From NCBI RefSeq assembly GCF_001577265.1, contig NZ_CP014517.1, positions 2,099,001 to 2,163,000 of the forward strand: 64,000 nt of DNA, given 5' to 3'. Position numbers and translations under genes: made by a program. The stretch is from Variovorax sp. PAMC 28711 (GTDB lineage Bacteria > Pseudomonadota > Gammaproteobacteria > Burkholderiales > Burkholderiaceae_C). The notes beneath the pieces were generated by a model. It was not told where the DNA came from. It ran no database searches and was given only the letters and a program-made list of their open reading frames with translations. Below are positions 1 to 64,000 of the stretch, one piece after another. How positions within the stretch are numbered: position 1 is the first letter of the stretch; each line of letters opens with the position of its first letter.

Positions 1-1110
1 CGCGCGCACGGCCTCGATGCCTTTGCCATCGGCTTCGAGCACGACGGCCGCCACGATGTCGTCGTTGTCCGGATGATCGGCCAGCGCGTCGTCGACGGCG
101 TCGTCGAGGGCGGCTGGCGCGTTCGGCAAGTCGACGAACGCCTCGGGCCCGCGGTAGGGCTGACGGCGTTCGTAATCCATGATGCCCTTGCGTAGCGATC
201 GGTAGGCGGCCTGCTGGTCGGCCGCGACCAGCGTGGTTTGCACCGTGAGTCCGCGTGTGTAGATGCTGTCGCCGTACTGCGCATGCATGAGCTTGCGCAC
301 CGTCTCGGCCACGTATTCGGCGTGCGGACTGTTCGGATCGTTCGCCGCGCGCAGATGCAGCGATTCCTTCTTCGCTTCTGCCACCTGCTCGGCCGTGGCG
401 AAGCCGTTCTCCTGCATGCGAAAGAGCACGTGCAGCTGCCGGCTGCGCGCACGCACCGGATTGACGATCGGGTTGTTGGTCACGGGCGCCTTTGGCAGGC
501 CCGCGAGCATGGCCGCTTCGGCGAGCGTGAGGTCCTGCAACGACTTGCCGAAGTACGCTTCTGCCGCTGAAGCGAAACCGTAGGCGCGCTGGCCGAGGTA
601 GATCTGGTTCAGGTAGATCTCGAAGATCTGGTCCTTGCTCAACTGGTGCTCCAGCTTGAAGGCGAGGATCGCTTCGTAGACCTTGCGGCTCAGCGTGCGC
701 TCGGCGCTCAGGTACACATTGCGCGCGACCTGCTGCGTGAGGGTGGACGCACCCTGGCGCATGCCGTGCCGCAGATTCGACACCACGGCGCGCAACAGGC
801 CGAGCGAGTCGATGCCGCCGTGCGAATAGAAGCGGGCGTCTTCCACCGCGAGCACCGCGTCCTTCAAGACCTTCGGGATCGCCTCGATCGGCATGAGCTT
901 GCGACGCTCTTCGCCGAACTCGCCGATCAGCGTGCCCTCCGCGGAATAGATGCGCAGCGGGAGCTTGGGCCGGTAATCAGACAACGCCGAGACGTCCGGC
1001 ACCTTCGGGTAGATCACCGCCAGCGCGATGCCCCCGACCAGCGCGAGTGCGGCCGCGCCCGACACGGCGCCGATCGCGCCCCACTTCAACACCTTGCGAA
1101 TCGGGGTCAT
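1..1110 (-). CDS. mrcA: Penicillin-binding protein 1A, N-terminal part (cut by window start)
   Basis: Bifunctional class A PBP that polymerises and cross-links peptidoglycan at the periplasmic face of the inner membrane. The 370 codons present hold a short cytoplasmic N-terminus (MTPIRKVLKWG), one membrane anchor, and a complete GT51 transglycosylase domain with the catalytic segment AVEDARFYSHGG, then QGASTLTQQVARN and KDQIFEIYLNQIYLG. The start of the linker follows (YRGPEAFVDLP, typical of PBP1A). The transpeptidase domain lies outside the window. The ATG at 1110 is preceded by AGGA at a spacing of about 7. The gene begins 14 bases after the creD stop on the same strand, so co-transcription with creD is likely. 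Confidence 0.93.
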   Translation of the reverse strand, partial: MTPIRKVLKWGAIGAVSGAAALALVGGIALAVIYPKVPDVSALSDYRPKLPLRIYSAEGTLIGEFGEERRKLMPIEAIPKVLKDAVLAVEDARFYSHGGIDSLGLLRAVVSNLRHGMRQGASTLTQQVARNVYLSAERTLSRKVYEAILAFKLEHQLSKDQIFEIYLNQIYLGQRAYGFASAAEAYFGKSLQDLTLAEAAMLAGLPKAPVTNNPIVNPVRARSRQLHVLFRMQENGFATAEQVAEAKKESLHLRAANDPNSPHAEYVAETVRKLMHAQYGDSIYTRGLTVQTTLVAADQQAAYRSLRKGIMDYERRQPYRGPEAFVDLPNAPAALDDAVDDALADHPDNDDIVAAVVLEADGKGIEAVRA

Positions 1111-1124
1111 GCCTGTTCCTGAAA

Positions 1125-2618
1125 TCATGGCGAAAGCACCATCGGGGACGCCGCTGCCGATGCCGTCGGCACGGCGGGTGCGGACAGCGCATACCAGTCG
1201 ACCTTGCGCGTGGCCACCATCAACGCCGCCAACATGCCGAACACCAGCAGCGCACCGAGCAGCAGCGCATTGCTTTCCGACGCGAGCAGACCGTAGAGTG
1301 CGCCGTACAGCAACGCCACGTAAGCTGCGAAAGAAGCGCCGCGCCGCCAGCCCTGCAGGGCTGCGCTGAAGTACACAGCGAGCAGCAACACACTCGCGCT
1401 GGCGGCGACGGCATAGGCCTGCCAAAACAGCAGTTTCTCGGACAGCGCCACGAGCAATAGGAAAAACAGCGCGATCGACAGGCCCACGAGCCCGTACTGC
1501 ACCGGATGGAGCCGCAGCTTTCGGAAAAGTTCGAACATGAAGCCCGCCATCAGCACCAGGCCGCCGAAGAGCGCGCCGTACTTCACCGCACGGGTCGACA
1601 TCGCATACACGTTGAGCGGCTCGGCCAGCGCGACATTGAAAGTGTCGAGCTGGGTGCGGTCGCCGGCGCGACGTGCCACCGGGCGTGCCGCGTCGATCGC
1701 GTCGGCCGTGGCTTCGGTCGAGCCCTCATCGACGACACCGGCGGCCATGGCCGATCGCACTTGCTCGCGTGCCGAACTCACGAGCGCGCTGACGCGCCAG
1801 CGTGCATCGAAGCCTTCAGTCGTCACGCTGCGTTCCGACGCCAGGAAGCGGCCGCCGAAACTCGGGTGCGCCCAGGGCGACGTGATGTGTGCCGTGGTCT
1901 CCTCAGCGGCGGGCACCATCGAGAGCGTCTGTTGGCCCACGAGGCCGAGCTTGAGCTTGAACGGCAATGCCTCGCCCTTCTGCCAGGCGACGAGCGCGCT
2001 GCCCGAGAGCGGTGCGTGAATGCCTTGCGCCGGCGCGGCGATGCCGGCGATGTCGGGCACGCCTTGCGCAAAGCGCAGTGATTGCTCGCCCAACGTGAAC
2101 GTCGGTGAGCCATCGAGGCCGCGCAGGTCGGTGACCGAGAGCAGCATGAACGGCGTCTTGCCGCCAAGCTCGACGGTCGAGTTCTTCTGCAGGTGCGGCA
2201 GTGTCTTCGTGTCGAAGGCCGAGAAGCCACCTTCCAGTGTGGCATCGAGCGTGTAGAACGGAATCTTGAAGATACCGCGATAGCGTTCCTGCGGCGTCAT
2301 GCTGCCGTCGATCGCCAGCTTGTCGGGGAACACGATATGTGCCCGTTCGGCACTGCGTGCGACGCGGCCGGTGACACGGCCCTTGTCGTTGCGCTCGTCT
2401 TCGGTCCAGCGCTCGGTGTAGGGCACCACGAGCAGCGGGCCGACCAGCGTTTGTGAGCCGGCATAGGTCTGGGCGAGCTCCTGTGCAGCCTCGTTGCGGC
2501 TGTTGCCGCGCTCGCGGATCAGCGAGCCGATTTCGGACAGCGGGATGCACAGCAGCAAGGTCAACAGCACCAGCGCGGCGACCTTGACCAGCACTGAATT
2601 GCGCAGGGTCTGGAACAT
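1125..2618 (-). CDS. creD: CreD family inner membrane protein
   Basis: CreD (CreD/PF06123 family, also called Cet) is the hallmark output of the CreBC/BlrAB two-component system, linked to envelope integrity and beta-lactam response; its biochemical role is unknown. The 497-residue product starts MFQTLRNSVLVKV with an N-terminal membrane helix. A large periplasmic region of about 300 residues follows (ending near the DTFNVALAEPLNVYAMSTRAVKYG stretch), then a cluster of five or six C-terminal helices. I chose the ATG at 2618 because GAGAGAA precedes it and the family begins this way; an in-frame upstream ATG at 2699 would add 27 non-family residues. The PBP1A gene follows 14 bases downstream, and the VIT/exosortase operon is divergent. 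Confidence 0.92.
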   Translation of the reverse strand: MFQTLRNSVLVKVAALVLLTLLLCIPLSEIGSLIRERGNSRNEAAQELAQTYAGSQTLVGPLLVVPYTERWTEDERNDKGRVTGRVARSAERAHIVFPDKLAIDGSMTPQERYRGIFKIPFYTLDATLEGGFSAFDTKTLPHLQKNSTVELGGKTPFMLLSVTDLRGLDGSPTFTLGEQSLRFAQGVPDIAGIAAPAQGIHAPLSGSALVAWQKGEALPFKLKLGLVGQQTLSMVPAAEETTAHITSPWAHPSFGGRFLASERSVTTEGFDARWRVSALVSSAREQVRSAMAAGVVDEGSTEATADAIDAARPVARRAGDRTQLDTFNVALAEPLNVYAMSTRAVKYGALFGGLVLMAGFMFELFRKLRLHPVQYGLVGLSIALFFLLLVALSEKLLFWQAYAVAASASVLLLAVYFSAALQGWRRGASFAAYVALLYGALYGLLASESNALLLGALLVFGMLAALMVATRKVDWYALSAPAVPTASAAASPMVLSP

Positions 2619-2699
2619 GTTTTCTCTCTTCCTGGATGTCGATGCAGCCGATGCTCGCCGCCGCATCCGAAGCCCGTATGAAGTGGCGCCACGGTGCAC

Positions 2700-2715
2700 T
2701 TCACACAGACTTCAC
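2700..2715 (+). promoter_or_regulatory. Candidate CreB-binding direct repeat (cre tag)
   Basis: The sequence reads TTCAC-ACAGAC-TTCAC, an exact match to the CreB/BlrA recognition pattern TTCAC-N6-TTCAC. It is embedded in an 11-base tandem duplication (2698-2708 and 2709-2719). It lies in the 188-base divergent region between creD and the VIT/VWA gene, so one site could serve both. That CreB-type regulators bind this repeat upstream of creD is established in other bacteria; binding here is inferred. I could not assign -10 hexamers confidently, and the creBC genes are not in the window. Confidence 0.7.
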
Positions 2716-2806
2716 ACAGCCTCTTCTCGCCTTCCTCGTGGCTTCTCGCGCGGCTTCGACAGTCGCTTTTGTGCACCGTCGCACGAACCGAAGGAGAACA
2801 CCCGTC

Positions 2807-4894
2807 ATGCCAGCCGCCGCCGAAGCCGCCTTCCCCTCCACCCGCCCGGGCCGCTGGCTCTGGCTCGCCACCATGAGCCTGGCCACGCTGGGCTTCGTCG
2901 CCCTCGGCGTGCGGCCGTTGCACGCGCAGGAAGCGCCAGGCCCGCGTCTGAAAACAGAGAGCCCGTACTTTTTCGTGAAGAGCGACGATCCGTCGACCGA
3001 CCGGCTGCCGCTCAAGGGCACCGAGGTCAAGGTCCACATCTCCGGCGTGATCGCCGACGTCACGGTGACGCAGCGCTACCGCAATGAAGGCAGCCGTGCC
3101 ATCGAGGCGAAGTACGTGTTCCCGGGCTCGACCAAGGCGGCCGTGAACGGCCTCAACGTGCGGCTGGCCGATCGCCTCATCACCGCGCAGATCCGCGAGA
3201 AGAAGCAGGCGCAGATCGAGTACGACACCGCCAAGAAGGAAGGCAAGACCGCGGCGCTGCTCGAACAGCATCTGCCCAACGTGTTCCAGATGAACGTCGC
3301 CAACATCCTGCCGGGCGACGACATCCAGGTCGAGCTGCGCTACACCGAGTTGCTGGTGCCGCAAGCCGGCAACTACCAGTTCGTGTTTCCGACGGTGGTC
3401 GGCCCGCGCTACAACAGCCCGCAGTCGTCGCAGGCGAATGCGGGCTGGGTCGCGCAGCCGGTGCTGCGCGCCGACGTGGCACCCAACACCACCTTCGCCA
3501 TGAAGGTCGCGATCGACACGCCGCTCGGCATCAAGGAAGTGCGCTCGCGCACGCATGGCATCGACGTGACGACAGGCGATGAAGACAGGCACGCCGACGT
3601 GGCGCTCGCCCGGCGCGGCGAGCCGGCCGACAACCGCGACTTCGTGCTCGACTACCGCCTGGCCGGCGAGAAGATCGAATCGGGGTTGATGCTCTACAAG
3701 GGCCAGGGTGACAACGCGGAGAACTTCTTTCTCGCGATGATCGAGCCGCCCAAGTCGGTCGCTGCCAACGTCGTCACTCCGCGCGACTACATCTTCGTGG
3801 TCGACATCTCGGGCTCGATGCACGGCTTTCCGCTCGACACCGCCAAGGTGGTGCTGAAGGAACTCATCGGTGGCCTGCGCCCGAGCGACACCTTCAACGT
3901 GCTGCTGTTCTCGGGCAGCAACAAGATGCTGTCGCCGCATTCGGTGCCGGCGACGCGCGCCAACATCGACCAGGCGTTGTCGACGATCCAGAATTTTCAG
4001 GGCAGCGGCAGCACCGAACTGATTCCTGCCTTGAAGCGCGTCTACGCCGAGCCGAAGCCGGCTGACGTGTCGCGCACCGTGGTGGTCGTGACCGACGGCT
4101 ATGTCACGGTCGAGCGCGAAGCCTTCGAGCTGGTGCGCAAAAACCTCTCGCAAGCCAACGTGTTCTCGTTCGGCATCGGTTCGTCGGTGAACCGCAGCCT
4201 GATGGAAGGCATCGCACGGGCCGGTATGGGCGAGCCGTTCGTCATCACCGACCCGGTCCAGGCGACCGAACAGGCCGCACGCTTTCGCCGAATGATCGAA
4301 TCGCCGGTGCTCACCAGCGTGAAGGCGAAGTTCGAAGGCCTCGACGTCTATGACGTCGAACCCGCTGCGCTGCCCGACGTGCTCGGCGAACGCCCGGTCA
4401 TCGTGTTCGGCAAATGGCGTGGCGAGCCCAAAGGGCGCATCGTCATCGAAGGCCGGAGCGCCGACGGCCCGTATCGCCAGGAACTGAAGGTCGATGCGTC
4501 GCTGCGCCAGGACACCGCCGCGCTGCGCAGCCTGTGGGCGCGCCACCGCATCGCGTCGCTGAGCGACCAGGAGACGCTCGAGGGCGGCGATGCGTTCAAG
4601 CAGCGCATCACCGATCTCGGCCTGCAGTACAGCCTGCTCACGCAGTACACGAGCTTCATCGCGGTCGACCAGGTGGTGCGCAACCTGGCACCCGCCGACA
4701 GCACGACGGTGAACCAGCCAGTGCCGCTGCCCAAGGGCGTGAGCGAACTCGCGGTCGGCGGTGCCACGCTGGGCGCCGAAGTGCCCAGCACGCCGGAGCC
4801 GGAGGTGCTCGGCGCGATGGCGGTCGTGTTGTCGATGCTGGCCATGCTGCGCCGGCGTGCACGTCGCAACGATGTCCGTCGTTTCACCGCCTGA
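2807..4894 (+). CDS. VIT and VWA domain protein with PEP-CTERM-like sorting tail
   Basis: Predicted secreted or membrane-anchored protein of 695 residues, resembling the inter-alpha-trypsin inhibitor heavy-chain-like sortase targets of proteobacteria. A signal-anchor with an arginine before a hydrophobic helix ends at about residue 40 (HAQEAPGPR). A VIT domain follows (about 45-180), then a VWA domain with a MIDAS motif DISGSMHG near residue 332. The tail has TPEPE (near 662), a hydrophobic helix (VLGAMAVVLSMLAML) and a basic cluster RRRARR, the three-part layout of a PEP-CTERM signal. AAGGAG at 2791 supports the ATG at 2807. The exosortase gene starts 10 bases after its stop, making this its likely dedicated substrate. 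Exact function is unknown. Confidence 0.85.
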   Translation: MPAAAEAAFPSTRPGRWLWLATMSLATLGFVALGVRPLHAQEAPGPRLKTESPYFFVKSDDPSTDRLPLKGTEVKVHISGVIADVTVTQRYRNEGSRAIEAKYVFPGSTKAAVNGLNVRLADRLITAQIREKKQAQIEYDTAKKEGKTAALLEQHLPNVFQMNVANILPGDDIQVELRYTELLVPQAGNYQFVFPTVVGPRYNSPQSSQANAGWVAQPVLRADVAPNTTFAMKVAIDTPLGIKEVRSRTHGIDVTTGDEDRHADVALARRGEPADNRDFVLDYRLAGEKIESGLMLYKGQGDNAENFFLAMIEPPKSVAANVVTPRDYIFVVDISGSMHGFPLDTAKVVLKELIGGLRPSDTFNVLLFSGSNKMLSPHSVPATRANIDQALSTIQNFQGSGSTELIPALKRVYAEPKPADVSRTVVVVTDGYVTVEREAFELVRKNLSQANVFSFGIGSSVNRSLMEGIARAGMGEPFVITDPVQATEQAARFRRMIESPVLTSVKAKFEGLDVYDVEPAALPDVLGERPVIVFGKWRGEPKGRIVIEGRSADGPYRQELKVDASLRQDTAALRSLWARHRIASLSDQETLEGGDAFKQRITDLGLQYSLLTQYTSFIAVDQVVRNLAPADSTTVNQPVPLPKGVSELAVGGATLGAEVPSTPEPEVLGAMAVVLSMLAMLRRRARRNDVRRFTA

Positions 4895-4904
4895 GGAGGG
4901 GGTC

Positions 4905-5774
4905 ATGTCGCTCGCTGAAATGGCCCTGCACCGTCCCCGCGTGGTGGACTGGAGCATTCGCATCGACCGCCTGCCGGCGGCCGGCTGGCTCGCGCTGCAG
5001 TTCGCGGCCCTCACGCCCACCTGGGTGTGGATGGTGCAGCGCATGCGCGACGGCTCGGACGACCCGCTCGGTGCGCTGGCGCTGGCCGCGCTGGTGGCAC
5101 TGGTCTGGCAAGTGCGCTCGCAGTTGCGCGCGGCACCGCGGCTCGGCTGGCTGGCGCTCGCCACCGGCGGCACGCTGCTCGCCGCGCTCTGCCGCACCGG
5201 CCTCGGCCCGGTGCCGGCGCTGCCGCCACTGGCCGCCGGGCTCGTCGCGGTGCTCGCGCTGGCGTGCGGCTTGCTGGCGTTCCTGCCGCGCCGCATCGCC
5301 GCGTTGCCGGTCGTCGGCCTCGCGGTGCTGGCGTTGCCGTTGTTGTCGTCGCTGCAGTTCTACGCGGGCTACCCGCTGCGCGTGGTCACCGCCGAGGCCA
5401 GTCGCTGGCTGCTCGCGCCGGCGTTCACCGTGCTGCGTGAAGGCACCACCTTGCTGGTCGATGGGCGGCTGGTCATCGTCGATGCGCCGTGCTCGGGCGT
5501 GCAGATGGTGTGGCTCGGCTACTTCACGGCCTGCGTCGTCGCGCTGTGGGCGCAACGCACGGACCGCGCGTTCCTGTCCAGGTTGCCAATCGTGGGCCTG
5601 CTGGTGCTCGGCGGCAACATCCTGCGCAACGCCGTGCTCGTGGCGTTCGAGGGCGCCGGCGATCCGCTCGTGCCGTGGGCGCACAGTGCTTTCGGCCTCG
5701 TGGTGCTCGCCGGCGTGTGCGGCGGCATCGCCCTGACATTCATCGGAGGCCGCCGTGTCGATACCGCTCTTTGA
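4905..5774 (+). CDS. Exosortase (single-substrate type)
   Basis: Integral membrane cysteine transpeptidase-like enzyme expected to cut PEP-CTERM-type tails. The 289-residue product has about eight hydrophobic segments and the three family residues: Cys196 in DAPCSGVQMVW, Arg241 in GNILRNAVLV, and His260 in WAHSAFGLVV. GAGGAGGGGG directly precedes the ATG at 4905. The gene sits between the VIT/VWA protein with a PEP-like tail and an EpsI-like protein, as in dedicated exosortase-target pairs. There is no EPS biosynthesis locus beside it, unlike typical XrtA systems. I cannot fix the exosortase subclass (XrtN/XrtQ-like or other) from sequence alone. Confidence 0.88.
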   Translation: MSLAEMALHRPRVVDWSIRIDRLPAAGWLALQFAALTPTWVWMVQRMRDGSDDPLGALALAALVALVWQVRSQLRAAPRLGWLALATGGTLLAALCRTGLGPVPALPPLAAGLVAVLALACGLLAFLPRRIAALPVVGLAVLALPLLSSLQFYAGYPLRVVTAEASRWLLAPAFTVLREGTTLLVDGRLVIVDAPCSGVQMVWLGYFTACVVALWAQRTDRAFLSRLPIVGLLVLGGNILRNAVLVAFEGAGDPLVPWAHSAFGLVVLAGVCGGIALTFIGGRRVDTAL

Positions 5775-6324
5775 TCGCTGGTTCGCCAATCGCTTCGTCA
5801 ACCGCGCGTTGCACAAGGCGGTCTTCGGCGGCGCGATGCTGATGTGCCTGGCCCTGGCGACCGTGAGCGCATGGCGGCCCGCCGCCGCCCCGGGCGCCGT
5901 GGCGGCGTTCCACGAATGGCCGAAGGAATGGGATGGGGCGCCGTTGCGGCCGTTGGCGCTGAGCGCGGTCGAACACCGTTTCGCGCAGCAGTTTCCCGGT
6001 GCGATCGCCCGCATGACCGACGGCCAGCAGATGCTCGTGCTGCGCCAGGTCGTCGCACCGACGCGCATGCTTCACCCGGCGGCCGACTGCTACCGCGCGC
6101 TCGGCTACCGCATTCTTCAAGCGCGGTTGGAGCGAGATGCCCAGGCGCGGCTCTGGCGGTGTTTCGAGGCGCAACGCGGCCGCGGGCAAACCCTGCGTGT
6201 GTGCGAGCGCATCGTGGGTGCCGACGGGCTCGCTTTCACCGACACTTCAGCCTGGTACTGGGCGGCTGCGAGCGGACAATCGAAAGGCCCGTGGCAAGCC
6301 GTCACCACCGCGACCCCGCTTTGA
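5755..6324 (+). CDS. EpsI-like (DUF3485-type) exosortase-associated protein
   Basis: A 189-residue protein with one N-terminal membrane helix (AVFGGAMLMCLALATVSAW) and a probable periplasmic domain. The segment MLHPAADCYRALGYRI resembles the conserved LHxPxxCYxxxGW core of EpsI/DUF3485 proteins, which are encoded next to or fused to exosortases. That assignment rests on this short motif plus context. Translation starts at a GTG at 5755 preceded by GGAGG, so the gene overlaps the end of the exosortase gene by 20 bases, indicating translational coupling. It probably supports exosortase processing; the mechanism is unknown for the family. Confidence 0.65.
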   Translation: MSIPLFDRWFANRFVNRALHKAVFGGAMLMCLALATVSAWRPAAAPGAVAAFHEWPKEWDGAPLRPLALSAVEHRFAQQFPGAIARMTDGQQMLVLRQVVAPTRMLHPAADCYRALGYRILQARLERDAQARLWRCFEAQRGRGQTLRVCERIVGADGLAFTDTSAWYWAAASGQSKGPWQAVTTATPL

Positions 6325-6336
6325 AGAATCGACCCC

Positions 6337-7584
6337 TTGAAGAAGATCCTGCGCTCCCTGCTGTTCGTGTGCCTGGCATTGGTGGTGACCGCCATCGTCG
6401 CCGTCGTGCTGATCGTCAAGATCGTGCTGGCACCGGCCGCGGGCGAATGGTCGAGCCGGGTGCAGGCAGGCCCGGTGGCGTTCGACATGGGCGTGCCGAC
6501 GGCACTCCGCGTGGCCACCGCGCCCTGGTTCGCGCCGCGGCTCGACGGCCATTCGATCGACACGCGCTACGGCCCGGTGCGCTTTGCATGGCGCGAAGCC
6601 AGCCAGACACTCGAACTGGTCTGCGCGCCCTGCAGCGCCACAGTGCCCGCGCTCGGCGCGAACCCGATCCGGCTGGAGCGGCTGCTGATCACTGCCCGGC
6701 GCGACGTCGCCGTTCTCAACGGAACGCTCGAAGCCACCCACGACAGCGCGCCACCGCTGCGAGGGCGCTGGGATGGTCGCCTCACGCAGAAGACGCTGCA
6801 GCTCGACATCGACATGGCTGAAGCGCCGATCGCGCAGTGGTACGCGGTGTTCTTGCCGCAGCTGCCCGAGCTGAAACGCGCCCGCATCGGTGGCACGCTG
6901 GCGCTCAAGGCCCAGCTCGCGCTGCCGGCCGACAGCTTCACGCTGCAGCCGACACTGTCGCAGTTCGCCGTGGAGGGGCTCGGCACCGAAGCCATGCTGA
7001 ATGCGCGCACCAGCTGCGGCCCATCGGCCCGGCTCGGCGTTGAGAGCTGGTTGGCCCGCGCCGTACTCGCGGCCGAAGACCAGCGCTTCTTCCAGCACCC
7101 GGGCTACGACCTCACCGAGCTCGGCGCCGCTGCGGCCGCCAACCAGAAAGCCGGCCAGGTCGAGCGCGGCGGCAGCACCCTCACGCAACAGCTCGTCAAG
7201 CTGCTGGTGACCGGCAGCGAGCGCACCGGCGAGCGCAAGCTGCGCGAACTGCTCTACGCAGTCGAGATGGAACAGACGCTGGGCAAGGCGCGCATCCTGC
7301 AGCTCTATCTGGACAACGCGCCCTGGGGCGACGGCGCGTGCGGCGCCGAGGCCGCGGCAAGGCGCTACTTCAAGCGCAGTGCGTCCAAGCTCGAACCCGC
7401 GCAGGCCGTGTGGCTCGCCGCGATGCTCAACAACCCGCAGGCCGCATTCGAGAAGTGGCAGCGCGAAGGCAGCATCGACGCCGCGCGCGCGAAATGGGTG
7501 GCCGACGGCGTGCGGGGCATCACCAAGGTGCAGCGCGAGAGCTTGCTGAAGAGCGTGGCGGCGGCCAGGTTCGCTGCGCCATGA
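6337..7584 (+). CDS. Membrane-anchored GT51 peptidoglycan transglycosylase with unassigned N-terminal region
   Basis: The 415-residue product has an N-terminal membrane helix (residues about 5-30), an unassigned region of about 190 residues, and a C-terminal GT51 domain from about residue 235. Family motifs are complete: AAEDQRFFQHPGYD with the catalytic Glu, RGGSTLTQQLVKLL, ERKLRELLYAVEMEQ and KARILQLYLDNAPWG. No transpeptidase domain follows, so it is monofunctional, but it is much longer than MtgA (about 230 residues). The start is TTG at 6337 with no strong Shine-Dalgarno, 12 bases after the preceding stop. It belongs to the exosortase operon, suggesting that the target's anchoring or action is linked to cell-wall synthesis. 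Confidence 0.8.
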   Translation: MKKILRSLLFVCLALVVTAIVAVVLIVKIVLAPAAGEWSSRVQAGPVAFDMGVPTALRVATAPWFAPRLDGHSIDTRYGPVRFAWREASQTLELVCAPCSATVPALGANPIRLERLLITARRDVAVLNGTLEATHDSAPPLRGRWDGRLTQKTLQLDIDMAEAPIAQWYAVFLPQLPELKRARIGGTLALKAQLALPADSFTLQPTLSQFAVEGLGTEAMLNARTSCGPSARLGVESWLARAVLAAEDQRFFQHPGYDLTELGAAAAANQKAGQVERGGSTLTQQLVKLLVTGSERTGERKLRELLYAVEMEQTLGKARILQLYLDNAPWGDGACGAEAAARRYFKRSASKLEPAQAVWLAAMLNNPQAAFEKWQREGSIDAARAKWVADGVRGITKVQRESLLKSVAAARFAAP

Positions 7585-8333
7585 ACGATTGCGACGTGAA
7601 AGCGATCGAGCGCGCCACCGTGGCGGCACTCGGTGCGCAAGCCGTCGAGGAACACGGCGGCTGGCTGCTTCCCTTCGACACCGGCACGATCGCGCGCGCC
7701 AAGGCGGCCGTGCCGCTCGGCCACGGCGCGTTCGACGCCTCGCCGGCCGAGACCGTCGATTTCGTCCAGGCGCGCTACGGGGCGCGGGGCATGCCGACGT
7801 TGTTCCGGCTGGCGGACGTGCCGTCGCTCGGGCCGATGCGCAGCGCCTTGCAGCACAAGGGCTGGATCGCCGACCGGCCGACCTGGGTGCTGACGGCCCG
7901 CGCACAGGCGATGCGGCGCGTTTCGGAATCCGCATCCGCCACGGTCGACCCGGCGGCCGACGATGCCTGGGCGGCGCTCTTCCTGGGCGAGGGCGTCGAT
8001 CCGGTCGACGGCGCGAGCCGCGTGGCATCGCTGCGCCGGGCCATCGATGCGCGCTATGTCAGCGTGCGGGACGGCGGCCGCGCAGTGGCGTGCGGCATGC
8101 TGGCGTTCGGCCACGGCTGGGCCAGCGTGCACGGCATGCGAACCGACATGGCCGAGCGCGGTCGCGGGCTGGCCGGCCGGGTGCTCGCGACCATGGCCGA
8201 AGTCGCACGGGCACGCGGCGTCGAGCGCGTCTTCCTGCAGGTCGAGGAAAACAACGCGGCGGCGCGCTCGCTCTACCGCCGCGCCAGCTTCAGCGATGCC
8301 TGGCGCTATCGCTACTGGCAGCACCCCGATTGA
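7581..8333 (+). CDS. GNAT family N-acetyltransferase
   Basis: A 250-residue protein with a C-terminal GNAT domain. The acetyl-CoA loop region reads RTDMAERGRGLAGRVLATM, followed by VFLQVEENNAAARSLYRRASF, the usual beta5-alpha5 signature ending in the R(A/G)xF motif. The N-terminal half (residues 1-110) is less conserved but looks like the degenerate first GNAT repeat of two-domain members. The substrate cannot be predicted. ATGA overlap with the upstream transglycosylase gene implies co-transcription with the exosortase operon, though functional linkage is unproven. Confidence 0.8.
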   Translation: MNDCDVKAIERATVAALGAQAVEEHGGWLLPFDTGTIARAKAAVPLGHGAFDASPAETVDFVQARYGARGMPTLFRLADVPSLGPMRSALQHKGWIADRPTWVLTARAQAMRRVSESASATVDPAADDAWAALFLGEGVDPVDGASRVASLRRAIDARYVSVRDGGRAVACGMLAFGHGWASVHGMRTDMAERGRGLAGRVLATMAEVARARGVERVFLQVEENNAAARSLYRRASFSDAWRYRYWQHPD

Positions 8334-8396
8334 GCGAGCGTCGCGCACCGTCGCGGTGCACCCCGGGCTGGCACATGTCTTGCACAACCCGGTGCA

Positions 8397-9488
8397 ATGG
8401 ATGCTGTCACTGCCCTGCCCCCCGCGGCCGTTGAAATCGTCTCGCTGAGCAAGCGCTATGCAGCGGGCACGCCCGCTGCCGTCGACCAGATCGATCTGCG
8501 CATCGCCAGCGGAAGTTACTGCTGTCTGCTGGGCCCGTCGGGCTGCGGCAAGAGCACGACGCTGCGGATGGTGGCCGGGCACGAATCGGTGTCGAGCGGC
8601 GACATCCTGCTCGACAACCGCAACATCACGAACCTGCCGGCGGCGGCACGCGGCACCGCGATGATGTTCCAGAGCTTTGCGCTCTTTCCGCACCTCTCGG
8701 CGCTCGACAACGTGGCCTTCAGCCTGAAGATGAAGGGCGTCTCGAAGGTCGAGCGCCACAAGCGCGCAGGCGACCTGCTCGAGCGCGTCGCCATGGGCCA
8801 CCTGGCCGAGCGCAAGCCCGGCGAACTGTCCGGCGGACAGCAGCAGCGTGTGGCGCTGGCCCGCGCGCTCATCACGCAGCCGCGCGTGCTGCTGCTCGAC
8901 GAGCCCTTGTCTGCCCTCGATCCGTTCCTGCGCATCCAGATGCGCGCCGAACTGCGGCGCTGGCAGAAGGAGCTCGGACTGACTTTCATCCACGTCACGC
9001 ATTCGCAGGAAGAAGCGATGGCGCTGGCCGACACGATGGTCGTGATGAACCACGGGCTGATCGAACAGGTCGGCTCGCCGCACCAGGTCTACAACCACCC
9101 GGCCAGCGAATTCGTCGCGCGCTTCATGGGCGGCCACGACGTGCTCGACACGCCGACCGGTTCGATCGCCGTGCGCAGCGACCACATGCAGATCGCTCAG
9201 GCCTCCGCCGGCGCGCCTGGCGTGGCCGCGACGGTGACTGACGTCGAGTACCAGGGCACTTACGTGCTGCTCGGCCTCGAAGTGACCGCGGCCGCTGCCG
9301 GCCGCAAAGGGGTGTCGGTGTTGCTCAACGAAGCGGTGTTCCTGGCGCAACCCTATGCGCAAGGCGATCAGGTCGTGCTGTCGTGGTCCGAGGCCGATGC
9401 GCGAGTCCTCGGTCCGGGCGTCAAGCGACCCGGCGAACCCGGCGGCACGCCGGCCCCGGCACCGAGGCGCATCGCCGTGCCTGCCTGA
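8397..9488 (+). CDS. ABC transporter ATP-binding protein (polyamine/opine type)
   Basis: PotA-like ATPase of 363 residues that energises uptake with the two permeases downstream. Walker A is GPSGCGKST, the signature is LSGGQQQRVALARAL, and Walker B is VLLLDEPLSALDPF, followed by the H-loop in FIHVTHSQEEAMALAD. A C-terminal TOBE-like domain (from about residue 270) fits the spermidine/putrescine/iron class. It is first in an operon of ATPase, binding protein, two permeases and a racemase-family enzyme. The true substrate is unknown; PotA-like systems also carry other small cationic or amino-acid-like compounds. Confidence 0.9.
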   Translation: MDAVTALPPAAVEIVSLSKRYAAGTPAAVDQIDLRIASGSYCCLLGPSGCGKSTTLRMVAGHESVSSGDILLDNRNITNLPAAARGTAMMFQSFALFPHLSALDNVAFSLKMKGVSKVERHKRAGDLLERVAMGHLAERKPGELSGGQQQRVALARALITQPRVLLLDEPLSALDPFLRIQMRAELRRWQKELGLTFIHVTHSQEEAMALADTMVVMNHGLIEQVGSPHQVYNHPASEFVARFMGGHDVLDTPTGSIAVRSDHMQIAQASAGAPGVAATVTDVEYQGTYVLLGLEVTAAAAGRKGVSVLLNEAVFLAQPYAQGDQVVLSWSEADARVLGPGVKRPGEPGGTPAPAPRRIAVPA

Positions 9489-9553
9489 CGGTCGCGCCCC
9501 TGGTTTCATTTCTTTCGAATCCCTGTTCCCACACCCACTCTGGAGGCCTCCTC

Positions 9554-10834
9554 ATGTCCGACCCGATCGACTCTTTCGCCAATGGCGTCAAGCGCCGCAC
9601 CCTCTTGCAAGGCGCCACCGGCATGGCCGGCATCCTGGCCGCAGGCGTTGCGCCCTTCGTGCAGGCGCAGGAAAAGATCGTGCTGCGCTACCTGGGCACC
9701 GCGGTGAACCAGGACAAGGCGATCGCCGACAAGTTCAAGGCCGACACCGGCATCGAGATCCAGTACGTGGCCGTGACCACCGACGACGTGACCAAACGCG
9801 CCGTCACCGCACCCAACAGCTTCGACCTGATCGACACCGAGTTCTTCTCGCTCAAGAAGATCGTGCCGACCGGCAACCTCAAGGGCATCGACAGCAAGCG
9901 CGTGAAGAACGCCGACAAGATCACCTCGCTGTTCACCAAGGGCGAAGTGGCCGGCAAGAAGGTGGGCGACCAGGGCACGGCGCCGGTCAAGGTGATCTAC
10001 CTCGAAGGCGAGAAAAGCAAGGTCTTCGCCAAGTCGGCCACGCAGTTCATGTCGCTCATCCCGACCACCTACAACGCCGACACGCTGGGCATCCGACCCG
10101 ACCTCATCAAGCGCCCGATCTCTTCGTGGGCCGAACTGCTGAACCCCGAGTTCAAGGGCAAGACTGCGATCCTGAACATTCCGTCGATCGGCATCATGGA
10201 CGCGGCGATGGTGGTGGAGGCCAAGGGCATCCACAAGTACAAGGACAAGGGCAACATGACCAAGGCCGAGATCGACCTGACGATCAAGACCTTGATCGAA
10301 GCCAAGAAGGCCGGCCAGTTCCGCGCGCTGTGGAAGGACTTCAACGAGTCGGTGAACCTGATGGCGTCGGGCGAAGTCGTGATCCAGTCGATGTGGTCGC
10401 CGGCCGTGACGGCGGTGCGCAGCAAGGGCATCGACTGCACCTTCCAGCCGCTCAAGGAAGGGTATCGCGCCTGGGCCTCGGGCTTCGGCCTGCCGGCCAC
10501 GCTCTCGGGCAAGAAGCTCGACGGTGCCTACGAATTCATCAACTGGTTCCTCGACGGCTGGGCCGGCGCGTACCTCAACCGCCAGGGCTACTACAGCGCC
10601 GTGCTCGACACCGCCAAGACCAAGATGGAAGGCTACGAGTGGGCGTACTGGATGGAAGGCAAGCCGGCCGCCCAGGACATCAAGAGCCCGCAGGGCGACG
10701 TGATCGCCAAGGCCGGTTCGGTGCGCGACGGCGGCAGCTACGAACAGCGCATGGGCGGCATCGCCTGCTGGAACGCGGTGATGGACGAGAACGAATACAT
10801 GGTCAGGAAGTGGAACGAGTTCGTCGCGGCCTGA
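9554..10834 (+). CDS. Periplasmic substrate-binding protein (PotD-like), Tat signal
   Basis: Type II periplasmic binding protein of 426 residues for the adjacent importer. The N-terminus reads NGVKRRTLLQGATGMAG then a hydrophobic stretch ending AQA, a twin-arginine signal peptide, so it is probably exported folded. The mature part begins EKIVLRYLGTAVNQ and has the PotD/spermidine-type fold pattern (FDLIDTEFFSLKK, TYNADTLGIRP, YEFINWFLDGWAG). CTGGAGG lies 7 bases before the ATG at 9554, which decides the start against upstream in-frame codons. Substrate is unknown; the racemase downstream hints at an amino-acid or hydantoin-like compound (inference). Confidence 0.88.
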   Translation: MSDPIDSFANGVKRRTLLQGATGMAGILAAGVAPFVQAQEKIVLRYLGTAVNQDKAIADKFKADTGIEIQYVAVTTDDVTKRAVTAPNSFDLIDTEFFSLKKIVPTGNLKGIDSKRVKNADKITSLFTKGEVAGKKVGDQGTAPVKVIYLEGEKSKVFAKSATQFMSLIPTTYNADTLGIRPDLIKRPISSWAELLNPEFKGKTAILNIPSIGIMDAAMVVEAKGIHKYKDKGNMTKAEIDLTIKTLIEAKKAGQFRALWKDFNESVNLMASGEVVIQSMWSPAVTAVRSKGIDCTFQPLKEGYRAWASGFGLPATLSGKKLDGAYEFINWFLDGWAGAYLNRQGYYSAVLDTAKTKMEGYEWAYWMEGKPAAQDIKSPQGDVIAKAGSVRDGGSYEQRMGGIACWNAVMDENEYMVRKWNEFVAA

Positions 10835-10841
10835 TCCCGTC

Positions 10842-11759
10842 GTGAGTGCACCCGCCGCAACTGGCCACGCTGCCACCGCGCCCATGCATGCCGTGAAGGC
10901 CTGGTGGCAGGCGGCACCGTTCGCGCTGGTGTTCCTGCTGTTCTTCCTGATCCCGCTGGCGCTGATCGCGTTGGTCAGCCTGTGGAATTTCAACGAGTAC
11001 GAGCTGATCCCCGCATTCACGCTGCGCAACTACTTCAGCATTTTCGAAGGCTGCACGCAGCTCACCGACAACGGTGACCTGTGCGTCACGCTCAGCACCT
11101 ATCTCAGTACGCTCAAGTTCTGCGTGCTGGTCTGGGGCATCACGCTGCTCATTGGCTTTTCGGTCGCGTACTTCCTCGCGTTCCACGTGCGGTCGCCCGC
11201 CATGCAGACGGCTCTTTTCGTCCTGTGTACCGTGCCGTTCTGGACGTCGAACGTGATCCGGATGATTTCGTGGGTGCCGCTGCTGGGCCGCAACGGGCTG
11301 GTCAACCAGGCGCTCGTGAGTCTGGGCGTGGTGAACCAGCCGCTCGACTGGCTGCTGTTCTCCGATTTTTCGGTGGTGCTCGCCTTCGTGCATCTCTACA
11401 CGATGTTCATGATCGTGCCGATCTTCAACAGCATGATGCGCATCGACCGCTCGCTGCTCGAAGCCGCCAGCGACTCCGGCGCCTCCGGCTGGCAGACGCT
11501 GTGGAACGTGATCGTGCCGCTGTCGCGCACCGGCATCCTGATCGGTTCCATCTTCGTCATCACGATCGTCATGGGCGACTTCGTCACCATCGGCGTGATG
11601 GGCGGCCAGCAGATCGCCTCCATCGGCAAGATCATCCAGGTGCAGACCTCGTACCTGCAGTTCCCGCTGGCCGCGGCCAACGCGATGATCCTGCTGGCCG
11701 TGGTGCTGATGATCATCTGGGGCCTCACGCGCCTCGTCGACATCCGCAAGGAGCTCTGA
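10842..11759 (+). CDS. ABC transporter permease (PotB-like)
   Basis: Inner-membrane subunit of 305 residues with about six helices. The EAA-type cytoplasmic loop, EAASDSGASGWQTLWNVIVPLS, contacts the ATPase. The GTG start at 10842 follows the binding-protein stop by seven bases. It pairs with the permease encoded immediately downstream to form a heterodimeric pore. The first periplasmic loop (between helices 1 and 2) contains a cysteine pair typical of PotB-type homologues in this group. Confidence 0.9.
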   Translation: MSAPAATGHAATAPMHAVKAWWQAAPFALVFLLFFLIPLALIALVSLWNFNEYELIPAFTLRNYFSIFEGCTQLTDNGDLCVTLSTYLSTLKFCVLVWGITLLIGFSVAYFLAFHVRSPAMQTALFVLCTVPFWTSNVIRMISWVPLLGRNGLVNQALVSLGVVNQPLDWLLFSDFSVVLAFVHLYTMFMIVPIFNSMMRIDRSLLEAASDSGASGWQTLWNVIVPLSRTGILIGSIFVITIVMGDFVTIGVMGGQQIASIGKIIQVQTSYLQFPLAAANAMILLAVVLMIIWGLTRLVDIRKEL

Positions 11760-11762
11760 GGC

Positions 11763-12653
11763 ATGAGCAACCGCATCGGCGAACAACGCAGCCCCGGCTT
11801 CTGGCCGCTGGCCATGGTGTTTGCGCTCTTCGTGGTCTTCCTTTACGGCCCGATGATCACGATCTTCGTGCTCAGCTTCCAGGGCCCCGAGGGCGGCCTG
11901 ACCTTCCCGCTGCGCGGCGTGTCGCTGCACTGGTTCTACAAACTGGCCGAAGGGCTGGGCACGGTCGACATCGGCGCAGCCTTCAGACGTTCGCTCGCGC
12001 TCGGCGCCGTGGTCATGGCGTTCACCGTCGTGCTGTCGGTGCTCGCAGGCCTGGCCTTCCGCAAGAAGCTGGCCGGCAGCAACGCGCTGTTCTTCATCAC
12101 TGTGGCCAGCCTGATCATGCCGTCGATCATCATCTCGCTGGGCATTGGCCTTCAGTTCCGTTTGCTCGACACCGGCATCAAGGACGCGCTCACCGCGATG
12201 GGTGCGACCGATATGCTCGAGGGCTACGGCACGGCGCTCGGCCTGTTCACCTCGGCCCTTGGCGCGCACCTGACCTGGACCCTGCCGTTCGGCCTGCTCA
12301 TCATGTTCGCGGTGTTCAACCGCTTCAATCCGGCCTACGAAGAAGCAGCACGCGACCTCGGCGCGACGCCGTGGCAAGCCTTCCGCTTCGTCGTCCTGCC
12401 GCTGATCGGCCCCTCCATCGTCGGCATCGGCATGTTCGGTTTCACGCTGAGCTGGGACGAGATCGCGCGCACTTCGCAAGCCATCGGCGATGTCAACACG
12501 CTGCCGCTCGAACTGCAGGGCCTCACCTCGACGGTGACCACGCCGTCGATCTACGCGCTGGGCACGGTCACGACCATCGTGTCGTTCGCCGTGATGGCGA
12601 TCGCGCTCGGCGCGGCGGCATTGCTGCGACGGCGTGCGGCGCGGCCGCGTTGA
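11763..12653 (+). CDS. ABC transporter permease (PotC-like)
   Basis: Second pore subunit, 296 residues and six predicted helices. Its EAA loop is EEAARDLGATPWQAFRFVVLPL, which carries the conserved EAxxxG. It begins three bases after the first permease gene. The basic end RRRAARPR is cytoplasmic. Together with the upstream genes it completes an importer; no second ATPase or regulator gene is present. Confidence 0.9.
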   Translation: MSNRIGEQRSPGFWPLAMVFALFVVFLYGPMITIFVLSFQGPEGGLTFPLRGVSLHWFYKLAEGLGTVDIGAAFRRSLALGAVVMAFTVVLSVLAGLAFRKKLAGSNALFFITVASLIMPSIIISLGIGLQFRLLDTGIKDALTAMGATDMLEGYGTALGLFTSALGAHLTWTLPFGLLIMFAVFNRFNPAYEEAARDLGATPWQAFRFVVLPLIGPSIVGIGMFGFTLSWDEIARTSQAIGDVNTLPLELQGLTSTVTTPSIYALGTVTTIVSFAVMAIALGAAALLRRRAARPR

Positions 12654-12671
12654 GCCTCCGTACCACGACCC

Positions 12672-13403
12672 ATGCCTCGCCTGCTCGTCATCAATCCCAA
12701 CACATCGGACAGCGTCACCGCGCTGCTGCAAAAACATGTGCAGGCGGCCGTGGGCACCGCGCTTGAAGTGCACTGCCTCACGGCCCGTTTCGGTGCGCCC
12801 TACATCGCGTGCGAGTCGAGCTACGCGGTTGCCAACCATGGGGTTCTCGACGCGTGGGCCGTGGCCCATGCACAGGTTGTGAAGCCCGATGCGGTGTTGA
12901 TCGGCTGCTTCGGCGATCCGGGCCTCTTCGCGTTGCGCGACGGCGCTGGCGTCCCGGTGAGCGGCCTGGCCGAAGCGGCATTCGCGGCGGCTGCGTGGCA
13001 CGGACGTTTCGCAATCGTCACGGGCGGCGACCGCTGGCGGCCGATGCTTCAACGTCTGGCTGGCGCGCTGGGCCACGGGCAAACGCTCGCGGGCATCCAT
13101 ACCGTCGCACCGAGCGGCGCGCAGCTCGCGGCCGATCCGGTCGGCGCGCGCAAGCTGCTCGCCGACGCGTGCTGCCAGGCGGCAGAGCGCTTCAAGGCGC
13201 AGGCCGTGATCCTCGGCGGTGCCGGGCTGGCGGGCATGGCCGCCGACATCGCGATCCAGGTGCCGGTGCCGCTGATCGACAGCGTGACCGCCGGCGCGGA
13301 ATGGGCCATCGATGCACTGCGTGCACAGTCGCGTTCGGTGTCCTCCACCGGCTTCGGCGTGGCCTGGCACAACGTGTCACCGGCGCTCGCGGCGCTGCCC
13401 TGA
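12672..13403 (+). CDS. Aspartate/glutamate racemase family protein lacking the second catalytic Cys
   Basis: A 243-residue protein of the Asp/Glu/hydantoin racemase superfamily, starting MPRLLVINPNTSDSV, the family's phosphate/carboxylate-binding N-terminus. The first catalytic position is present (Cys79 in IGCFGDPG). The second, usually Cys in VLGCAGM of hydantoin racemases, is Gly183 (ILGGAGLAG), read clearly in the DNA as GGC GGT GCC. The enzyme may therefore not be a two-base racemase; it could act as a lyase, decarboxylase or isomerase like other one-Cys members. It ends the ABC transporter operon, 18 bases after the second permease, suggesting it acts on the imported compound. Confidence 0.75.
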   Translation: MPRLLVINPNTSDSVTALLQKHVQAAVGTALEVHCLTARFGAPYIACESSYAVANHGVLDAWAVAHAQVVKPDAVLIGCFGDPGLFALRDGAGVPVSGLAEAAFAAAAWHGRFAIVTGGDRWRPMLQRLAGALGHGQTLAGIHTVAPSGAQLAADPVGARKLLADACCQAAERFKAQAVILGGAGLAGMAADIAIQVPVPLIDSVTAGAEWAIDALRAQSRSVSSTGFGVAWHNVSPALAALP

Positions 13404-13516
13404 GTTCACCCGATCTTTACCCGCGCTCACGCCGGGCTCACGGAAACGATACACGGGGCTTCCACACTTGCCCTCACCTGCTGCCCTTCGGTGGCGGGCT
13501 CCAAAGGAAGCAAACC

Positions 13517-14104
13517 ATGATCTCTCTTCGCCAACGTGTTCTCTGGGCCAGCATGCTGGCAACCGCCACCTTCGCTTCGGCCGGTGCCATCGCGCAGACC
13601 CCTTCGGTCACGCCTGCCGTTCCCGCTGCGCAAGTGCAGCCGCAAGCTGGCGTCGCACCCCAGGCGCAGGGCAAGCGCATGGAGCGCGCCGATCCGGCCA
13701 AGCGCTTCGAACGCATGCAGGCGCACCGCGCCAAGCGGATGGCCGCGCTGAAGACCAAGCTCAACCTGACCACCGCGCAGGAAGGCGCGTGGAGCAGCTT
13801 TACCGCGTCGAGCCAGCCGCCCGCGGGTGCCCGCCCACCGCGTGCCGACCGTGCCGAGTTCGCCAAGCTGACGACGCCGCAACGCCTCGAACGCATGCAG
13901 GCGCGTCAGGCCGAGCGCAGCGCGATGTTCGCCAAGCGCGCCGATGCGACGAAGAGTTTCTACGCGGCACTGACCGCCGACCAGCAGAAGACCTTCGACG
14001 CGGAAACCGCGCACTTCGGCCACGGCCGGGGCGGCCACCATCGCGGCCATGGCGGCCATGGCGGCCATGGCGGCCAGCGCACCGCCCCACCGGCAAAAAG
14101 CTGA
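13517..14104 (+). CDS. Spy/CpxP-like LTxxQ-motif periplasmic protein with His/Gly-rich tail
   Basis: Secreted protein of 195 residues. A signal peptide ends near GAIAQT. The mature part is Ala/Gln/Arg-rich and helical, with LNLTTAQEGAWSSF and a second KLTTPQRLERM, variants of the LTxxQ motifs of the Spy/CpxP family, and further down ALTADQQKTFD. These proteins are periplasmic chaperones or stress sensors. The C-terminus is a HGG-repeat tail (FGHGRGGHHRGHGGHGGHGG), plausibly metal binding, encoded partly by a perfect 9-base tandem repeat. AAGGAAG precedes the ATG at 13517, and a strong terminator follows the stop. Confidence 0.75.
   Translation: MISLRQRVLWASMLATATFASAGAIAQTPSVTPAVPAAQVQPQAGVAPQAQGKRMERADPAKRFERMQAHRAKRMAALKTKLNLTTAQEGAWSSFTASSQPPAGARPPRADRAEFAKLTTPQRLERMQARQAERSAMFAKRADATKSFYAALTADQQKTFDAETAHFGHGRGGHHRGHGGHGGHGGQRTAPPAKS
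14045..14071 (+). repeat. Three tandem copies of a 9-base unit encoding HGG-type repeats
   Basis: The unit GGCCATGGC occurs three times back to back and is read as Gly-His-Gly in the C-terminal tail of the Spy-like protein. Being in phase with codons, its copy number could vary without frameshift. Confidence 0.85.
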
Positions 14105-14124
14105 TTGCCGAGCGCCCGAAAAAT

Positions 14125-14160
14125 AGCCCCGCGGCGCCTTGTTCGCCGCGGGGCTTTTTT
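14125..14160 (+). terminator. Rho-independent terminator after the Spy-like gene
   Basis: A perfect 12-bp stem (AGCCCCGCGGCG with its complement, 14125-14136 and 14144-14155) with a 7-base loop is followed by a run of T. It lies 21 bases after the stop. The facing gene on the minus strand ends at 14180, and its transcript would also meet this hairpin, with a short T run from the A-rich flank. Confidence 0.92.
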
Positions 14161-14179
14161 CAGGGTCGTGCCGGCTTGT

Positions 14180-14530
14180 TTATTTCGGTGTGCCGGTGCT
14201 GTCCTTGGGATTGGTCGGCACTTCCGGCCGTTCGCCCGGGTTGCCGAACGGACGCTTGACCGGCTTGGCGTCGGACTTGACCTGGGCACGCGACATGGCG
14301 CCCGTGGGCTGGGCCATGGCGTTGGGTTGCTTGTCGACCAGCGTCGTGACTTCGCCCTTCGGAATGGCGTTGGCGCGATTGGCCGCCCGTGCCTCCGAGC
14401 GCACCGAGTCGCGCGACGCCGGAGCGGACTGATCGGCAGCGGTGGGCGCTTGCGCAAGAGAACTGACGCTGCTCAGCGCAAGTAGCGCTGTGGTCAGGAT
14501 CGACGATGCAAAACGGGTGTGGAACTTCAT
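14180..14530 (-). CDS. Small secreted protein, DUF4148-like
   Basis: A 116-residue protein with a signal peptide (MKFHTRFASSILTTALLALSS, cleavage near SLAQA). The mature part has two related stretches, SRDSVRSEARAANRANAIPKGE and later SRAQVKSDAKPVKRPFGNPGE. Both resemble the TRAQVxxEL core of DUF4148, a family common in Burkholderiales with no known function. Assignment rests on that motif. It is transcribed away from ybhP, and GGAGACA precedes the ATG. Confidence 0.6.
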   Translation of the reverse strand: MKFHTRFASSILTTALLALSSVSSLAQAPTAADQSAPASRDSVRSEARAANRANAIPKGEVTTLVDKQPNAMAQPTGAMSRAQVKSDAKPVKRPFGNPGERPEVPTNPKDSTGTPK

Positions 14531-14610
14531 GGATGTCTCCTGTTTCGGGTTTCGGTGCTTTCACCGTAGACCGCGAAAGGTCGACCTGTGTCGGGACAGG
14601 GGCGCCCTCC

Positions 14611-14669
14611 CTGTAGGAGCGAGACGACCTCGGTTGCAGGCACACCGAGAAGGTGGCCCGTTCCTACAG
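14611..14669. repeat. REP-like long imperfect hairpin with GTAG heads
   Basis: CTGTAGGAGCG (14611-14621) pairs with CGTTCCTACAG (14659-14669) with one mismatch. An inner arm ACCTCGG pairs with CCGAGAAGGT. The outer sequence resembles the GTAGGAGC head of proteobacterial REP elements. It occupies the divergent region between the DUF4148-like gene and ybhP. I found no second copy and no REP-associated transposase in the window. Confidence 0.45.
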
Positions 14670-14704
14670 TGCTCCAAGCGGTGACGCTTTAAAAACGACC
14701 GAAC

Positions 14705-15466
14705 GTGATTCCGAACGCTCCCACCTCCCTCAAAGTCATGACGGTGAACACCCACAAAGGGTTCACCGCGCTCAACCGCAAGTTCATTCTTCCGGAGTTG
14801 CGCGAAGCCGTGCGCACCGTGGGCGCCGACGTGGTCTTCCTGCAGGAAGTCCAAGGCACCCATGAACGTCATGCGCGCAAGCACCAGAACTGGCCCGAGG
14901 CGCCGCACTATGAATTCCTGGCCGACACCATGTGGCCGCAGTTCGCATACGGCCGCAATGCGGTGTATCCGAAGGGCCACCACGGCAACGCAGTGCTGTC
15001 GAAATTCCCGATCGTCCATTTCAAGAACCACGACGTGTCGATCATCGGCCCCGAGAAGCGCGGCCTGTTGCATTGCGTGCTGCGCTTGCCGGGCCGGCCG
15101 ATCGACGTGCATGCGATCTGCGCGCACCTGGGCCTGGCCGAGTCGCATCGCCAACAGCAGCTCGAACTGCTGTGCCACATCGTGCGCGACGAGGTGCCGG
15201 CCGATGCGCCGCTGATCGTGGCCGGCGACTTCAATGACTGGCGCGGTCGCGCTCATGCGGTGCTCGAACGCGGCGCCGCGCTGCGCGAAGTGTTCGTGCA
15301 GGCGAACGGCAGCGCCGCCCGCACCTTCCCGTCGCGCTTTCCGCTGCTGTCGCTGGACCGCATCTACGTGCGCAACGCGGGTGTGCATTCGCCCGTCGTG
15401 CTGCCGCGCCGTCCCTGGTCGCACCTGTCGGACCACGCGCCGCTGGTCGCCGAGATCGAGTTGTAA
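14705..15466 (+). CDS. ybhP: Endonuclease/exonuclease/phosphatase family protein (YbhP-like)
   Basis: EEP-fold metal-dependent phosphodiesterase or phosphatase of 253 residues. Visible motifs are MTVNTHKGF (metal site), VFLQEVQG (metal-binding Glu), the Asp/His pair in [10 protein letters not shown], and the catalytic [11 protein letters not shown] at the end. No signal peptide is seen, so it is cytoplasmic. The GTG at 14705 is the first usable start and lacks a clear Shine-Dalgarno; an internal ATG (MTVNTHKG, 14738) is an alternative. It precedes clsB and a ybhN-like gene in the order known for E. coli ybhP-clsB-ybhN, which is why I use the symbol. The substrate is unknown. Confidence 0.8.
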
Positions 15467-15475
15467 GAGGTTTTC

Positions 15476-16717
15476 ATGAACAAGGGCTGGACCACCGGCA
15501 ACAAGGTCGACCTGCTGGAAAACGGCGAGGGCTTCTTCCCGCGCGTGTTCGAAGTCATCGCCACCGCCCAGCGCGAAGTGATCGTCGAAACCTTCATCCT
15601 GTTCGACGACCCGGTCGGGCAAGACCTGCGCACGGCCCTCATCACGGCGGCCAGGCGCGGCGTGAAGGTCGACCTGTTGATCGACGGATTCGGTTCCCCC
15701 GACCTGTCGCCCGCGTTCATGGGCGGCCTGACCGGCGCGGGCGTCAAGGTGCGGGTGTTCGACCCGGGCAAGCGCTTTTTCGGCAAGCGGCTCAACGTGT
15801 TCCGGCGCATGCACCGCAAGATCGTGGTGGTCGACGGCACCGCTGCGTTCGTGGGCGGCATCAACTATTCGGTCGACCACATGATCGCTTCCGGCCCGAT
15901 GTCCAAGCAGGACTACGCGGTCGAATTGCGCGGCCCCATCGTGGCGGAAATCCATCGCTTCGTGCTGCACGCCATCGCGGTGGGCGGCAAGGGGCCGAGC
16001 TGGTTCCGCCGGCGTTTGCGGGCCGCGAAGGAAGACGATGTCGCGCCGGCGGGCGAGGCCGAAGCGCTGTTCGTCGTCCGCGACAATCGCCGCCACACCA
16101 CCGACATCGAACGGCGGTACCGCGCGGCGATCCGCACTGCGCGGAGCCGCGTGGTGATCGCCAACGCCTATTTTTTCCCGGGCTATCGGCTTATCAAGGA
16201 AATGCGGCGCGCGGCGCGGCGTGGCGTCGATGTGCGCCTCATCCTGCAGGGAGAGCCCGACATGCCGATCGTGAAGGTCGCGGCCAGCATGCTCTATCAC
16301 CACCTGCTGCACGCGGGCGTGAAGATCTACGAATACTGCGAACGGCCGCTGCACGGCAAGGTCGCGGTGATGGACGACCACTGGAGCACGGTGGGTTCGA
16401 GCAACCTCGATCCGCTGAGCCTGTCGCTCAATCTCGAAGCCAACGTGATCGTGCGCGACAAAGCCTTCAACGAAGTGCTGTCCGGCCGGCTCGACCATTT
16501 GATGCAGAACAGCTGCAAGCAGATCCAGACCAGCGATCTGACCGACTGGAGCGCCTGGCGTCTGGTGCGCAGCTTCTTCATCTTCCACGTGCTGCGCTGG
16601 TATCCGGCGTGGGTCGGCTGGCTGCCGCGGCATGCGCCCAAGTTGATTCCCGTCGAAGTGGGGCCGCACGGTTCGCCGAGTGCAACCGCCGGCGCCACGC
16701 AAACCGAAGCCGCATGA
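15476..16717 (+). CDS. clsB: Cardiolipin synthase B
   Basis: Phospholipase D superfamily enzyme, 413 residues, which makes cardiolipin from phosphatidylglycerol and a second phospholipid at the inner membrane. Two HKD motifs are intact: HRKIVVVDGTAAFVGGIN (about residue 118) and HGKVAVMDDHWSTVGSSNLD (about residue 294). No N-terminal transmembrane pair is seen, as in ClsB rather than ClsA. It starts 9 bases after ybhP with AGAGG upstream, and overlaps ybhN by four bases. Confidence 0.92.
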   Translation: MNKGWTTGNKVDLLENGEGFFPRVFEVIATAQREVIVETFILFDDPVGQDLRTALITAARRGVKVDLLIDGFGSPDLSPAFMGGLTGAGVKVRVFDPGKRFFGKRLNVFRRMHRKIVVVDGTAAFVGGINYSVDHMIASGPMSKQDYAVELRGPIVAEIHRFVLHAIAVGGKGPSWFRRRLRAAKEDDVAPAGEAEALFVVRDNRRHTTDIERRYRAAIRTARSRVVIANAYFFPGYRLIKEMRRAARRGVDVRLILQGEPDMPIVKVAASMLYHHLLHAGVKIYEYCERPLHGKVAVMDDHWSTVGSSNLDPLSLSLNLEANVIVRDKAFNEVLSGRLDHLMQNSCKQIQTSDLTDWSAWRLVRSFFIFHVLRWYPAWVGWLPRHAPKLIPVEVGPHGSPSATAGATQTEAA

Positions 16718-17730
16718 CCGCTGCGATCGAGGCCCCGGCGCCGGAGCGCAAACGCCAGTCGACGCACTGGCTCGCCAGCCTGACGCGCAAGCCCTGGTTT
16801 CCCTGGGCGCGGCGCATCGTGGTGCTCGGCTTCCTCGTGTTCGTGGTGGTGTTGCTGACGTTGCAGGCCCGCTCCATCGAGTGGGCCGAAGTGTTCGACG
16901 CGATGCGCGCCTACCCGGTGCGCACGCTGTTGATCGGCGCGGCCTTTGCCGCCTTGAGTCATCTGGTCTACAGCACCTTCGACCTCATCGGCCGGCACTA
17001 CACCGGCCACACGTTGCCGGCACCGACCGTGATGGCGATCACTTTCGTGAGCTACGCGTTCAACCTCAACCTGGGCACGCTCGTCGGCGCCGTCGGCATG
17101 CGGGTGCGCCTGTATTCGCGGCTGGGTCTGGAGCCCGCCGTCATCGCGCGCGTGGTCGGCACCAGCATGCTCACCAACTGGCTCGGCTACTGCCTGCTGG
17201 CCGGCGTCGCGTTTTTGTTCTGGCCGCTCGCATTGCCCGACAGCTGGCACATCGGCGCCGTGGCGTTTCGCGTTCTGGGTGGCGCGCTGGTGCTGGCGGC
17301 GATCGCGTACCTGTTGTTGTGCGCTTTTTCGACGCGGCGCGAGTGGACGTTGCGCGGCCAGGAGATCTCGCTGCCCGGCCTGCGCGTGGCGGGGGTGCAA
17401 CTGCTGCTTTCATGCGCCAACTGGGCGGTGATGGGTGCGACCATGTACGTGCTGCTGCAAGGCAAGGTCGCGTATCCGATGGTGCTCGGCGTGCTGCTCA
17501 TCGGCGCGGTCGCGGGCTTGCTGTCGCGCGTGCCGGCGGGGCTGGGCGTGCTCGAGGCGGTGTTCGTCGCGCTGCTCGCACCGCCGCTGTCGGACACCGC
17601 CCTCATCGCCGCGGTGCTCTGCTATCGCGCGGTGTACTACTGGGCGCCGCTCGCGGTGGCCGTGGTGCTTTACCTGGTGATGGAAGCGAACGCGAAGAAG
17701 CTGGCAACGGACGCCACGGCATCGGCCTAG
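16714..17730 (+). CDS. ybhN: YbhN-like lysylphosphatidylglycerol synthetase TM (UPF0104) family protein
   Basis: Integral membrane protein of 338 residues with about eight helices and the UPF0104/AglD-like pattern ([45 protein letters not shown]). It lacks the soluble aminoacyl-transfer domain of MprF, so it is not a lysyl-PG synthase; it may flip or carry lipids (inference). I chose the ATG at 16714 because it gives an ATGA overlap with clsB. Third gene of the phospholipid operon. Confidence 0.82.
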
Positions 17731-17785
17731 CAACTTAGGGCTGACGCGGTGGCGAAGCGGCGCATGCCGCGGCAAGATCGGCGTC

Positions 17786-19117
17786 ATGTCCAGCACCACT
17801 CCCACCATCACCGAACTGCGCGTGATCCCCGTCGCGGGTCGCGACAGCATGCTGCTCAACCTGAGCGGTGCGCACGGCCCGTTCTTCACGCGCAACCTGC
17901 TCATCCTCTCCGACAGTGCCGGCCGCACCGGCGTCGGCGAGGTGCCGGGCGGCGAGAAGATCCGGCAAACGCTCGAAGACGCGCGCCCGCTCGTCGTCGG
18001 CCAGCCGCTCGGCTCGCAGCAGCGCGTGCTGCAGGAAGTGCAGACGGCCTTCGCCGACCGCGACAGCGGCGGCCGCGGGCAACAGACCTTCGACCTGCGC
18101 ACCACCATTCATGCGGTGACGGCCATCGAATCGGCGCTGCTCGACCTGCTGGGCCAGCACCTTGGCGTGCCGGTCGCGGCGCTGCTCGGCGAAGGCCAGC
18201 AGCGCGACGCGGTCGAGATGCTGGGCTACCTTTTCTACGTGGGCGACAAGGCGAAGACCGACCTGCCCTACGCCAGCGATCCGGGTGCCGACAACGACTG
18301 GTTCCGCCTGCGGCACGAGACGGCGATGACGCCCGAAGCCATCGTGCGGCTCGCCGAAGCGGCGCGCGAAAAATACGGCTTCAACGACTTCAAGCTCAAG
18401 GGTGGCGCGCTGCGCGCCGACGAAGAAATCGAAGCCATCGTCGCGCTGCACGAGCGCTTCCCAGAGGCGCGCGTGACGCTCGACCCGAACGGCGGCTGGC
18501 TCTTGAAAGACGCGATCCGCCTCATGCGTGACATGCGCGGCGTGGTCGCGTATGCCGAAGACCCGTGCGGCGCCGAAGACGGGTTCTCGGGCCGCGAAGT
18601 GATGGCCGAGTTCCGCCGCGCGACCGGCTTGCCGACGGCCACCAACATGATCGCGACCGACTGGCGCCAGCTCGCCCACGCGCTCGCGCTGCAGTCGGTC
18701 GACATCCCGCTGGCCGATCCGCACTTCTGGACCATGGCCGGCTCGGTGCGCGTCGCGCAGACCTGCCGCGACTGGGGCCTGACCTGGGGCTCGCATTCGA
18801 ACAACCACTTCGACGTGTCGCTCGCGATGTTCACCCACGTCGGCGCCGCTGCACCGGGCAAGGTGACCGCCATCGACACGCACTGGATCTGGCAGGACGG
18901 CCAGCGCCTGACCAAAGACCCGCTGCAGATCGTCGGCGGCCACGTGCAGGTGCCGAAGAAGCCGGGCCTGGGCGTCGAGCTCGACATGGTCGAGGTCGAG
19001 AAGGCGCATCAGCTCTACAAGCAGCACGGCCTCGGCGCGCGCGACGACGCGATGGCGATGCAGTTCCTCGTGCCCGGCTGGAAGTTCGACCCGAAGCGGC
19101 CCGCGCTGGACCGCTGA
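17786..19117 (+). CDS. gudD: Glucarate dehydratase
   Basis: Enolase-superfamily enzyme of 443 residues that dehydrates D-glucarate to 5-keto-4-deoxyglucarate. Family features are the N-terminal capping domain ([20 protein letters not shown]), the KLKGG catalytic lysine segment ([15 protein letters not shown]), metal ligands in LDPNGGWLL and [11 protein letters not shown], and the H-containing [10 protein letters not shown] loop. Length matches E. coli GudD (446). It leads a three-gene catabolic operon with garL and garR. Confidence 0.94.
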
Positions 19118-19153
19118 CATCCTCTCCCCACGACAACCACTCGAAAGCCCATC

Positions 19154-19951
19154 ATGAGAGAAAACCGCCTGCGCACCCTCTGGCAATCCGGCGGCGCCGC
19201 CATCAACGGCTGGCTCGCCATCGGCAACAGCTTTTCGGCCGAGACCATGGCGCACCAGGGCTGGGATTCGCTCACCATCGACCTGCAGCACGGCGTGGTC
19301 GATGACCAGGCGATGGTGCCGATGCTGCAAGCCATCTCGACCACCGACACGGTGCCCGTGGTGCGCGTGCCGTGGCTCGACCCGAGCGCGCTCATGAAGG
19401 CGCTCGACGCCGGCGCCGCCGCGGTCATCTGCCCGATGATCAGCACGCGCGAGCAAGCGCAGCAACTGGTGGCGTACACGCACTACGCGCCGCACGGCAC
19501 GCGCAGCTTCGGGCCGATTCGCGCCGTGCTGTACAGCGGCGCCGATTACGCCACGCACGCCAACGACAGCATCGTGACCTTCGCGATGATCGAGACCGCC
19601 GAGGCGCTCGACAACCTCGACGCGATCATGTCGGTCGAGGGGCTCGACGCGGTGTACATCGGCCCGTCGGACCTGTCGCTGGCGCTCGGTTGCCGGCCGG
19701 TGTTCGACGATGTCGATCCGAAGGCGCAGCAGGCCATCGACCACATCCTCGAACGCGCGAAGGCGCACGGCCTGGTGGCCGGCATCCACAACGGCACGCC
19801 CGAAGGCGCCATGGCGCGCATCGCGGCCGGCTTCCAGTTCGTCACCGTCAGCTCGGATGCGCGGCTGATGGCCGCTGGTGCGCAGCAGATTCTTTCCACC
19901 ATGCGCCCTGCGCCGCCGAAGGTCAGTTCCTCCGGCGCCTCCACCTACTGA
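19154..19951 (+). CDS. garL: HpcH/HpaI aldolase, probable 2-dehydro-3-deoxyglucarate aldolase
   Basis: Class II metal-dependent aldolase, 265 residues, expected to split 5-keto-4-deoxyglucarate into pyruvate and tartronate semialdehyde. Motifs are GWDSLTIDLQHGVVDD, PVVRVPWLDPSALMKALDAGAAAVICPMI, and VYIGPSDLSLALG. The substrate is inferred from position between gudD and garR; HpaI-family enzymes are promiscuous. It starts 36 bases after gudD. Confidence 0.85.
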   Translation: MRENRLRTLWQSGGAAINGWLAIGNSFSAETMAHQGWDSLTIDLQHGVVDDQAMVPMLQAISTTDTVPVVRVPWLDPSALMKALDAGAAAVICPMISTREQAQQLVAYTHYAPHGTRSFGPIRAVLYSGADYATHANDSIVTFAMIETAEALDNLDAIMSVEGLDAVYIGPSDLSLALGCRPVFDDVDPKAQQAIDHILERAKAHGLVAGIHNGTPEGAMARIAAGFQFVTVSSDARLMAAGAQQILSTMRPAPPKVSSSGASTY

Positions 19952-19963
19952 AAAGGACTCGAC

Positions 19964-20848
19964 ATGAAGATCGGATTCATCGGCCTGGGCATCATGGGCG
20001 CGCCCATGGCGCTGCACCTCGTCCACGCCGGCCACGAGCTGGCCTATGTGAAACGCAGCAAGGTCAACGCCGACATCGCGGCCAGCAGCGCGAAGGCCTG
20101 TGCCACCGCGAAAGAAGTCGCGCAGCAGTCGGACGTGATCATCCTCATGGTGCCGGACACGCCCGATGTCGAGGCCGTGCTGTTCGGCGCCGACGGCGTG
20201 GCCGCCGGCTTGTCGAAGGGCAAGACCGTGATCGACATGAGCAGCATCTCGCCGATCGAGACCAAGGTGTTCGCGAAAAAGATCGTCGACCTCGGTTGCG
20301 ACTACCTCGACGCGCCGGTGTCCGGCGGCGAAGTCGGCGCCAAGGCTGCGAGCCTGACCATCATGGTCGGCGGCACGGAAGAAGCGTTCGCCAGGGCGAA
20401 GCCGCTGTTCGAACTGATGGGCAAGAACATCACGCACGTCGGCGGCACGGGCGACGGCCAGACCACGAAGGTGGCCAACCAGATCATCGTGGCGCTCAAC
20501 ATCGCAGCGGTCGGCGAGGCGCTGCTGTTCGCGAGCAAGGCGGGCGCCGATCCGGCCAAGGTGCGGCAGGCGTTGATGGGCGGCTTCGCGGCCAGCCGCA
20601 TCCTCGAAGTGCACGGCGAACGCATGATCAAGCGCACCTTCAATCCGGGCTTTCGCATCGGGCTGCACCAGAAGGATTTGAACCTCGCGCTCGCGGGCGC
20701 CAAGGCCATCGGCGTGTCGCTGCCACAGACGGCAGGCGCGGCGCAGCTCATGGGCGCGTGTGCAGCCAACGGCTGGGACCAGCTCGATCACTCGGCGCTG
20801 GTCAAGGCGCTGGAGCTTCTCGCGAAGCACGAGGTCGCACCCGGCTGA
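19964..20848 (+). CDS. garR: 2-hydroxy-3-oxopropionate (tartronate semialdehyde) reductase
   Basis: Beta-hydroxyacid dehydrogenase of 294 residues that reduces tartronate semialdehyde to D-glycerate. The NAD(P) site is GFIGLGIMGAPMALHL, the substrate loop is LDAPVSGGEVGAKAASLTIMVGG, and the catalytic Lys lies in GDGQTTKVANQI. AAAGGA precedes the ATG. It completes the route from glucarate to glycerate; glycerate kinase and a glucarate transporter are not in the window. Confidence 0.92.
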   Translation: MKIGFIGLGIMGAPMALHLVHAGHELAYVKRSKVNADIAASSAKACATAKEVAQQSDVIILMVPDTPDVEAVLFGADGVAAGLSKGKTVIDMSSISPIETKVFAKKIVDLGCDYLDAPVSGGEVGAKAASLTIMVGGTEEAFARAKPLFELMGKNITHVGGTGDGQTTKVANQIIVALNIAAVGEALLFASKAGADPAKVRQALMGGFAASRILEVHGERMIKRTFNPGFRIGLHQKDLNLALAGAKAIGVSLPQTAGAAQLMGACAANGWDQLDHSALVKALELLAKHEVAPG

Positions 20849-20893
20849 GCGTGGGGTCTTCCGACGGAAGGCATTGAGCGGGGTTGCGGATCA

Positions 20894-20909
20894 CTGTAAA
20901 TTCATACAG
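20894..20909 (+). promoter_or_regulatory. LexA (SOS) box overlapping the start of the radical SAM gene
   Basis: CTGT-AAATTCAT-ACAG is an exact CTGT-N8-ACAG LexA box, flanked by A and T to make ACTGT...ACAGT. Its last base is the first base of the GTG start codon. The operator therefore covers the translation start, and the region upstream has no clear Shine-Dalgarno, so a leaderless mRNA is possible. LexA control of DNA repair genes by this motif is established; binding here is predicted. Confidence 0.78.
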
Positions 20910-22186
20910 TGGATCTTCAACAAAAACTCGCCGTGCTGGCCGACGCCGCCAAATACGATGCCTCCTGCGCGTCCAGCGGCACGAGCCAGCGCAGCTCAGT
21001 CGGTGGCCGCGGCATCGGCTCCACCGAGGGCTCGGGCATCTGCCACAGTTATGCCCCCGACGGGCGCTGCATCTCGCTGCTGAAGATCCTGCTCACCAAC
21101 TTCTGCCAGTACGACTGCCTCTACTGCGTGAACCGTGTCACGAGCAACGTGCAGCGCGCCCGCTTCACGGTCGACGAGGTCGTGGCGCTCACGCTCGACT
21201 TCTACCGTCGCAACTGCATCGAGGGCCTGTTCCTGTCGAGCGGCATCATCCAGAGCCCTGATTACACGATGGAGCAGGTCGTCGAGGTCGCGCGGGTGCT
21301 GCGCGAGGTGCACGACTTTCGGGGCTACATCCACCTGAAGACGATTCCCGACGCCTCGCCCGAGTTGCTGCAGAAAGCCGGCCGCTACGCCGACCGGCTC
21401 AGCATCAACATCGAGCTGCCGACGCTGCAGGGGCTCGAAGCGCTGGCGCCCGAGAAGGACGGCACGGCGATCCGCCGTTCGATGGCGCGTCTGGCGGTGC
21501 ACATCGACGATGCCAAGGGCGCCGCGCGCGACAGCGCGGCGACGTCCATCGTGTCGATGCCCAAGGCCACGCCCAAGCGCGCGAAGGCGCCCAAATTCGC
21601 GCCCGCCGGCCAGAGCACGCAAATGATCGTCGGGGCGGATGCGACCGACGACGCGACCATTCTTTCCACCAGCGCCAATCTCTACGGTGCCTATCGGCTG
21701 CGCCGCGTGTACTACTCGGCCTTCAGCCCGATCCCCGACGCCTCGTCGGCGCTGCCGCTGAAGGCGCCGCCGATGGTGCGCGAGCACCGGCTCTATCAAG
21801 CCGATTGGCTCATGCGCTTCTACGGTTTCTCGCACGATGAGATCGTCCCGACAACGCAGGGCGGCATGCTGGCGCTCGACGTCGATCCCAAGCTTGCCTG
21901 GGCGCTGGCGCACCGCGAGCGCTTCCCGGTCGACCTGAACGCGGCGCCGCGCGAAATGCTGCTGCGCGTGCCGGGGCTCGGCGTGAAGGCGGTCGACCGA
22001 TTGCTCATTGCGCGGCGCGTGCGGCGCCTGGGCAGCAGTGATCTGTCCCGGCTGCATGTGCCGCTGAAAAAGGTCATGCCCTTCGTCGTGCTGGCCGACC
22101 ATCGGCCCGCGCGCGCGCTCGACGGCGACCGGCTCGCCGCGCAGTTGCGGCCGTCGCCCGTGCAGGCGGCGCTGTTCGACAACTGA
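20909..22186 (+). CDS. Radical SAM protein, putative DNA modification/repair partner of UdgX
   Basis: A 425-residue radical SAM protein of the UDG-linked type. The cluster-binding cysteines are Cys66, Cys70 and Cys73 in NFCQYDCLYC, a CxxxCxxC motif. The C-terminal region has a helix-hairpin-helix DNA-binding element (MLLRVPGLGVKAVDRLLIARRVR), and the N-terminus ADAAKYDASCASSGTS is characteristic. The GTG at 20909 gives the family-typical beginning MDLQQKLAVLADAAKYD. The next gene encodes the UdgX-type protein with which this family is known to pair. The reaction is undefined. Confidence 0.88.
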   Translation: MDLQQKLAVLADAAKYDASCASSGTSQRSSVGGRGIGSTEGSGICHSYAPDGRCISLLKILLTNFCQYDCLYCVNRVTSNVQRARFTVDEVVALTLDFYRRNCIEGLFLSSGIIQSPDYTMEQVVEVARVLREVHDFRGYIHLKTIPDASPELLQKAGRYADRLSINIELPTLQGLEALAPEKDGTAIRRSMARLAVHIDDAKGAARDSAATSIVSMPKATPKRAKAPKFAPAGQSTQMIVGADATDDATILSTSANLYGAYRLRRVYYSAFSPIPDASSALPLKAPPMVREHRLYQADWLMRFYGFSHDEIVPTTQGGMLALDVDPKLAWALAHRERFPVDLNAAPREMLLRVPGLGVKAVDRLLIARRVRRLGSSDLSRLHVPLKKVMPFVVLADHRPARALDGDRLAAQLRPSPVQAALFDN

Positions 22187-22260
22187 GCGACACACGCCGC
22201 ACGCTGCCGCGCGCCGCGCACCTACATCCGCCCACTGCGACGCGGCATACCTTGCGGTCC

Positions 22261-23769
22261 ATGGCCCAGCGCACCGTCACCCTTGCAAGCGAAACCGACT
22301 GGCCCGGTTTCCGGCAGCAGGCGCGTGCCTTGCTGGCTGCGCTGGTGGCGCCCGAGGCGGTCACCTGGCACACGCCGGCCAGCGGTGCGGCCGACCTGTT
22401 CTGCGAATCGGATGGGGCGGTGGTGGCATCGCACCCTGCGCACGGCGCCATGAACCTGGTCGTGCCCTCGTCGTTCGTCACCTTGTGCGAGGCCGTCATC
22501 CTGCACAATGATCCCGGCCGCTTCGGCCTGCTCTATCGCATCCTGTGGCGGCTGGTGCACGAGCCCTTGCTGCGCCACGATCCGCTCGACGCGGACCGCG
22601 TGGACGCGCAGCACATGGCGCAGGCGGTGCGCCGCGACATGCACAAGATGAAGGCCTTCGTGCGCTTTCGCACCATCGAACGTGGCGAAGCGCAGTCGCC
22701 GCTGCACGTTGCGTGGTTCGAGCCCGACCACTACATCGTCGAAGCGGTCGCGCCGTTCTTCACGCGGCGCTTCACCCAGATGGAATGGGCCATCCTCACG
22801 CCGGAGCGCTCGGTGCACTGGGATGGCGAGCATCTGCAATTCGGCCCCGGCGGCGAGCGCCGCGATGCGCCACCGCCCGACGCCGGCGAGGCGCTGTGGC
22901 TCACCTACTACGCGCACATCTTCAATCCCGCGCGGCTCAAGGTCGCGATGATGAAGAAGGAAATGCCGGTGAAGTACTGGCGCAATCTGCCCGAGGCCGA
23001 ACTTATCAGCGGCCTCACGGCGGGCGCGATGGCGCGCAGCGGCCGCATGGTCGATGCGGCGCCCACCACGCCGGCGCGGCGCATCTCGGTGCGCGCCGCG
23101 TCGCGTGTGCTGCCGATCGCGTCGGAAGTCGCCCTGTCCAATCCCACGCCCGAACTTCCTGCCGACCCGGCCGAAGCGCTGGGCGTCTTGAAGCAGGCGA
23201 CCAACCGCTGCCGCGAATGCCCGATCGGCGAGCACGCCACGCAGTCGGTGTTCGGCGAAGGCCCGGTGCGCGCCGCGCTCATGGTCGTGGGCGAGCAGCC
23301 GGGCGATCAGGAGGATTTGCGGGGTCGACCTTTCGTCGGCCCGGCCGGCCAACTGTTCGACCAGGCGATCGCGCAGCTCGGCTGGCCGCGCGACCAGCTC
23401 TATGTGACGAACGCGGTCAAGCATTTCAAGTTCGAGCTGCGCGGCAAGCGGCGCATCCACAAGACCCCGACCCAGCGCGAGGCGGCAGCCTGCTTGCACT
23501 GGCTTGAAAGCGAGAAGCAACAGGTGCGGCCGCGCGCCCTCGTCGCGCTCGGTGCCACGGCCGCGCGCGCCTTGCTCGGCCGGTCGGTGGCCGTCATGAA
23601 AGAGCGCGGCCAGTGGCACGAGGATGCGCAGGGCCGCAAGGTGCTCGTCACGTTGCACCCGTCGGCGCTGTTGCGCGGCGACCCGGCGGAGTACGCGCAG
23701 GCCTACCAGGGCTGGCTCGACGACCTCGCATTGGCCAGCGAGTGGTTGACGCTTGCGCCCACAGACTGA
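22261..23769 (+). CDS. UdgX family uracil-DNA binding protein with N-terminal DUF4130 domain
   Basis: A 502-residue fusion. The N-terminal half matches the DUF4130 domain (GRFGLLYRILWRLVHEPLL, MHKMKAFVRFR). The C-terminal half is a family-4-type uracil-DNA glycosylase with GEQPGDQEDLRGRPFVGPAGQ, the cysteine pair in CRECPIG for a 4Fe-4S cluster, and LHPSALLR. It carries KRRIH (His400), the loop that in UdgX forms a covalent bond to the abasic site. So it is UdgX, expected to bind uracil-DNA irreversibly rather than turn over. I chose the ATG at 22261 over a TTG nine bases upstream. It lies 74 bases after the radical SAM gene and is probably co-regulated by the LexA box. Confidence 0.9.
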   Translation: MAQRTVTLASETDWPGFRQQARALLAALVAPEAVTWHTPASGAADLFCESDGAVVASHPAHGAMNLVVPSSFVTLCEAVILHNDPGRFGLLYRILWRLVHEPLLRHDPLDADRVDAQHMAQAVRRDMHKMKAFVRFRTIERGEAQSPLHVAWFEPDHYIVEAVAPFFTRRFTQMEWAILTPERSVHWDGEHLQFGPGGERRDAPPPDAGEALWLTYYAHIFNPARLKVAMMKKEMPVKYWRNLPEAELISGLTAGAMARSGRMVDAAPTTPARRISVRAASRVLPIASEVALSNPTPELPADPAEALGVLKQATNRCRECPIGEHATQSVFGEGPVRAALMVVGEQPGDQEDLRGRPFVGPAGQLFDQAIAQLGWPRDQLYVTNAVKHFKFELRGKRRIHKTPTQREAAACLHWLESEKQQVRPRALVALGATAARALLGRSVAVMKERGQWHEDAQGRKVLVTLHPSALLRGDPAEYAQAYQGWLDDLALASEWLTLAPTD

Positions 23770-23842
23770 AGTCGCGCGCCCACAATGTCACGGTTGGTTG
23801 CCCGGAAAGTAGGAGGCCACCCCCAAACCGGCCATGGAGTCA

Positions 23843-23857
23843 TGCTGCAGTGCAGCA
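23843..23857. promoter_or_regulatory. Candidate PhaR operator upstream of the phasin gene
   Basis: TGCTGCA-G-TGCAGCA is a perfect inverted repeat containing CTGC-N3-GCAG, the site reported for PhaR, the PHA-granule-sensing repressor of phasin genes. A TATAGT hexamer at 23876-23881 could be the -10, which places the site over the -35 region and would explain repression. Promoter placement is inference. Confidence 0.6.
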
Positions 23858-23908
23858 AAAACGGCGGTAGAGGCCTATAGTGGGGCGTCTCTCTCCACCG
23901 GCTCGCAC

Positions 23909-24415
23909 ATGTCCTCCACCGCTTCGTCTTCGCACTTCATCAACCCCCTCATGGTGTGGACCGACGTCGCGCTCAAGACCGGGGAGATGCTGGTCTCCTC
24001 CGGCTCCGTCATCCAGGCGCGCACCCAACGCATGGCGGCCGCCGGGCTCACGCCCAGCGCGACAGACCTGGCCGAGTTCCAGCTCATGGGCCAGGAGAAG
24101 CTCGACGCCGCCAACGAATCCAATGCCGCCCTGGCGCATGAGCTCGGTACGCGCCAGGTCGCGCTGATGGGGCACGCGGTGCAGCACTGGATCGGCAGCG
24201 TCAGCGCCTTCTTCGCGCTCGTCGTCGCCACCACGCCGGCCGAGGCGATCGAACGCCACGGCGAATTCATCAGCGCCGCGACCCGCTCGGCCGCCGTCGT
24301 GAGCCATATTTCCAGCGCCGGTGCGCACGTTGCGCACAGCGCGCTGAAGCCGATTCATGCGAAGGCGACGTCGAACGCGCGGCGCCTTGCGGCGCCACTT
24401 CCGTTGTCGGTCTGA
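23909..24415 (+). CDS. Phasin-like polyhydroxyalkanoate granule protein
   Basis: A 168-residue helical protein without signal peptide, starting MSSTASSSHFINPLMVWTDVALKTGEM. Alternating amphipathic helices rich in Ala, and phrases such as NPLMVWTDVALKTGEMLVSS and QEKLDAANESNAAL, resemble the phasin_2/TIGR01841 type. Phasins coat PHA granules and limit their size. I chose the ATG at 23909 for its fit to the family start; an upstream in-frame ATG at 23834 would overlap the predicted operator. The PhaR-like site upstream supports the call. Confidence 0.72.
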   Translation: MSSTASSSHFINPLMVWTDVALKTGEMLVSSGSVIQARTQRMAAAGLTPSATDLAEFQLMGQEKLDAANESNAALAHELGTRQVALMGHAVQHWIGSVSAFFALVVATTPAEAIERHGEFISAATRSAAVVSHISSAGAHVAHSALKPIHAKATSNARRLAAPLPLSV

Positions 24416-24427
24416 TTCCGCGCCGCG

Positions 24428-25609
24428 CTAACCGCGCTGCGGCACCAGCCGCACCAGCGTGATTTCCGACGGCGCGCCGAAGCGCTTCGGCGGACCCCAG
24501 TAGCCGGTGCCGCGGCTCACGTACACCCACATGTCGCGGAGCTTGTGCAGCCCGGCGGTGAAGGGTTGCTGCAAGGGCACGAACAGGTTCCACGGAAAGA
24601 ACTGACCGCCGTGCGTGTGACCCGACAATTGAAGGGCGAAGCCCGCGTCGGCTGCGGCGGGCGCGCTGCGCGGCTGGTGCGCGAGCAGCACGCGCGTGGT
24701 GGCTTCGGGCGGCGCGCCTGCCAGCGAACCGCGCGGATCGCTGGCCTGTGCCGCATCGAAGTGGCCGGCAGTGAAGTCGGTCACGCCGGCAAGCACCAGC
24801 GAGTTGGCGTTTTCTTCCTCGTCGGTTTGGGCACCGCGCCTCGCGCGTCCCTGCAGCAGCACGTGTTCGTTGAGCAGCACGGTGAGCCCGAGCCGCCGCA
24901 ACTCGGCGATCCACGCCGGCGCACCGGCGTAGTACTCGTGATTGCCTGTCACGACGAAGGTGCCGTGGCGCGCGCGCAGGTCGGCCAGCGGCGCGATGTG
25001 GTCGCGCAATTCGGGCACGCTGCCGTCGACCAGGTCGCCGGTGATCGCGATCACGTCGGCACCCAGGCCGTTCACCGCATCGACGATGCGCTGGATGTAG
25101 CCGCGCTGGATGGTCGGCCCCACGTGGATGTCGCTCAGCTGCGCGATGGTGAAGCCGTTGAGCGCGGCCGGGAGCCCGTTGATCGGCACATCGACGTGCT
25201 TCACGCCCGCCGTGCGGCGCGCGTTGACGAAGCCGATGAGCGAGGTTGCGGTCGCGATGCCCATCACGCCCGCGGCGCTCGAGGGCAGCAGCGCGTGCCA
25301 GTCGATGGCGATGCCGCCGATCGCGCCGACGCCGAGCGTCAGCAACAACGCGATGTCGCGCAGCGCCGTGAGCACGAACATCGACGAGAACCAGCCCATC
25401 GCGATGAGGCCGACCCACTTCAGCACGTCGGCCGTCGACACCGTGCGCGCGATTCGGCGCGAGACGAATGGCAGCGGAATCGTGGCGGCGGACACCACCA
25501 GCGCGAGCAGCAGCAGCGGCCACAGCGGCGCGAGCGGCGGAAAGGAAGCGAGTGCCGGCACCAGGCGCAGCGCGATGTACACGTGCAACAGGGCGGTCAG
25601 GACACTCAT
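24428..25609 (-). CDS. Membrane-anchored metallophosphoesterase (YkuE-like)
   Basis: A 393-residue protein with four N-terminal membrane helices (about residues 1-130) and a calcineurin-like phosphoesterase domain. All metal-site motifs are present: SDIHVG, GDLVDG, GNHEYY and LSGHTHGGQFFPW. The domain follows the membrane part, and the final family-type segment is YVSRGTGYWGPPKRFG. Such proteins hydrolyse lipid or other phosphodiesters at the membrane; the substrate is unknown. The start is uncertain: ATG at 25609 is used, ATG at 25624 is five codons longer, and neither has a strong Shine-Dalgarno. Confidence 0.85.
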   Translation of the reverse strand: MSVLTALLHVYIALRLVPALASFPPLAPLWPLLLLALVVSAATIPLPFVSRRIARTVSTADVLKWVGLIAMGWFSSMFVLTALRDIALLLTLGVGAIGGIAIDWHALLPSSAAGVMGIATATSLIGFVNARRTAGVKHVDVPINGLPAALNGFTIAQLSDIHVGPTIQRGYIQRIVDAVNGLGADVIAITGDLVDGSVPELRDHIAPLADLRARHGTFVVTGNHEYYAGAPAWIAELRRLGLTVLLNEHVLLQGRARRGAQTDEEENANSLVLAGVTDFTAGHFDAAQASDPRGSLAGAPPEATTRVLLAHQPRSAPAAADAGFALQLSGHTHGGQFFPWNLFVPLQQPFTAGLHKLRDMWVYVSRGTGYWGPPKRFGAPSEITLVRLVPQRG

Positions 25610-25773
25610 GGAGCGAATTGGCATCGGAGCAATCGAGGCGGGCGGTGCCCGGGGGACATCAGGTGCAAGGCGCGTGCCGGGCATTCAAGATGGCGTCGGC
25701 ACATCGTGTCGGTCGATGTCGCTCGATGTCGCTCGAATCATGTCGACTCGCGCCTGGCGGGCGCCGAGTGGGG

Positions 25774-26226
25774 TTATCGGGCGGCGGACGCCATGCCGGT
25801 GCCGGCCGGAAAGAGGAAGGTCGCCCTGGCCGACTCACCCGCCACCACGTGCAGCGGCTGCTTGAGCATCTGGCCGCCGAGCTGCGCCTCGATTTGGTAG
25901 TCGCCGGGTTCGAGCCGCGCGACCATGAAAGGCCCGCCAGAGATGACGTTGTCGAGCACCGCGGCGCCGCCGCTGTCGCGCACCGTCACGCGCACATCGG
26001 CCGCGAAGTCGACGCCCTTGCGATCTTTGGTGGCGAATTCGAAGCTCGCGGCCCAGCGCGGTGCGACGGTTTCCATGAGTTCGGCTTCGTCCTTGCCGAT
26101 GCCTCCGCTCATGTACTCGACGCCGTGCGTCACGCGAATCGGCGGGTTGACCGCCGCCTGGGCCGTGGCGGCGGCACCGAGCAGCGCCGCGCTGCACAGA
26201 AGAAGAGAAGGAAAAAGCCGGTTCAT
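25774..26226 (-). CDS. Secreted protein of unknown function, paralogue A (downstream of corA)
   Basis: A 150-residue protein with a signal peptide (cleavage near TAQAAV). The mature part shares a block GVEYMSGGIGKDEAELMETVAPRWAASFEFA with the protein at 27359-27865 on the other side of corA. The C-terminal half (VRVTVRDSGGAAVLDNVISGGPFMVARLEPGDYQIEA) has the beta-sandwich look of carboxypeptidase-regulatory-like domains. AAAGGAC precedes the ATG. I do not recognise a family function; periplasmic location is inferred. Confidence 0.75.
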   Translation of the reverse strand: MNRLFPSLLLCSAALLGAAATAQAAVNPPIRVTHGVEYMSGGIGKDEAELMETVAPRWAASFEFATKDRKGVDFAADVRVTVRDSGGAAVLDNVISGGPFMVARLEPGDYQIEAQLGGQMLKQPLHVVAGESARATFLFPAGTGMASAAR

Positions 26227-26301
26227 CGAAGCGTCCTTTGAAAAAAGTCGGGGCCACTGTGCGATGCACGACTTAAGCCAACCTGAACGCGCCGGGCCGA
26301 A

Positions 26302-27288
26302 TCAGAGCCAGCCGGCCTTCCGAAATCGCCAGTACAAAAAGCCGCAGGTGCCGACGATGAGGCCGAGCGCCATCAGGTACCCGTAACGCCATTTCAGTTC
26401 GGGCATCGCCTCGAAGTTCATGCCCCAGATCCCGGCGAAGGCGGTGCACACCGCGAAGATGGAGGCCCAGGCCGCGAGCCGCTTGGTCACCTCGCCGTCG
26501 GAGATGGTCACCATCGACAGGTTCACGTGGATCGCCGTGCTGATCGTGTCGCGGATCGACTCGATGGAGGCGTTCATGCGTGTCAGATGGTCCACCACGT
26601 CGCGAAAGTATTCCTGCGAGCCCGCGCAGATCTGCGGCACCCGCCCACCATGCAGCTTGCCCGCGCCTTCGAGCAGCGGCGCGACCGCGTGCTTGAGCAC
26701 CATGGCGCGCTGCTTCAGCTCGTACAGATGCTTGATGCTCTCGCGCGGGGCGCCGCCCTGGTCGAAGATCTGCTTCTCGATCGATTCCAACTCCACCTCG
26801 AGCGAATCGATCACCGGAAAATAGCGGTCGACGACCGCATCCATCAGTGCGTAAAGCACGAAGCCAGAGCCGTTGCGCAGCAGCTCGGGCTCGCGCTCGC
26901 AGCGCTCGCGCACACCCAAAAAGCCGGCCTTGCTGCGGCTGCGCACCGAGACCACGTAGTTGCGGCCGACGAACACATCGACCTCGCCCACATTGAAATC
27001 TTCCTCGACCTTGCCGCGTGTCATCACCGGCTCCACCAGGTGCATCACCACGAAGAGCGAGTTGCCGTATTCCTCCACCTTGGGCCGCTGATGGCCGTGG
27101 CTCGCGTCTTCAACGGCCAGCTCGTGCAGCCCGAACTCTTCCTGCAGGGCTGCGAGCTCTTCAGGCACCGGGTCGCTCAGCGCAACCCACACGAAGCAGT
27201 TCGGCCGCGCGACGTAGTCGCTGATGTCCTCGACCTCAATATCGGCCAGCTTGGCCCCGTCTTCGTACGCAACGCAATTGATCAGCAT
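26302..27288 (-). CDS. corA: CorA family magnesium/cobalt transporter
   Basis: A 328-residue channel with a large N-terminal cytoplasmic domain, a long coiled stalk helix (residues about 160-260) and two C-terminal membrane helices. The selectivity motif GMNF is present in GIWGMNFEAMPELKW, and the basic C-terminus RFRKAGWL is cytoplasmic. It mediates Mg2+ uptake as a pentamer. It is flanked on both sides, same strand, by the two paralogous secreted proteins, a context that may link them to cation homeostasis (inference). Confidence 0.93.
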   Translation of the reverse strand: MLINCVAYEDGAKLADIEVEDISDYVARPNCFVWVALSDPVPEELAALQEEFGLHELAVEDASHGHQRPKVEEYGNSLFVVMHLVEPVMTRGKVEEDFNVGEVDVFVGRNYVVSVRSRSKAGFLGVRERCEREPELLRNGSGFVLYALMDAVVDRYFPVIDSLEVELESIEKQIFDQGGAPRESIKHLYELKQRAMVLKHAVAPLLEGAGKLHGGRVPQICAGSQEYFRDVVDHLTRMNASIESIRDTISTAIHVNLSMVTISDGEVTKRLAAWASIFAVCTAFAGIWGMNFEAMPELKWRYGYLMALGLIVGTCGFLYWRFRKAGWL

Positions 27289-27358
27289 CGTGGCTCCGGG
27301 TGGTCGGTGAGCCGCGATTGTCGGCGCGCGCCGCTCGCCGCGCCTTCGGATTCGAGTC

Positions 27359-27865
27359 TTATTCGCGCGTCGACAACAGCGCCGTCGTCTGCCCGCCGCT
27401 GCGCGGCATCGCCGAAGCCATGTCGAAATTCGACGGCCACAGGAACACCGCGCGCGCCGGCTGCCCGATCAGCACGTTGATCGGCTGGGTGAGCGTGAGA
27501 CCGCCCAGCGTCACGTCGACCTCGTAGCTGCCCGGCTCGAGCCGCGCCAGCATCATCGGGCCGGCCGAGGGCACGTCGAGCACCACGTCGCCGTTGTACG
27601 GGTTGCGCACCTTCACGCGGGCGGCGACGGGCAGGTGGTGGTGGCCCTTGTCGTTGACCGCGAACTCGAAACTCGCCGCCCAGCGCGGCGCCACCATGTG
27701 CATGAAGGCCGCCTCGTCTTTCGCGCTGCCGCCGCACATGTACTCGACGCCTTGCGGCGCCATGCGGATCGACGGCGGGATCAGCGACGTTTGCGCCGCT
27801 GCCAAAGTGCCGAACAGCGCGAGCGCTGAAAAAGTGACCGAAGACCGAATCCAGTTTGTGTTCAC
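27359..27865 (-). CDS. Secreted protein of unknown function, paralogue B (upstream of corA)
   Basis: A 168-residue protein with a signal peptide (cleavage near LAAAQT), beginning at a GTG at 27865 preceded by AAGGA, which decides the start. It shares GVEYMCGGSAKDEAAFM and VAPRWAASFEFA with the protein at 25774-26226, and the same C-terminal layout (MMLARLEPGSYEVDV). Its extra C-terminal tail (AMPRSGGQTTALLSTRE) is unmatched. A CGG in place of SGG adds one cysteine. Function unknown. Confidence 0.75.
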   Translation of the reverse strand: MNTNWIRSSVTFSALALFGTLAAAQTSLIPPSIRMAPQGVEYMCGGSAKDEAAFMHMVAPRWAASFEFAVNDKGHHHLPVAARVKVRNPYNGDVVLDVPSAGPMMLARLEPGSYEVDVTLGGLTLTQPINVLIGQPARAVFLWPSNFDMASAMPRSGGQTTALLSTRE

Positions 27866-27935
27866 GTGAAGTCCTTGCTGGCGAGGATTCTTCAGTGGCA
27901 AGGACCGGGCCAGGGAGAGCACAAACACCGAGACG

Positions 27936-27980
27936 CTATTTTTTTGATAGCAACTGGCGCGGCAGGCGTCGGACGCGGGA
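27936..27980. repeat. Hairpin element resembling a Comamonadaceae dispersed repeat
   Basis: GCTAT and ATAGC flank a T-rich 7-base loop, followed by AACTGGCGC and a GC-rich stretch. From memory, short elements of this shape (GCTAT...ATAGC-xxCTxGCGC) recur between genes in Acidovorax/Polaromonas-type genomes. I see only this copy here, so the identity is tentative. Confidence 0.35.
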
Positions 27981-28032
27981 GCCGTAGGGGGTCGCCGGTT
28001 CGCCGTATTGCCAAGTGCTTTCCATCGACTCT

Positions 28033-29166
28033 TCAAACGGCTTTCGTCGCTCTGTACAAAGCCCGCACCAGATCCGATTGCGTGATGATTCCGACCAGGC
28101 GCTTGTCACGATCGATGATCGGAATGTGATGGTGCCCATCTTCCGAGAAAAGCGGTACGAGTTCCGCCACCGCGCGGTCTTCGCTGGCGATGCGCACCTC
28201 GCGCGTCATGATCTGGCCGACGGTCTCAGGCTTGTCCGAATGCACGGCACCCTCTCTGCGGATCAGCGAACGAAGTCGCTGCCCGATGCCCTCGGTCCGC
28301 TCGAATCCGGCGTGCTCGAGAAAGTCGGCCACGGTCACGATGCCGACCACGCGGCGCGAGCGATCCGTGACCGGGAGCGCCTTGATCCGCCGCTCACGCA
28401 TCAGCGCCCACGCTTCGTCAAGCCGGTCGCCGAACTGGGCCGCCAATGGCTCCCGCGACATGATGTCGCGACACATGAGGTTGCCGAAATTGCGCTCGTA
28501 GGCTGCGGTTTCTGCGAAGCGCAGCAGGTCGCCAAGATCGTCGCGGCTCACATCCAGGAACTGGTTGTAGTGCGCGAGCGCGGCGTCGAGGTCCGCTTCG
28601 CTGAATCGCCCCAACGGCGTTGCGGAGGGAAGCGGTCTTGCCTGACCGTGCGGATAGCGCCGACCGGTCGCGGTGTTGTACAGAATGCCGCCTGCGACCA
28701 GCAGCACCGAGTTCGCCAGCATCGGAAAGACGGCGAAGTGCCAGTTCGCGGCACTCATGGCTGCAAGCAGTGCAGTGGCTCCACCAGGGGGATGCAGGCA
28801 TCGCAGCGAGAACATGAGGGCGATGGCCAAAGCGACCGCTGCTGCGCCAGCCCACGCCGGATCGGGGATCAAGACGGCGCAGGCCGAGCCAACCAGCGCT
28901 GACAAGACATTCCCACCGATCACCGCCCAAGGTTGGGCCAGCGGACTGGCGGGAACCGCAAACACCAGCACGGCGCTCGCGCCCAGAGGCGCTGCAAGCC
29001 AGAAAGCTTCAGGACGGGCGAAGCCGGCCCACCACCGCGCGAGCAACGCCGTTGCCAGGATTCCCAAGCCAGCGCCCAGAATGACCCGGAACCGTTCACG
29101 CCACCCGACGCGCGTGCGAGCGGGCCAGAACTGCCCAACGACATCGACGATTCTTCTAGCGAACAT
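28033..29166 (-). CDS. HPP family membrane protein with two CBS domains
   Basis: A 377-residue protein. The N-terminal HPP domain has four or five membrane helices and the name-giving motif in RCLHPPGGATALLAA. A linker follows, then a CBS pair (IMSREPLAAQFGDRLDEAWALM... and IMTREVRIASEDRAVAELV...HHIPIIDRDKRLVGIITQSDLV). CBS pairs bind adenine nucleotides and gate partner domains. HPP proteins have been linked to nitrite transport in plants and cyanobacteria; the bacterial role here is unknown. It shares a region with universal stress proteins. Confidence 0.87.
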   Translation of the reverse strand: MFARRIVDVVGQFWPARTRVGWRERFRVILGAGLGILATALLARWWAGFARPEAFWLAAPLGASAVLVFAVPASPLAQPWAVIGGNVLSALVGSACAVLIPDPAWAGAAAVALAIALMFSLRCLHPPGGATALLAAMSAANWHFAVFPMLANSVLLVAGGILYNTATGRRYPHGQARPLPSATPLGRFSEADLDAALAHYNQFLDVSRDDLGDLLRFAETAAYERNFGNLMCRDIMSREPLAAQFGDRLDEAWALMRERRIKALPVTDRSRRVVGIVTVADFLEHAGFERTEGIGQRLRSLIRREGAVHSDKPETVGQIMTREVRIASEDRAVAELVPLFSEDGHHHIPIIDRDKRLVGIITQSDLVRALYRATKAV

Positions 29167-29277
29167 CTTCTGGACCGACTGACAAAACGACAGCTTAATG
29201 CGCGAACCGTGCCGGTGTCGGGGGCTCGCCTGGCGTTCTTTGTCCAGCTGATGCGCTTGTCGGCAGGCGAACGGTCG

Positions 29278-30159
29278 TCATGCAGTCGTCCCGACCAGAT
29301 GCCCCTCGGCCTTCGCGTCGATGCGCCAATCGTGCGGCACCAGGAGGAGGTCTCCGCTCGACCACCACAGCACGCGTTGTGCGACGCTGCCCAGCAGGAA
29401 GTCAGAGAAGCCCGAACGCCGACGTTTGCCAACCACCAGAAGCTCTGCGTTGGCATGTTGCTGCTGAATCACGGCCTGGCGCGCTGCATCCCCCTTGCCG
29501 ATGGCGGCGACCACGCGGTTGCGGCGCGCCGTCGACGAGTCGCTCAGCCAGAACAAGCGCTCGCGTGCTTCGAGCATGCTCTCGTGCCGGTAGGCCTTCA
29601 TCGCTTGCTCCGACACATCCGCGTACCGCAGCTTGCCTTCGTGCATCGTGTTCAATGCATGGAACAACTCGACTTGCGCATGGCCATCGAGGGACCAGGC
29701 CAACTTCACCAGAAGCTTGGACTCGGGCGTGAAATCGACCGCCACGAGGATGTGTCGATAGCGATGAAATGCCTCCAGTCGGGCCAGCAGGATCGGGCAA
29801 CGGACAGCGCGCTGCAAGCGCTCGATGGGTTGGCCGCAGAAGAACGCCGTGACTGAGCGTTCACGATGCTCGCCGATGACCAGCAGATCGGCCCATCGGG
29901 CTTCTGCGGCCACCGCGTGCAGGTGGCCGCTGGTGTCGACCACGTGCTTCACCAGAATGTCGAAGCGTGTACGGATCTCCGCGGCGAGTCGTCTGACATC
30001 GTCGTGCATGTCGGCGTTTTGAGAAGGCAGCCAATCCTTGGGCGCATACATGATCTTCAGCAGCGCGCGATGCTGCGCTGCGAGCATTGCGGCACGGATG
30101 ACGGTGCGGTTGCCCTGCGCGGAAAGATCGGTGATGGCGAGGATGGATTGAAGCTTCAT
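29278..30159 (-). CDS. Tandem universal stress protein
   Basis: A 293-residue protein with two USP domains. The first (about 1-140) starts MKLQSILAITDLSAQGN. The second starts YRHILVAVDFTPESKLL and ends with the ATP-binding-type loop VVGKRRRSGFSDFLLGSVAQRVLWWSSGDLLLVP, in which GKxxxxGxxxxxLGS is nearly complete. GGAGAACA precedes the ATG at 30159. It is a paralogue of the protein at 31342-32268, from which it is separated by a gene-free stretch and a Rnk-like gene. Confidence 0.88.
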   Translation of the reverse strand: MKLQSILAITDLSAQGNRTVIRAAMLAAQHRALLKIMYAPKDWLPSQNADMHDDVRRLAAEIRTRFDILVKHVVDTSGHLHAVAAEARWADLLVIGEHRERSVTAFFCGQPIERLQRAVRCPILLARLEAFHRYRHILVAVDFTPESKLLVKLAWSLDGHAQVELFHALNTMHEGKLRYADVSEQAMKAYRHESMLEARERLFWLSDSSTARRNRVVAAIGKGDAARQAVIQQQHANAELLVVGKRRRSGFSDFLLGSVAQRVLWWSSGDLLLVPHDWRIDAKAEGHLVGTTA

Positions 30160-30431
30160 TGTTGTTCTCCTGTAGGCGAGGGGCGGCAGAGGCGGTGGCG
30201 GCAAGCGCCAGCCGTGCTCGACTTGTCTGCACGCTGATAAGGGGCAAGGGCGATCGCGTCGAACGGAGTCCGCGCGGAGAATCCGGATCGCTAACGCTGG
30301 GCTGGTGCCCGACGGTCGATGGATGGCGCTGGAAGGGGGAGGCTGACCGCCGGGCTCAGGAAAGTGCGAGGGTCTGTGGTGACCCGGCAGTGGGTCGAAC
30401 GAACGTCAAGGCGCGCGATGTGGTCATCGCC

Positions 30432-30464
30432 CACAGTCCGAGGCCGACCTGGCCTCGGACTGTG
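30432..30464. repeat. Perfect 14-bp stem-loop in a gene-free region
   Basis: CACAGTCCGAGGCC pairs fully with GGCCTCGGACTGTG around a 5-base loop. There is no T run beside it, and it is not adjacent to a gene end. It may be an isolated terminator, a small RNA part, or a protein site. Confidence 0.7.
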
Positions 30465-30732
30465 TAAACGATGTGCGCCTGGGTTTGCATGCATTCAGTC
30501 TATGGGACCCCAGTGCTTCAGGTATCCGCTCCGATCATTCTGGCAAGGAAGGTGGGGCCATGCCTTGCCCCGGGCGGCTCTCGCCACCTAGACTCGCGCC
30601 ATGCGAACCCCGCTCTCCTGCTGTCGCCTCGACGCTTTCACGACGATCTTGCCTTGTGCGGCGAGCCTCCGATCGTGCGTTTGGTGCCAGGTGGTCACGC
30701 TGGGACTTCGACAGCCGGCCGCACATCCTTGA

Positions 30733-30789
30733 GCCCGGCGATCCACTCCACCTTTCTGCGCAATCACTGATCGCCGGGCACCTGCCCCG
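30733..30789. repeat. 11-bp inverted repeat upstream of the Rnk-like gene
   Basis: GCCCGGCGATC (30733-30743) pairs with GATCGCCGGGC (30779-30789) across 35 bases. It lies 55 bases before the Rnk-like start and could form a structured 5' leader. Confidence 0.55.
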
Positions 30790-30843
30790 CGCGACAGTGG
30801 GCGACCGCCCGTGCGGCGTCTGCGAATTCGAATGGAGTGCGTC

Positions 30844-31245
30844 ATGCATGCAACGATTCACGGCGAGCGAATGCTCACCGAACTGGATTTCTCACGTCTC
30901 GCCAAGTTGTACGGCGGCCAGCTGCCGGCCGACCTGGCAGACCTCTTGTCGGGCACCGAAGTCGTGCCGTCGCGCGATGTGTCAGCCGATCTCGTCACGA
31001 TGTATTCACAGGTCGAACTGGTCGATGCCCACACGCTGCGCCGGCAGAAGCTGACGATCTGTTTTCCAGGCGACGCCGAGCCTGCCGCCGGTTTCATTTC
31101 CGTGCTCTCCCCCGTCGGCCTCAGCCTGATCGGCTTGCGCGAAGGTGCGGTCGCGCGATGGCTGACGCCCAGCGGCGAGGCGTGCTCGGCAGAGGTGGTG
31201 TCCGTCCTCTTCCAACCCGAGGCCAGCGGCGACTACACGACGTAG
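30844..31245 (+). CDS. Rnk-like GreA/GreB C-terminal domain protein
   Basis: A 133-residue protein resembling the regulator of nucleoside diphosphate kinase: a short helical N-terminus and a GreA/GreB-C (FKBP-like) domain from about residue 50, with VTMYSQVELVDAHTLRRQKLTICFP and ISVLSPVGLSLIGLREG. Rnk binds RNA polymerase near the secondary channel but lacks the long Gre coiled coil. GGAG six bases before the ATG at 30844 decides the start; upstream ATGs lack one. Context is stress genes on both sides. Confidence 0.83.
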   Translation: MHATIHGERMLTELDFSRLAKLYGGQLPADLADLLSGTEVVPSRDVSADLVTMYSQVELVDAHTLRRQKLTICFPGDAEPAAGFISVLSPVGLSLIGLREGAVARWLTPSGEACSAEVVSVLFQPEASGDYTT

Positions 31246-31341
31246 AACGCTGCGGCGCCGTCGCGCTCATCCGTGACTTCACACGCCCGTCCAGGCCATG
31301 GACAGGCGCGCTCACCCATTTCCGAATGAGGACCCCCTTCG

Positions 31342-32268
31342 ATGCACTACAAGACCATTCTCGCGGTCACCGATCTTTCAGCATCGGGAAACGAAGCCGT
31401 CCAACGTGCGGCCGTCGTCGCTGCCAATTGCGGGGCCGAACTCCGGTTGATGTATGTCCCGGTTGCTGACAATCCGGTGTGGCCTTACTACGGCGCTCAT
31501 CTGAGCGAGCTTGCTCGCACCGTCGCCAGCGCGGCCGGGCTCTCCGTGAGGGTGGCTCGCCGTTGCGGAGCCTCCCCGGAGGACATCGCAGCCGAGGCGA
31601 ACTGCGCCGACTTGCTGGTGTCCACGTATCGACGCGAGCGCCAAGTCGGAACCTTCTTCAAGGGCGAATGGCACCAGCGTGTCATGCGACTGACGCGTTG
31701 TCCTTTGCTCTTGACGCGCTCGAAAGGACGCTTGCCTTACGCCAAGATTGTGGTGGCCGTCGATTTCACGGAGGCCGCTCGGCATCTCGTGGTGCACGCG
31801 GGCCGAGTGGATGATCGTGCGGCGCTTGAGTTGTTCCACGCGATCAGCAGGACGGACGAGGCCAAGCTTCGCTCCGCAGACGTTTCGTGGGACGTGGTCA
31901 AGGCATTCCGTGAACATCAGGAGGCTCAAGCCCGAAGCCGCCTCGATGCACTGGCGCTGTCGGTCGACACCGGCGGGCGGGCACCGGGCCTCTCGACGGG
32001 CAGTGGCGAACCGGGACGCCAGACGTCACTGCATCAACAGGCCAGCGGGGCAGCACTGATCGTCGTCGGAAAGGCGCGGCGCTCGGTCGCCATGGAGTTT
32101 TTATGCGGGGCGGTTTCCAGTCGCGTTCTCGCTTGGTCAACATCGGACGTGCTGATCGTGCCGCACGACCGGCGGTCCTCCACCCGTGCCGCAGCGAAGC
32201 GGCGCATTGCCGCTGAAATGGGAGACGGACAAGGCGCTTACCTGCCAGGCAGGCAGCGGATTCTGTGA
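31342..32268 (+). CDS. Tandem universal stress protein
   Basis: A 308-residue protein with two USP domains: MHYKTILAVTDLSASGNEAVQRAAV, then YAKIVVAVDFTEAARHLVVHA. The end of domain two is VVGKARRSVAMEFLCGAVSSRVLAWSTSDVLIVPHD, where the GxxxG part of the ATP loop is altered. It is clearly paralogous to 29278-30159. It begins 96 bases after the Rnk-like gene and may share its transcript. A stress or hypoxia role is inferred from the family. Confidence 0.88.
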   Translation: MHYKTILAVTDLSASGNEAVQRAAVVAANCGAELRLMYVPVADNPVWPYYGAHLSELARTVASAAGLSVRVARRCGASPEDIAAEANCADLLVSTYRRERQVGTFFKGEWHQRVMRLTRCPLLLTRSKGRLPYAKIVVAVDFTEAARHLVVHAGRVDDRAALELFHAISRTDEAKLRSADVSWDVVKAFREHQEAQARSRLDALALSVDTGGRAPGLSTGSGEPGRQTSLHQQASGAALIVVGKARRSVAMEFLCGAVSSRVLAWSTSDVLIVPHDRRSSTRAAAKRRIAAEMGDGQGAYLPGRQRIL

Positions 32269-32295
32269 ACGCGCGCAATCTCTTTTCGCGGCACT

Positions 32296-34929
<2,634 letters not shown>

Positions 34930-36036
34930 TTAAATCCGCATCGGCATGACGACGTACTTGAAGCTCGCGTTCTCGGGAATCGTGAGCAGTGCCGAACTGT
35001 TCGAGTCGGCCAGGTCCAGCTGGACCATGTCCTGGCCCATGTTGGCCAGCGCATCGATCAGGTAGGTGACGTTGAAGCCGATCTCGATGGCCTCGCCGCC
35101 GTAGTCGATGTCGAGCTCGTCGACGGCCTCTTCCTGCTCGGCATTGTTCGATGCGATGCGCAAGGTGCCGGGTTCGAGGTTCAGGCGCACGCCCTTGAAC
35201 TTCTCGCTGGTCAGGATGGCGGTGCGTTGCAGGCTGGCGAGCAGCGGTGCGCGGCCGAGCGTGACGGTGTTCTTGTGGTTCTTCGGAATCACGCGGTTGT
35301 AGTCGGGGAACTTGCCCTCGACCAGCTTGGTGACGAACTCCATGCCGCCGAAGCTGAACTTCGCCTGGTTGTTGGCGAACTGCATCTCGATCGCGCCTTC
35401 GGCGTCGGACAGCAGGCGCTGCATTTCGAGCACCGTCTTGCGCGGCAGGATCACTTCTTGGCGCGGCACTTCGACGTCGAGCGTGGCGGAGGCGAAGGCC
35501 AGGCGGTGGCCGTCGGTCGCGACCAGGCTCAGTTGCTTGCCTTCGGCCACGAACAGGATGCCGTTGAGGTAATAACGGATGTCGTGCACCGCCATCGCGA
35601 ACGACACTTGCGAGAGCAGGTCCTTGAGTGTTTTCTGCGGCACGCTGAACACGGGGCCGAAGTTGGCGGCTTCCTGCACCAGCGGGAAGTCTTCGGCCGG
35701 CAGCGACTGCAGCGTGAAGCGGCTCTTGCCACCCTTGAGCACCAGCTTGGCAGCCGACGATTCGAGGCTCACGGTCTGGTCGGCCGGCATGGTGCGCAGG
35801 ATGTCGATGAGCTTGCGCGCACCGATGGTCGTCGTGAAGTTGCCCTCGTCACCGCCGAGTTCGGCCGTCGTGCGGATCTGGATTTCCAGATCGCTCGTGG
35901 TGAGCTGCAACTGGCCGCCCGTCTTGCGGATCAGCACATTGGCCAGGATCGGCAGCGTGTGGCGGCGCTCGACAATGCCGGCGACGGACTGCAGCGCGGC
36001 GAGGACTTTGTCTTGGGTTGCCTTCAGGACGATCAT
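34930..36036 (-). CDS. dnaN: DNA polymerase III beta subunit (sliding clamp)
   Basis: Processivity clamp of 368 residues, three beta-clamp domains. It starts MIVLKATQDKVLAALQSV and contains RHTLPILANVLI, and it ends with the usual YVVMPMRI. It lies 50 bases downstream of dnaA, with AGGAAGAGG before the start. Confidence 0.97.
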   Translation of the reverse strand: MIVLKATQDKVLAALQSVAGIVERRHTLPILANVLIRKTGGQLQLTTSDLEIQIRTTAELGGDEGNFTTTIGARKLIDILRTMPADQTVSLESSAAKLVLKGGKSRFTLQSLPAEDFPLVQEAANFGPVFSVPQKTLKDLLSQVSFAMAVHDIRYYLNGILFVAEGKQLSLVATDGHRLAFASATLDVEVPRQEVILPRKTVLEMQRLLSDAEGAIEMQFANNQAKFSFGGMEFVTKLVEGKFPDYNRVIPKNHKNTVTLGRAPLLASLQRTAILTSEKFKGVRLNLEPGTLRIASNNAEQEEAVDELDIDYGGEAIEIGFNVTYLIDALANMGQDMVQLDLADSNSSALLTIPENASFKYVVMPMRI

Positions 36037-36086
36037 GTTTACCTCTTCCTATCTTTTTTGGATGCGTTGCCTTGCGTCGAAACGCT

Positions 36087-37466
36087 TCAGCCTTTTAAGG
36101 TCTGCTCGAGCACGTGCAGTTGCTGGTTCAGTTCGGTGAGCTGCTGGCGCTCGCCCGAAATCTTGCGCACCGCATGCAGCACCGTCGTGTGATCGCGGCC
36201 CCCGAACAGCTCGCCAATTTCCGGCAGGCTCTTCTGGGTCAGCTCTTTGGCCAGGTACATCGCAATCTGGCGCGGCCGCGCGATGCTGGCCGGGCGCTTC
36301 TTGCTGTACATGTCGGCGACCTTGATCTTGTAGTAGTCGGCTACCGTCTTCTGGATGTTTTCCACAGAGATCTGGCGATTCTGGATCGACAGCAAATCGC
36401 GCAGCGCTTCGCGCGCCAGGGCGATCGAAATCTCTTTCTGGTTGAAGCGCGAGTACGCGAGGATCTTGCGCAGCGCGCCTTCGAGTTCACGCACGTTCGA
36501 GCGCACGTTCTTGGCGACGAAGAAGGCCACCTCTTCGGGCATCTCGACCGATTCGACGCGCGCCTTGTTGATCAGGATCGCCACGCGCATTTCGAGCTCG
36601 GGCGGCTCGATGGCCACCGTCAGGCCCGAATCGAAACGCGACACCAGCCGCTCGTGGATGTCGGCCAGGCCCTTCGGATAGGTGTCGCTGGTCATCACGA
36701 TGTGCGACTTCTTGGCGAGCAGCGCCTCGAATGCATTGAAGAATTCTTCCTGCGTCCGGTCCTTGTTGGCGAAGAACTGGACGTCGTCAATGAGGAGCAG
36801 ATCGAGCGAGTGGTAGCGCTCCTTGAACTCGTCGAAAGTCTTGCGCTGGTAGGCCTTGACCACATCCGACACGAACTGCTCCGCGTGGATGTAGAGAACT
36901 TTGGAATCGGGCCGGTCGGCCAGCAGGCGATTGCCCACGGCGTGCATCAAGTGGGTCTTGCCCAGGCCGACCCCGCCGTAGATGAAAAGCGGGTTGTAGA
37001 GGTGGCCCGGCATGCCGGCCACGTGCATCGCCGCAGCGCGCGCCATGCGGTTGGCGGTGCCCTCGACCAGCGTGTCGAAAGTGAGCCCGGAGTTGAGGCG
37101 GTTCTTGAACGCGGCCGCTGCCGGATCTTCGCCCTGGCCAGCCACGTCGCGCGGCACATCTGTTTCAGACATCACTGCCATTGGCGCAGCACGGGCGGGC
37201 GCCTCGCGCTGAGCGAGCGCTAACTCAACGATGACGGGCTGGCCGTACATCTTCTCGGCCATGGAGGCGATCTTGCCTGCGTACTGGGCGCGAATCCAGT
37301 CGAGCTTGAAGCGGTTGGCGACGAACACCGTGATGCGTGACAGGTCGTCCGCGACGTGTGCCGTCAGCGGCTTGATCCAGGTATTGAACTGCTGTTCCGA
37401 CAGCTCTTGCGCGAGTTGGTCAACGCAGGCTTGCCAGAGGCTTGCACCGATGCCGTCAGTCGACAT
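36087..37466 (-). CDS. dnaA: Chromosomal replication initiator DnaA
   Basis: AAA+ initiator of 459 residues. Domain I starts [21 protein letters not shown]. Walker A is [13 protein letters not shown], Walker B is [13 protein letters not shown], and the domain IV DnaA-box-binding signature is [15 protein letters not shown]. It opens oriC DNA and regulates its own gene. The start ATG at 37466 faces the intergenic region with DnaA boxes. Confidence 0.98.
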
Positions 37467-37515
37467 GGGTGCTTGAAAATGTAGGGAATCCCGCGGGCAT
37501 CTCTCGTTCTTTATA

Positions 37516-37524
37516 TTGTGGATA
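37516..37524 (-). promoter_or_regulatory. Near-consensus DnaA box
   Basis: Read on the minus strand this is ATATCCACA, eight of nine bases of TTATCCACA, in an AT-rich stretch 50 bases upstream of dnaA. Confidence 0.6.
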
Positions 37525-37566
37525 TTCTTGCCGCAAGGCAGCCCGGCATTCTAACTTGTCAAAACC

Positions 37567-37575
37567 TTATCCACA
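37567..37575 (+). promoter_or_regulatory. Consensus DnaA box
   Basis: TTATCCACA, a perfect DnaA box 101 bases upstream of the dnaA start, likely for origin firing and dnaA autoregulation. Confidence 0.8.
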
Positions 37576-37762
37576 TGGCGCCTGACCGTCACGAAACCGT
37601 TGCGGAATGGTGCCAATATTGTCGCTCTCTCAAATGTTTGCGATAATCGCGGGTTTCCCTGAAAAGCTCTTGAGCGTTTCGGGGTAAGAACGTCAGAAAG
37701 ACATCGAGTCACCCACCTGCCGGCGCAATCGTTCATCGGCACGGTTCATCAGGAAAAGCATC

Positions 37763-37897
37763 ATGAAACGCACTTACCAAGCATCCAAAGTCCGCCGCGC
37801 CCGTACCCACGGCTTCCTCGTTCGCATGAAGACCCGCGGTGGTCGCGCCGTGATCAACGCACGCCGCGCCAAGGGCCGCAAGCGCCTGGCCGTCTGA
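37763..37897 (+). CDS. rpmH: 50S ribosomal protein L34
   Basis: A 44-residue basic protein, [20 protein letters not shown] to KGRKRLAV, of canonical length. AGGAAAAG lies before the ATG. It is the first gene rightward from the origin, 26 bases before rnpA. Confidence 0.97.
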
Positions 37898-37923
37898 CGT
37901 CAGACAGCGCGCCTTTGCCGGAC

Positions 37924-38316
37924 ATGCAGCGGCTCAAGACCCGCGCGCAATTCCAGGCCGTCCTCGCAGGTGCCACCGTGGCGCGCACCACCCACTTCGC
38001 CTTGCACCGCTGTCCGCTCGACGCGCCAGCGGGCCAAGTCGCGGCCCTCTTCGGTTTGCCGGAGGTGTGGCTGGGCGCCATGGTGCCCAAGCGCTGGGCA
38101 CGCCGCGCCGTTACGCGCAACGCCATCAAGCGACAGATCTATTCCGTGAGCGCAGCACCTGACGTTTCCTTGCCGGCGGCTGCCCACGTGGTGCGACTGC
38201 GCGCGACATTCGATCGCAAGGAATTCGTGAGCGCCAGTTCCGCCAAGCTCAAAGCGGCCATCCGGACCGAGCTTCAGCAGTTGCTCGCACGGGCAGCCGC
38301 CGGAGCGCGCACATGA
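37924..38316 (+). CDS. rnpA: Ribonuclease P protein component
   Basis: A 130-residue basic protein that assists the RNase P RNA in tRNA 5' processing. The signature is in MVPKRWARRAVTRNAIKRQIYS, matching the RNR motif region RxxxRNxxKRxxR. I use the ATG at 37924 (MQRLKTRAQFQ); a TTG at 37915 would add three residues. It overlaps yidD by four bases. Confidence 0.93.
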   Translation: MQRLKTRAQFQAVLAGATVARTTHFALHRCPLDAPAGQVAALFGLPEVWLGAMVPKRWARRAVTRNAIKRQIYSVSAAPDVSLPAAAHVVRLRATFDRKEFVSASSAKLKAAIRTELQQLLARAAAGART

Positions 38317-38573
38317 TTCGGCGGCTGCTCATCGGCATCGTCAAGGCCTATCGCTTGTTGCTGAGCCCCTGGCTCGGCGCATCGTGCCGGTTCTCGCCGA
38401 CTTGCTCCGTCTATGCCATCGAGGCGCTTGAAGTGCACGGCGCCGGAATGGGCAGCTACCTGACACTCAAGCGGCTGGTCCGTTGCCAGCCTTATTGCGC
38501 GGGCGGCCACGATCCCGTTCCTCCGAAAGCATTGTTCGCTTTCGTTTCTCCCGACAAGAAGTCTTCGTCATGA
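38313..38573 (+). CDS. yidD: Membrane protein insertion efficiency factor YidD
   Basis: An 86-residue protein with an N-terminal amphipathic/hydrophobic helix (IRRLLIGIVKAYRLLLSPWL) and the conserved cysteine-rich core SCRFSPTCSVYAIEALEVHG and CQPYCAGGHDPVP. It aids YidC-dependent membrane insertion. ATGA overlap with rnpA and overlap with yidC indicate translational coupling. Confidence 0.95.
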   Translation: MIRRLLIGIVKAYRLLLSPWLGASCRFSPTCSVYAIEALEVHGAGMGSYLTLKRLVRCQPYCAGGHDPVPPKALFAFVSPDKKSSS

Positions 38574-40312
38574 ACATGCTCGATATCCGCCGAACGGTCC
38601 TCTGGGTGATCTTCGGTTTTTCGCTGGTCCTGCTGTGGGATCAATGGCAAGTCTTCAACGGCAACAAGGCCACGTTCCTGCCGTCGGCGCATCCGCCCGT
38701 GGCAGCGCCGGCGCCGCAAGCCGGGACCTCGCCTGTCAGTGGTGCCCCGGCAGCCAATGCGGCCTCCGGCGCCGTGCCGACGCAAGGCGCGCCGGTAGCG
38801 GCGAGCGAGAAGATCGCCGTGACCACCGATTTGTTCAAGGCGACGCTGGACAGTCAGGGCGGCACGGTGTCGCAGCTCCAGTTGCGCAAGTTCGACGACC
38901 AGACCAACAACGGCGGCCTGGTCGAAACGGTCCGCAAGATGTTCGGCTACCCGGTCCCGCCCAACGAGGTGAAGGACGTGACGTTGATGGAAGACGGCTC
39001 GCCCGCGACCCGCTACGTCGCGCAAACCGGCCTGCTGAATGCGGCCAATCCGAACGAGCGCTTTCCCGACCAGTTCAGCCAGATGACCGCGAAGAGCGGT
39101 CCGCGCGAATTGGCCGATGGCCAGAACACGCTCGACGTGGCGTTCGAGTCGCAGCCGGTCAACGGCATCAAGTACATCAAGACCTATACCTTCACCCGCA
39201 ACGACTACTCGATCCGCGTGAAGCACGATGTCGTGAACGTCGGCGACCAGCCGCGCGACACGCAGCTCTACCTGCAGTTGCTGCGTCATGGCACGGTGGC
39301 AGCAGGCACGATGTTCGGCACCAACACCTTCGCCGGCCCGGCGGCCTACACCAACGAAAAGAAGTTCCACAAGATCGACTTCAAGGACATCGCCAAGGGG
39401 AAGGCCGAAGTGCCGCCGCCCGCCGACAACGGCTGGATCGCGATGGTTCAGCATTACTTCGCGACCGCCTGGTTGCTGCAGGGTGAGGGCAATGGTGCAC
39501 TCAAGCGCGAGTTCCGCGTGCGCGATCTGGGCGACAACCTCTTCACCATCGCCATGGTGGCCAATCTGCCGAAGATCGCACCGGGCGCCACCGAGACGGT
39601 GAACACCACGCTGTTCGCCGGCCCCGAAGAAGAAAAGAAGCTGGAGGCGCTCGCGCCTGGCCTCGACCTGGTCAAGGACTACGGCATCTTCGCGATCATC
39701 TCCAAGCCGCTCTACTGGCTGCTCAACCAGCTGCACAACATTCTGGGCAACTGGGGCTGGTCCATCGTCGCGCTCGTGGTGCTGCTGAAGGCGGCCTTTT
39801 ACTGGCTCAACGCCAAGGCCTACGCGAGCATGGCCAAGATGAAGGGCATCAGCCCGCGCATCACCGAGATGCGCGAGCGCCTGAAGGACAAGCCGCAAGA
39901 GATGCAGCAGGAAATGATGCGGATCTACAAGGAAGAAAAGGTCAACCCGATGGGTGGCTGCTTCCCGATCGTGATCCAGATCCCGGTGTTCATCGCGCTC
40001 TACTGGGTGCTGCTCTCGTCGGTCGAAATGCGCCATGCACCCTGGATCGGCTGGATCCATGACCTCTCGGCACCCGACCCATGGTTCATCCTGCCGGTCG
40101 TCATGACCGCGACGTCGTTGTTCCAGACCTGGCTCAACCCGACGCCGCCCGATCCGATGCAGGCCAAGCTGATGTGGATCATGCCGCTTGCGTTCAGCGT
40201 GATGTTCCTTTTCTTTCCGGCCGGTCTGGTGCTGTACTGGATCACGAACAACACGTTGTCAATCGCGCAGCAGTGGTTCATCAACAAGCGTCTTGGCGTG
40301 CTCGGCAAGTAA
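38570..40312 (+). CDS. yidC: Membrane protein insertase YidC
   Basis: A 580-residue insertase. The first helix is [20 protein letters not shown], followed by a Pro/Ala-rich linker, a large periplasmic beta domain (about 85-340) and five C-terminal helices. [21 protein letters not shown] is the hallmark segment, and the cytoplasmic hairpin holds the [19 protein letters not shown] region. The start ATG overlaps the yidD stop. Confidence 0.97.
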
Positions 40313-40336
40313 GCCCGCCACCACCCATGTCCCCCG

Positions 40337-40357
40337 AGGGCCGCGAAAGCGGCCCTT
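40337..40357 (+). terminator. Hairpin between yidC and mnmE
   Basis: An 8-bp stem AGGGCCGC/GCGGCCCT with a GAAA tetraloop follows yidC by 24 bases and is trailed by TTGTCGTTT. The weak T run suggests partial termination or an RNA-stabilising hairpin before mnmE. Confidence 0.6.
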
Positions 40358-40388
40358 GTCGTTTCCAGAAACTGAAAGAATCGACGCC

Positions 40389-41795
40389 ATGCTCGCCCGC
40401 ACTTCCGACCCGATCGTTGCCGTGGCCACCGCACCGGGGCGCGGCGCCGTCGGCATCGTGCGGGTGTCGGGCCAGGACCTGGCACCGTTGATCGACGCGC
40501 TCTGCGCGCGACCGCTCAAGCCGCGCGAAGCGACCTACCTGCCCTTTCGCGATGCCGCCAGCGAGCCGATCGACCACGGTCTGGCGATCCACTTTCCGTC
40601 GCCGAACTCCTTTACCGGGGAAGACGTGCTCGAGCTGCAGGCGCACGGGGGTGCGGTGGTGTTGCAGCTGCTCGTCGCTCGCTGCCTGGAGGCCGCCGCC
40701 GAGCCCGATCCCGGGACGGGCCGCGCGCGGCTTCCCGGCCTGCGTGTGGCAGAGCCCGGCGAATTCAGTCAGCGGGCTTTTCTCAACGGCAAGATCGATC
40801 TGGCGCAGGCCGAGGCGATCGCCGACCTGATCGACGCCAGTACCGAGGCGGCGGCACGCAGTGCCGGACGGTCGCTGGCGGGCGCGTTTTCCCGGGAGAT
40901 CCACACGTTGCGCGATGCGCTGATCCAGCTGCGCATGCTGGTCGAAGCCACGCTCGACTTTCCGGAAGAAGAAATCGATTTCCTGCAGAAAGCCGATGCC
41001 ACGGGGCAACTCGTTTCGCTGCAGCGCCAACTGGGCGCCGTCCAGCAGCGCGCACGACTAGGCGCCTTGCTGCGCGAAGGCATCAAGGTCGTGATCGCGG
41101 GGCAGCCCAATGCCGGCAAGAGTTCGTTGCTCAATGCGCTGGCCGGTGCCGAACTGGCGATCGTCAGTGCGGTGGCGGGCACCACGCGCGACGTCGTTTC
41201 GCAGACCATCCAGATCCACGGCGTCCCGTTGCATGTGGCGGACACCGCCGGGCTGCGCGACAGCAACGACGAAGTCGAGCAGATCGGCGTGGCGCGTGCC
41301 TGGGACCAGATCGAGGGCGCGGACGCCGTGCTGTTCCTGCACGACCTGACGCGGGCCGACAACGCGGACTACGCCGCTGCCGACGCGGTCATCCTGCAGG
41401 GGCTGCGCGAGAAGTTGCCCGCCGCCGTCCCGGTGCTCGACATCTGGAACAAGCAGGACGCCATCGCGTCGTCGACGACGCGGGCCGGGATCGTGCTGTC
41501 CGCGAAAACAGGCGCGGGCATCGAGGCGCTGCGCGATGAGCTTCTGGCGGTGGCGGGTTGGCAAGCCGTGCCCGAAGGCGTCTACCTCGCGCGTGCACGC
41601 CACGTGCAGGCGCTGGCGCGGGTGGGCGAACACCTCGGGATCGCGGCAATGCACTTGGCGGCGCGCGCCCAGTCGCTCGACCTCTTGGCAGAAGAACTGC
41701 GGCTTGCGCAGAACGCGTTGAACGAAATCACCGGCGAATTCGGGTCGGACGATCTTTTGGGCGTGATTTTTTCCCGCTTTTGCATCGGAAAGTGA
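40389..41795 (+). CDS. mnmE: tRNA modification GTPase MnmE
   Basis: A 468-residue GTPase that, with MnmG, makes the cmnm5 modification at wobble U34. The N-terminal folate-binding domain starts [22 protein letters not shown]. The G domain has [22 protein letters not shown] and NKQD, and the protein ends CIGK, the catalytic cysteine motif. The ATG at 40389 matches the family start. Confidence 0.97.
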
Positions 41796-41810
41796 TACAA
41801 AATCGCTCAT

Positions 41811-41823
41811 AAATGTGACATTT
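41811..41823. promoter_or_regulatory. Small palindrome upstream of the cNMP-binding gene
   Basis: AAATGT-G-ACATTT is a perfect inverted repeat 59 bases before the start of the next gene, in a locally AT-rich promoter region. It resembles a regulator site but matches no factor I can name with confidence. Confidence 0.35.
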
Positions 41824-41881
41824 GTCGCTGTCAATTTGAGTAACCGCCATACTCGCCCGATCGACAGCAAGGCTGAAAAAC

Positions 41882-42349
41882 ATGTCCTCCCCCCTCCAGG
41901 AATTGTGTCGCGCGATCGCGCAGAACACCAGTTACGACGCATTTGCGCCCGTGTTCACGCTGCCGCAATGGGACACGCTGGTGGGTTATCTGCAGGCCAT
42001 CGATCTGCCGCCGGGTCAGGTGCTCATCGACCAGGGCGCCCAGGACCGGGCTGTCTTTTTCATCGAGAGCGGCGCATTGAGCGTCCATGTGGTCGGCGAC
42101 AAGGGCCAGATGCAGTTGGCCATCTTGAACCCGGGCTCCGTCGTGGGCGAGGGCTCCTTCTTCTCGCGCTTGCCGCGCTCGGCCAACGTGGTGGCGACCG
42201 GTCCGGCGCGCGTCTGGCGCATGACCCCAATCCGGTTCGCTGAAATGTCGAACCGACAACCGAACCTGGCGCTCGAACTGGTGATGGCGCTCGGCGCCGT
42301 CATTGCCAAACGCATGGTCAACAAGCCCAAGCGCGTGGCGGTGACCTGA
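41882..42349 (+). CDS. Cyclic nucleotide-binding domain protein
   Basis: A 155-residue stand-alone cNMP-binding domain with no DNA-binding HTH or enzyme domain. The beta-roll and phosphate cassette region reads IDLPPGQVLIDQGAQDRAVFFIESGALSVHV...GSVVGEGSFFSRLPRSANVVA; GEGSFF with RSA fits the cAMP/cGMP phosphate-binding cassette. It may act as a sensor for a partner protein. Preceded by the palindrome at 41811. Confidence 0.8.
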   Translation: MSSPLQELCRAIAQNTSYDAFAPVFTLPQWDTLVGYLQAIDLPPGQVLIDQGAQDRAVFFIESGALSVHVVGDKGQMQLAILNPGSVVGEGSFFSRLPRSANVVATGPARVWRMTPIRFAEMSNRQPNLALELVMALGAVIAKRMVNKPKRVAVT

Positions 42350-42472
42350 ATTTTCCGGTCTGCCGGTCGCGACGACTTCTGGCGGGACAGCGCTGTAACA
42401 ATGCAGCCGCTTTCGAGCCCTCGGCGGTCGAAACGAATTGGGTATCGTTACAAATAGTTCGGAAGGTCAGAA

Positions 42473-43237
42473 ATGGCTGTGGTATGCCCCGCCTGCGTCA
42501 CGGAAAACCGTGATGGCGCGCGTTTTTGCAAAGGCTGCGGCGGCAAACTGGCCGGCGTTGTGTCTACGCCTGTCGGGTCAGATGACGACTGGGCCACAAC
42601 GGCGCCCGCGCCACTGCGAGCTGCTGGCGTCCCCGCCAGCGTTCGCCCGGCGGCGGCGTCAACACAGCCAGCCGCCCCTGACACACCCGGCTCTCGCCCG
42701 CCCACGCGATCGAACGGGCTGTTGCTCGGCCTCGGCGGGATGGTCGTGGCGCTGTCGCTCGCGGCCGCCGGTGGCTGGTACGTGTACGCCGGTCGAACCC
42801 GCACGGCCGTGGCAACAACCGTCGAGCCGGCGCCGATCGCGGCCGTGTCGGCGCCTGTGCCCGCGGTGCCGCCCGAGCCCGTGACGCCGTCGACGCCGCC
42901 GGTGTCGGCGCCCATCGCCGCCGCGCCGCCGCTGCCGCCGGCGGCGCCCGCGGCACCCACGCGCGCAACGGCAGCGCCCGCCGCGCCGAAAGTGCGCAAA
43001 GTCGCCGCGCCTGCTGCCGTCGCCGTCGTGCCACCGGCACCGCCACCTGTTCCCGCACCCGTGCCGGAACCCGCACCGCCCGTCGTGCCGCAAGCCGCCT
43101 GCGCCGGGCGCAATTTCATTGCAATGGCCCAGTGCATGGCGGCGCAATGTCTGAAGGCCGAGTTCATGGCACACCCGCAATGCGAAGCGGTGCGCCAGCA
43201 GCAGCGGCGTGAAGACGAGCGTCGCAATCTCTATTGA
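42473..43237 (+). CDS. Zinc-ribbon membrane protein, Pro/Ala-rich
   Basis: A 254-residue protein. The N-terminal zinc ribbon has CPACVTENRDGARFCKGCGGKL (two CxxC pairs). A membrane helix at about residues 83-100 (LLLGLGGMVVALSLAAAGG) is followed by a long Pro/Ala/Val-rich stretch and a conserved-looking tail with four cysteines (ACAGRNFIAMAQCMAAQCLK...PQCEAV). The ribbon is cytoplasmic and the tail periplasmic by topology rules. Function unknown. The next gene, also a zinc-ribbon protein, overlaps its stop. Confidence 0.7.
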   Translation: MAVVCPACVTENRDGARFCKGCGGKLAGVVSTPVGSDDDWATTAPAPLRAAGVPASVRPAAASTQPAAPDTPGSRPPTRSNGLLLGLGGMVVALSLAAAGGWYVYAGRTRTAVATTVEPAPIAAVSAPVPAVPPEPVTPSTPPVSAPIAAAPPLPPAAPAAPTRATAAPAAPKVRKVAAPAAVAVVPPAPPPVPAPVPEPAPPVVPQAACAGRNFIAMAQCMAAQCLKAEFMAHPQCEAVRQQQRREDERRNLY

Positions 43238-44070
43238 CCGACCTCAAAGGCAAAACGACCGTGTGGTGCGCAGCCTGTTCCCGGCAGACGGATGCCAATG
43301 CACCGTACTGCGATCAGTGCGGGGCCGCGCAGTGCGCGTCGCCGTCTCAATTGGCCGCGATCGAGCCCGAGCGGTTCTCGTCGACATGGTCGCGGCGCGT
43401 CCTGTTTGCCGGCGCGGCCGCGGTGTTCCTCGTCATCACCGCGGGCCTCATCTGGTGGCCGTCGCGGCCTTCCGTCACGGCCGATGCATTGCAGGCGGCC
43501 ATGCGCCAGGCGATGGCGGGCGGCGACCTTCCGGGGCGCGACCCCGTTTGCGTCGCGAACGGCCTGGCTTACGACCAGGAGCCGGTGAACGTGCAGGCCG
43601 ACAACGCCGTCACGGTCTCGTGGATGAACGTGCTGGTCGAGGCGAAGCTGTACGAACCGCCCGAAAACAGCGTGTCGGGTGGCCTCACGTCGCAACCCAT
43701 CCTGGTCTACAAGCCCTTGCCTCTGCTCGCGGAATGGGGCGGCGCGCGGCGGCTGTGCATCGCCAAGGGCGTCAAGCTGGTGGACGTGGGCAACGTCGGC
43801 CGCGTGGAAGACATGCGGTTGCGCGGCAAGCGCTACACCGGCGTGCCGGCCGACGTGCGCTGGGTGCTCGACGAGCCGGCGCCCTGGCTCGCCAAGCCGG
43901 AGGTCAGCGAGGCGCTGGTGCGCGAACTGCCGAGCTGGCGCAGTGCGCGGTGGCAAACGGCGGCCGACGGCTGGCGCCTCACGCAGCGCAAGAATTTCGT
44001 GCACATCGACAAGCGCTGGGTGCCCGGCGATCTGGCCGACCGACCGCCGTCGCGCCCGGCCGCGATGTAG
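43234..44070 (+). CDS. Zinc-ribbon membrane protein
   Basis: A 278-residue protein with an N-terminal ribbon (WCAACSRQTDANAPYCDQCGAAQC), one membrane helix near residues 58-77 (LFAGAAAVFLVITAGLIWW), and a soluble, likely periplasmic, domain of about 200 residues that I do not recognise. Starts are uncertain: TTG at 43234 overlaps the previous stop (TTGA); GTG at 43261 would also keep the ribbon. Probably co-translated with the preceding gene. Its end is 5 bases from the convergent antiporter gene. Confidence 0.68.
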   Translation: MTDLKGKTTVWCAACSRQTDANAPYCDQCGAAQCASPSQLAAIEPERFSSTWSRRVLFAGAAAVFLVITAGLIWWPSRPSVTADALQAAMRQAMAGGDLPGRDPVCVANGLAYDQEPVNVQADNAVTVSWMNVLVEAKLYEPPENSVSGGLTSQPILVYKPLPLLAEWGGARRLCIAKGVKLVDVGNVGRVEDMRLRGKRYTGVPADVRWVLDEPAPWLAKPEVSEALVRELPSWRSARWQTAADGWRLTQRKNFVHIDKRWVPGDLADRPPSRPAAM

Positions 44071-44075
44071 CGGGA

Positions 44076-46061
44076 TCAGCCCTTCTGCAATTTGTCGATG
44101 GCGACCGCCAGCGCGCCGGGCTTGCCCGACAGCACGAGCGTGTCGCCATCGGCCAGCACCAGGTCGTCGGCCGGTGCGCTCGCCTTCCCGTCCTGATGCC
44201 GCAGGCTCGCCACGCGCACGCCGAGGGCGTGCAGCGCCAGCCGGGCCAATGGCTGGCCGATCGCACGGGCACCCGGTGTCAGCGTGAAGGAGTTGAGCCG
44301 CTCGTGGTCGATCTCGTCGGCGTTGTCGTCGTCGGCGCCGTGGAAGTAGCCGCGCAGCAGGTTGTAGCGCGCGTCGCGCTGGTCCTGCACCACGCGGATC
44401 ACGCGCCGCATCGGCACGCCGACCAGCGCCAGCGCGTGGCTCGCCAGCATCAACGAGCCTTCGATCGCTTCGGGCACCACTTCGGTCGCACCGGCGGCCT
44501 GCAGTTTTTCGAGGTCGTGGTCGTCCTGCGTGCGCACGATCACCGGCACCTGCGGCGCGTGGGTGCGCGTGTTGGCCAGCACCTTGAGTGCGCCGGGCAC
44601 GTCGAGGTACGTCACGACGACCGCGCTCGCGCGTGCGAGGCCGGCCGCCATCAGCGCCTGCAGCCGCGCCGCATCGCCGAACACCACCGAGTCGCCGGCG
44701 GCAGCGGCTTGCCGCACGCGATCGGGGTCGAGGTCGAGCGCCATGTAGGGAATGCCTTCGCGCTCGAGGATGCGCGCCAGGTTCTGCCCGCAGCGGCCGT
44801 AGCCGCAGATGATCACGTGCTTTGCGGTGTTGATGGTCTTGCGCGCGATGCTGGTCATTTGCAGCGACTGCTGCATCCAGTCGCTCGCCACCAGCTTTCG
44901 CACGATGGCGTTGCTGTAAAGAATGATGAAAGGCGTCGCCAGCATCGACAACACCATCGACGCGAGCACGGGGCTGGCCAGCCACGCCGGCAACAGGTCG
45001 CGGCCCTGCGCCAGCGTCAGCAGCACGAAGCCGAATTCACCGGCCTGCGCCAGATAAAGCGCGGTGCGCAGCGACACGCCGGCCGTCGCGCCCAGCAGGC
45101 GCGCAAGCAGCATCACCAGCCCGAGCTTGAAGAGCAGCGGCATCACCAGCAGCACCGCCACCAGCATCCAGCGGTCGACCACGATGTGCCAGTCGAGCGA
45201 CATGCCGATGGTGATGAAGAACAAGCCCAGCAGCACGTCGTGGAACGGGCGGATGTCGGTCTCGACCTGGTGCTTGTATTCGGTCTCGGAGATCAGCATG
45301 CCCGCGATGAAGGCGCCGAGCGCGAGCGACAGGCCGGCGAGCTCGGTGAGCCACGCCAGCCCGAGCGTGACCAGCAGCACGTTGAGGATGAAGAGCTCTT
45401 CGCTGCGGCGCCGCGCCACGATGGTGAGCCACCAGCGCATCACGCGCGGCCCGCCATAGAGCAGCACGCCGATCAGGAAGGTCGCCTTCAGCAGCGCGAT
45501 GCCGAGCGCCTTGGCCAGCGCTTCGGGCGGCGCGCCGAGCGCCGGGATCAGCACCAGCAGCGGCACCACCGCGAGATCCTGGAACAGCAGCACGCCCATC
45601 ACGCGCTTGCCGTGCTCGCTTTCCATCTCGAGGCGCTCGGCCATCAGCTTGACGACGATGGCGGTGCTGCTCATCGTGAGCGCGCCCGACAGCGCCAGCG
45701 CCGTTTGCCAGCCGAGATGCCAGGCCGCCGGCAGCAATGTGCTGATCGTCAGCGCACCGGCGGTGGCGATCGTCATCGTGAGCAGCACCTGCAGCAGCCC
45801 GAGGCCGAACACGTGCTTGCGCATGGCCCGCAGCTTCGGCAGGTTGAATTCCAGCCCGATCACGAACATCAGGAATACCACGCCGAATTCGCCCAGATGC
45901 TGGATGCCTTCGGAGTTCTGCGCCAAAGCGAGCGCGTGTGGGCCGATGAGCACGCCGGCGACCAGATAGCCGAGCATCGGTGGCAGCTTCAGCATGCGGC
46001 AACCCACCACGCCGATCACTGCAGCGAGCAGGTAAAGCAGCGTGAGTTCGAAGGAAGACAT
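44076..46061 (-). CDS. Kef-type monovalent cation:proton antiporter (CPA2) with TrkA-N and TrkA-C domains
   Basis: A 661-residue protein: an N-terminal CPA2 exchanger with about 12 helices (residues 1-380; GALTMSSTAIVVKLM and GFVLLTLAQG are typical), a TrkA-N NAD-binding domain with VIICGYGRCGQNLARIL, and a C-terminal TrkA-C domain (LTPGARAIGQPLARLALHAL). It resembles KefB/YbaL. It probably exports K+ or Na+ under NAD(H) or ligand control. No ancillary kefG/F gene is adjacent. Confidence 0.88.
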   Translation of the reverse strand: MSSFELTLLYLLAAVIGVVGCRMLKLPPMLGYLVAGVLIGPHALALAQNSEGIQHLGEFGVVFLMFVIGLEFNLPKLRAMRKHVFGLGLLQVLLTMTIATAGALTISTLLPAAWHLGWQTALALSGALTMSSTAIVVKLMAERLEMESEHGKRVMGVLLFQDLAVVPLLVLIPALGAPPEALAKALGIALLKATFLIGVLLYGGPRVMRWWLTIVARRRSEELFILNVLLVTLGLAWLTELAGLSLALGAFIAGMLISETEYKHQVETDIRPFHDVLLGLFFITIGMSLDWHIVVDRWMLVAVLLVMPLLFKLGLVMLLARLLGATAGVSLRTALYLAQAGEFGFVLLTLAQGRDLLPAWLASPVLASMVLSMLATPFIILYSNAIVRKLVASDWMQQSLQMTSIARKTINTAKHVIICGYGRCGQNLARILEREGIPYMALDLDPDRVRQAAAAGDSVVFGDAARLQALMAAGLARASAVVVTYLDVPGALKVLANTRTHAPQVPVIVRTQDDHDLEKLQAAGATEVVPEAIEGSLMLASHALALVGVPMRRVIRVVQDQRDARYNLLRGYFHGADDDNADEIDHERLNSFTLTPGARAIGQPLARLALHALGVRVASLRHQDGKASAPADDLVLADGDTLVLSGKPGALAVAIDKLQKG

Positions 46062-46127
46062 GGGTTGATGCTAGCAAGCACCATGCGCACGGCAGGGGCA
46101 GGCATCCACGCGCCATAAAATCGCACG

Positions 46128-47129
46128 ATGAGCTCCCGCCTTCCTCTGGCCCCCGTGGTCGATCCCGACAAGCTGCTGGCGCGTGCCCGCACGACCTTCG
46201 ACATCGAAGCCGCCGCCGTGCTCGGCCTGAAGGACCGCGTGGGCCCCAGCTTCGTCGCGGCGGTCGAAAAGATCCTCAACGTGCGCGGCCGCGTGGTCGT
46301 CATGGGCATGGGCAAGAGCGGCCACGTGGGTCGCAAGATCGCCGCGACGCTGGCATCCACCGGCACGCCGGCGATGTTCGTGCATCCGGCCGAAGCCAGC
46401 CACGGCGACCTCGGCATGATCAAGGCGGTCGACCTGGTGCTTGCCATTTCGAACAGCGGCGAGAGCGACGAACTCGCCGCCATCCTGCCGGTGGTCAAGC
46501 GCCAGGGCGTGCCGCTGATCGCCATGACCGGCGGGCGCGACTCGATGCTGGCGCGCCATGCCGATCTCGTGCTCGACAGCGGTGTCGAAAAGGAAGCCTG
46601 CCCGCTCAACCTCGCGCCGACCGCCAGCACCACCGCGCAGATGGCGCTCGGCGATGCGCTCGCCGTCGCGCTGCTCGACGCGCGTGGTTTCGGCACCGAA
46701 GACTTCGCGCGCTCGCATCCGGGCGGCGCACTCGGCCGCAAGCTGCTCACGCATGTGAGCGACCTGATGCGCAGCGGCGACGGCGTGCCGCGCGTCACGC
46801 GCGAGGCCAGCATGAGTGCGCTGATGCGCGAGATGAGTTCCAAGGGCCTCGGCGCCGCGGCCGTGGTCGACGCGGAGGGCCGCGCGATCGGCGTCTTCAC
46901 CGACGGTGACCTGCGTCGCCTCATCGAAACCGGCGCCGACCTCCGGGCACTGACCGCTGCGAACGTCATGCACGCCGGCCCTCGCACCATTCGCGCCGAC
47001 GCGCTGGGTGTCGAGGCGGCCGAGCTCATGGAGCTCGCCCGCATCACCAGCGTGCTGGTGGTCGACGCATCGGGTGTGCTCATCGGCGCGTTGAGCATCA
47101 ACGACCTCATGCGCGCGAAGGTCATCTGA
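46128..47129 (+). CDS. kdsD: Arabinose-5-phosphate isomerase (KpsF/GutQ family)
   Basis: A 333-residue enzyme converting ribulose-5-P to arabinose-5-P, the first step to KDO. The SIS domain has VVMGMGKSGHVGRKIAATLASTG and HPAEASHGDLGM, then two CBS domains (from about residue 215). A TAAAAT hexamer 12 bases before the ATG may be a -10. It leads the kdsD-kdsC-lptC operon. Confidence 0.95.
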   Translation: MSSRLPLAPVVDPDKLLARARTTFDIEAAAVLGLKDRVGPSFVAAVEKILNVRGRVVVMGMGKSGHVGRKIAATLASTGTPAMFVHPAEASHGDLGMIKAVDLVLAISNSGESDELAAILPVVKRQGVPLIAMTGGRDSMLARHADLVLDSGVEKEACPLNLAPTASTTAQMALGDALAVALLDARGFGTEDFARSHPGGALGRKLLTHVSDLMRSGDGVPRVTREASMSALMREMSSKGLGAAAVVDAEGRAIGVFTDGDLRRLIETGADLRALTAANVMHAGPRTIRADALGVEAAELMELARITSVLVVDASGVLIGALSINDLMRAKVI

Positions 47130-47677
47130 TGCCGATGGCGTTCGAGGCCGAGACCCTGCTGGCCGCGCAGGACATCCGGGTGGCTTTCTTCGATGTTGAC
47201 GGTGTGCTCACCGACGGCGGCGTCTACTTCAGCGAGCAGGGCGAAACGCTCAAGCGCTTCAGCATCCTCGACGGCTACGGACTCAAGCTGCTGCGCAGCG
47301 TGGGCATCACGCCGGTGGTGATCACCGGGCGCGATTCGAAGCCCCTGCGGGTGCGACTCGCGGCGCTCGGGATCGAGCATGTGCGCTACGGCACCGAAGA
47401 CAAGTTGCCCGCGGCCGAGGCGATCCTTGGTGCGCTGAATCTGGCGTGGTCGCAAGCCGCAGCGATCGGCGACGACTGGCCTGATCTGCCCGTTCTGGCA
47501 CGCGCCGCGCTTGCGGTGGCCCCGGCCAATGCGCACCACGAGGTGCGCGCGATCGCGCACTACGTGACGCAGGCACGCGGCGGCGAAGGCGCCGCGCGGG
47601 AGTTCTGCGACTTGCTGCTCACGGCAGGCGGCCACTACCGCCGGCTGCTCGACGCCGCGCGGGGGCCAGTGGCATGA
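47129..47677 (+). CDS. kdsC: 3-deoxy-D-manno-octulosonate 8-phosphate phosphatase
   Basis: HAD-family C0 phosphatase, 182 residues. The nucleophile motif is FFDVDGVLTDGGVYF, motif II VITGRDS, and the metal site GDDWPDLPVL. It makes free KDO for LPS. TGATG overlap with kdsD and ATGA overlap with lptC show tight coupling. Confidence 0.95.
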   Translation: MPMAFEAETLLAAQDIRVAFFDVDGVLTDGGVYFSEQGETLKRFSILDGYGLKLLRSVGITPVVITGRDSKPLRVRLAALGIEHVRYGTEDKLPAAEAILGALNLAWSQAAAIGDDWPDLPVLARAALAVAPANAHHEVRAIAHYVTQARGGEGAAREFCDLLLTAGGHYRRLLDAARGPVA

Positions 47678-48315
47678 AGTCCCCCTTGAATACGGTGCGC
47701 GACGTGTTCGACCGCATCACGATCTACCTGCCGATCATCGTGGTGGCGGTGCTGGCATTGGGCACTTACTGGCTCGTGCGCAACGCGCCCAAGCTGGTCG
47801 GGCCGACCGCCAAGACGGCGGCCGTGCACGAGCCGGACTATTTCATGCGCGACTTCGTGATCCGGAATTTCCTGGCCAACGGCGAGTTGCGCAGCGAGCT
47901 CTTCGGCAAGGAAGGCCGTCACTATCCCGACACCGACACGCTCGAAGTCGACGGGGTCCGGCTGCGCGCCATCAATCCGCAAGGCTTGACGACACGCGCC
48001 ACTGCCAACCGTGGGTTGTCGAATGCCGACGGCAGCGAGGTGCAGCTGTTCGGCGACGCCGTCGTCACGCGCCAAGCGTCTCCCGGACGCAACGGCCAGC
48101 CGGTGCCCCGGCTCGAATTTCGCGGCGAGTTTCTGCACGCCTTCGTCGACACCGAACGCGTGACGTCGAACAAGCCGGTGACCTTGATACGCGGTGCAGA
48201 CCGCTTCACGGCCGACACGCTGGATTACGACAACCTGTCCGGCGTGGCCAACCTGCAGGGCCGGGTGCGGGGGCAGCTGGTGCCGGGCGTCGCACAACCG
48301 GGCGGCAAACGCTGA
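47674..48315 (+). CDS. lptC: LPS export ABC transporter periplasmic protein LptC
   Basis: A 213-residue protein with one N-terminal membrane anchor (IYLPIIVVAVLALGTYWLV) and a periplasmic OstA-like beta-jellyroll (EPDYFMRDFVIRNF..., DTLDYDNLSGVANLQGRVRG). It links the LptBFG pump to LptA. Unusually, lptA and lptB do not follow; a short-chain dehydrogenase gene does. Confidence 0.92.
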   Translation: MKSPLNTVRDVFDRITIYLPIIVVAVLALGTYWLVRNAPKLVGPTAKTAAVHEPDYFMRDFVIRNFLANGELRSELFGKEGRHYPDTDTLEVDGVRLRAINPQGLTTRATANRGLSNADGSEVQLFGDAVVTRQASPGRNGQPVPRLEFRGEFLHAFVDTERVTSNKPVTLIRGADRFTADTLDYDNLSGVANLQGRVRGQLVPGVAQPGGKR

Positions 48316-48329
48316 GACCGGAACCACGC

Positions 48330-49106
48330 ATGGCATCCCTCGTTTTCATCACCGGCGCATCGAGCGGCATCGGGCAGGCCCTGGCAGCGCGTTTTCACGA
48401 CGCCGGCTACGACCTCGCCCTCGTGGCGCGCCGCACGGCCGAGATCGACGCGTGGGCCCAGGGCCGGGGCATCGGCGCGGATCGCTACCGGATCTACGGT
48501 GCGGACGTGTCCGACACCGAGAGCATCGTGGCCGCCGGCGCCGCGTGCATTGCGCAGCAGGGCCTGCCCGATGTGGTGATCGCGAATGCCGGTGTCAGCA
48601 TCGGTATCGACACGGCCGTGCGCGCCGACCTCGATGTGCTGGCCCGCACGCTGGCGACCAACAACATCGGCCTGGCCGCGACGTTTCATCCATTTGTCGC
48701 GGCCATGGCCAAGCGCGGCAGCGGACGGCTGGTGGGCATCGGCAGTGTGGCTGCGATCCGGGGCCTCCCCGGTCACGGCGCCTATTGCGCGAGCAAGGCC
48801 GGCGTGGTCGCGTACTGCGAAAGCCTGCGCGGCGAATTGCGGGCGAGCGGCGTGAAGGTGGTGACCGTGTGCCCCGGCTACATCGACACACCGCTCACGC
48901 AAGGCAACCGCTACGGCATGCCGTTCCTGATGCAGCCGGACGACTTTGCCGAGCAGGCGTTCCGCACGATCGAAGCCGGCGCCAGCTACCGGGTCATTCC
49001 GTGGCAGATGGGCGTGGTCGCCAAGCTGATGCGCCTGATGCCGAATGCGCTGTTCGACCGCGCCATGCAAGGGCGCGCCCGCAAGAAGCGCAGCGACGGC
49101 AGCTGA
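48330..49106 (+). CDS. Short-chain dehydrogenase/reductase
   Basis: A 258-residue classical SDR with the cofactor site VFITGASSGIGQALA, the NAG-type IANAGVSI, the catalytic Ser near VGIGSVAAI, and the YCASKAG motif. Substrate unknown. It starts 14 bases after lptC and is probably in that operon. A basic tail (RARKKRSDGS) ends the protein. Confidence 0.88.
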   Translation: MASLVFITGASSGIGQALAARFHDAGYDLALVARRTAEIDAWAQGRGIGADRYRIYGADVSDTESIVAAGAACIAQQGLPDVVIANAGVSIGIDTAVRADLDVLARTLATNNIGLAATFHPFVAAMAKRGSGRLVGIGSVAAIRGLPGHGAYCASKAGVVAYCESLRGELRASGVKVVTVCPGYIDTPLTQGNRYGMPFLMQPDDFAEQAFRTIEAGASYRVIPWQMGVVAKLMRLMPNALFDRAMQGRARKKRSDGS

Positions 49107-49126
49107 GCTTCGGCCTCTGACGCATG

Positions 49127-49158
49127 AAAAAAGGCTCCGCGAGGAGCCTTTGTTTTTG
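49127..49158. terminator. Bidirectional terminator between SDR and RRM genes
   Basis: An 8-bp stem AAGGCTCC/GGAGCCTT (49131-49138, 49143-49150) with a 4-base loop is flanked by a T run on the plus strand and an A run on the other side. It serves both convergent genes. Confidence 0.88.
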
Positions 49159-49178
49159 GGGTGCTGTGCGCCCGACGC

Positions 49179-49802
49179 TCAATAGCCGCTATTGCCGCCG
49201 CCATTGTTGTTACCGCCATAGCCACCACCACCGCCGCCGCTGCGACCGCCACCGCGTGGGCCAGCGCCGTAAGGGCTGCGGAACCCGCCATCGCCGCCAC
49301 CGCCGCCGCCACCGTAGCCACCCCCACTGCGGCCGCCGCCGCCACCGCCGCCGCCAGGACCGCCGCCGTAGCCGCCGCCACCGCCACCGCTGCGGCCACC
49401 ACCACCACCGCCGTAGCCGCCGCCACCACTTCCCCCGCCGCCGTAGCCTCCGCCTCCATTGCCGCCACCACCGCCGCCGTAGCCACCACCACCGCTGCCA
49501 CCGCCGCCGTAACCCCCGCCGCCGCCATAACCGCCGCTGCGGGGCGGACGTGCTTCCATGGGACGCGCTTCATTGACGACCACGCTGCGACCGCCCAGAG
49601 GCTGACCGTTCATGCCATTGATGGCGGCTTGCGCTTCGGCGTCGTCGCCCATTTCGACGAAGCCGAAGCCCTTCGAGCGGCCCGTGTCACGTTCCATCAT
49701 GACTTTGGCGCTGGTCACCGAACCGAACTGGCCGAAGGCCTGTTCGAGGTCACCGTCGCGTACCGAATAAGGCAGGTTGCCGACGTACAGTTTGTTGCCC
49801 AT
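49179..49802 (-). CDS. Glycine-rich RRM RNA-binding protein
   Basis: A 207-residue protein with an N-terminal RRM (about 1-80; RNP2 KLYVGNLPYS, RNP1 KGFGFVEM) and a low-complexity tail of GGGGYGGGG repeats with scattered Arg and Ser, like plant and cyanobacterial glycine-rich cold-response proteins. The ATG at 49802 follows GAGGAG at the right spacing. That Shine-Dalgarno lies in the 3' arm of a perfect 8-bp hairpin, suggesting structure-controlled translation. The tail could promote phase separation or oligomerisation (inference). Confidence 0.92.
   Translation of the reverse strand: MGNKLYVGNLPYSVRDGDLEQAFGQFGSVTSAKVMMERDTGRSKGFGFVEMGDDAEAQAAINGMNGQPLGGRSVVVNEARPMEARPPRSGGYGGGGGYGGGGSGGGGYGGGGGGNGGGGYGGGGSGGGGYGGGGGGRSGGGGGGYGGGPGGGGGGGGRSGGGYGGGGGGGDGGFRSPYGAGPRGGGRSGGGGGGYGGNNNGGGNSGY
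49186..49552 (-). repeat. GC-rich low-complexity repeats encoding the glycine-rich tail
   Basis: Repeated GGCGGC/TAC-type units encode GGGGY and GGGGS blocks of irregular length. Such tracts are prone to slippage and sequencing error. Confidence 0.85.
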
Positions 49803-49805
49803 CAA

Positions 49806-49845
49806 GGGACTCCTCAAAACACATCAAGAAAAGCGATGGAGTCCC
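49806..49845 (-). promoter_or_regulatory. 5'-UTR hairpin that sequesters the Shine-Dalgarno of the RRM gene
   Basis: On the minus strand GGGACTCC (49845-49838) pairs perfectly with GGAGTCCC (49813-49806) across a 24-base U-rich loop. The Shine-Dalgarno GAGGAG (49815-49810) overlaps the 3' arm, 7 bases before the ATG. It is a candidate RNA thermometer or autoregulatory site. Confidence 0.65.
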
Positions 49846-50001
49846 GATAGCACTTCCGGACGGACCCCGCCCTGCTGCGCGAAACTGACCGATCACCGAA
49901 TGCGCCTCCAGAATTTGAAGGGAGGCCCATTTATTATGGGTGAAATATCACGAACGCAAACCGGATTTTCGGGTGGGCGGCGGCCCCGCTAGAATCGCGC
50001 C

Positions 50002-50112
50002 GTCATTGGGGAGTAGCCGCCTTCCGTCGAGAGAAGGGCTCACGTCAACAGACTTGTCCTGCCCCACACGGGACATGGCGTGCGCAGTGTTTCACCTGGC
50101 GAGACCTTTGAC
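50002..50112 (+). promoter_or_regulatory. yybP-ykoY manganese riboswitch
   Basis: The leader of the GDT1 gene contains GGGGAGTAGCCGCC (from 50008) and, about 90 bases on, CTGGCGAGACC (50096-50106), the two conserved blocks of the Mn2+-sensing yybP-ykoY aptamer. A GC-rich arm between them gives the second leg. The downstream gene encodes a Mn exporter family, the classic target. Boundaries are approximate. Confidence 0.85.
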
Positions 50113-50151
50113 CGTGCAACTTCGGAAGATGGCCGAAGGTGTTGCACGGTC
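50110..50151 (+). promoter_or_regulatory. Expression-platform hairpin after the Mn riboswitch
   Basis: GACCGTGCAAC (50110-50120) pairs fully with GTTGCACGGTC (50141-50151), with an inner TTCGG/CCGAA. Its 5' arm abuts and probably competes with the aptamer's closing stem. There is no T run after it, so control may be translational or Rho-dependent; the Shine-Dalgarno AAGGAA is at 50170. Confidence 0.6.
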
Positions 50152-50189
50152 AATTGCGTCCTTCGGCCCAAGGAACTCCCCGTTTCACC

Positions 50190-50753
50190 ATGGAAGCCTT
50201 TCTCGTTTCAACCGGCATCGTCGCGCTTGCCGAAATGGGCGACAAGACCCAGCTGCTTGCGCTCTTGCTCGCCGCACGATTTCGCAAACCCTGGCCGATC
50301 GTGCTCGGGATCTTCACGGCGACGATCGTCAACCACGCGCTCGCGGGCGCGGTCGGCGCCTGGGTGACGCACATGCTGGGCGAAACCGCCTTGCGCTGGA
50401 TCCTCGGCGGCTCGTTCATCGCGATGGCGATCTGGATGCTCATTCCCGACAAGCTGGACGACGACGATGCGCCGAAGTCGTCGCACTTCGGCGTCTTCGG
50501 CACCACGGTCATCGCGTTCTTCCTGGCCGAGATGGGCGACAAGACCCAGATCGCCACGGTGATGCTGGCGGCCCGCTTCGTCGGCGACTATGTCTGGGTG
50601 GTGGCGGGCACCACGCTCGGCATGATGCTGGCCAACGCGCCGGTGGTCTGGCTGGGCGACAAGCTCGTCAAGCGCGTGCCCATCAAGCGGGTACACGGCA
50701 TCTCGGCGGCGATCTTCCTGGTGCTAGGCGCGGTCATGATCGCCGGCTGGTAG
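50190..50753 (+). CDS. TMEM165/GDT1 family manganese exporter
   Basis: A 187-residue membrane protein with six helices in two inverted halves, each carrying the family motif ExGDKT: VALAEMGDKTQLLALLLAARF and FFLAEMGDKTQIATVMLAARF. Bacterial members (MneA/MntX-like) export Mn2+ and some affect Ca2+. Control by a Mn2+ riboswitch upstream agrees with that role. ATG at 50190; AAGGAA is about 14 bases upstream. Confidence 0.9.
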   Translation: MEAFLVSTGIVALAEMGDKTQLLALLLAARFRKPWPIVLGIFTATIVNHALAGAVGAWVTHMLGETALRWILGGSFIAMAIWMLIPDKLDDDDAPKSSHFGVFGTTVIAFFLAEMGDKTQIATVMLAARFVGDYVWVVAGTTLGMMLANAPVVWLGDKLVKRVPIKRVHGISAAIFLVLGAVMIAGW

Positions 50754-50771
50754 GCGGGGCTATACTCGCCC

Positions 50772-50823
50772 GGCGCCGATTTGCTACAGCTTGCGGGCGC
50801 TCTATAAATTCAGCTAAAGACCG
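50772..50823 (+). promoter_or_regulatory. SAM-II riboswitch
   Basis: This 52-base segment matches the SAM-II pseudoknot: a P1 arm GGCGCC (50772-50777) pairing with GGCGCT (50796-50801), loop GATTT, TTGCG, then ATAAAT and AGCTAAAG. GATTT pairs with AAAT, and the conserved GCUAAA is intact. It lies directly upstream of metX, the standard SAM-II target. SAM-II is known mainly in Alphaproteobacteria. Confidence 0.85.
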
Positions 50824-50829
50824 TGGCCG

Positions 50830-50864
50830 AACCCGGCTCGTTTTTTAGCGAGGCCGGGTTTTTT
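50830..50864 (+). terminator. Attenuator/terminator between the SAM-II aptamer and metX
   Basis: AACCCGGCTCG (50830-50840) pairs with CGAGGCCGGGTT (50849-50860, one bulge) followed by T6, ending one base before the metX ATG. The only Shine-Dalgarno-like GAGG (50850-50853) is inside the stem. So the hairpin can stop transcription and block ribosome entry. Confidence 0.8.
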
Positions 50865-50865
50865 C

Positions 50866-52017
50866 ATGTCTTTTGAAGTCGTTTCCCAATCGATGTCCTT
50901 CGCGGGGCCGCTGGCCTTGCGCAGCGGCGCGTCGATCCGCGACTACGCGCTTGCCTACGAAACCTACGGCACGCTCAACGCCGCCAGGAGCAACGCGGTG
51001 CTTGTGTGCCACGCGCTCAACGCGTCGCACCACGTGGCGGGCGTGTACGCGGGCCAACCGAAATCCGAGGGCTGGTGGGACAACATGATCGGGCCGGGCA
51101 AGCCGCTCGACACCGACCGCTTCTTCGTCATCGGGGTCAACAATCTCGGCTCCTGTTTCGGCTCGACCGGCCCGATGCACACCCACCCCGACACCGGCCG
51201 CATCTACGGCGCCGATTTTCCGGTCGTGACGGTAGAAGACTGGGTCGATGCGCAAGCGGTGCTGCTCGACGCGTTGGGCATCGAGCGCCTTGCGGCCGTG
51301 ATGGGCGGGAGCCTCGGCGGCATGCAGGCGCTGAGCTGGACGCTGCAGTACCCGGAGCGCGTCGGCCATGCGGTGGTCATCGCAAGCGCGCCGAACCTCA
51401 CGGCCGAAAACATCGCGTTCAACGAGGTCGCGCGCCGCGCCATCGTGACCGATCCCGACTTCCACGGCGGCCACTTCTACGAACACGGCGTCATCCCCAA
51501 GCGGGGTTTGCGCATCGCGCGGATGATCGGCCACATCACCTACCTGAGCGACGATGTGATGAATGAGAAGTTCGGCCGCATGCTCCGGAGTGCAGTGGAA
51601 GGCGAGGCCGAACGGAGCGGCTACCGCTACTCCACGCAGGAGGTCGAGTTCCAGATCGAGAGCTACCTGCGCTACCAGGGCGACAAGTTCAGCGAATACT
51701 TCGATGCCAACACCTACTTGCTGATCACGCGAGCACTCGACTACTTCGATCCGGCGCGTGCGCACGGCGGCAACCTCAGCGCTGCCCTGGCGAAAGCCAC
51801 GGCCAAATTCCTGCTCGTGAGCTTCAAGACCGACTGGCGCTTCTCGCCCGCGCGCAGCCGCGAGATCGTGAAGGCGCTGCTCGACAACCGTCGCCACGTG
51901 AGCTACGCCGAGATCGACGCGCCGCACGGCCACGATGCCTTCCTGCTCGATGACGTGCGCTACACCGGCGTGGTCGCCTCGTACTTCGAGCGCGTCGCCA
52001 AGGAGCTTTCGCAGTGA
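50866..52017 (+). CDS. metX: Homoserine O-acyltransferase MetX
   Basis: Alpha/beta-hydrolase fold enzyme of 383 residues that acylates homoserine in methionine synthesis. The nucleophile elbow is [11 protein letters not shown], and the catalytic Asp and His are in [11 protein letters not shown] and [11 protein letters not shown]. The acyl donor (acetyl- or succinyl-CoA) cannot be set from motifs alone. It overlaps metW by four bases and is preceded by the SAM-II riboswitch and attenuator, so end-product repression is expected. Confidence 0.94.
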
Positions 52018-52598
52018 GCGATGTCGACACCCAGAAACTCATCGCCGCACTGGTGCCCGAAGGGGCACGCGTGCTCGACCTCGGCTGCGGCGACGGCGCC
52101 CTGCTCGACCGCCTCCAGCGCGAGCGCGGCTGCACCGGATACGGCGTGGAGATCGCCGACGGCAACGTGCTCCAGTGCATCCGCCGCGGCGTCGACGTGA
52201 TCCAGCTCAACCTCGACGAAGGCCTCGCGATGTTCGACGACGCCACCTTCGACGTGGTGCTGCAGATCGACACGCTGCAGCACCTGCGCAATGCCGAAGT
52301 CATGCTGCGCGAGACCGCGCGCGTCGGGCGCATCGGCATCGTGGCGTTCCCGAACTTCGCGCACTGGCCCAACCGCCTGAGCATCGCGCGCGGCCGGATG
52401 CCCGTCACGAGGCGCCTGCCGTACCAGTGGTACGACACGCCCAACATCCGCGTGGGCACCTTCAAGGATTTCGAGGTGCTGGCCGGCAAGAACAAGCTGC
52501 GTGTGCTCGACGCCTTCGGCGTGCAGGACGACCGTGAGGTACGCTGGTTGCCCAACGCGCGCGCCAGCACGGCGGTCTTCAAATTCGAACGCGCCTGA
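52014..52598 (+). CDS. metW: Methionine biosynthesis protein MetW
   Basis: A 194-residue methyltransferase-fold protein. The SAM-site motif [16 protein letters not shown] is present and the family phrase [19 protein letters not shown] is intact. MetW is needed with MetX in several bacteria. It starts at a GTG overlapping the metX stop (GTGA). Confidence 0.93.
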
Positions 52599-52622
52599 CC
52601 GCCACTGAGACAGGAAACCGCC

Positions 52623-53429
52623 ATGCCGAAGTTTGCCGCCAACCTGAGTTTTCTCTATCACGAATTGCCCTTTCTAGATCGCTTCGAAGCGGCCGCCAAA
52701 GACGGGTTCGAGGCGGTCGAGTACCTGTTTCCCTACGATTGGCCGGCCGAAGAAATCGTCAAGCGGTTGAAGGACAACGGCCTGCAGCAAGTGCTCTTCA
52801 ACGCGCCGCCCGGCGACTGGGACCAGGGCGATCGCGGCATCGCCTGCCTGCCCGGTCGCGAAGAGGAATTCCGCGCTGGCATCGAGAAGGCGCTCACCTA
52901 TGCGAAAGCGCTCGGCTGCCCGCGCGTGCACGTGATGGCGGGCCTGGTGCCCGACGACGGCACGCTGCGCGAGACGCTGCAGCCGACCTATGTCGAGAAC
53001 CTCCACTGGGCCGCCGTGCAAGCCGCGAAAGAAGGCGTCGGCCTGCTGATCGAGCCGATCAACACGCGCGACATCCCGCGCTTCTTTCTCAACCGGCAAG
53101 ACCAGGCGCACGACATCGTGGCGGCCGTCGGCGCGCTCAACCTGCAGGTGCAGATGGACCTCTACCACTGCCAAATCGTCGAAGGCGATGTGGCGATGAA
53201 GCTGCGCCAGTACCTGCCGACCGGCCGCGTCGGTCACCTGCAGATCGCCAGTGTGCCCGAGCGCAACGAGCCCGATGGCGGTGAGCTGAACTACGGCTAT
53301 CTCTTCGCGTTGATCGACGAACTGTCGGCCAACGGCGCCTGGGACGGCTGGATCGGCTGCGAGTACCGCCCGCGCGGCACCGCACACGAGGGTCTCGGCT
53401 GGGCGCACGACTTCCTGTCGACGCGCTAG
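52623..53429 (+). CDS. hyi: Hydroxypyruvate isomerase family TIM-barrel protein
   Basis: A 268-residue AP-endonuclease-2-type barrel starting [21 protein letters not shown], as in hydroxypyruvate isomerases (Hyi/OtnI). Metal ligands are seen in [21 protein letters not shown] and IGCEYRP. It converts hydroxypyruvate to tartronate semialdehyde in characterised homologues, which could feed the garR reaction encoded elsewhere in the window. It begins 24 bases after metW. Confidence 0.85.
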
Positions 53430-53445
53430 CGACCGCACTGCATCC

Positions 53446-54033
53446 ATGAATTTCACGCTGGGCGCTGCCGTGCACAGCGAGCGTGTCATCAAGAAGAGTC
53501 GCTTCATCGGATGCGTGCAACCGGTCGCTGACCGTGCGGCGGCGTTGCTGGTCGTCGACGCCTTGCGCGCCGAACACCCCGGTGCCGCGCACGTGTGCTG
53601 GGCGCTCATGGCCGGCGGCCAGTCGGCGGCGAACGACGATGGCGAACCCGGTGGCACCGCCGGTCGCCCCATGCTCGAAGTGCTCCGGCACCAGCACCTC
53701 GACGGCGTGCTCGCGACCGTGGTGCGCTACTTCGGCGGCGTGAAGCTGGGCGCGGGCGGCCTGGTGCGCGCCTACACCGACGCGATCGCGCAAGCGTTGC
53801 TCGGGGCCACGACGATCGCGCAGGTGCGCCAGCGCGCCCTGGCGTGCAGCGTGCCGTATGCGCTCGAAGGCGCGGTGCGACGCGAGCTTGCGGCGGTCGG
53901 TGCCGCGCTGGGCGATGTGCGCCACGAGACCGATGTGCACGTCGCGTTCACCGTGCCCGAGCCGGCCGCCGCCGGGCTCATCGAGTCGATCGGGAACGCT
54001 GCGCAAGGGCGCGTCGTCTGGCAGCAGGCGTGA
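53446..54033 (+). CDS. YigZ family protein (UPF0029/IMPACT)
   Basis: A 195-residue protein with the IMPACT core: SRFIGCVQPV, DDGEPGGTAGRPMLEVL, VVRYFGGVKLGAGGLVRAY. The family may bind nucleotides or nucleic acid; its role is unclear. Its 3' end overlaps the convergent K+ channel gene by 56 bases. Confidence 0.9.
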   Translation: MNFTLGAAVHSERVIKKSRFIGCVQPVADRAAALLVVDALRAEHPGAAHVCWALMAGGQSAANDDGEPGGTAGRPMLEVLRHQHLDGVLATVVRYFGGVKLGAGGLVRAYTDAIAQALLGATTIAQVRQRALACSVPYALEGAVRRELAAVGAALGDVRHETDVHVAFTVPEPAAAGLIESIGNAAQGRVVWQQA

Positions 54034-54892
54034 GCCGCCTGGCGGGCGCCTTGGGCGCCGGCGGCTCGGCGACGGTCAGCCCGAGCACGCCGCGCGCCGC
54101 GAATGGCAAGGGCGCATCGTCCGGTCCGCGCCGCGCCATCTCGGCCGTGACGATGCCCGTCGGCACGGCGAGCACGCCCCAGCCGAGCAGCATCATCACG
54201 GAGGCAATCAGCCGGCCCAGGTCGGTCTTGGGCACCAGGTCGCCGAAGCCGACCGTCGCCATCGTCGAGATCGCCCAGTACACCGCGACCGGGATGCTGG
54301 TGAAGCCGTGCTGCGGCCCTTCGACCACGTAGATCAGCGTGCCCATCACCAGCACGACGAGCATCACGAAGCCGACGAACACGGTGATCTTGCGGCGGCT
54401 CGCCGCGACCGCGCCGACCAGCGTGCGGTACTCCTCCGAATAGCGCGACAGCTTGAAGATGCGGAACACGCGCAAGAGCCGCAGAATGCGCACGTCGATC
54501 AGCGCGGCCGCTTCCGGCACCAGCAGGATCAGGAAGGTCGGCAGCAGTGCGAGCAGGTCGATGACGCCATAGAAGCTCAACGCGTAGTGCAGCGGGCGCC
54601 GCACGCACAACAACCGACCGATGTATTCGAGCGTGAAGAGCGCGGTGAAGACCCATTCGAGCACGCCGAACACATTGCCGAAGTGCGCGCGGATCGACTG
54701 TACGCTGTCGAGAATGACGACCACAACGCTGGCCACGATCAGAGCGATCAAGGCCAGGTCGAACAGCAGGCCTGCACGCGTTTCCGATTCGAAGATCACT
54801 GTGAAGAGCGTGCGTCGCCAGCCGTGCGTCGGCTTGCCGAAACGAGCGTCGTCTTCAGGGGTGTCGAGAATTCGCGGGTCGTTGGAATGCAT
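53978..54892 (-). CDS. Voltage-gated potassium channel family protein
   Basis: A 304-residue ion transporter with six helices. S4 carries regular basic residues (DVRILRLLRVFRIFKLSRYSE), the pore holds TVGFGD, and the S5-S6 helices follow the Kv/KvAP pattern. The C-terminal tail is Pro/Ala/Arg-rich with no recognisable regulatory domain. ATG at 54892 (MHSNDPRIL) is chosen; an ATG six codons upstream is less likely. It overlaps yigZ tail to tail by 56 bases. Confidence 0.9.
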   Translation of the reverse strand: MHSNDPRILDTPEDDARFGKPTHGWRRTLFTVIFESETRAGLLFDLALIALIVASVVVVILDSVQSIRAHFGNVFGVLEWVFTALFTLEYIGRLLCVRRPLHYALSFYGVIDLLALLPTFLILLVPEAAALIDVRILRLLRVFRIFKLSRYSEEYRTLVGAVAASRRKITVFVGFVMLVVLVMGTLIYVVEGPQHGFTSIPVAVYWAISTMATVGFGDLVPKTDLGRLIASVMMLLGWGVLAVPTGIVTAEMARRGPDDAPLPFAARGVLGLTVAEPPAPKAPARRLTPAARRRALAQRSRSTR

Positions 54893-55026
54893 GGGTAGCC
54901 ATTGTCTCAATCGAAAGTACCAACACTGCGGCGAACCGATTTATTCGGTTACTCTTCTTGCGCAATGAAGTGCCGCGGGCCGTAAGTGCGTTCTTACGAT
55001 AGTCCTCTTTCTTGAGGAGCTCCCCT

Positions 55027-55554
55027 TTGGCCACACAGTCCCCTTTCTTCGGCAAGCGCACCAGCGACTCCGACTCCCTCACGTCCCGCCCCGCCCCGCT
55101 GGCCGGCTCGCCCACCAATCTGTCGGGTAGTCCCGTGAATCCCTCGTCTCTGACCACCTCGGCCGCGCCCATTGCGGTCGCGCCCGTCAAGGAAGGCGGC
55201 AGCAAGCTCACGGTCGGCCCGAACATCAAGCTCAAGGGCGTTGAGATCACCGATTGCGATACGCTGATCGTCGAGGGCCTGGTCGAAGCGACGATGGACT
55301 CGCGCTTGATGCAGATCGCCGAGCAGGGCGCGTTCAAGGGGTCTGCCGAAATCGACATCGCTGAAATTCGCGGTGTGTTCGACGGCAACCTCACGGTGCG
55401 CGAGAAGCTCGTGATCCACGGCACCGGCAAGGTCACCGGCAAGATTCGCTACAGCAAGATCGTGATCGAAGAAGGCGGCCAGCTCTCGGGCGAAGTCAGC
55501 TTCGGCACCAGCAACAAGAGCGACAGCAAGCCGGCGCTGCAAGCCGCCGCTTAA
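55027..55554 (+). CDS. Bactofilin
   Basis: A 175-residue cytoskeletal protein with a disordered Ser/Pro-rich N-terminus (about 1-55) and the right-handed beta-helix core of DUF583 (LTVGPNIKLKGVEITDCDTLIVEGLVEA... VRGVFDGNLTVREKL-type rungs). It polymerises without nucleotide. The TTG at 55027 follows GAGGAG by 7 bases, giving MATQSPFFGKR; this outweighs a TTG at 55012. Confidence 0.92.
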   Translation: MATQSPFFGKRTSDSDSLTSRPAPLAGSPTNLSGSPVNPSSLTTSAAPIAVAPVKEGGSKLTVGPNIKLKGVEITDCDTLIVEGLVEATMDSRLMQIAEQGAFKGSAEIDIAEIRGVFDGNLTVREKLVIHGTGKVTGKIRYSKIVIEEGGQLSGEVSFGTSNKSDSKPALQAAA

Positions 55555-56330
55555 GCCGCTTCGGGCTTCCAGCCCAACCGTTCCAGCAAAGCACCGGCCG
55601 CGGCCGGTGCTTTTTCTTTGGCGCCGTTGATGAAGCACATGAACACGTCGCGCTTCTTCGGCGCCGTGGACCACGCCAGCCCGCGTTCGGCCCACGCGTC
55701 GAGCGCCTTGGGCGCGTAGCCCGTCTGGACTGTCGCGTCGGCCATCATGAGGCGCGCATAGGCGACCTCGCCTTCGGGCTCGTCGAACGAGGGAAACTTG
55801 TCGGAATCGGTGAACACCGTCGACACCTTGTACTTCTTCGCGAGCTTTTGATAGGCCGGCACGATGAAGCTTTCGTGCCGCACATCCATTACGTGGCGCA
55901 AGGTGCGGCTGCCTTCCTTCTTCGGCAACAGCGCGAGGAAGGCCTCGAAGTCTTCGGCATCGAACGGCTTGGTCGGCATGAACTGCCAGACGATGGGCCC
56001 GAGCTTGTCGCCGAGTTCGGCCAGGCCGCTGCCGACGAAACGTGCGATGGAATCGCCGGCCTCCGCCAGCACCTTGCGGTTGGTCGCATAGCGCGAGGCC
56101 TTGAGCGAGAAGACGAAGTCGTCGGGCGTCTCGTCATGCCACTTCCTGAAGCTCTCTGGCTTCATCGTGCTGTAGTAGGTGCCATTGACCTCGATGGCGC
56201 TCAGCTGCCGGCTCGCGTAGCCCAGCTCCTTCGCGTGCGACAAGCCCTTCGGATAGAAATTGTCGCGCCAGGGCGCGAAGGTCCAGCCGCCCACGCCCAC
56301 GCGAATGTTGCTCGCCGATGCTTTGCTCAC
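55551..56330 (-). CDS. DUF72 domain protein
   Basis: A 259-residue TIM-barrel protein with RVGVGGWTFAPWRDNFYP, the start of the DUF72 fold, and QFMPTKPFDAEDFEAFL and DVRHESF. No biochemical role is established. The GTG at 56330 follows GGAG by 6 bases; other GTGs upstream lack it. The stop overlaps the bactofilin stop by four bases. The bactofilin terminator lies within its 3' coding end. Confidence 0.85.
   Translation of the reverse strand: MSKASASNIRVGVGGWTFAPWRDNFYPKGLSHAKELGYASRQLSAIEVNGTYYSTMKPESFRKWHDETPDDFVFSLKASRYATNRKVLAEAGDSIARFVGSGLAELGDKLGPIVWQFMPTKPFDAEDFEAFLALLPKKEGSRTLRHVMDVRHESFIVPAYQKLAKKYKVSTVFTDSDKFPSFDEPEGEVAYARLMMADATVQTGYAPKALDAWAERGLAWSTAPKKRDVFMCFINGAKEKAPAAAGALLERLGWKPEAA
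55588..55618 (+). terminator. Bactofilin terminator inside the 3' end of the DUF72 gene
   Basis: A perfect 26-base palindrome (AAAGCACCGGCCG and its complement, 55588-55613) is followed by TTCTTTG. It lies 33 bases after the bactofilin stop, within the opposing coding sequence. The palindrome has no unpaired loop centre, so a few central pairs would open. Confidence 0.75.
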
Positions 56331-56421
56331 GTCAGTCTCCGGGTTGATGTCCACGCACTCTACGCAGCCCGGCCTGCGAGCGCAAAATGCTTTTTTCCTC
56401 ACCTGCGGAGAACCCCACACC

Positions 56422-57924
56422 ATGAATGCTCCCCTGCACCGAGAGATCCCGGCCGGCGTCCTCGACGCCGAACGCGCCCTCTCCGATGTCACCACGCAAT
56501 GGGACACCGACATCGTCAAGCAACTCACCCGCTACATCGAGATCCCGGCCAAGTCGCCCGGCTTCGACAAGGACTGGTCGGCCAACGGCTACCTCGAGAC
56601 CGTGCTGCGTAACGCGGCCGTGTGGGTCGAGGCGCAGAAGGTCGAGGGCCTCAAGCTGGAGATCGTCCGCCTCGAAGGCCGCACGCCGGTGCTGTTCTTC
56701 GAAGTGCCCGCCACCGGCACCGCGATGACCGACACCGTGCTCATGTACGGCCACCTCGACAAGCAGCCCGAGTTCACCGGCTGGCGCAACGACCTCGGAC
56801 CGTGGACGCCCAAGTACCAGGACGGCCTGCTCTACGGCCGCGGCGGTGCGGACGACGGCTACGCGGTCTACGCGAGCGTCGCTGCGCTGCAGGCGCTCAA
56901 GGCGCAGGGCGCCGCGCATCCGCGCATCGTCGGACTCATCGAAACCTGCGAGGAGAGCGGCTCGTACGACCTGCTGCCCTACGTCACTGCGCTGAAAGAC
57001 CGCCTCGGCGACGTCGGCCTCGTGATCTGCCTGGACTCCGGTGCCGGCAACTACGACCAGCTCTGGCTCACCACGTCGCTGCGCGGCATGGCCAGCGGAA
57101 CGCTCAAGGTCGAAGTGCTCACCGAAGGCATCCATTCGGGCGACGCGTCGGGGCTTGTGCCTTCGAGTTTCCGGATCATGCGGCAGGTGCTCGACCGCCT
57201 CGAAGACAGCGCCACCGGCCGCATGCTGCCGGCGAGCTTTCATTGCGAAGTGCCGGCCGATCGCCTCGCGCAAGCCAGAGCCACCGCCGCGATCCTCGGC
57301 GACGAGGTCTACAAGCGCTTCCCGTGGGCGCACTACGACTGCGGCGGCTCGACCCAGTTCGCGCTGCCGACCACCACCGATCCGGTCGAGGCGCTGCTCA
57401 ACCGCACCTGGAAGCCCACGCTCAGCGTCACCGGGGCTGAGGGTTTTCCGGCGCTGAAGGATGCGGGCAACGTGCTGCGTCCCTACACCGCCTTCAAGCT
57501 GTCGCTGCGCCTGCCACCGCTGGTCGAGGCCGATGCGGCCGTGGCCGAGATGAAGAAGCTGCTGGAAGACAACGCGCCCTACCAGGCGCGCGTGACCTTC
57601 GAGCACGGCGGCGGCGCGACCGGGTGGAACGCGCCCACGATCACCCCGTGGTTCGAGCGCGCGCTCAACGCGGCATCGCAGGCGCATTTCGGCGCGCCCT
57701 GCGGCTACATCGGCCAGGGCGGCACGATCCCGCTCATGAACATGCTGAGCGCCGGTTTCCCAACCGCGCAAATGATGGTGTGTGGCGTGCTCGGCCCCAA
57801 GAGCAATGCGCACGGCCCGAACGAGTTCCTGCATGTGCCGTATGCCAAGAAGCTGACGGCGGCCGTGGCCGAGGTGATCGCCGCGCTGCCGGTGGCGCAC
57901 GCGGCCGAAGCGGCAACGGCCTGA
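56422..57924 (+). CDS. M20 family metallopeptidase (dipeptidase-type)
   Basis: A 500-residue cytoplasmic zinc hydrolase. Metal ligands and catalysis are in MYGHLDKQPEF, GRGGADDGYAVYASV, ETCEESGS and DSGAGNYDQL; the dimerisation domain lies between. It resembles carnosinase-like (CNDP) M20 enzymes. ATG at 56422, no signal peptide. Substrate unknown. Confidence 0.88.
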   Translation: MNAPLHREIPAGVLDAERALSDVTTQWDTDIVKQLTRYIEIPAKSPGFDKDWSANGYLETVLRNAAVWVEAQKVEGLKLEIVRLEGRTPVLFFEVPATGTAMTDTVLMYGHLDKQPEFTGWRNDLGPWTPKYQDGLLYGRGGADDGYAVYASVAALQALKAQGAAHPRIVGLIETCEESGSYDLLPYVTALKDRLGDVGLVICLDSGAGNYDQLWLTTSLRGMASGTLKVEVLTEGIHSGDASGLVPSSFRIMRQVLDRLEDSATGRMLPASFHCEVPADRLAQARATAAILGDEVYKRFPWAHYDCGGSTQFALPTTTDPVEALLNRTWKPTLSVTGAEGFPALKDAGNVLRPYTAFKLSLRLPPLVEADAAVAEMKKLLEDNAPYQARVTFEHGGGATGWNAPTITPWFERALNAASQAHFGAPCGYIGQGGTIPLMNMLSAGFPTAQMMVCGVLGPKSNAHGPNEFLHVPYAKKLTAAVAEVIAALPVAHAAEAATA

Positions 57925-57945
57925 AAGGCGTCGAAGCGCGGGTGA

Positions 57946-59115
57946 TCAGCCCGGCGTCACGCGCCGTTGCCGCGCTGCCAACCACAGCAACGCGATGCCC
58001 GTCAGCGCCACCGGCACCAGCGACCCCAGGTTGAGCAGCCGCCAGCCCTGCGTCGTCACCAGCACGCCCGAAGCGAAGGACGTGACGGCCAGCGTCGCGA
58101 ACATGCAGAAGTTCAACGCGCCCTGCGCGCGGTCCTTTTCTTCCGGCGCATAGGCCGAGAGCGACAGCGTCGTCGCGCCGGTGAAAAGGAAGTTCCAGCC
58201 GACGCCGAGCAGCGTCAGCGCGATCAGGAACTGGTGCAGGTCGACCCCCGTCAGCGCCACGGCGATGCAGCCCAGCTCCAGCGCGAGGCCCACGCCCATC
58301 ACCGGCAGCGTGCCGAAGCGCCGGATCAGGTGCCCGGTGAAAAAGCCGGGCGCGAACATGCCGATCACGTGCCATTCGAGCACCAGCGCGATGTCGGAGA
58401 ACGGCAGGCTGCACACCTGCATGGCGAGCGGGGTTGCGGCCATCAGCAGGTTCATCACGCCGTAGCCGAGCGAGCCCGCGACGGCGGCGACGATGAAAGC
58501 CGGCTGCCGCATGATCTCGCCCAGCGGTCGCCCGCCAGCAGCCTGCTGTTTGGTGAGCGGTGGTGGAAAGTCGATGAAGCGCATCAAGGTCATGGCGAGC
58601 AACGCGATCGCCGCAAGCGCGAGGTAGGCGCCGGCAAATGGCACCACGAAGAGCTGGCGCGTGACAGCCGCGAGGTTGGGCCCGACCACCGCACCGATCA
58701 GCCCGCCGGCCATCACGACCGACACCGCCTTCTCGCGCCAGGTCGGTGCGGCCAGCTCGGCCGCCGCGAACCGGTAGAGGCTGGCGTTGGCTGCGTAGTA
58801 GCCGGCCACCACCGTGGCGAAGCACAACAGCCAGAAGTTCTGGGTAAAAGCGGCCCAGGCGCACAACAGCGCGGAGCCGAATGCAACCGCGAGTCCGAGC
58901 TGGAAGGAGCCGCGTCGACCGAAGCGCCGCTGGGTGTGCGCGACCACCCCGGTCGACAGCGCACCGCCGATCACGTAGCCCATCACCGGCAAGGTCGCCA
59001 TCCAGCCGCGTGGCGCGAGGCTGAAACCCACAAGCCCGTTGATCGCGATGAAGGTGACGTTGTTGGTGAGAAAAAGCCCCTGACACAGGGCGAGCAGCCA
59101 GAGGTTGCGGTTCAT
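57946..59115 (-). CDS. MFS transporter
   Basis: A 389-residue membrane protein with about 12 helices. The A-like loop (VVAHTQRRFGRRG) follows helix 2 and a central basic loop separates halves. Substrate unknown. ATG at 59115 (MNRNLWLLALCQGLFL) is used because upstream residues are GC-rich read-through into the terminator. Confidence 0.85.
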   Translation of the reverse strand: MNRNLWLLALCQGLFLTNNVTFIAINGLVGFSLAPRGWMATLPVMGYVIGGALSTGVVAHTQRRFGRRGSFQLGLAVAFGSALLCAWAAFTQNFWLLCFATVVAGYYAANASLYRFAAAELAAPTWREKAVSVVMAGGLIGAVVGPNLAAVTRQLFVVPFAGAYLALAAIALLAMTLMRFIDFPPPLTKQQAAGGRPLGEIMRQPAFIVAAVAGSLGYGVMNLLMAATPLAMQVCSLPFSDIALVLEWHVIGMFAPGFFTGHLIRRFGTLPVMGVGLALELGCIAVALTGVDLHQFLIALTLLGVGWNFLFTGATTLSLSAYAPEEKDRAQGALNFCMFATLAVTSFASGVLVTTQGWRLLNLGSLVPVALTGIALLWLAARQRRVTPG

Positions 59116-59134
59116 CCGCGTATTGTCACGGGCA

Positions 59135-59162
59135 AAAAAAAGGCGCCCTTGCGGGGCGCCCA
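59135..59162 (-). terminator. Terminator of the YidB gene
   Basis: On the minus strand a 7-bp stem (GGCGCCC/GGGCGCC) is followed by eight T. It lies just after the YidB stop and before the MFS start, ending the YidB transcript. Confidence 0.85.
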
Positions 59163-59180
59163 ACTTGCGATGAAAAAAGA

Positions 59181-59645
59181 CTAACCTTTTTGCAGCAGAC
59201 CGCTCAGCGAAGCCAGCAGGTCGTCATGCGTTCCAAGCCCCCCTTCGGGCGCCTTGCCCTGCGGCGTCAGCTGATTGATGAGCTGCGGCAGCATGGCCGC
59301 GAGCATCGGCAACAGCGTCGTGGCGTTGACGCCCAGCTTGCTTGCGATGCTGGAAATCGCGTCGCTGCCGAGCACGTTGCCCAACTGGCCGCCCGAGATC
59401 GGCGCGTTGTCGCCCTTGCCGATCCACGAGCCGATCACGTCGCCCATGCCGGCCTGCTCGAACTTGCTGACCAGGCCGCCAAGACCGCCCTGCGAGCCGT
59501 TGTTGGCCAGCAGCCCGCCCAGCGCGCCGGCGATGGCACCCATGTCGCCCAGACCCCCGGCGGGTCCCGCAGCGCCGCCTTGCGGTGATTGCTGCGTTCC
59601 CAGACCGCCGATCACCTGACCGAGAACCGAATCGAGCAATCCCAT
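59181..59645 (-). CDS. YidB family protein (DUF937)
   Basis: A 154-residue Gly/Gln-rich protein starting MGLLDSVLGQVIGGLGTQQS, with KFEQAGMGDVIGSWIGKGDNAPISG and a final LTPQGKAPE. This is the YidB/DUF937 pattern. No function is known. ATG at 59645 is the family start; GGGAAAAACC precedes it. Confidence 0.9.
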   Translation of the reverse strand: MGLLDSVLGQVIGGLGTQQSPQGGAAGPAGGLGDMGAIAGALGGLLANNGSQGGLGGLVSKFEQAGMGDVIGSWIGKGDNAPISGGQLGNVLGSDAISSIASKLGVNATTLLPMLAAMLPQLINQLTPQGKAPEGGLGTHDDLLASLSGLLQKG

Positions 59646-59741
59646 GGTTTTTCCCTTGATGTGTGACAGAGCCACCATTCTCGAACGGTGGGCGGAATAA
59701 ACAATACGCTGCCGTTTGTTTTCCGGTGGCGTCGTGAAGAA

Positions 59742-61100
59742 TTACTTCGCAGTTTGCGCGCGCGGTGCGCGTTTGGGAAGCAGCGGCTCGCTCACGCCTT
59801 GCACCCCCACCAGGCCCAGCACCGTGACCAGCGAGTTCTGCGCGCCCCTCCAGGCATCGGTCAGATCGATCCATTCGCTGAGCGCGTGGAAACCGCCGGT
59901 CTTGCCGCCGCCACCGATGATGATGGCCGGAATGCCCAGCGACATCGGTACGTTGGCATCGGTGCTCGCGCCGCTCATCAGCGTCTTGTGGCCGAACGCG
60001 GTGTTGGCGCGCACGGCCGCTTCGACCATGACCGAGTCCGACGGTGTGCGGCCGCCCGGCCGGTCGCCGATGAGTTTGGTCGACACGCTGAGCGTGTCCA
60101 CGCCCCAGCGCTTGTTCTCCTCGACCACGGCTTCGTCGATCGCGGCGAGGATCTTCTTTTCGGTATCGAGCAGCGGCTGCATTTCGTCGGAACGAATGTC
60201 GACCGCCATGCGCGCGTCCGGCGCGATGGTGTTGACCGATGTGCCACCGCCGACCGTGCCGACGGTGAAGGTGGTCTTGGGAAAGCTCGGCGTCTTGACG
60301 TCGGCGATCTTCGCGATAGCGCGGCCCATGCCGTGGATCGCGCTCGGCACCTGGCCGAAGGCGCCGTAGCTGTGGCCGCCGGGGCCCTTGAAAGTCACTT
60401 CGTAGCGATGGCTGGCGGTGCCGAGCACCAGCACCGCGCCATCGGGTGCCGGCTCGATTCCGACCATGCCGTCGAGGTCGAGGTGGTCGGCGAAGATCTT
60501 CTTCATGCCACGCAGGTTGCCGAGCTCTTCTTCGCCCACGTTGCCGACGAACAGCAGGTCGCCGACGGTCTGAACCTTCTGATCGTTGAGCACCTTGAGC
60601 CAGGACAGCAGTACCGCGAGGCCGCGCGTGTCGTCGGAAATGCCGGGCGCGTAGAGCCGACCGTCGCGCTCCTTGACCTTCACGTCGGTGCCGGTCGGGA
60701 ACACGGTGTCGAGGTGCGCGGAAATCAGCAGCTTGGGCCCGTTGCCCGTGCCCTTGCGCAGCCCGACCACATTGCCCTCGGCATCAATCTTCGCGTCGGC
60801 CAGGCCGAGCGCCTTCATGCGCGCGAGAAAGGCTTCGGCGCGCTTCTGTTCCTTGAACGGCGGCGCCTCGATCTCGGTCAGGAGCTTCAGGTCGTCGATG
60901 GCGCGGGCGTGGTCGGCCTTGACCGCCTCGAGCAGCTTCTGGATGTCCGGTGCGGCCATCAGTTGCGTGTAGGCCTTGTCGACCGCGGGCTGCACCTGGG
61001 ACGGCGTCGGCGCGACGGCGTTGAAGCCCTGGGCGTGGGCGGCACCGGCGCTGCAAAGCATGGCGAGGGTGATGGCAGCGAGGCGTGGGAGTGGTTTCAT
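59742..61100 (-). CDS. Secreted M20/M28-type metallohydrolase
   Basis: A 452-residue zinc hydrolase with a signal peptide (MKPLPRLAAITLAMLCSAGAAHAQ). Motifs: SAHLDTVFP, GISDDTRGLAVLL, FVGNVGEEELGNLRG and the dimerisation domain with GGHSYGAFGQVPSAIH. It resembles peptidase T/ArgE-like exported peptidases. It probably works in the periplasm. Substrate unknown. Confidence 0.88.
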   Translation of the reverse strand: MKPLPRLAAITLAMLCSAGAAHAQGFNAVAPTPSQVQPAVDKAYTQLMAAPDIQKLLEAVKADHARAIDDLKLLTEIEAPPFKEQKRAEAFLARMKALGLADAKIDAEGNVVGLRKGTGNGPKLLISAHLDTVFPTGTDVKVKERDGRLYAPGISDDTRGLAVLLSWLKVLNDQKVQTVGDLLFVGNVGEEELGNLRGMKKIFADHLDLDGMVGIEPAPDGAVLVLGTASHRYEVTFKGPGGHSYGAFGQVPSAIHGMGRAIAKIADVKTPSFPKTTFTVGTVGGGTSVNTIAPDARMAVDIRSDEMQPLLDTEKKILAAIDEAVVEENKRWGVDTLSVSTKLIGDRPGGRTPSDSVMVEAAVRANTAFGHKTLMSGASTDANVPMSLGIPAIIIGGGGKTGGFHALSEWIDLTDAWRGAQNSLVTVLGLVGVQGVSEPLLPKRAPRAQTAK

Positions 61101-61140
61101 GGACGTGAAGTCGAAAAAAAGGGTAAACCGAAAGGACGAA

Positions 61141-61857
61141 CTAACGGCCCAGCAAGATCAGCGTCGACAGTGCGGCGGTTTCGGCGCGCAGCACGCGCGG
61201 GCCGAGCGTGAGCGGGGCGAAGCCGCGCGCCACGGCGTCTTTTTCTTCGCCCGGACTGAGGCCGCCTTCAGGCCCGCTCAGGACCTGCACGCTGCGCTCG
61301 CCGAGCGTGGCGGCCACCTCGGTCACCGATGCGGTGCCGTCGGCCAGGCTGAGGATCAGGCGCGCGTGGCTGTCGTCGGCGGTGGCGAGCCAGCCCGCGA
61401 ACGGCCGCACCGGATGGATCGCCGGCACGCGATTGCGGCCGCACTGCTCGCACGAAGCGATCGCGATCGCTTCCCAATGCGCGCGTTTCTTGTCGGCGCG
61501 CTCTCCGGCGAGGCGCAGCACGCCGTGCGCGGTCATCAGCGGCTGGATGCTCGCGACGCCGAGCTCGGTGGCCTTTTCGACCAGCCAATCCATGCGCTCG
61601 TTGGCCGGCATGCCGACCGCGAGGTGCACCGCGCGCGCCGCTTCGCGCTCGACCGCGTGGTGCGCGCCCACGACCACATCAACGTCGCTGCGGCCCATGC
61701 GCTCGACCGTGGCGTTGTATTCGCCGCCTGCGCCGTCGAACAGCGTGATCGCATCGCCCGGTTGCAGGCGCAACACCTGGACATGGCGCGCCGCGCCCGG
61801 TGGCAGCGCGAGCGACGTGCCGGCAGAAAGCGGAATGGCGCAGTGGAAACGCGGCAT
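61141..61857 (-). CDS. rsmE: 16S rRNA (uracil1498-N3)-methyltransferase
   Basis: A 238-residue SPOUT-fold enzyme modifying U1498 of 16S rRNA. The knot region has LSGPEGGLSPGEEKDAVARGF and LGPRVLRAETAALSTL. N-terminal PUA-like domain starts MPRFHCAIPL. It begins where amgK ends (shared base at 61857), so the two are co-transcribed. Confidence 0.94.
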   Translation of the reverse strand: MPRFHCAIPLSAGTSLALPPGAARHVQVLRLQPGDAITLFDGAGGEYNATVERMGRSDVDVVVGAHHAVEREAARAVHLAVGMPANERMDWLVEKATELGVASIQPLMTAHGVLRLAGERADKKRAHWEAIAIASCEQCGRNRVPAIHPVRPFAGWLATADDSHARLILSLADGTASVTEVAATLGERSVQVLSGPEGGLSPGEEKDAVARGFAPLTLGPRVLRAETAALSTLILLGR

Positions 61858-62936
61858 CAGACCCGACCGTAGGCGAAGCCGCCGGGCGCGGTGTTGCCTT
61901 CGATCTCGTCGATCACGCGGACCAGCGGCGTCAGCTCCATGTAGCGGCCCGCGGTGGCGCGGATGTAGGCGATGAAGCGGGGGGCGTCAGCCAGGTATTT
62001 CGGCTTGCCGTCGCGCAGGGTCAAGCGCGCGAAGATGCCGGCGACCTTGAGGTGGCGCTGCAGGCCCATCCACTCGACCGCGCGGTAGAAAGCGCCGAAG
62101 TCGGCGTCGACCGGAAGCTTTGCCTTGCGAGCGGCCAGCCAATAGCGCACGGTGACCTCGAGCACGAACTCCTCGTCCCAGCTCAGGAAGGCGTCGCGCA
62201 TCAGGCTGGCGATGTCGTACGTGATCGGTCCGTAGACAGCGTCCTGGAAGTCGAGCACGCCGAGCGTGGAAGTTCCCTCCTTCACCATCAGGTTGCGCGG
62301 CATGAAGTCGCGGTGCACGTAGACACTGGGCGAGGCGAGGTTGTTCTCGACGATCAGACCGAAGGCGCGGTCCAGCCGGTCTTTCAACTTGCCCTCGACG
62401 GCGATGCCGCGGTGCTGCGCGATGTACCAGTCGGGAAACAGCGCCAGCTCGCGCGTCAACAGTGCACGGTCGTAGGGCGGCAGCACACCGGGCTTCGAGG
62501 CGAGTTGCCAGCGGACGAGCGCGTCGATCGCTTCGTCGTACAGCGGGCGGTTGGCCATGGCGTCGGTCGGGTCGATGACGTCGAGCATGGTCTGGTGACC
62601 GAGGTCGTCGAGCAGCAGAAAGCCGTGCGCCGAGTCCCAGTCGAGCACCTGTGGCGCGCTGACGCCGGCTTCGGCCATCAGCTGGGCGATCTGCACGAAC
62701 GGGGCGCTGTTTTCCTTGTCCGGCGGCGCGTCCATCACGATGCGGGCGAGCCCGGGATCGGTGGTGTCGACACGGAAGTAGCGGCGGAAGCTGGCGTCTG
62801 CCGAAGCGAGTCGCACCGTCTCGGGGCGAAGTCGTTGCGGGCCTGCGATGCCGGTCAGCCAGCGTTCGAATGCTTCGGCGCGGGCGGGATCGGCCCAGAG
62901 AGGGGCCGTCAAGGCCGGTGGCAGGGAGGCTGTCAT
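61857..62936 (-). CDS. amgK: AmgK-like sugar kinase (aminoglycoside phosphotransferase family)
   Basis: A 359-residue APH-fold kinase. The Brenner-type motif is VHRDFMPRNLMV and the metal site LGVLDFQDAVYGP. AmgK phosphorylates MurNAc/GlcNAc at C1 in the peptidoglycan recycling shunt, and its gene is found beside lptD in Pseudomonas, as here. The usual partner murU is not adjacent; rsmE follows instead. Symbol by homology style and context. Confidence 0.82.
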   Translation of the reverse strand: MTASLPPALTAPLWADPARAEAFERWLTGIAGPQRLRPETVRLASADASFRRYFRVDTTDPGLARIVMDAPPDKENSAPFVQIAQLMAEAGVSAPQVLDWDSAHGFLLLDDLGHQTMLDVIDPTDAMANRPLYDEAIDALVRWQLASKPGVLPPYDRALLTRELALFPDWYIAQHRGIAVEGKLKDRLDRAFGLIVENNLASPSVYVHRDFMPRNLMVKEGTSTLGVLDFQDAVYGPITYDIASLMRDAFLSWDEEFVLEVTVRYWLAARKAKLPVDADFGAFYRAVEWMGLQRHLKVAGIFARLTLRDGKPKYLADAPRFIAYIRATAGRYMELTPLVRVIDEIEGNTAPGGFAYGRV

Positions 62937-63030
62937 GGATAATCGATTCTACAAACGCGCCTGGCGCTGCTCCCCTGCAAACCCCCCCCGGCCCGCTGCG
63001 CCGCTTCCCCAAGAACTTTGTCCCTTGCCG

Positions 63031-64000
63031 ATGCCTGAACTGAACCGAGCCTTGTGGTGGCAGCGGTGCCGCGCGCCGCTGCCGTTGGCCGCATTGTCGC
63101 TGGCGTTGTTGCACGCGCAGGGCGCTGCGGCCCAGGGCGCGCCTGTCGATGCCCCGCTGATCCTCAAGCGCACGCCCGAACTCACCGAAACGATTCCGCC
63201 CGAGCTGCGGGGCCAGTTGCCGAGCTTCGTGGACGGCAACCGGATTTCGGGGCGTCCCGATCTGGAAACCATCGTTGAAGGCAACGCCTCGTTGCGCCGC
63301 GGCGACACGGTCATCAATGCCGACCGGCTGGAGTACTACCAGCCCGACGACCTGGCGAAGGCCCGCGGCAATGTGCGCGTGAACCAGGGTGGCAATGTGT
63401 ACGAGGGCCCCGAGCTCGAGCTGAAGCTCGAAAGCTTTGAGGGTTTCTTCAACAACGTGCGCTATCGCTTTCTCGCGACCGGCGGCCATGGCGACGCCGA
63501 CCGCATCGATTTCGTCGACAGCAACGTGTCGGTCGCGCGGCGCGCCACCTACACCACCTGCCGCCGCGAAGATTTCCCGGGCTGGATGCCCGCCTGGCTG
63601 CTGAGTGCGGCCACGCTGACCACCGACACCGAAGAGAACGTGGGCGTCGCGACCGACGCGCGCCTCACCTTCATGGGCATCAGCACGCCGGCGTTCCCGA
63701 GCATCAGTTTCCCGCTCAACAACGACCGCAAGAGCGGCTTCCTGCCACCGACCATCGGCATCGACAACGTGAACGGCGTCGACGTGACGGTGCCGTACTA
63801 CTGGAACATCGCGCCCAATCGCGACGCGACCTTCTACCCCAACCTGATGAGCAAGCGCGGCATCAACCTGGGCAGCGAGTTCCGGTACCTCGAAGACAAA
63901 TACAACGGCACCGCGCGCTTCGACTACATGCCGAGCGATTCGTTGCGCGATCGCAGCCGCTGGGGCGCGTGGACGCACCACGAGCAGACCTTCGATCCGA
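63031..64000 (+). CDS. lptD: LPS-assembly protein LptD, N-terminal part (cut by window end)
   Basis: The 323 codons present cover the signal peptide (ending AQGAAAQ), the periplasmic LptA/OstA-like domain (ISGRPDLETIVEGNASLRRGDTVINADRLEYYQPDDLAKARGN split over several strands) and the start of the barrel (TVPYYWNIAPNRDATFYP). Cys in TTCRRED fits one of the family's disulfide cysteines. It would insert LPS in the outer membrane with LptE. It is divergent from amgK. Confidence 0.94.
   Translation, partial: MPELNRALWWQRCRAPLPLAALSLALLHAQGAAAQGAPVDAPLILKRTPELTETIPPELRGQLPSFVDGNRISGRPDLETIVEGNASLRRGDTVINADRLEYYQPDDLAKARGNVRVNQGGNVYEGPELELKLESFEGFFNNVRYRFLATGGHGDADRIDFVDSNVSVARRATYTTCRREDFPGWMPAWLLSAATLTTDTEENVGVATDARLTFMGISTPAFPSISFPLNNDRKSGFLPPTIGIDNVNGVDVTVPYYWNIAPNRDATFYPNLMSKRGINLGSEFRYLEDKYNGTARFDYMPSDSLRDRSRWGAWTHHEQTFDP

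Follow-up and report, generated by a model that had tools for sequence, protein, structure and literature searches.

An exosortase Q operon with a VIT/VWA target and a GT51 glycosyltransferase, predicted to be under CreBC control, in Variovorax sp. PAMC 28711

The PEP-CTERM/exosortase system has been described as associated with exopolysaccharide (EPS), with eight as the median number of targets in a genome and an upstream element of the sigma-54 type (Haft 2006, PMC1569441), and the acceptor of an exosortase is discussed as a polysaccharide 'or some other molecule' (PMC12188702). Dedicated pairs of a sorting enzyme and a VIT protein are also already known, having been named for exosortase N (XrtN) and for the class GN sortase. 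Equally well established are the exosortase family itself, CreBC and the cre/blr tag, which lies upstream of creD and is critical for the binding of activated CreB/BlrA (PMC4689548), and which is found in Cre regulon promoters (PMC3660660); known Cre/Blr members include creD and, in Aeromonas, beta-lactamases (PMC3660660, PMC4689548). The locus described here brings together exosortase Q (XrtQ), a VIT/VWA protein, a GT51 peptidoglycan glycosyltransferase and a CreBC tag, a combination that we did not find in print. A literature search covering few subscription papers returned no exosortase paired with CreBC or with a VIT domain, and no mention of XrtQ by name; the one paper found to combine an exosortase, a transglycosylase and an operon is a Dechloromonas genome paper. 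An earlier, sequence-only reading of this DNA regarded the three-way link, with creD/PBP1A next to it, as not known to have been described as a system. The exosortase, however, is of a named type, and for other sorting enzymes the pairing with a VIT protein already has a name.

The window, that is, the whole stretch of 64,000 nucleotides that was analysed, comes from a genome consisting of a single contig of 4.32 Mb. The four genes of the module encode the VIT/VWA protein, the exosortase, an EpsI-like protein and the GT51 enzyme, and lie tightly spaced on the forward strand between positions 2807 and 7584, with starts that were picked by eye from purine-rich sites upstream. This is the four-gene cluster that had been proposed from the sequence, and the Pfam models VIT, VWA_3, Exosortase_EpsH and Transgly all score above their cut-offs. 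The start of the module at 2619 needs correction: this is the first base past creD, and positions 2619–2806 are intergenic and hold the regulatory site. VIT, xrtQ, epsI and GT51 are predicted to be co-transcribed as one operon. A GNAT gene at 7581–8333 was considered as a fifth member and rejected, being kept in just 23 of 68 loci.

On the opposite strand, divergent from the module, lies creD (1125–2618), encoding the inner membrane protein CreD, which scores 465 bits with NF008712 (cut-off 275) when taken on the longer frame 1125–2699. Behind it is the amino-terminal part of a class A penicillin-binding protein (PBP) of the PBP1A family (1–1125, reverse strand), which exits the window leftwards; the open frame runs from −1229 to 1125 in window numbering (11771–14125 of locus L154) and scores 612 bits with TIGR02074 (cut-off 509). 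Further to the left are creB (−3534 to −2692; NF008296, 304.6 bits, cut-off 273) and creC (about −2695 to −1232; NF008312, 572.6 bits, cut-off 356), giving the order creB, creC, PBP1A and creD (both leftward), then VIT, xrtQ, epsI and GT51 (all rightward). None of creB, creC, PBP1A and creD is an EPS gene, and none turned up among 10 chosen window proteins (8.4–23.7 kb), two of these having no family match, in agreement with the claim that the neighbourhood is free of EPS genes.

The VIT/VWA surface protein (2807–4894, forward strand; 695 aa) has a start that by eye resembles a signal peptide, and its VIT (115 bits) and VWA_3 (70 bits) matches are above the Pfam cut-offs; with TIGR03788, the 'marine proteobacterial sortase target' model, it scores 421 bits, below the cut-off of 551.65. 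A strict MIDAS regular expression matches 60 of 79 VIT proteins, and those of L091, L103 and L112 are without its first part as written. The C-terminal end contains VPSTPEPEVLGAMAVVLSMLAMLRRRARR and forms a PEP-CTERM-type sorting tail (4781–4891, forward strand), recognized by alignment and by a tail profile and built from a PEP box, a transmembrane helix (judged from sequence) and a basic cluster. The PEP triplet is invariant in 29 of 29 aligned VIT tails, which are a chosen subset of the related loci, as are the sequences in the other protein alignments, and this bears out the PEP-CTERM-like tail proposed for the protein. The generic Pfam model for such tails, PF07589, gave no listing for the window tail even at E 1.

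The xrtQ gene (4905–5774, forward strand) encodes a protein of 289 aa that we assign to exosortase Q by model name and scores, namely 392.1 bits with NCBIfam NF012182 (cut-off 270) and 82 bits, above the cut-off, with Pfam Exosortase_EpsH. The active-site triad already noted from the sequence is present as Cys196, Arg241 and His260, all invariant in 22 of 22 aligned exosortases, and the numbering of Cys196 fits the start that gives 289 aa. Proteolysis and target transfer would be expected of XrtQ from its family. The following gene (5755–6324, forward strand; 189 aa, GTG start) overlaps xrtQ by 20 bases and encodes the EpsI-like protein, which matches the exosortase T model in its C-terminal part only (41.8 bits). 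It is probably the partner of XrtQ, and we count in favour of this the fused XrtQ–EpsI frames of two relatives (L100, 9959–11350; L204, 7803–9233). A VIT gene adjoins xrtQ in 78 of the 78 loci with room for one, and in two distant loci (L205 and L206) a divergent XrtQ-like enzyme and an EpsI-like protein occur with another PEP-tailed VIT protein, with the tag just upstream of that VIT gene.

Within the window's own genome the exosortase is dedicated, as had been proposed. A search with PF09721 found one exosortase, PF07589 found no protein above its cut-off where many other PEP-CTERM proteins would have told against the claim, and the profile of the 29 VIT tails recovered the window tail at E 2.4e-21, with the next match at 0.86. 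The one-target pattern does not hold as a rule beyond this genome. We scanned all 33 genomes with xrtQ above cut-off, the window's own separately, and each of the other 32 had PF07589 matches at E 1 or better, 21 of them above the cut-off. Matches at E 1 numbered 1 to 8 in the 19 genomes where XrtQ is the sole exosortase, 3 to 37 in the 12 where a second exosortase matched and 21 in the only genome with three exosortases; since further exosortases account for no more than 13 of the 32, a PEP-CTERM match above cut-off must be present in at least eight of the 19 XrtQ-only genomes. Among the matches listed, which extend to E ~1.7e-4 and beyond which others may exist, some of those above cut-off are the VIT tails themselves (as in G146), while G098 (99% complete) has one on C12 that is not a VIT tail, with xrtQ on C3, and G104 and G163 (76% and 70% complete) have others. 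One exosortase to one target is thus a tendency across xrtQ genomes, not a law.

The last gene of the module (6337–7584, forward strand; 415 aa, TTG start) encodes a GT51 peptidoglycan glycosyltransferase with an N-terminal helix, a beta-rich domain and a C-terminal GT51 domain. It scores 157 bits with Pfam Transgly (PF00912), above the cut-off, but falls below the cut-off of every NCBIfam GT51 model matched, including MtgA (TIGR02070; 140.9 bits, cut-off 182.65). Glu247 and Glu304, which we take to be the catalytic residues, are each present in 35 of 36 aligned GT51 proteins, and the beta-rich domain, which lies between the membrane anchor and the catalytic domain, carries a CxxC motif invariant in all 36. 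Far from being absent next to most homologous exosortases, a GT51 homologue lies within 2.4 kb after xrtQ in 62 of the 70 related loci with room, the other 10 of the 80 loci being too short (less than 2.4 kb after xrtQ) and left out of this count. The co-occurrence of xrtQ with both VIT and GT51, proposed as a check, is therefore seen, although GT51 is not an obligatory member of the module. The eight loci without it beside xrtQ are L069, L074 and L076 (Variovorax), L072 (a MAG named only Proteobacteria), L089 (a betaproteobacterial MAG), L091 and L100 (Azoarcus MAGs) and L112 (Panacagrimonas), and four of the eight (L069, L072, L074 and L076) are Variovorax-like, L072 being so counted because its match scores are near those of L069 and L074. 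In L069 and L076 a GT51 copy lies ~9 kb downstream; that of L069 is cut by the end of the locus.

The association was also counted genome by genome, with the N-terminal domain of the GT51 protein. In a sample of 200 genomes of the family, xrtQ was found in 36, the domain in 34, both in 33 and neither in 163, so that the domain is present in 33 of 36 xrtQ genomes against one of 164 others; the Fisher value of 4e-33 overstates the case, because relatives are not independent. The set of 36 was obtained from 38 NF012182 matches by dropping G033 and G170 (28.6 and 23.4 bits; cut-off 270) as other exosortases, and it includes three partial matches (G148, G118 and G027). The profile of the domain derives from xrtQ-adjacent copies and was scored on up to 14 candidates per genome, so diverged copies elsewhere may be missed. 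Where both are present, xrtQ and the domain are 538–1147 bases apart on one strand. The three genomes with xrtQ only are G148 and G027, both partial matches, and G035, which has xrtQ without GT51 and carries the tag upstream of VIT. The sole sampled genome of the family with the domain but without xrtQ is G129, in which GT51 lies behind creB–creC and is separated from creC by a tag. In a sample of 300 genomes of the order, xrtQ was above cut-off in four and the domain was found in four. The gene order recurs with a tag in another family of the order (L203), where G743 has VIT, xrtQ (208 bits, below cut-off), epsI and GT51 plus the tag; in G837, where xrtQ is above cut-off, neither GT51 nor tag was seen.

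In the gap that separates creD from the VIT operon, the regulatory site TTCACACAGACTTCAC at 2700–2715 (forward strand) agrees without mismatch with the published CreB site pattern, the cre/blr tag TTCAC-N6-TTCAC. It is the sole match in the 64-kb window, where 0.03 were expected in shuffles; the whole genome has four (the reversed pattern gives one), and the other three lie, by eye, inside long open frames. Among the relatives, an exact tag was found at most 400 bases upstream of VIT in 72 of the 76 loci judged, four of the 80 being left out as cut off (L051, L078 and L089) or without VIT (L090). The same loci contain two other tag copies in 1.41 Mb, one of which, at 7675 in L104, is also upstream of VIT; L104 is counted as a miss in the 72 of 76, even though its tag is present, because of a mis-set VIT start. 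One-mismatch versions occur in L101 and L110, and no tag was found upstream of VIT in L112 and L204. When the loci were thinned by XrtQ identity, the tag was present in 30 of 32 (<80%), 13 of 14 (<70%) and eight of nine (<65%). It is retained while the flanking DNA diverges, in a comparison that took tag-bearing loci only and so gives 100% at the tag by construction, the rate being that of the 72 of 76 and the thinned counts. A creC homologue is found in the upstream flank of 58 of the 67 loci with >7 kb upstream, and creB and creC together in 43 (hand count). From the conserved tag and the adjoining creBC we infer that CreB controls the module.

The explanation that we prefer, and hold with moderate confidence, is that the operon is a CreBC-controlled envelope-stress module, in which a sorting pair is joined by its own GT51 wall polymerase; our confidence is lowered by the four Variovorax-like loci among the eight without GT51 and by the PEP-CTERM matches in at least eight single-exosortase genomes. 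CreC would sense cell-wall or envelope stress, and phosphorylated CreB would bind the predicted tag and presumably switch on creD leftwards and VIT–xrtQ–epsI–GT51 rightwards. The VIT/VWA protein would be exported by Sec and stay anchored in the inner membrane through its C-terminal helix, until XrtQ and its EpsI-like partner, if they act as their family suggests, cut it at the PEP box and pass it to an acceptor. GT51, probably docked to the module by its N-terminal domain, would polymerize lipid II at the same sites, as expected of its family, and damaged parts of the wall would thereby receive new glycan together with a VWA protein serving in adhesion or as a scaffold. A stress-induced protein of this kind, supplied with a sorting enzyme and a polymerase of its own, would fit the signal reported in P. 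aeruginosa (PMC2654508). It is also conceivable, but in our judgement improbable, that XrtQ attaches the VIT/VWA protein to lipid II or a derived glycan and that GT51 builds this protein-bearing precursor into peptidoglycan under CreBC control; if true, exosortases would have a route corresponding to that of sortase A in Gram-positive bacteria, and wall stress would trigger the covalent display of an adhesion protein on a Gram-negative wall.

The genes might, however, share no more than their regulation: CreBC would then govern a set of stress genes within which GT51 and the exosortase pair act on the envelope independently and uncoupled. We consider this quite possible, while leaning against it. 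The sorting pair can exist without GT51, because it is missing beside xrtQ in eight of 70 loci and in G035, and GT51 can stand behind creB–creC and a tag in the absence of VIT, xrtQ and epsI, as in G129; creD and a class A PBP, moreover, are common to the neighbourhood in 36 of the 67 loci with >7 kb upstream. Independent action sits less well with a GT51 N-terminal domain that is near-exclusive to xrtQ genomes (33 of the 34 sampled carriers), or with the GT51 copy ~9 kb off in L076, which has lost its catalytic Glu.

Ordinary exosortase biology, in which XrtQ would anchor the VIT/VWA protein to a lipid or the outer surface, with GT51 and creD as neighbours through gene order inherited in Comamonadaceae-like bacteria, seems to us unlikely. 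The exosortase does belong to a known family, exosortases elsewhere lie in EPS loci, a role of PEP-CTERM proteins in keeping EPS attached to the cell has been reported (PMC12188702) and close relatives within Variovorax make up many of the 80 loci. Inherited order alone would not lead one to expect that the tag persists between diverging flanks, or that the GT51 domain, found in just 24 of 141 sampled genera, tracks xrtQ; and GNAT is retained in 23 of 68 loci against 62 of 70 for GT51, and therefore the module ends sharply. We regard as very improbable the suggestion that the tag serves creD only, its place before VIT being a by-product of divergent order. It draws on the published position of the tag upstream of creD (PMC4689548) and on the divergent creD seen here, but 40 of the 72 tag-bearing loci have a creD hit in the available flanking DNA and 32 have none, and because the tag is present in those 32 it is not the site of creD alone. 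Several loci (for example L094, L096, L098 and L099) read creC, tag, VIT, and in G129 the tag precedes GT51.

If the CreBC reading holds, exosortases would move from exopolysaccharide loci into peptidoglycan stress biology, and the module offers a testable job both for the CreBC envelope-stress sensor and for this class of exosortase. The genome of the window is a minimal test system: exosortase, substrate and dedicated GT51 each occur once, and a single exact CreB tag lies outside long open frames.

Among the described systems, the proteobacterial dedicated sortase system (class GN sortase TIGR03784, target TIGR03788) resembles the present locus in having a VIT/VWA protein, a transpeptidase and an adjoining two-component system, but its enzyme is a sortase rather than an exosortase and its regulators (TIGR03785/TIGR03787) differ: the CreB and CreC neighbours of the window score 134.1 bits with TIGR03787 (cut-off 335.7) and 99.7 bits with TIGR03785 (cut-off 612.2). 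We chose 18 sortase-type regions among the best of 58 other genomes with a TIGR03788 match. CreB- and CreC-like hits occur in 12 of the 18, and two regions were tested by model, giving named regulators in L188 and a named sortase in L197. No cre tag was found upstream of VIT in 30 sortase-type loci (with less than 1.5 kb upstream in L176 and L180), and one tag in L194 lies inside the kinase frame. These regions contain no GT51 of the module type, PBP1B being present in four of the 18, and the idea that dedicated sorting enzymes are generally accompanied by GT51 was accordingly rejected.

The exosortase N system (TIGR04476), whose target model TIGR04477 is named 'XrtN system VIT domain-containing protein', also pairs an exosortase with a VIT protein, but XrtQ scores 37.7 with TIGR04476 against a cut-off of 200, and the window VIT protein gave no hit with TIGR04477 at E 0.01. 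With the PEP-CTERM/exosortase system the locus shares the PEP box, membrane helix, basic end and conserved catalytic residues (PMC1569441); it differs from the system described by Haft in 2006 in having one target, no EPS-type family among the 10 neighbours scanned and a predicted CreB site upstream. The module GT51 is set apart from MtgA and the class A PBPs by its extra N-terminal beta domain with CxxC. With the CreBC/BlrAB regulon the locus has CreB, CreC and CreD in common, together with a perfect TTCACN6TTCAC tag.

In G129 (L147:7961-9590), a genome with the GT51 N-terminal domain and no xrtQ, the creB-creC genes and a cre/blr tag (a predicted CreB site) are followed immediately by the GT51 gene, and no VIT, xrtQ or epsI gene was found at this locus. 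In G035, which has xrtQ and no GT51, the usual GT51 position is occupied by a retron-type reverse transcriptase gene (L148:7039-8484), convergent to epsI. A displaced GT51 homologue in a Variovorax locus (L076:19546-20829) lies approximately 9 kb away and has lost the residue that we take to be the catalytic Glu, together with related motif residues. The GNAT-type acetyltransferase gene overlapping the GT51 end (window:7581-8333) is retained in 23 of 68 loci. In one draft genome, creD, VIT, xrtQ and GT51 are each split over two frames (L092:6373-12835), which looks like sequencing error.

Two further loci (L205:7162-10955 and L206:7710-11440) encode an exosortase that is XrtQ-like but divergent (scoring 129 bits in L205), together with an EpsI-like protein and a different VIT protein of approximately 800 residues with a C-terminal PEP tail; with a cre/blr tag directly 5′ of the VIT gene, their sequences suggest a possible second type of dedicated exosortase with a CreB link.

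Two xrtQ genomes encode an additional, TIGR03788-matching VIT protein at a site away from xrtQ (G015:C1:2770953-2772683; G126:C111:84110-85837). Possibly by chance, a PBP1B gene begins no more than approximately 0.8 kb downstream of the VIT gene at two loci of the class GN sortase type (L188:10262-12589; L192:10406-12736).

A single protein apparently combines the XrtQ and EpsI-like parts in three loci (L100:9959-11350, from an Azoarcus MAG; L204:7803-9233; L112:9905-11314, from Panacagrimonas), and exosortase T is likewise one fused protein.
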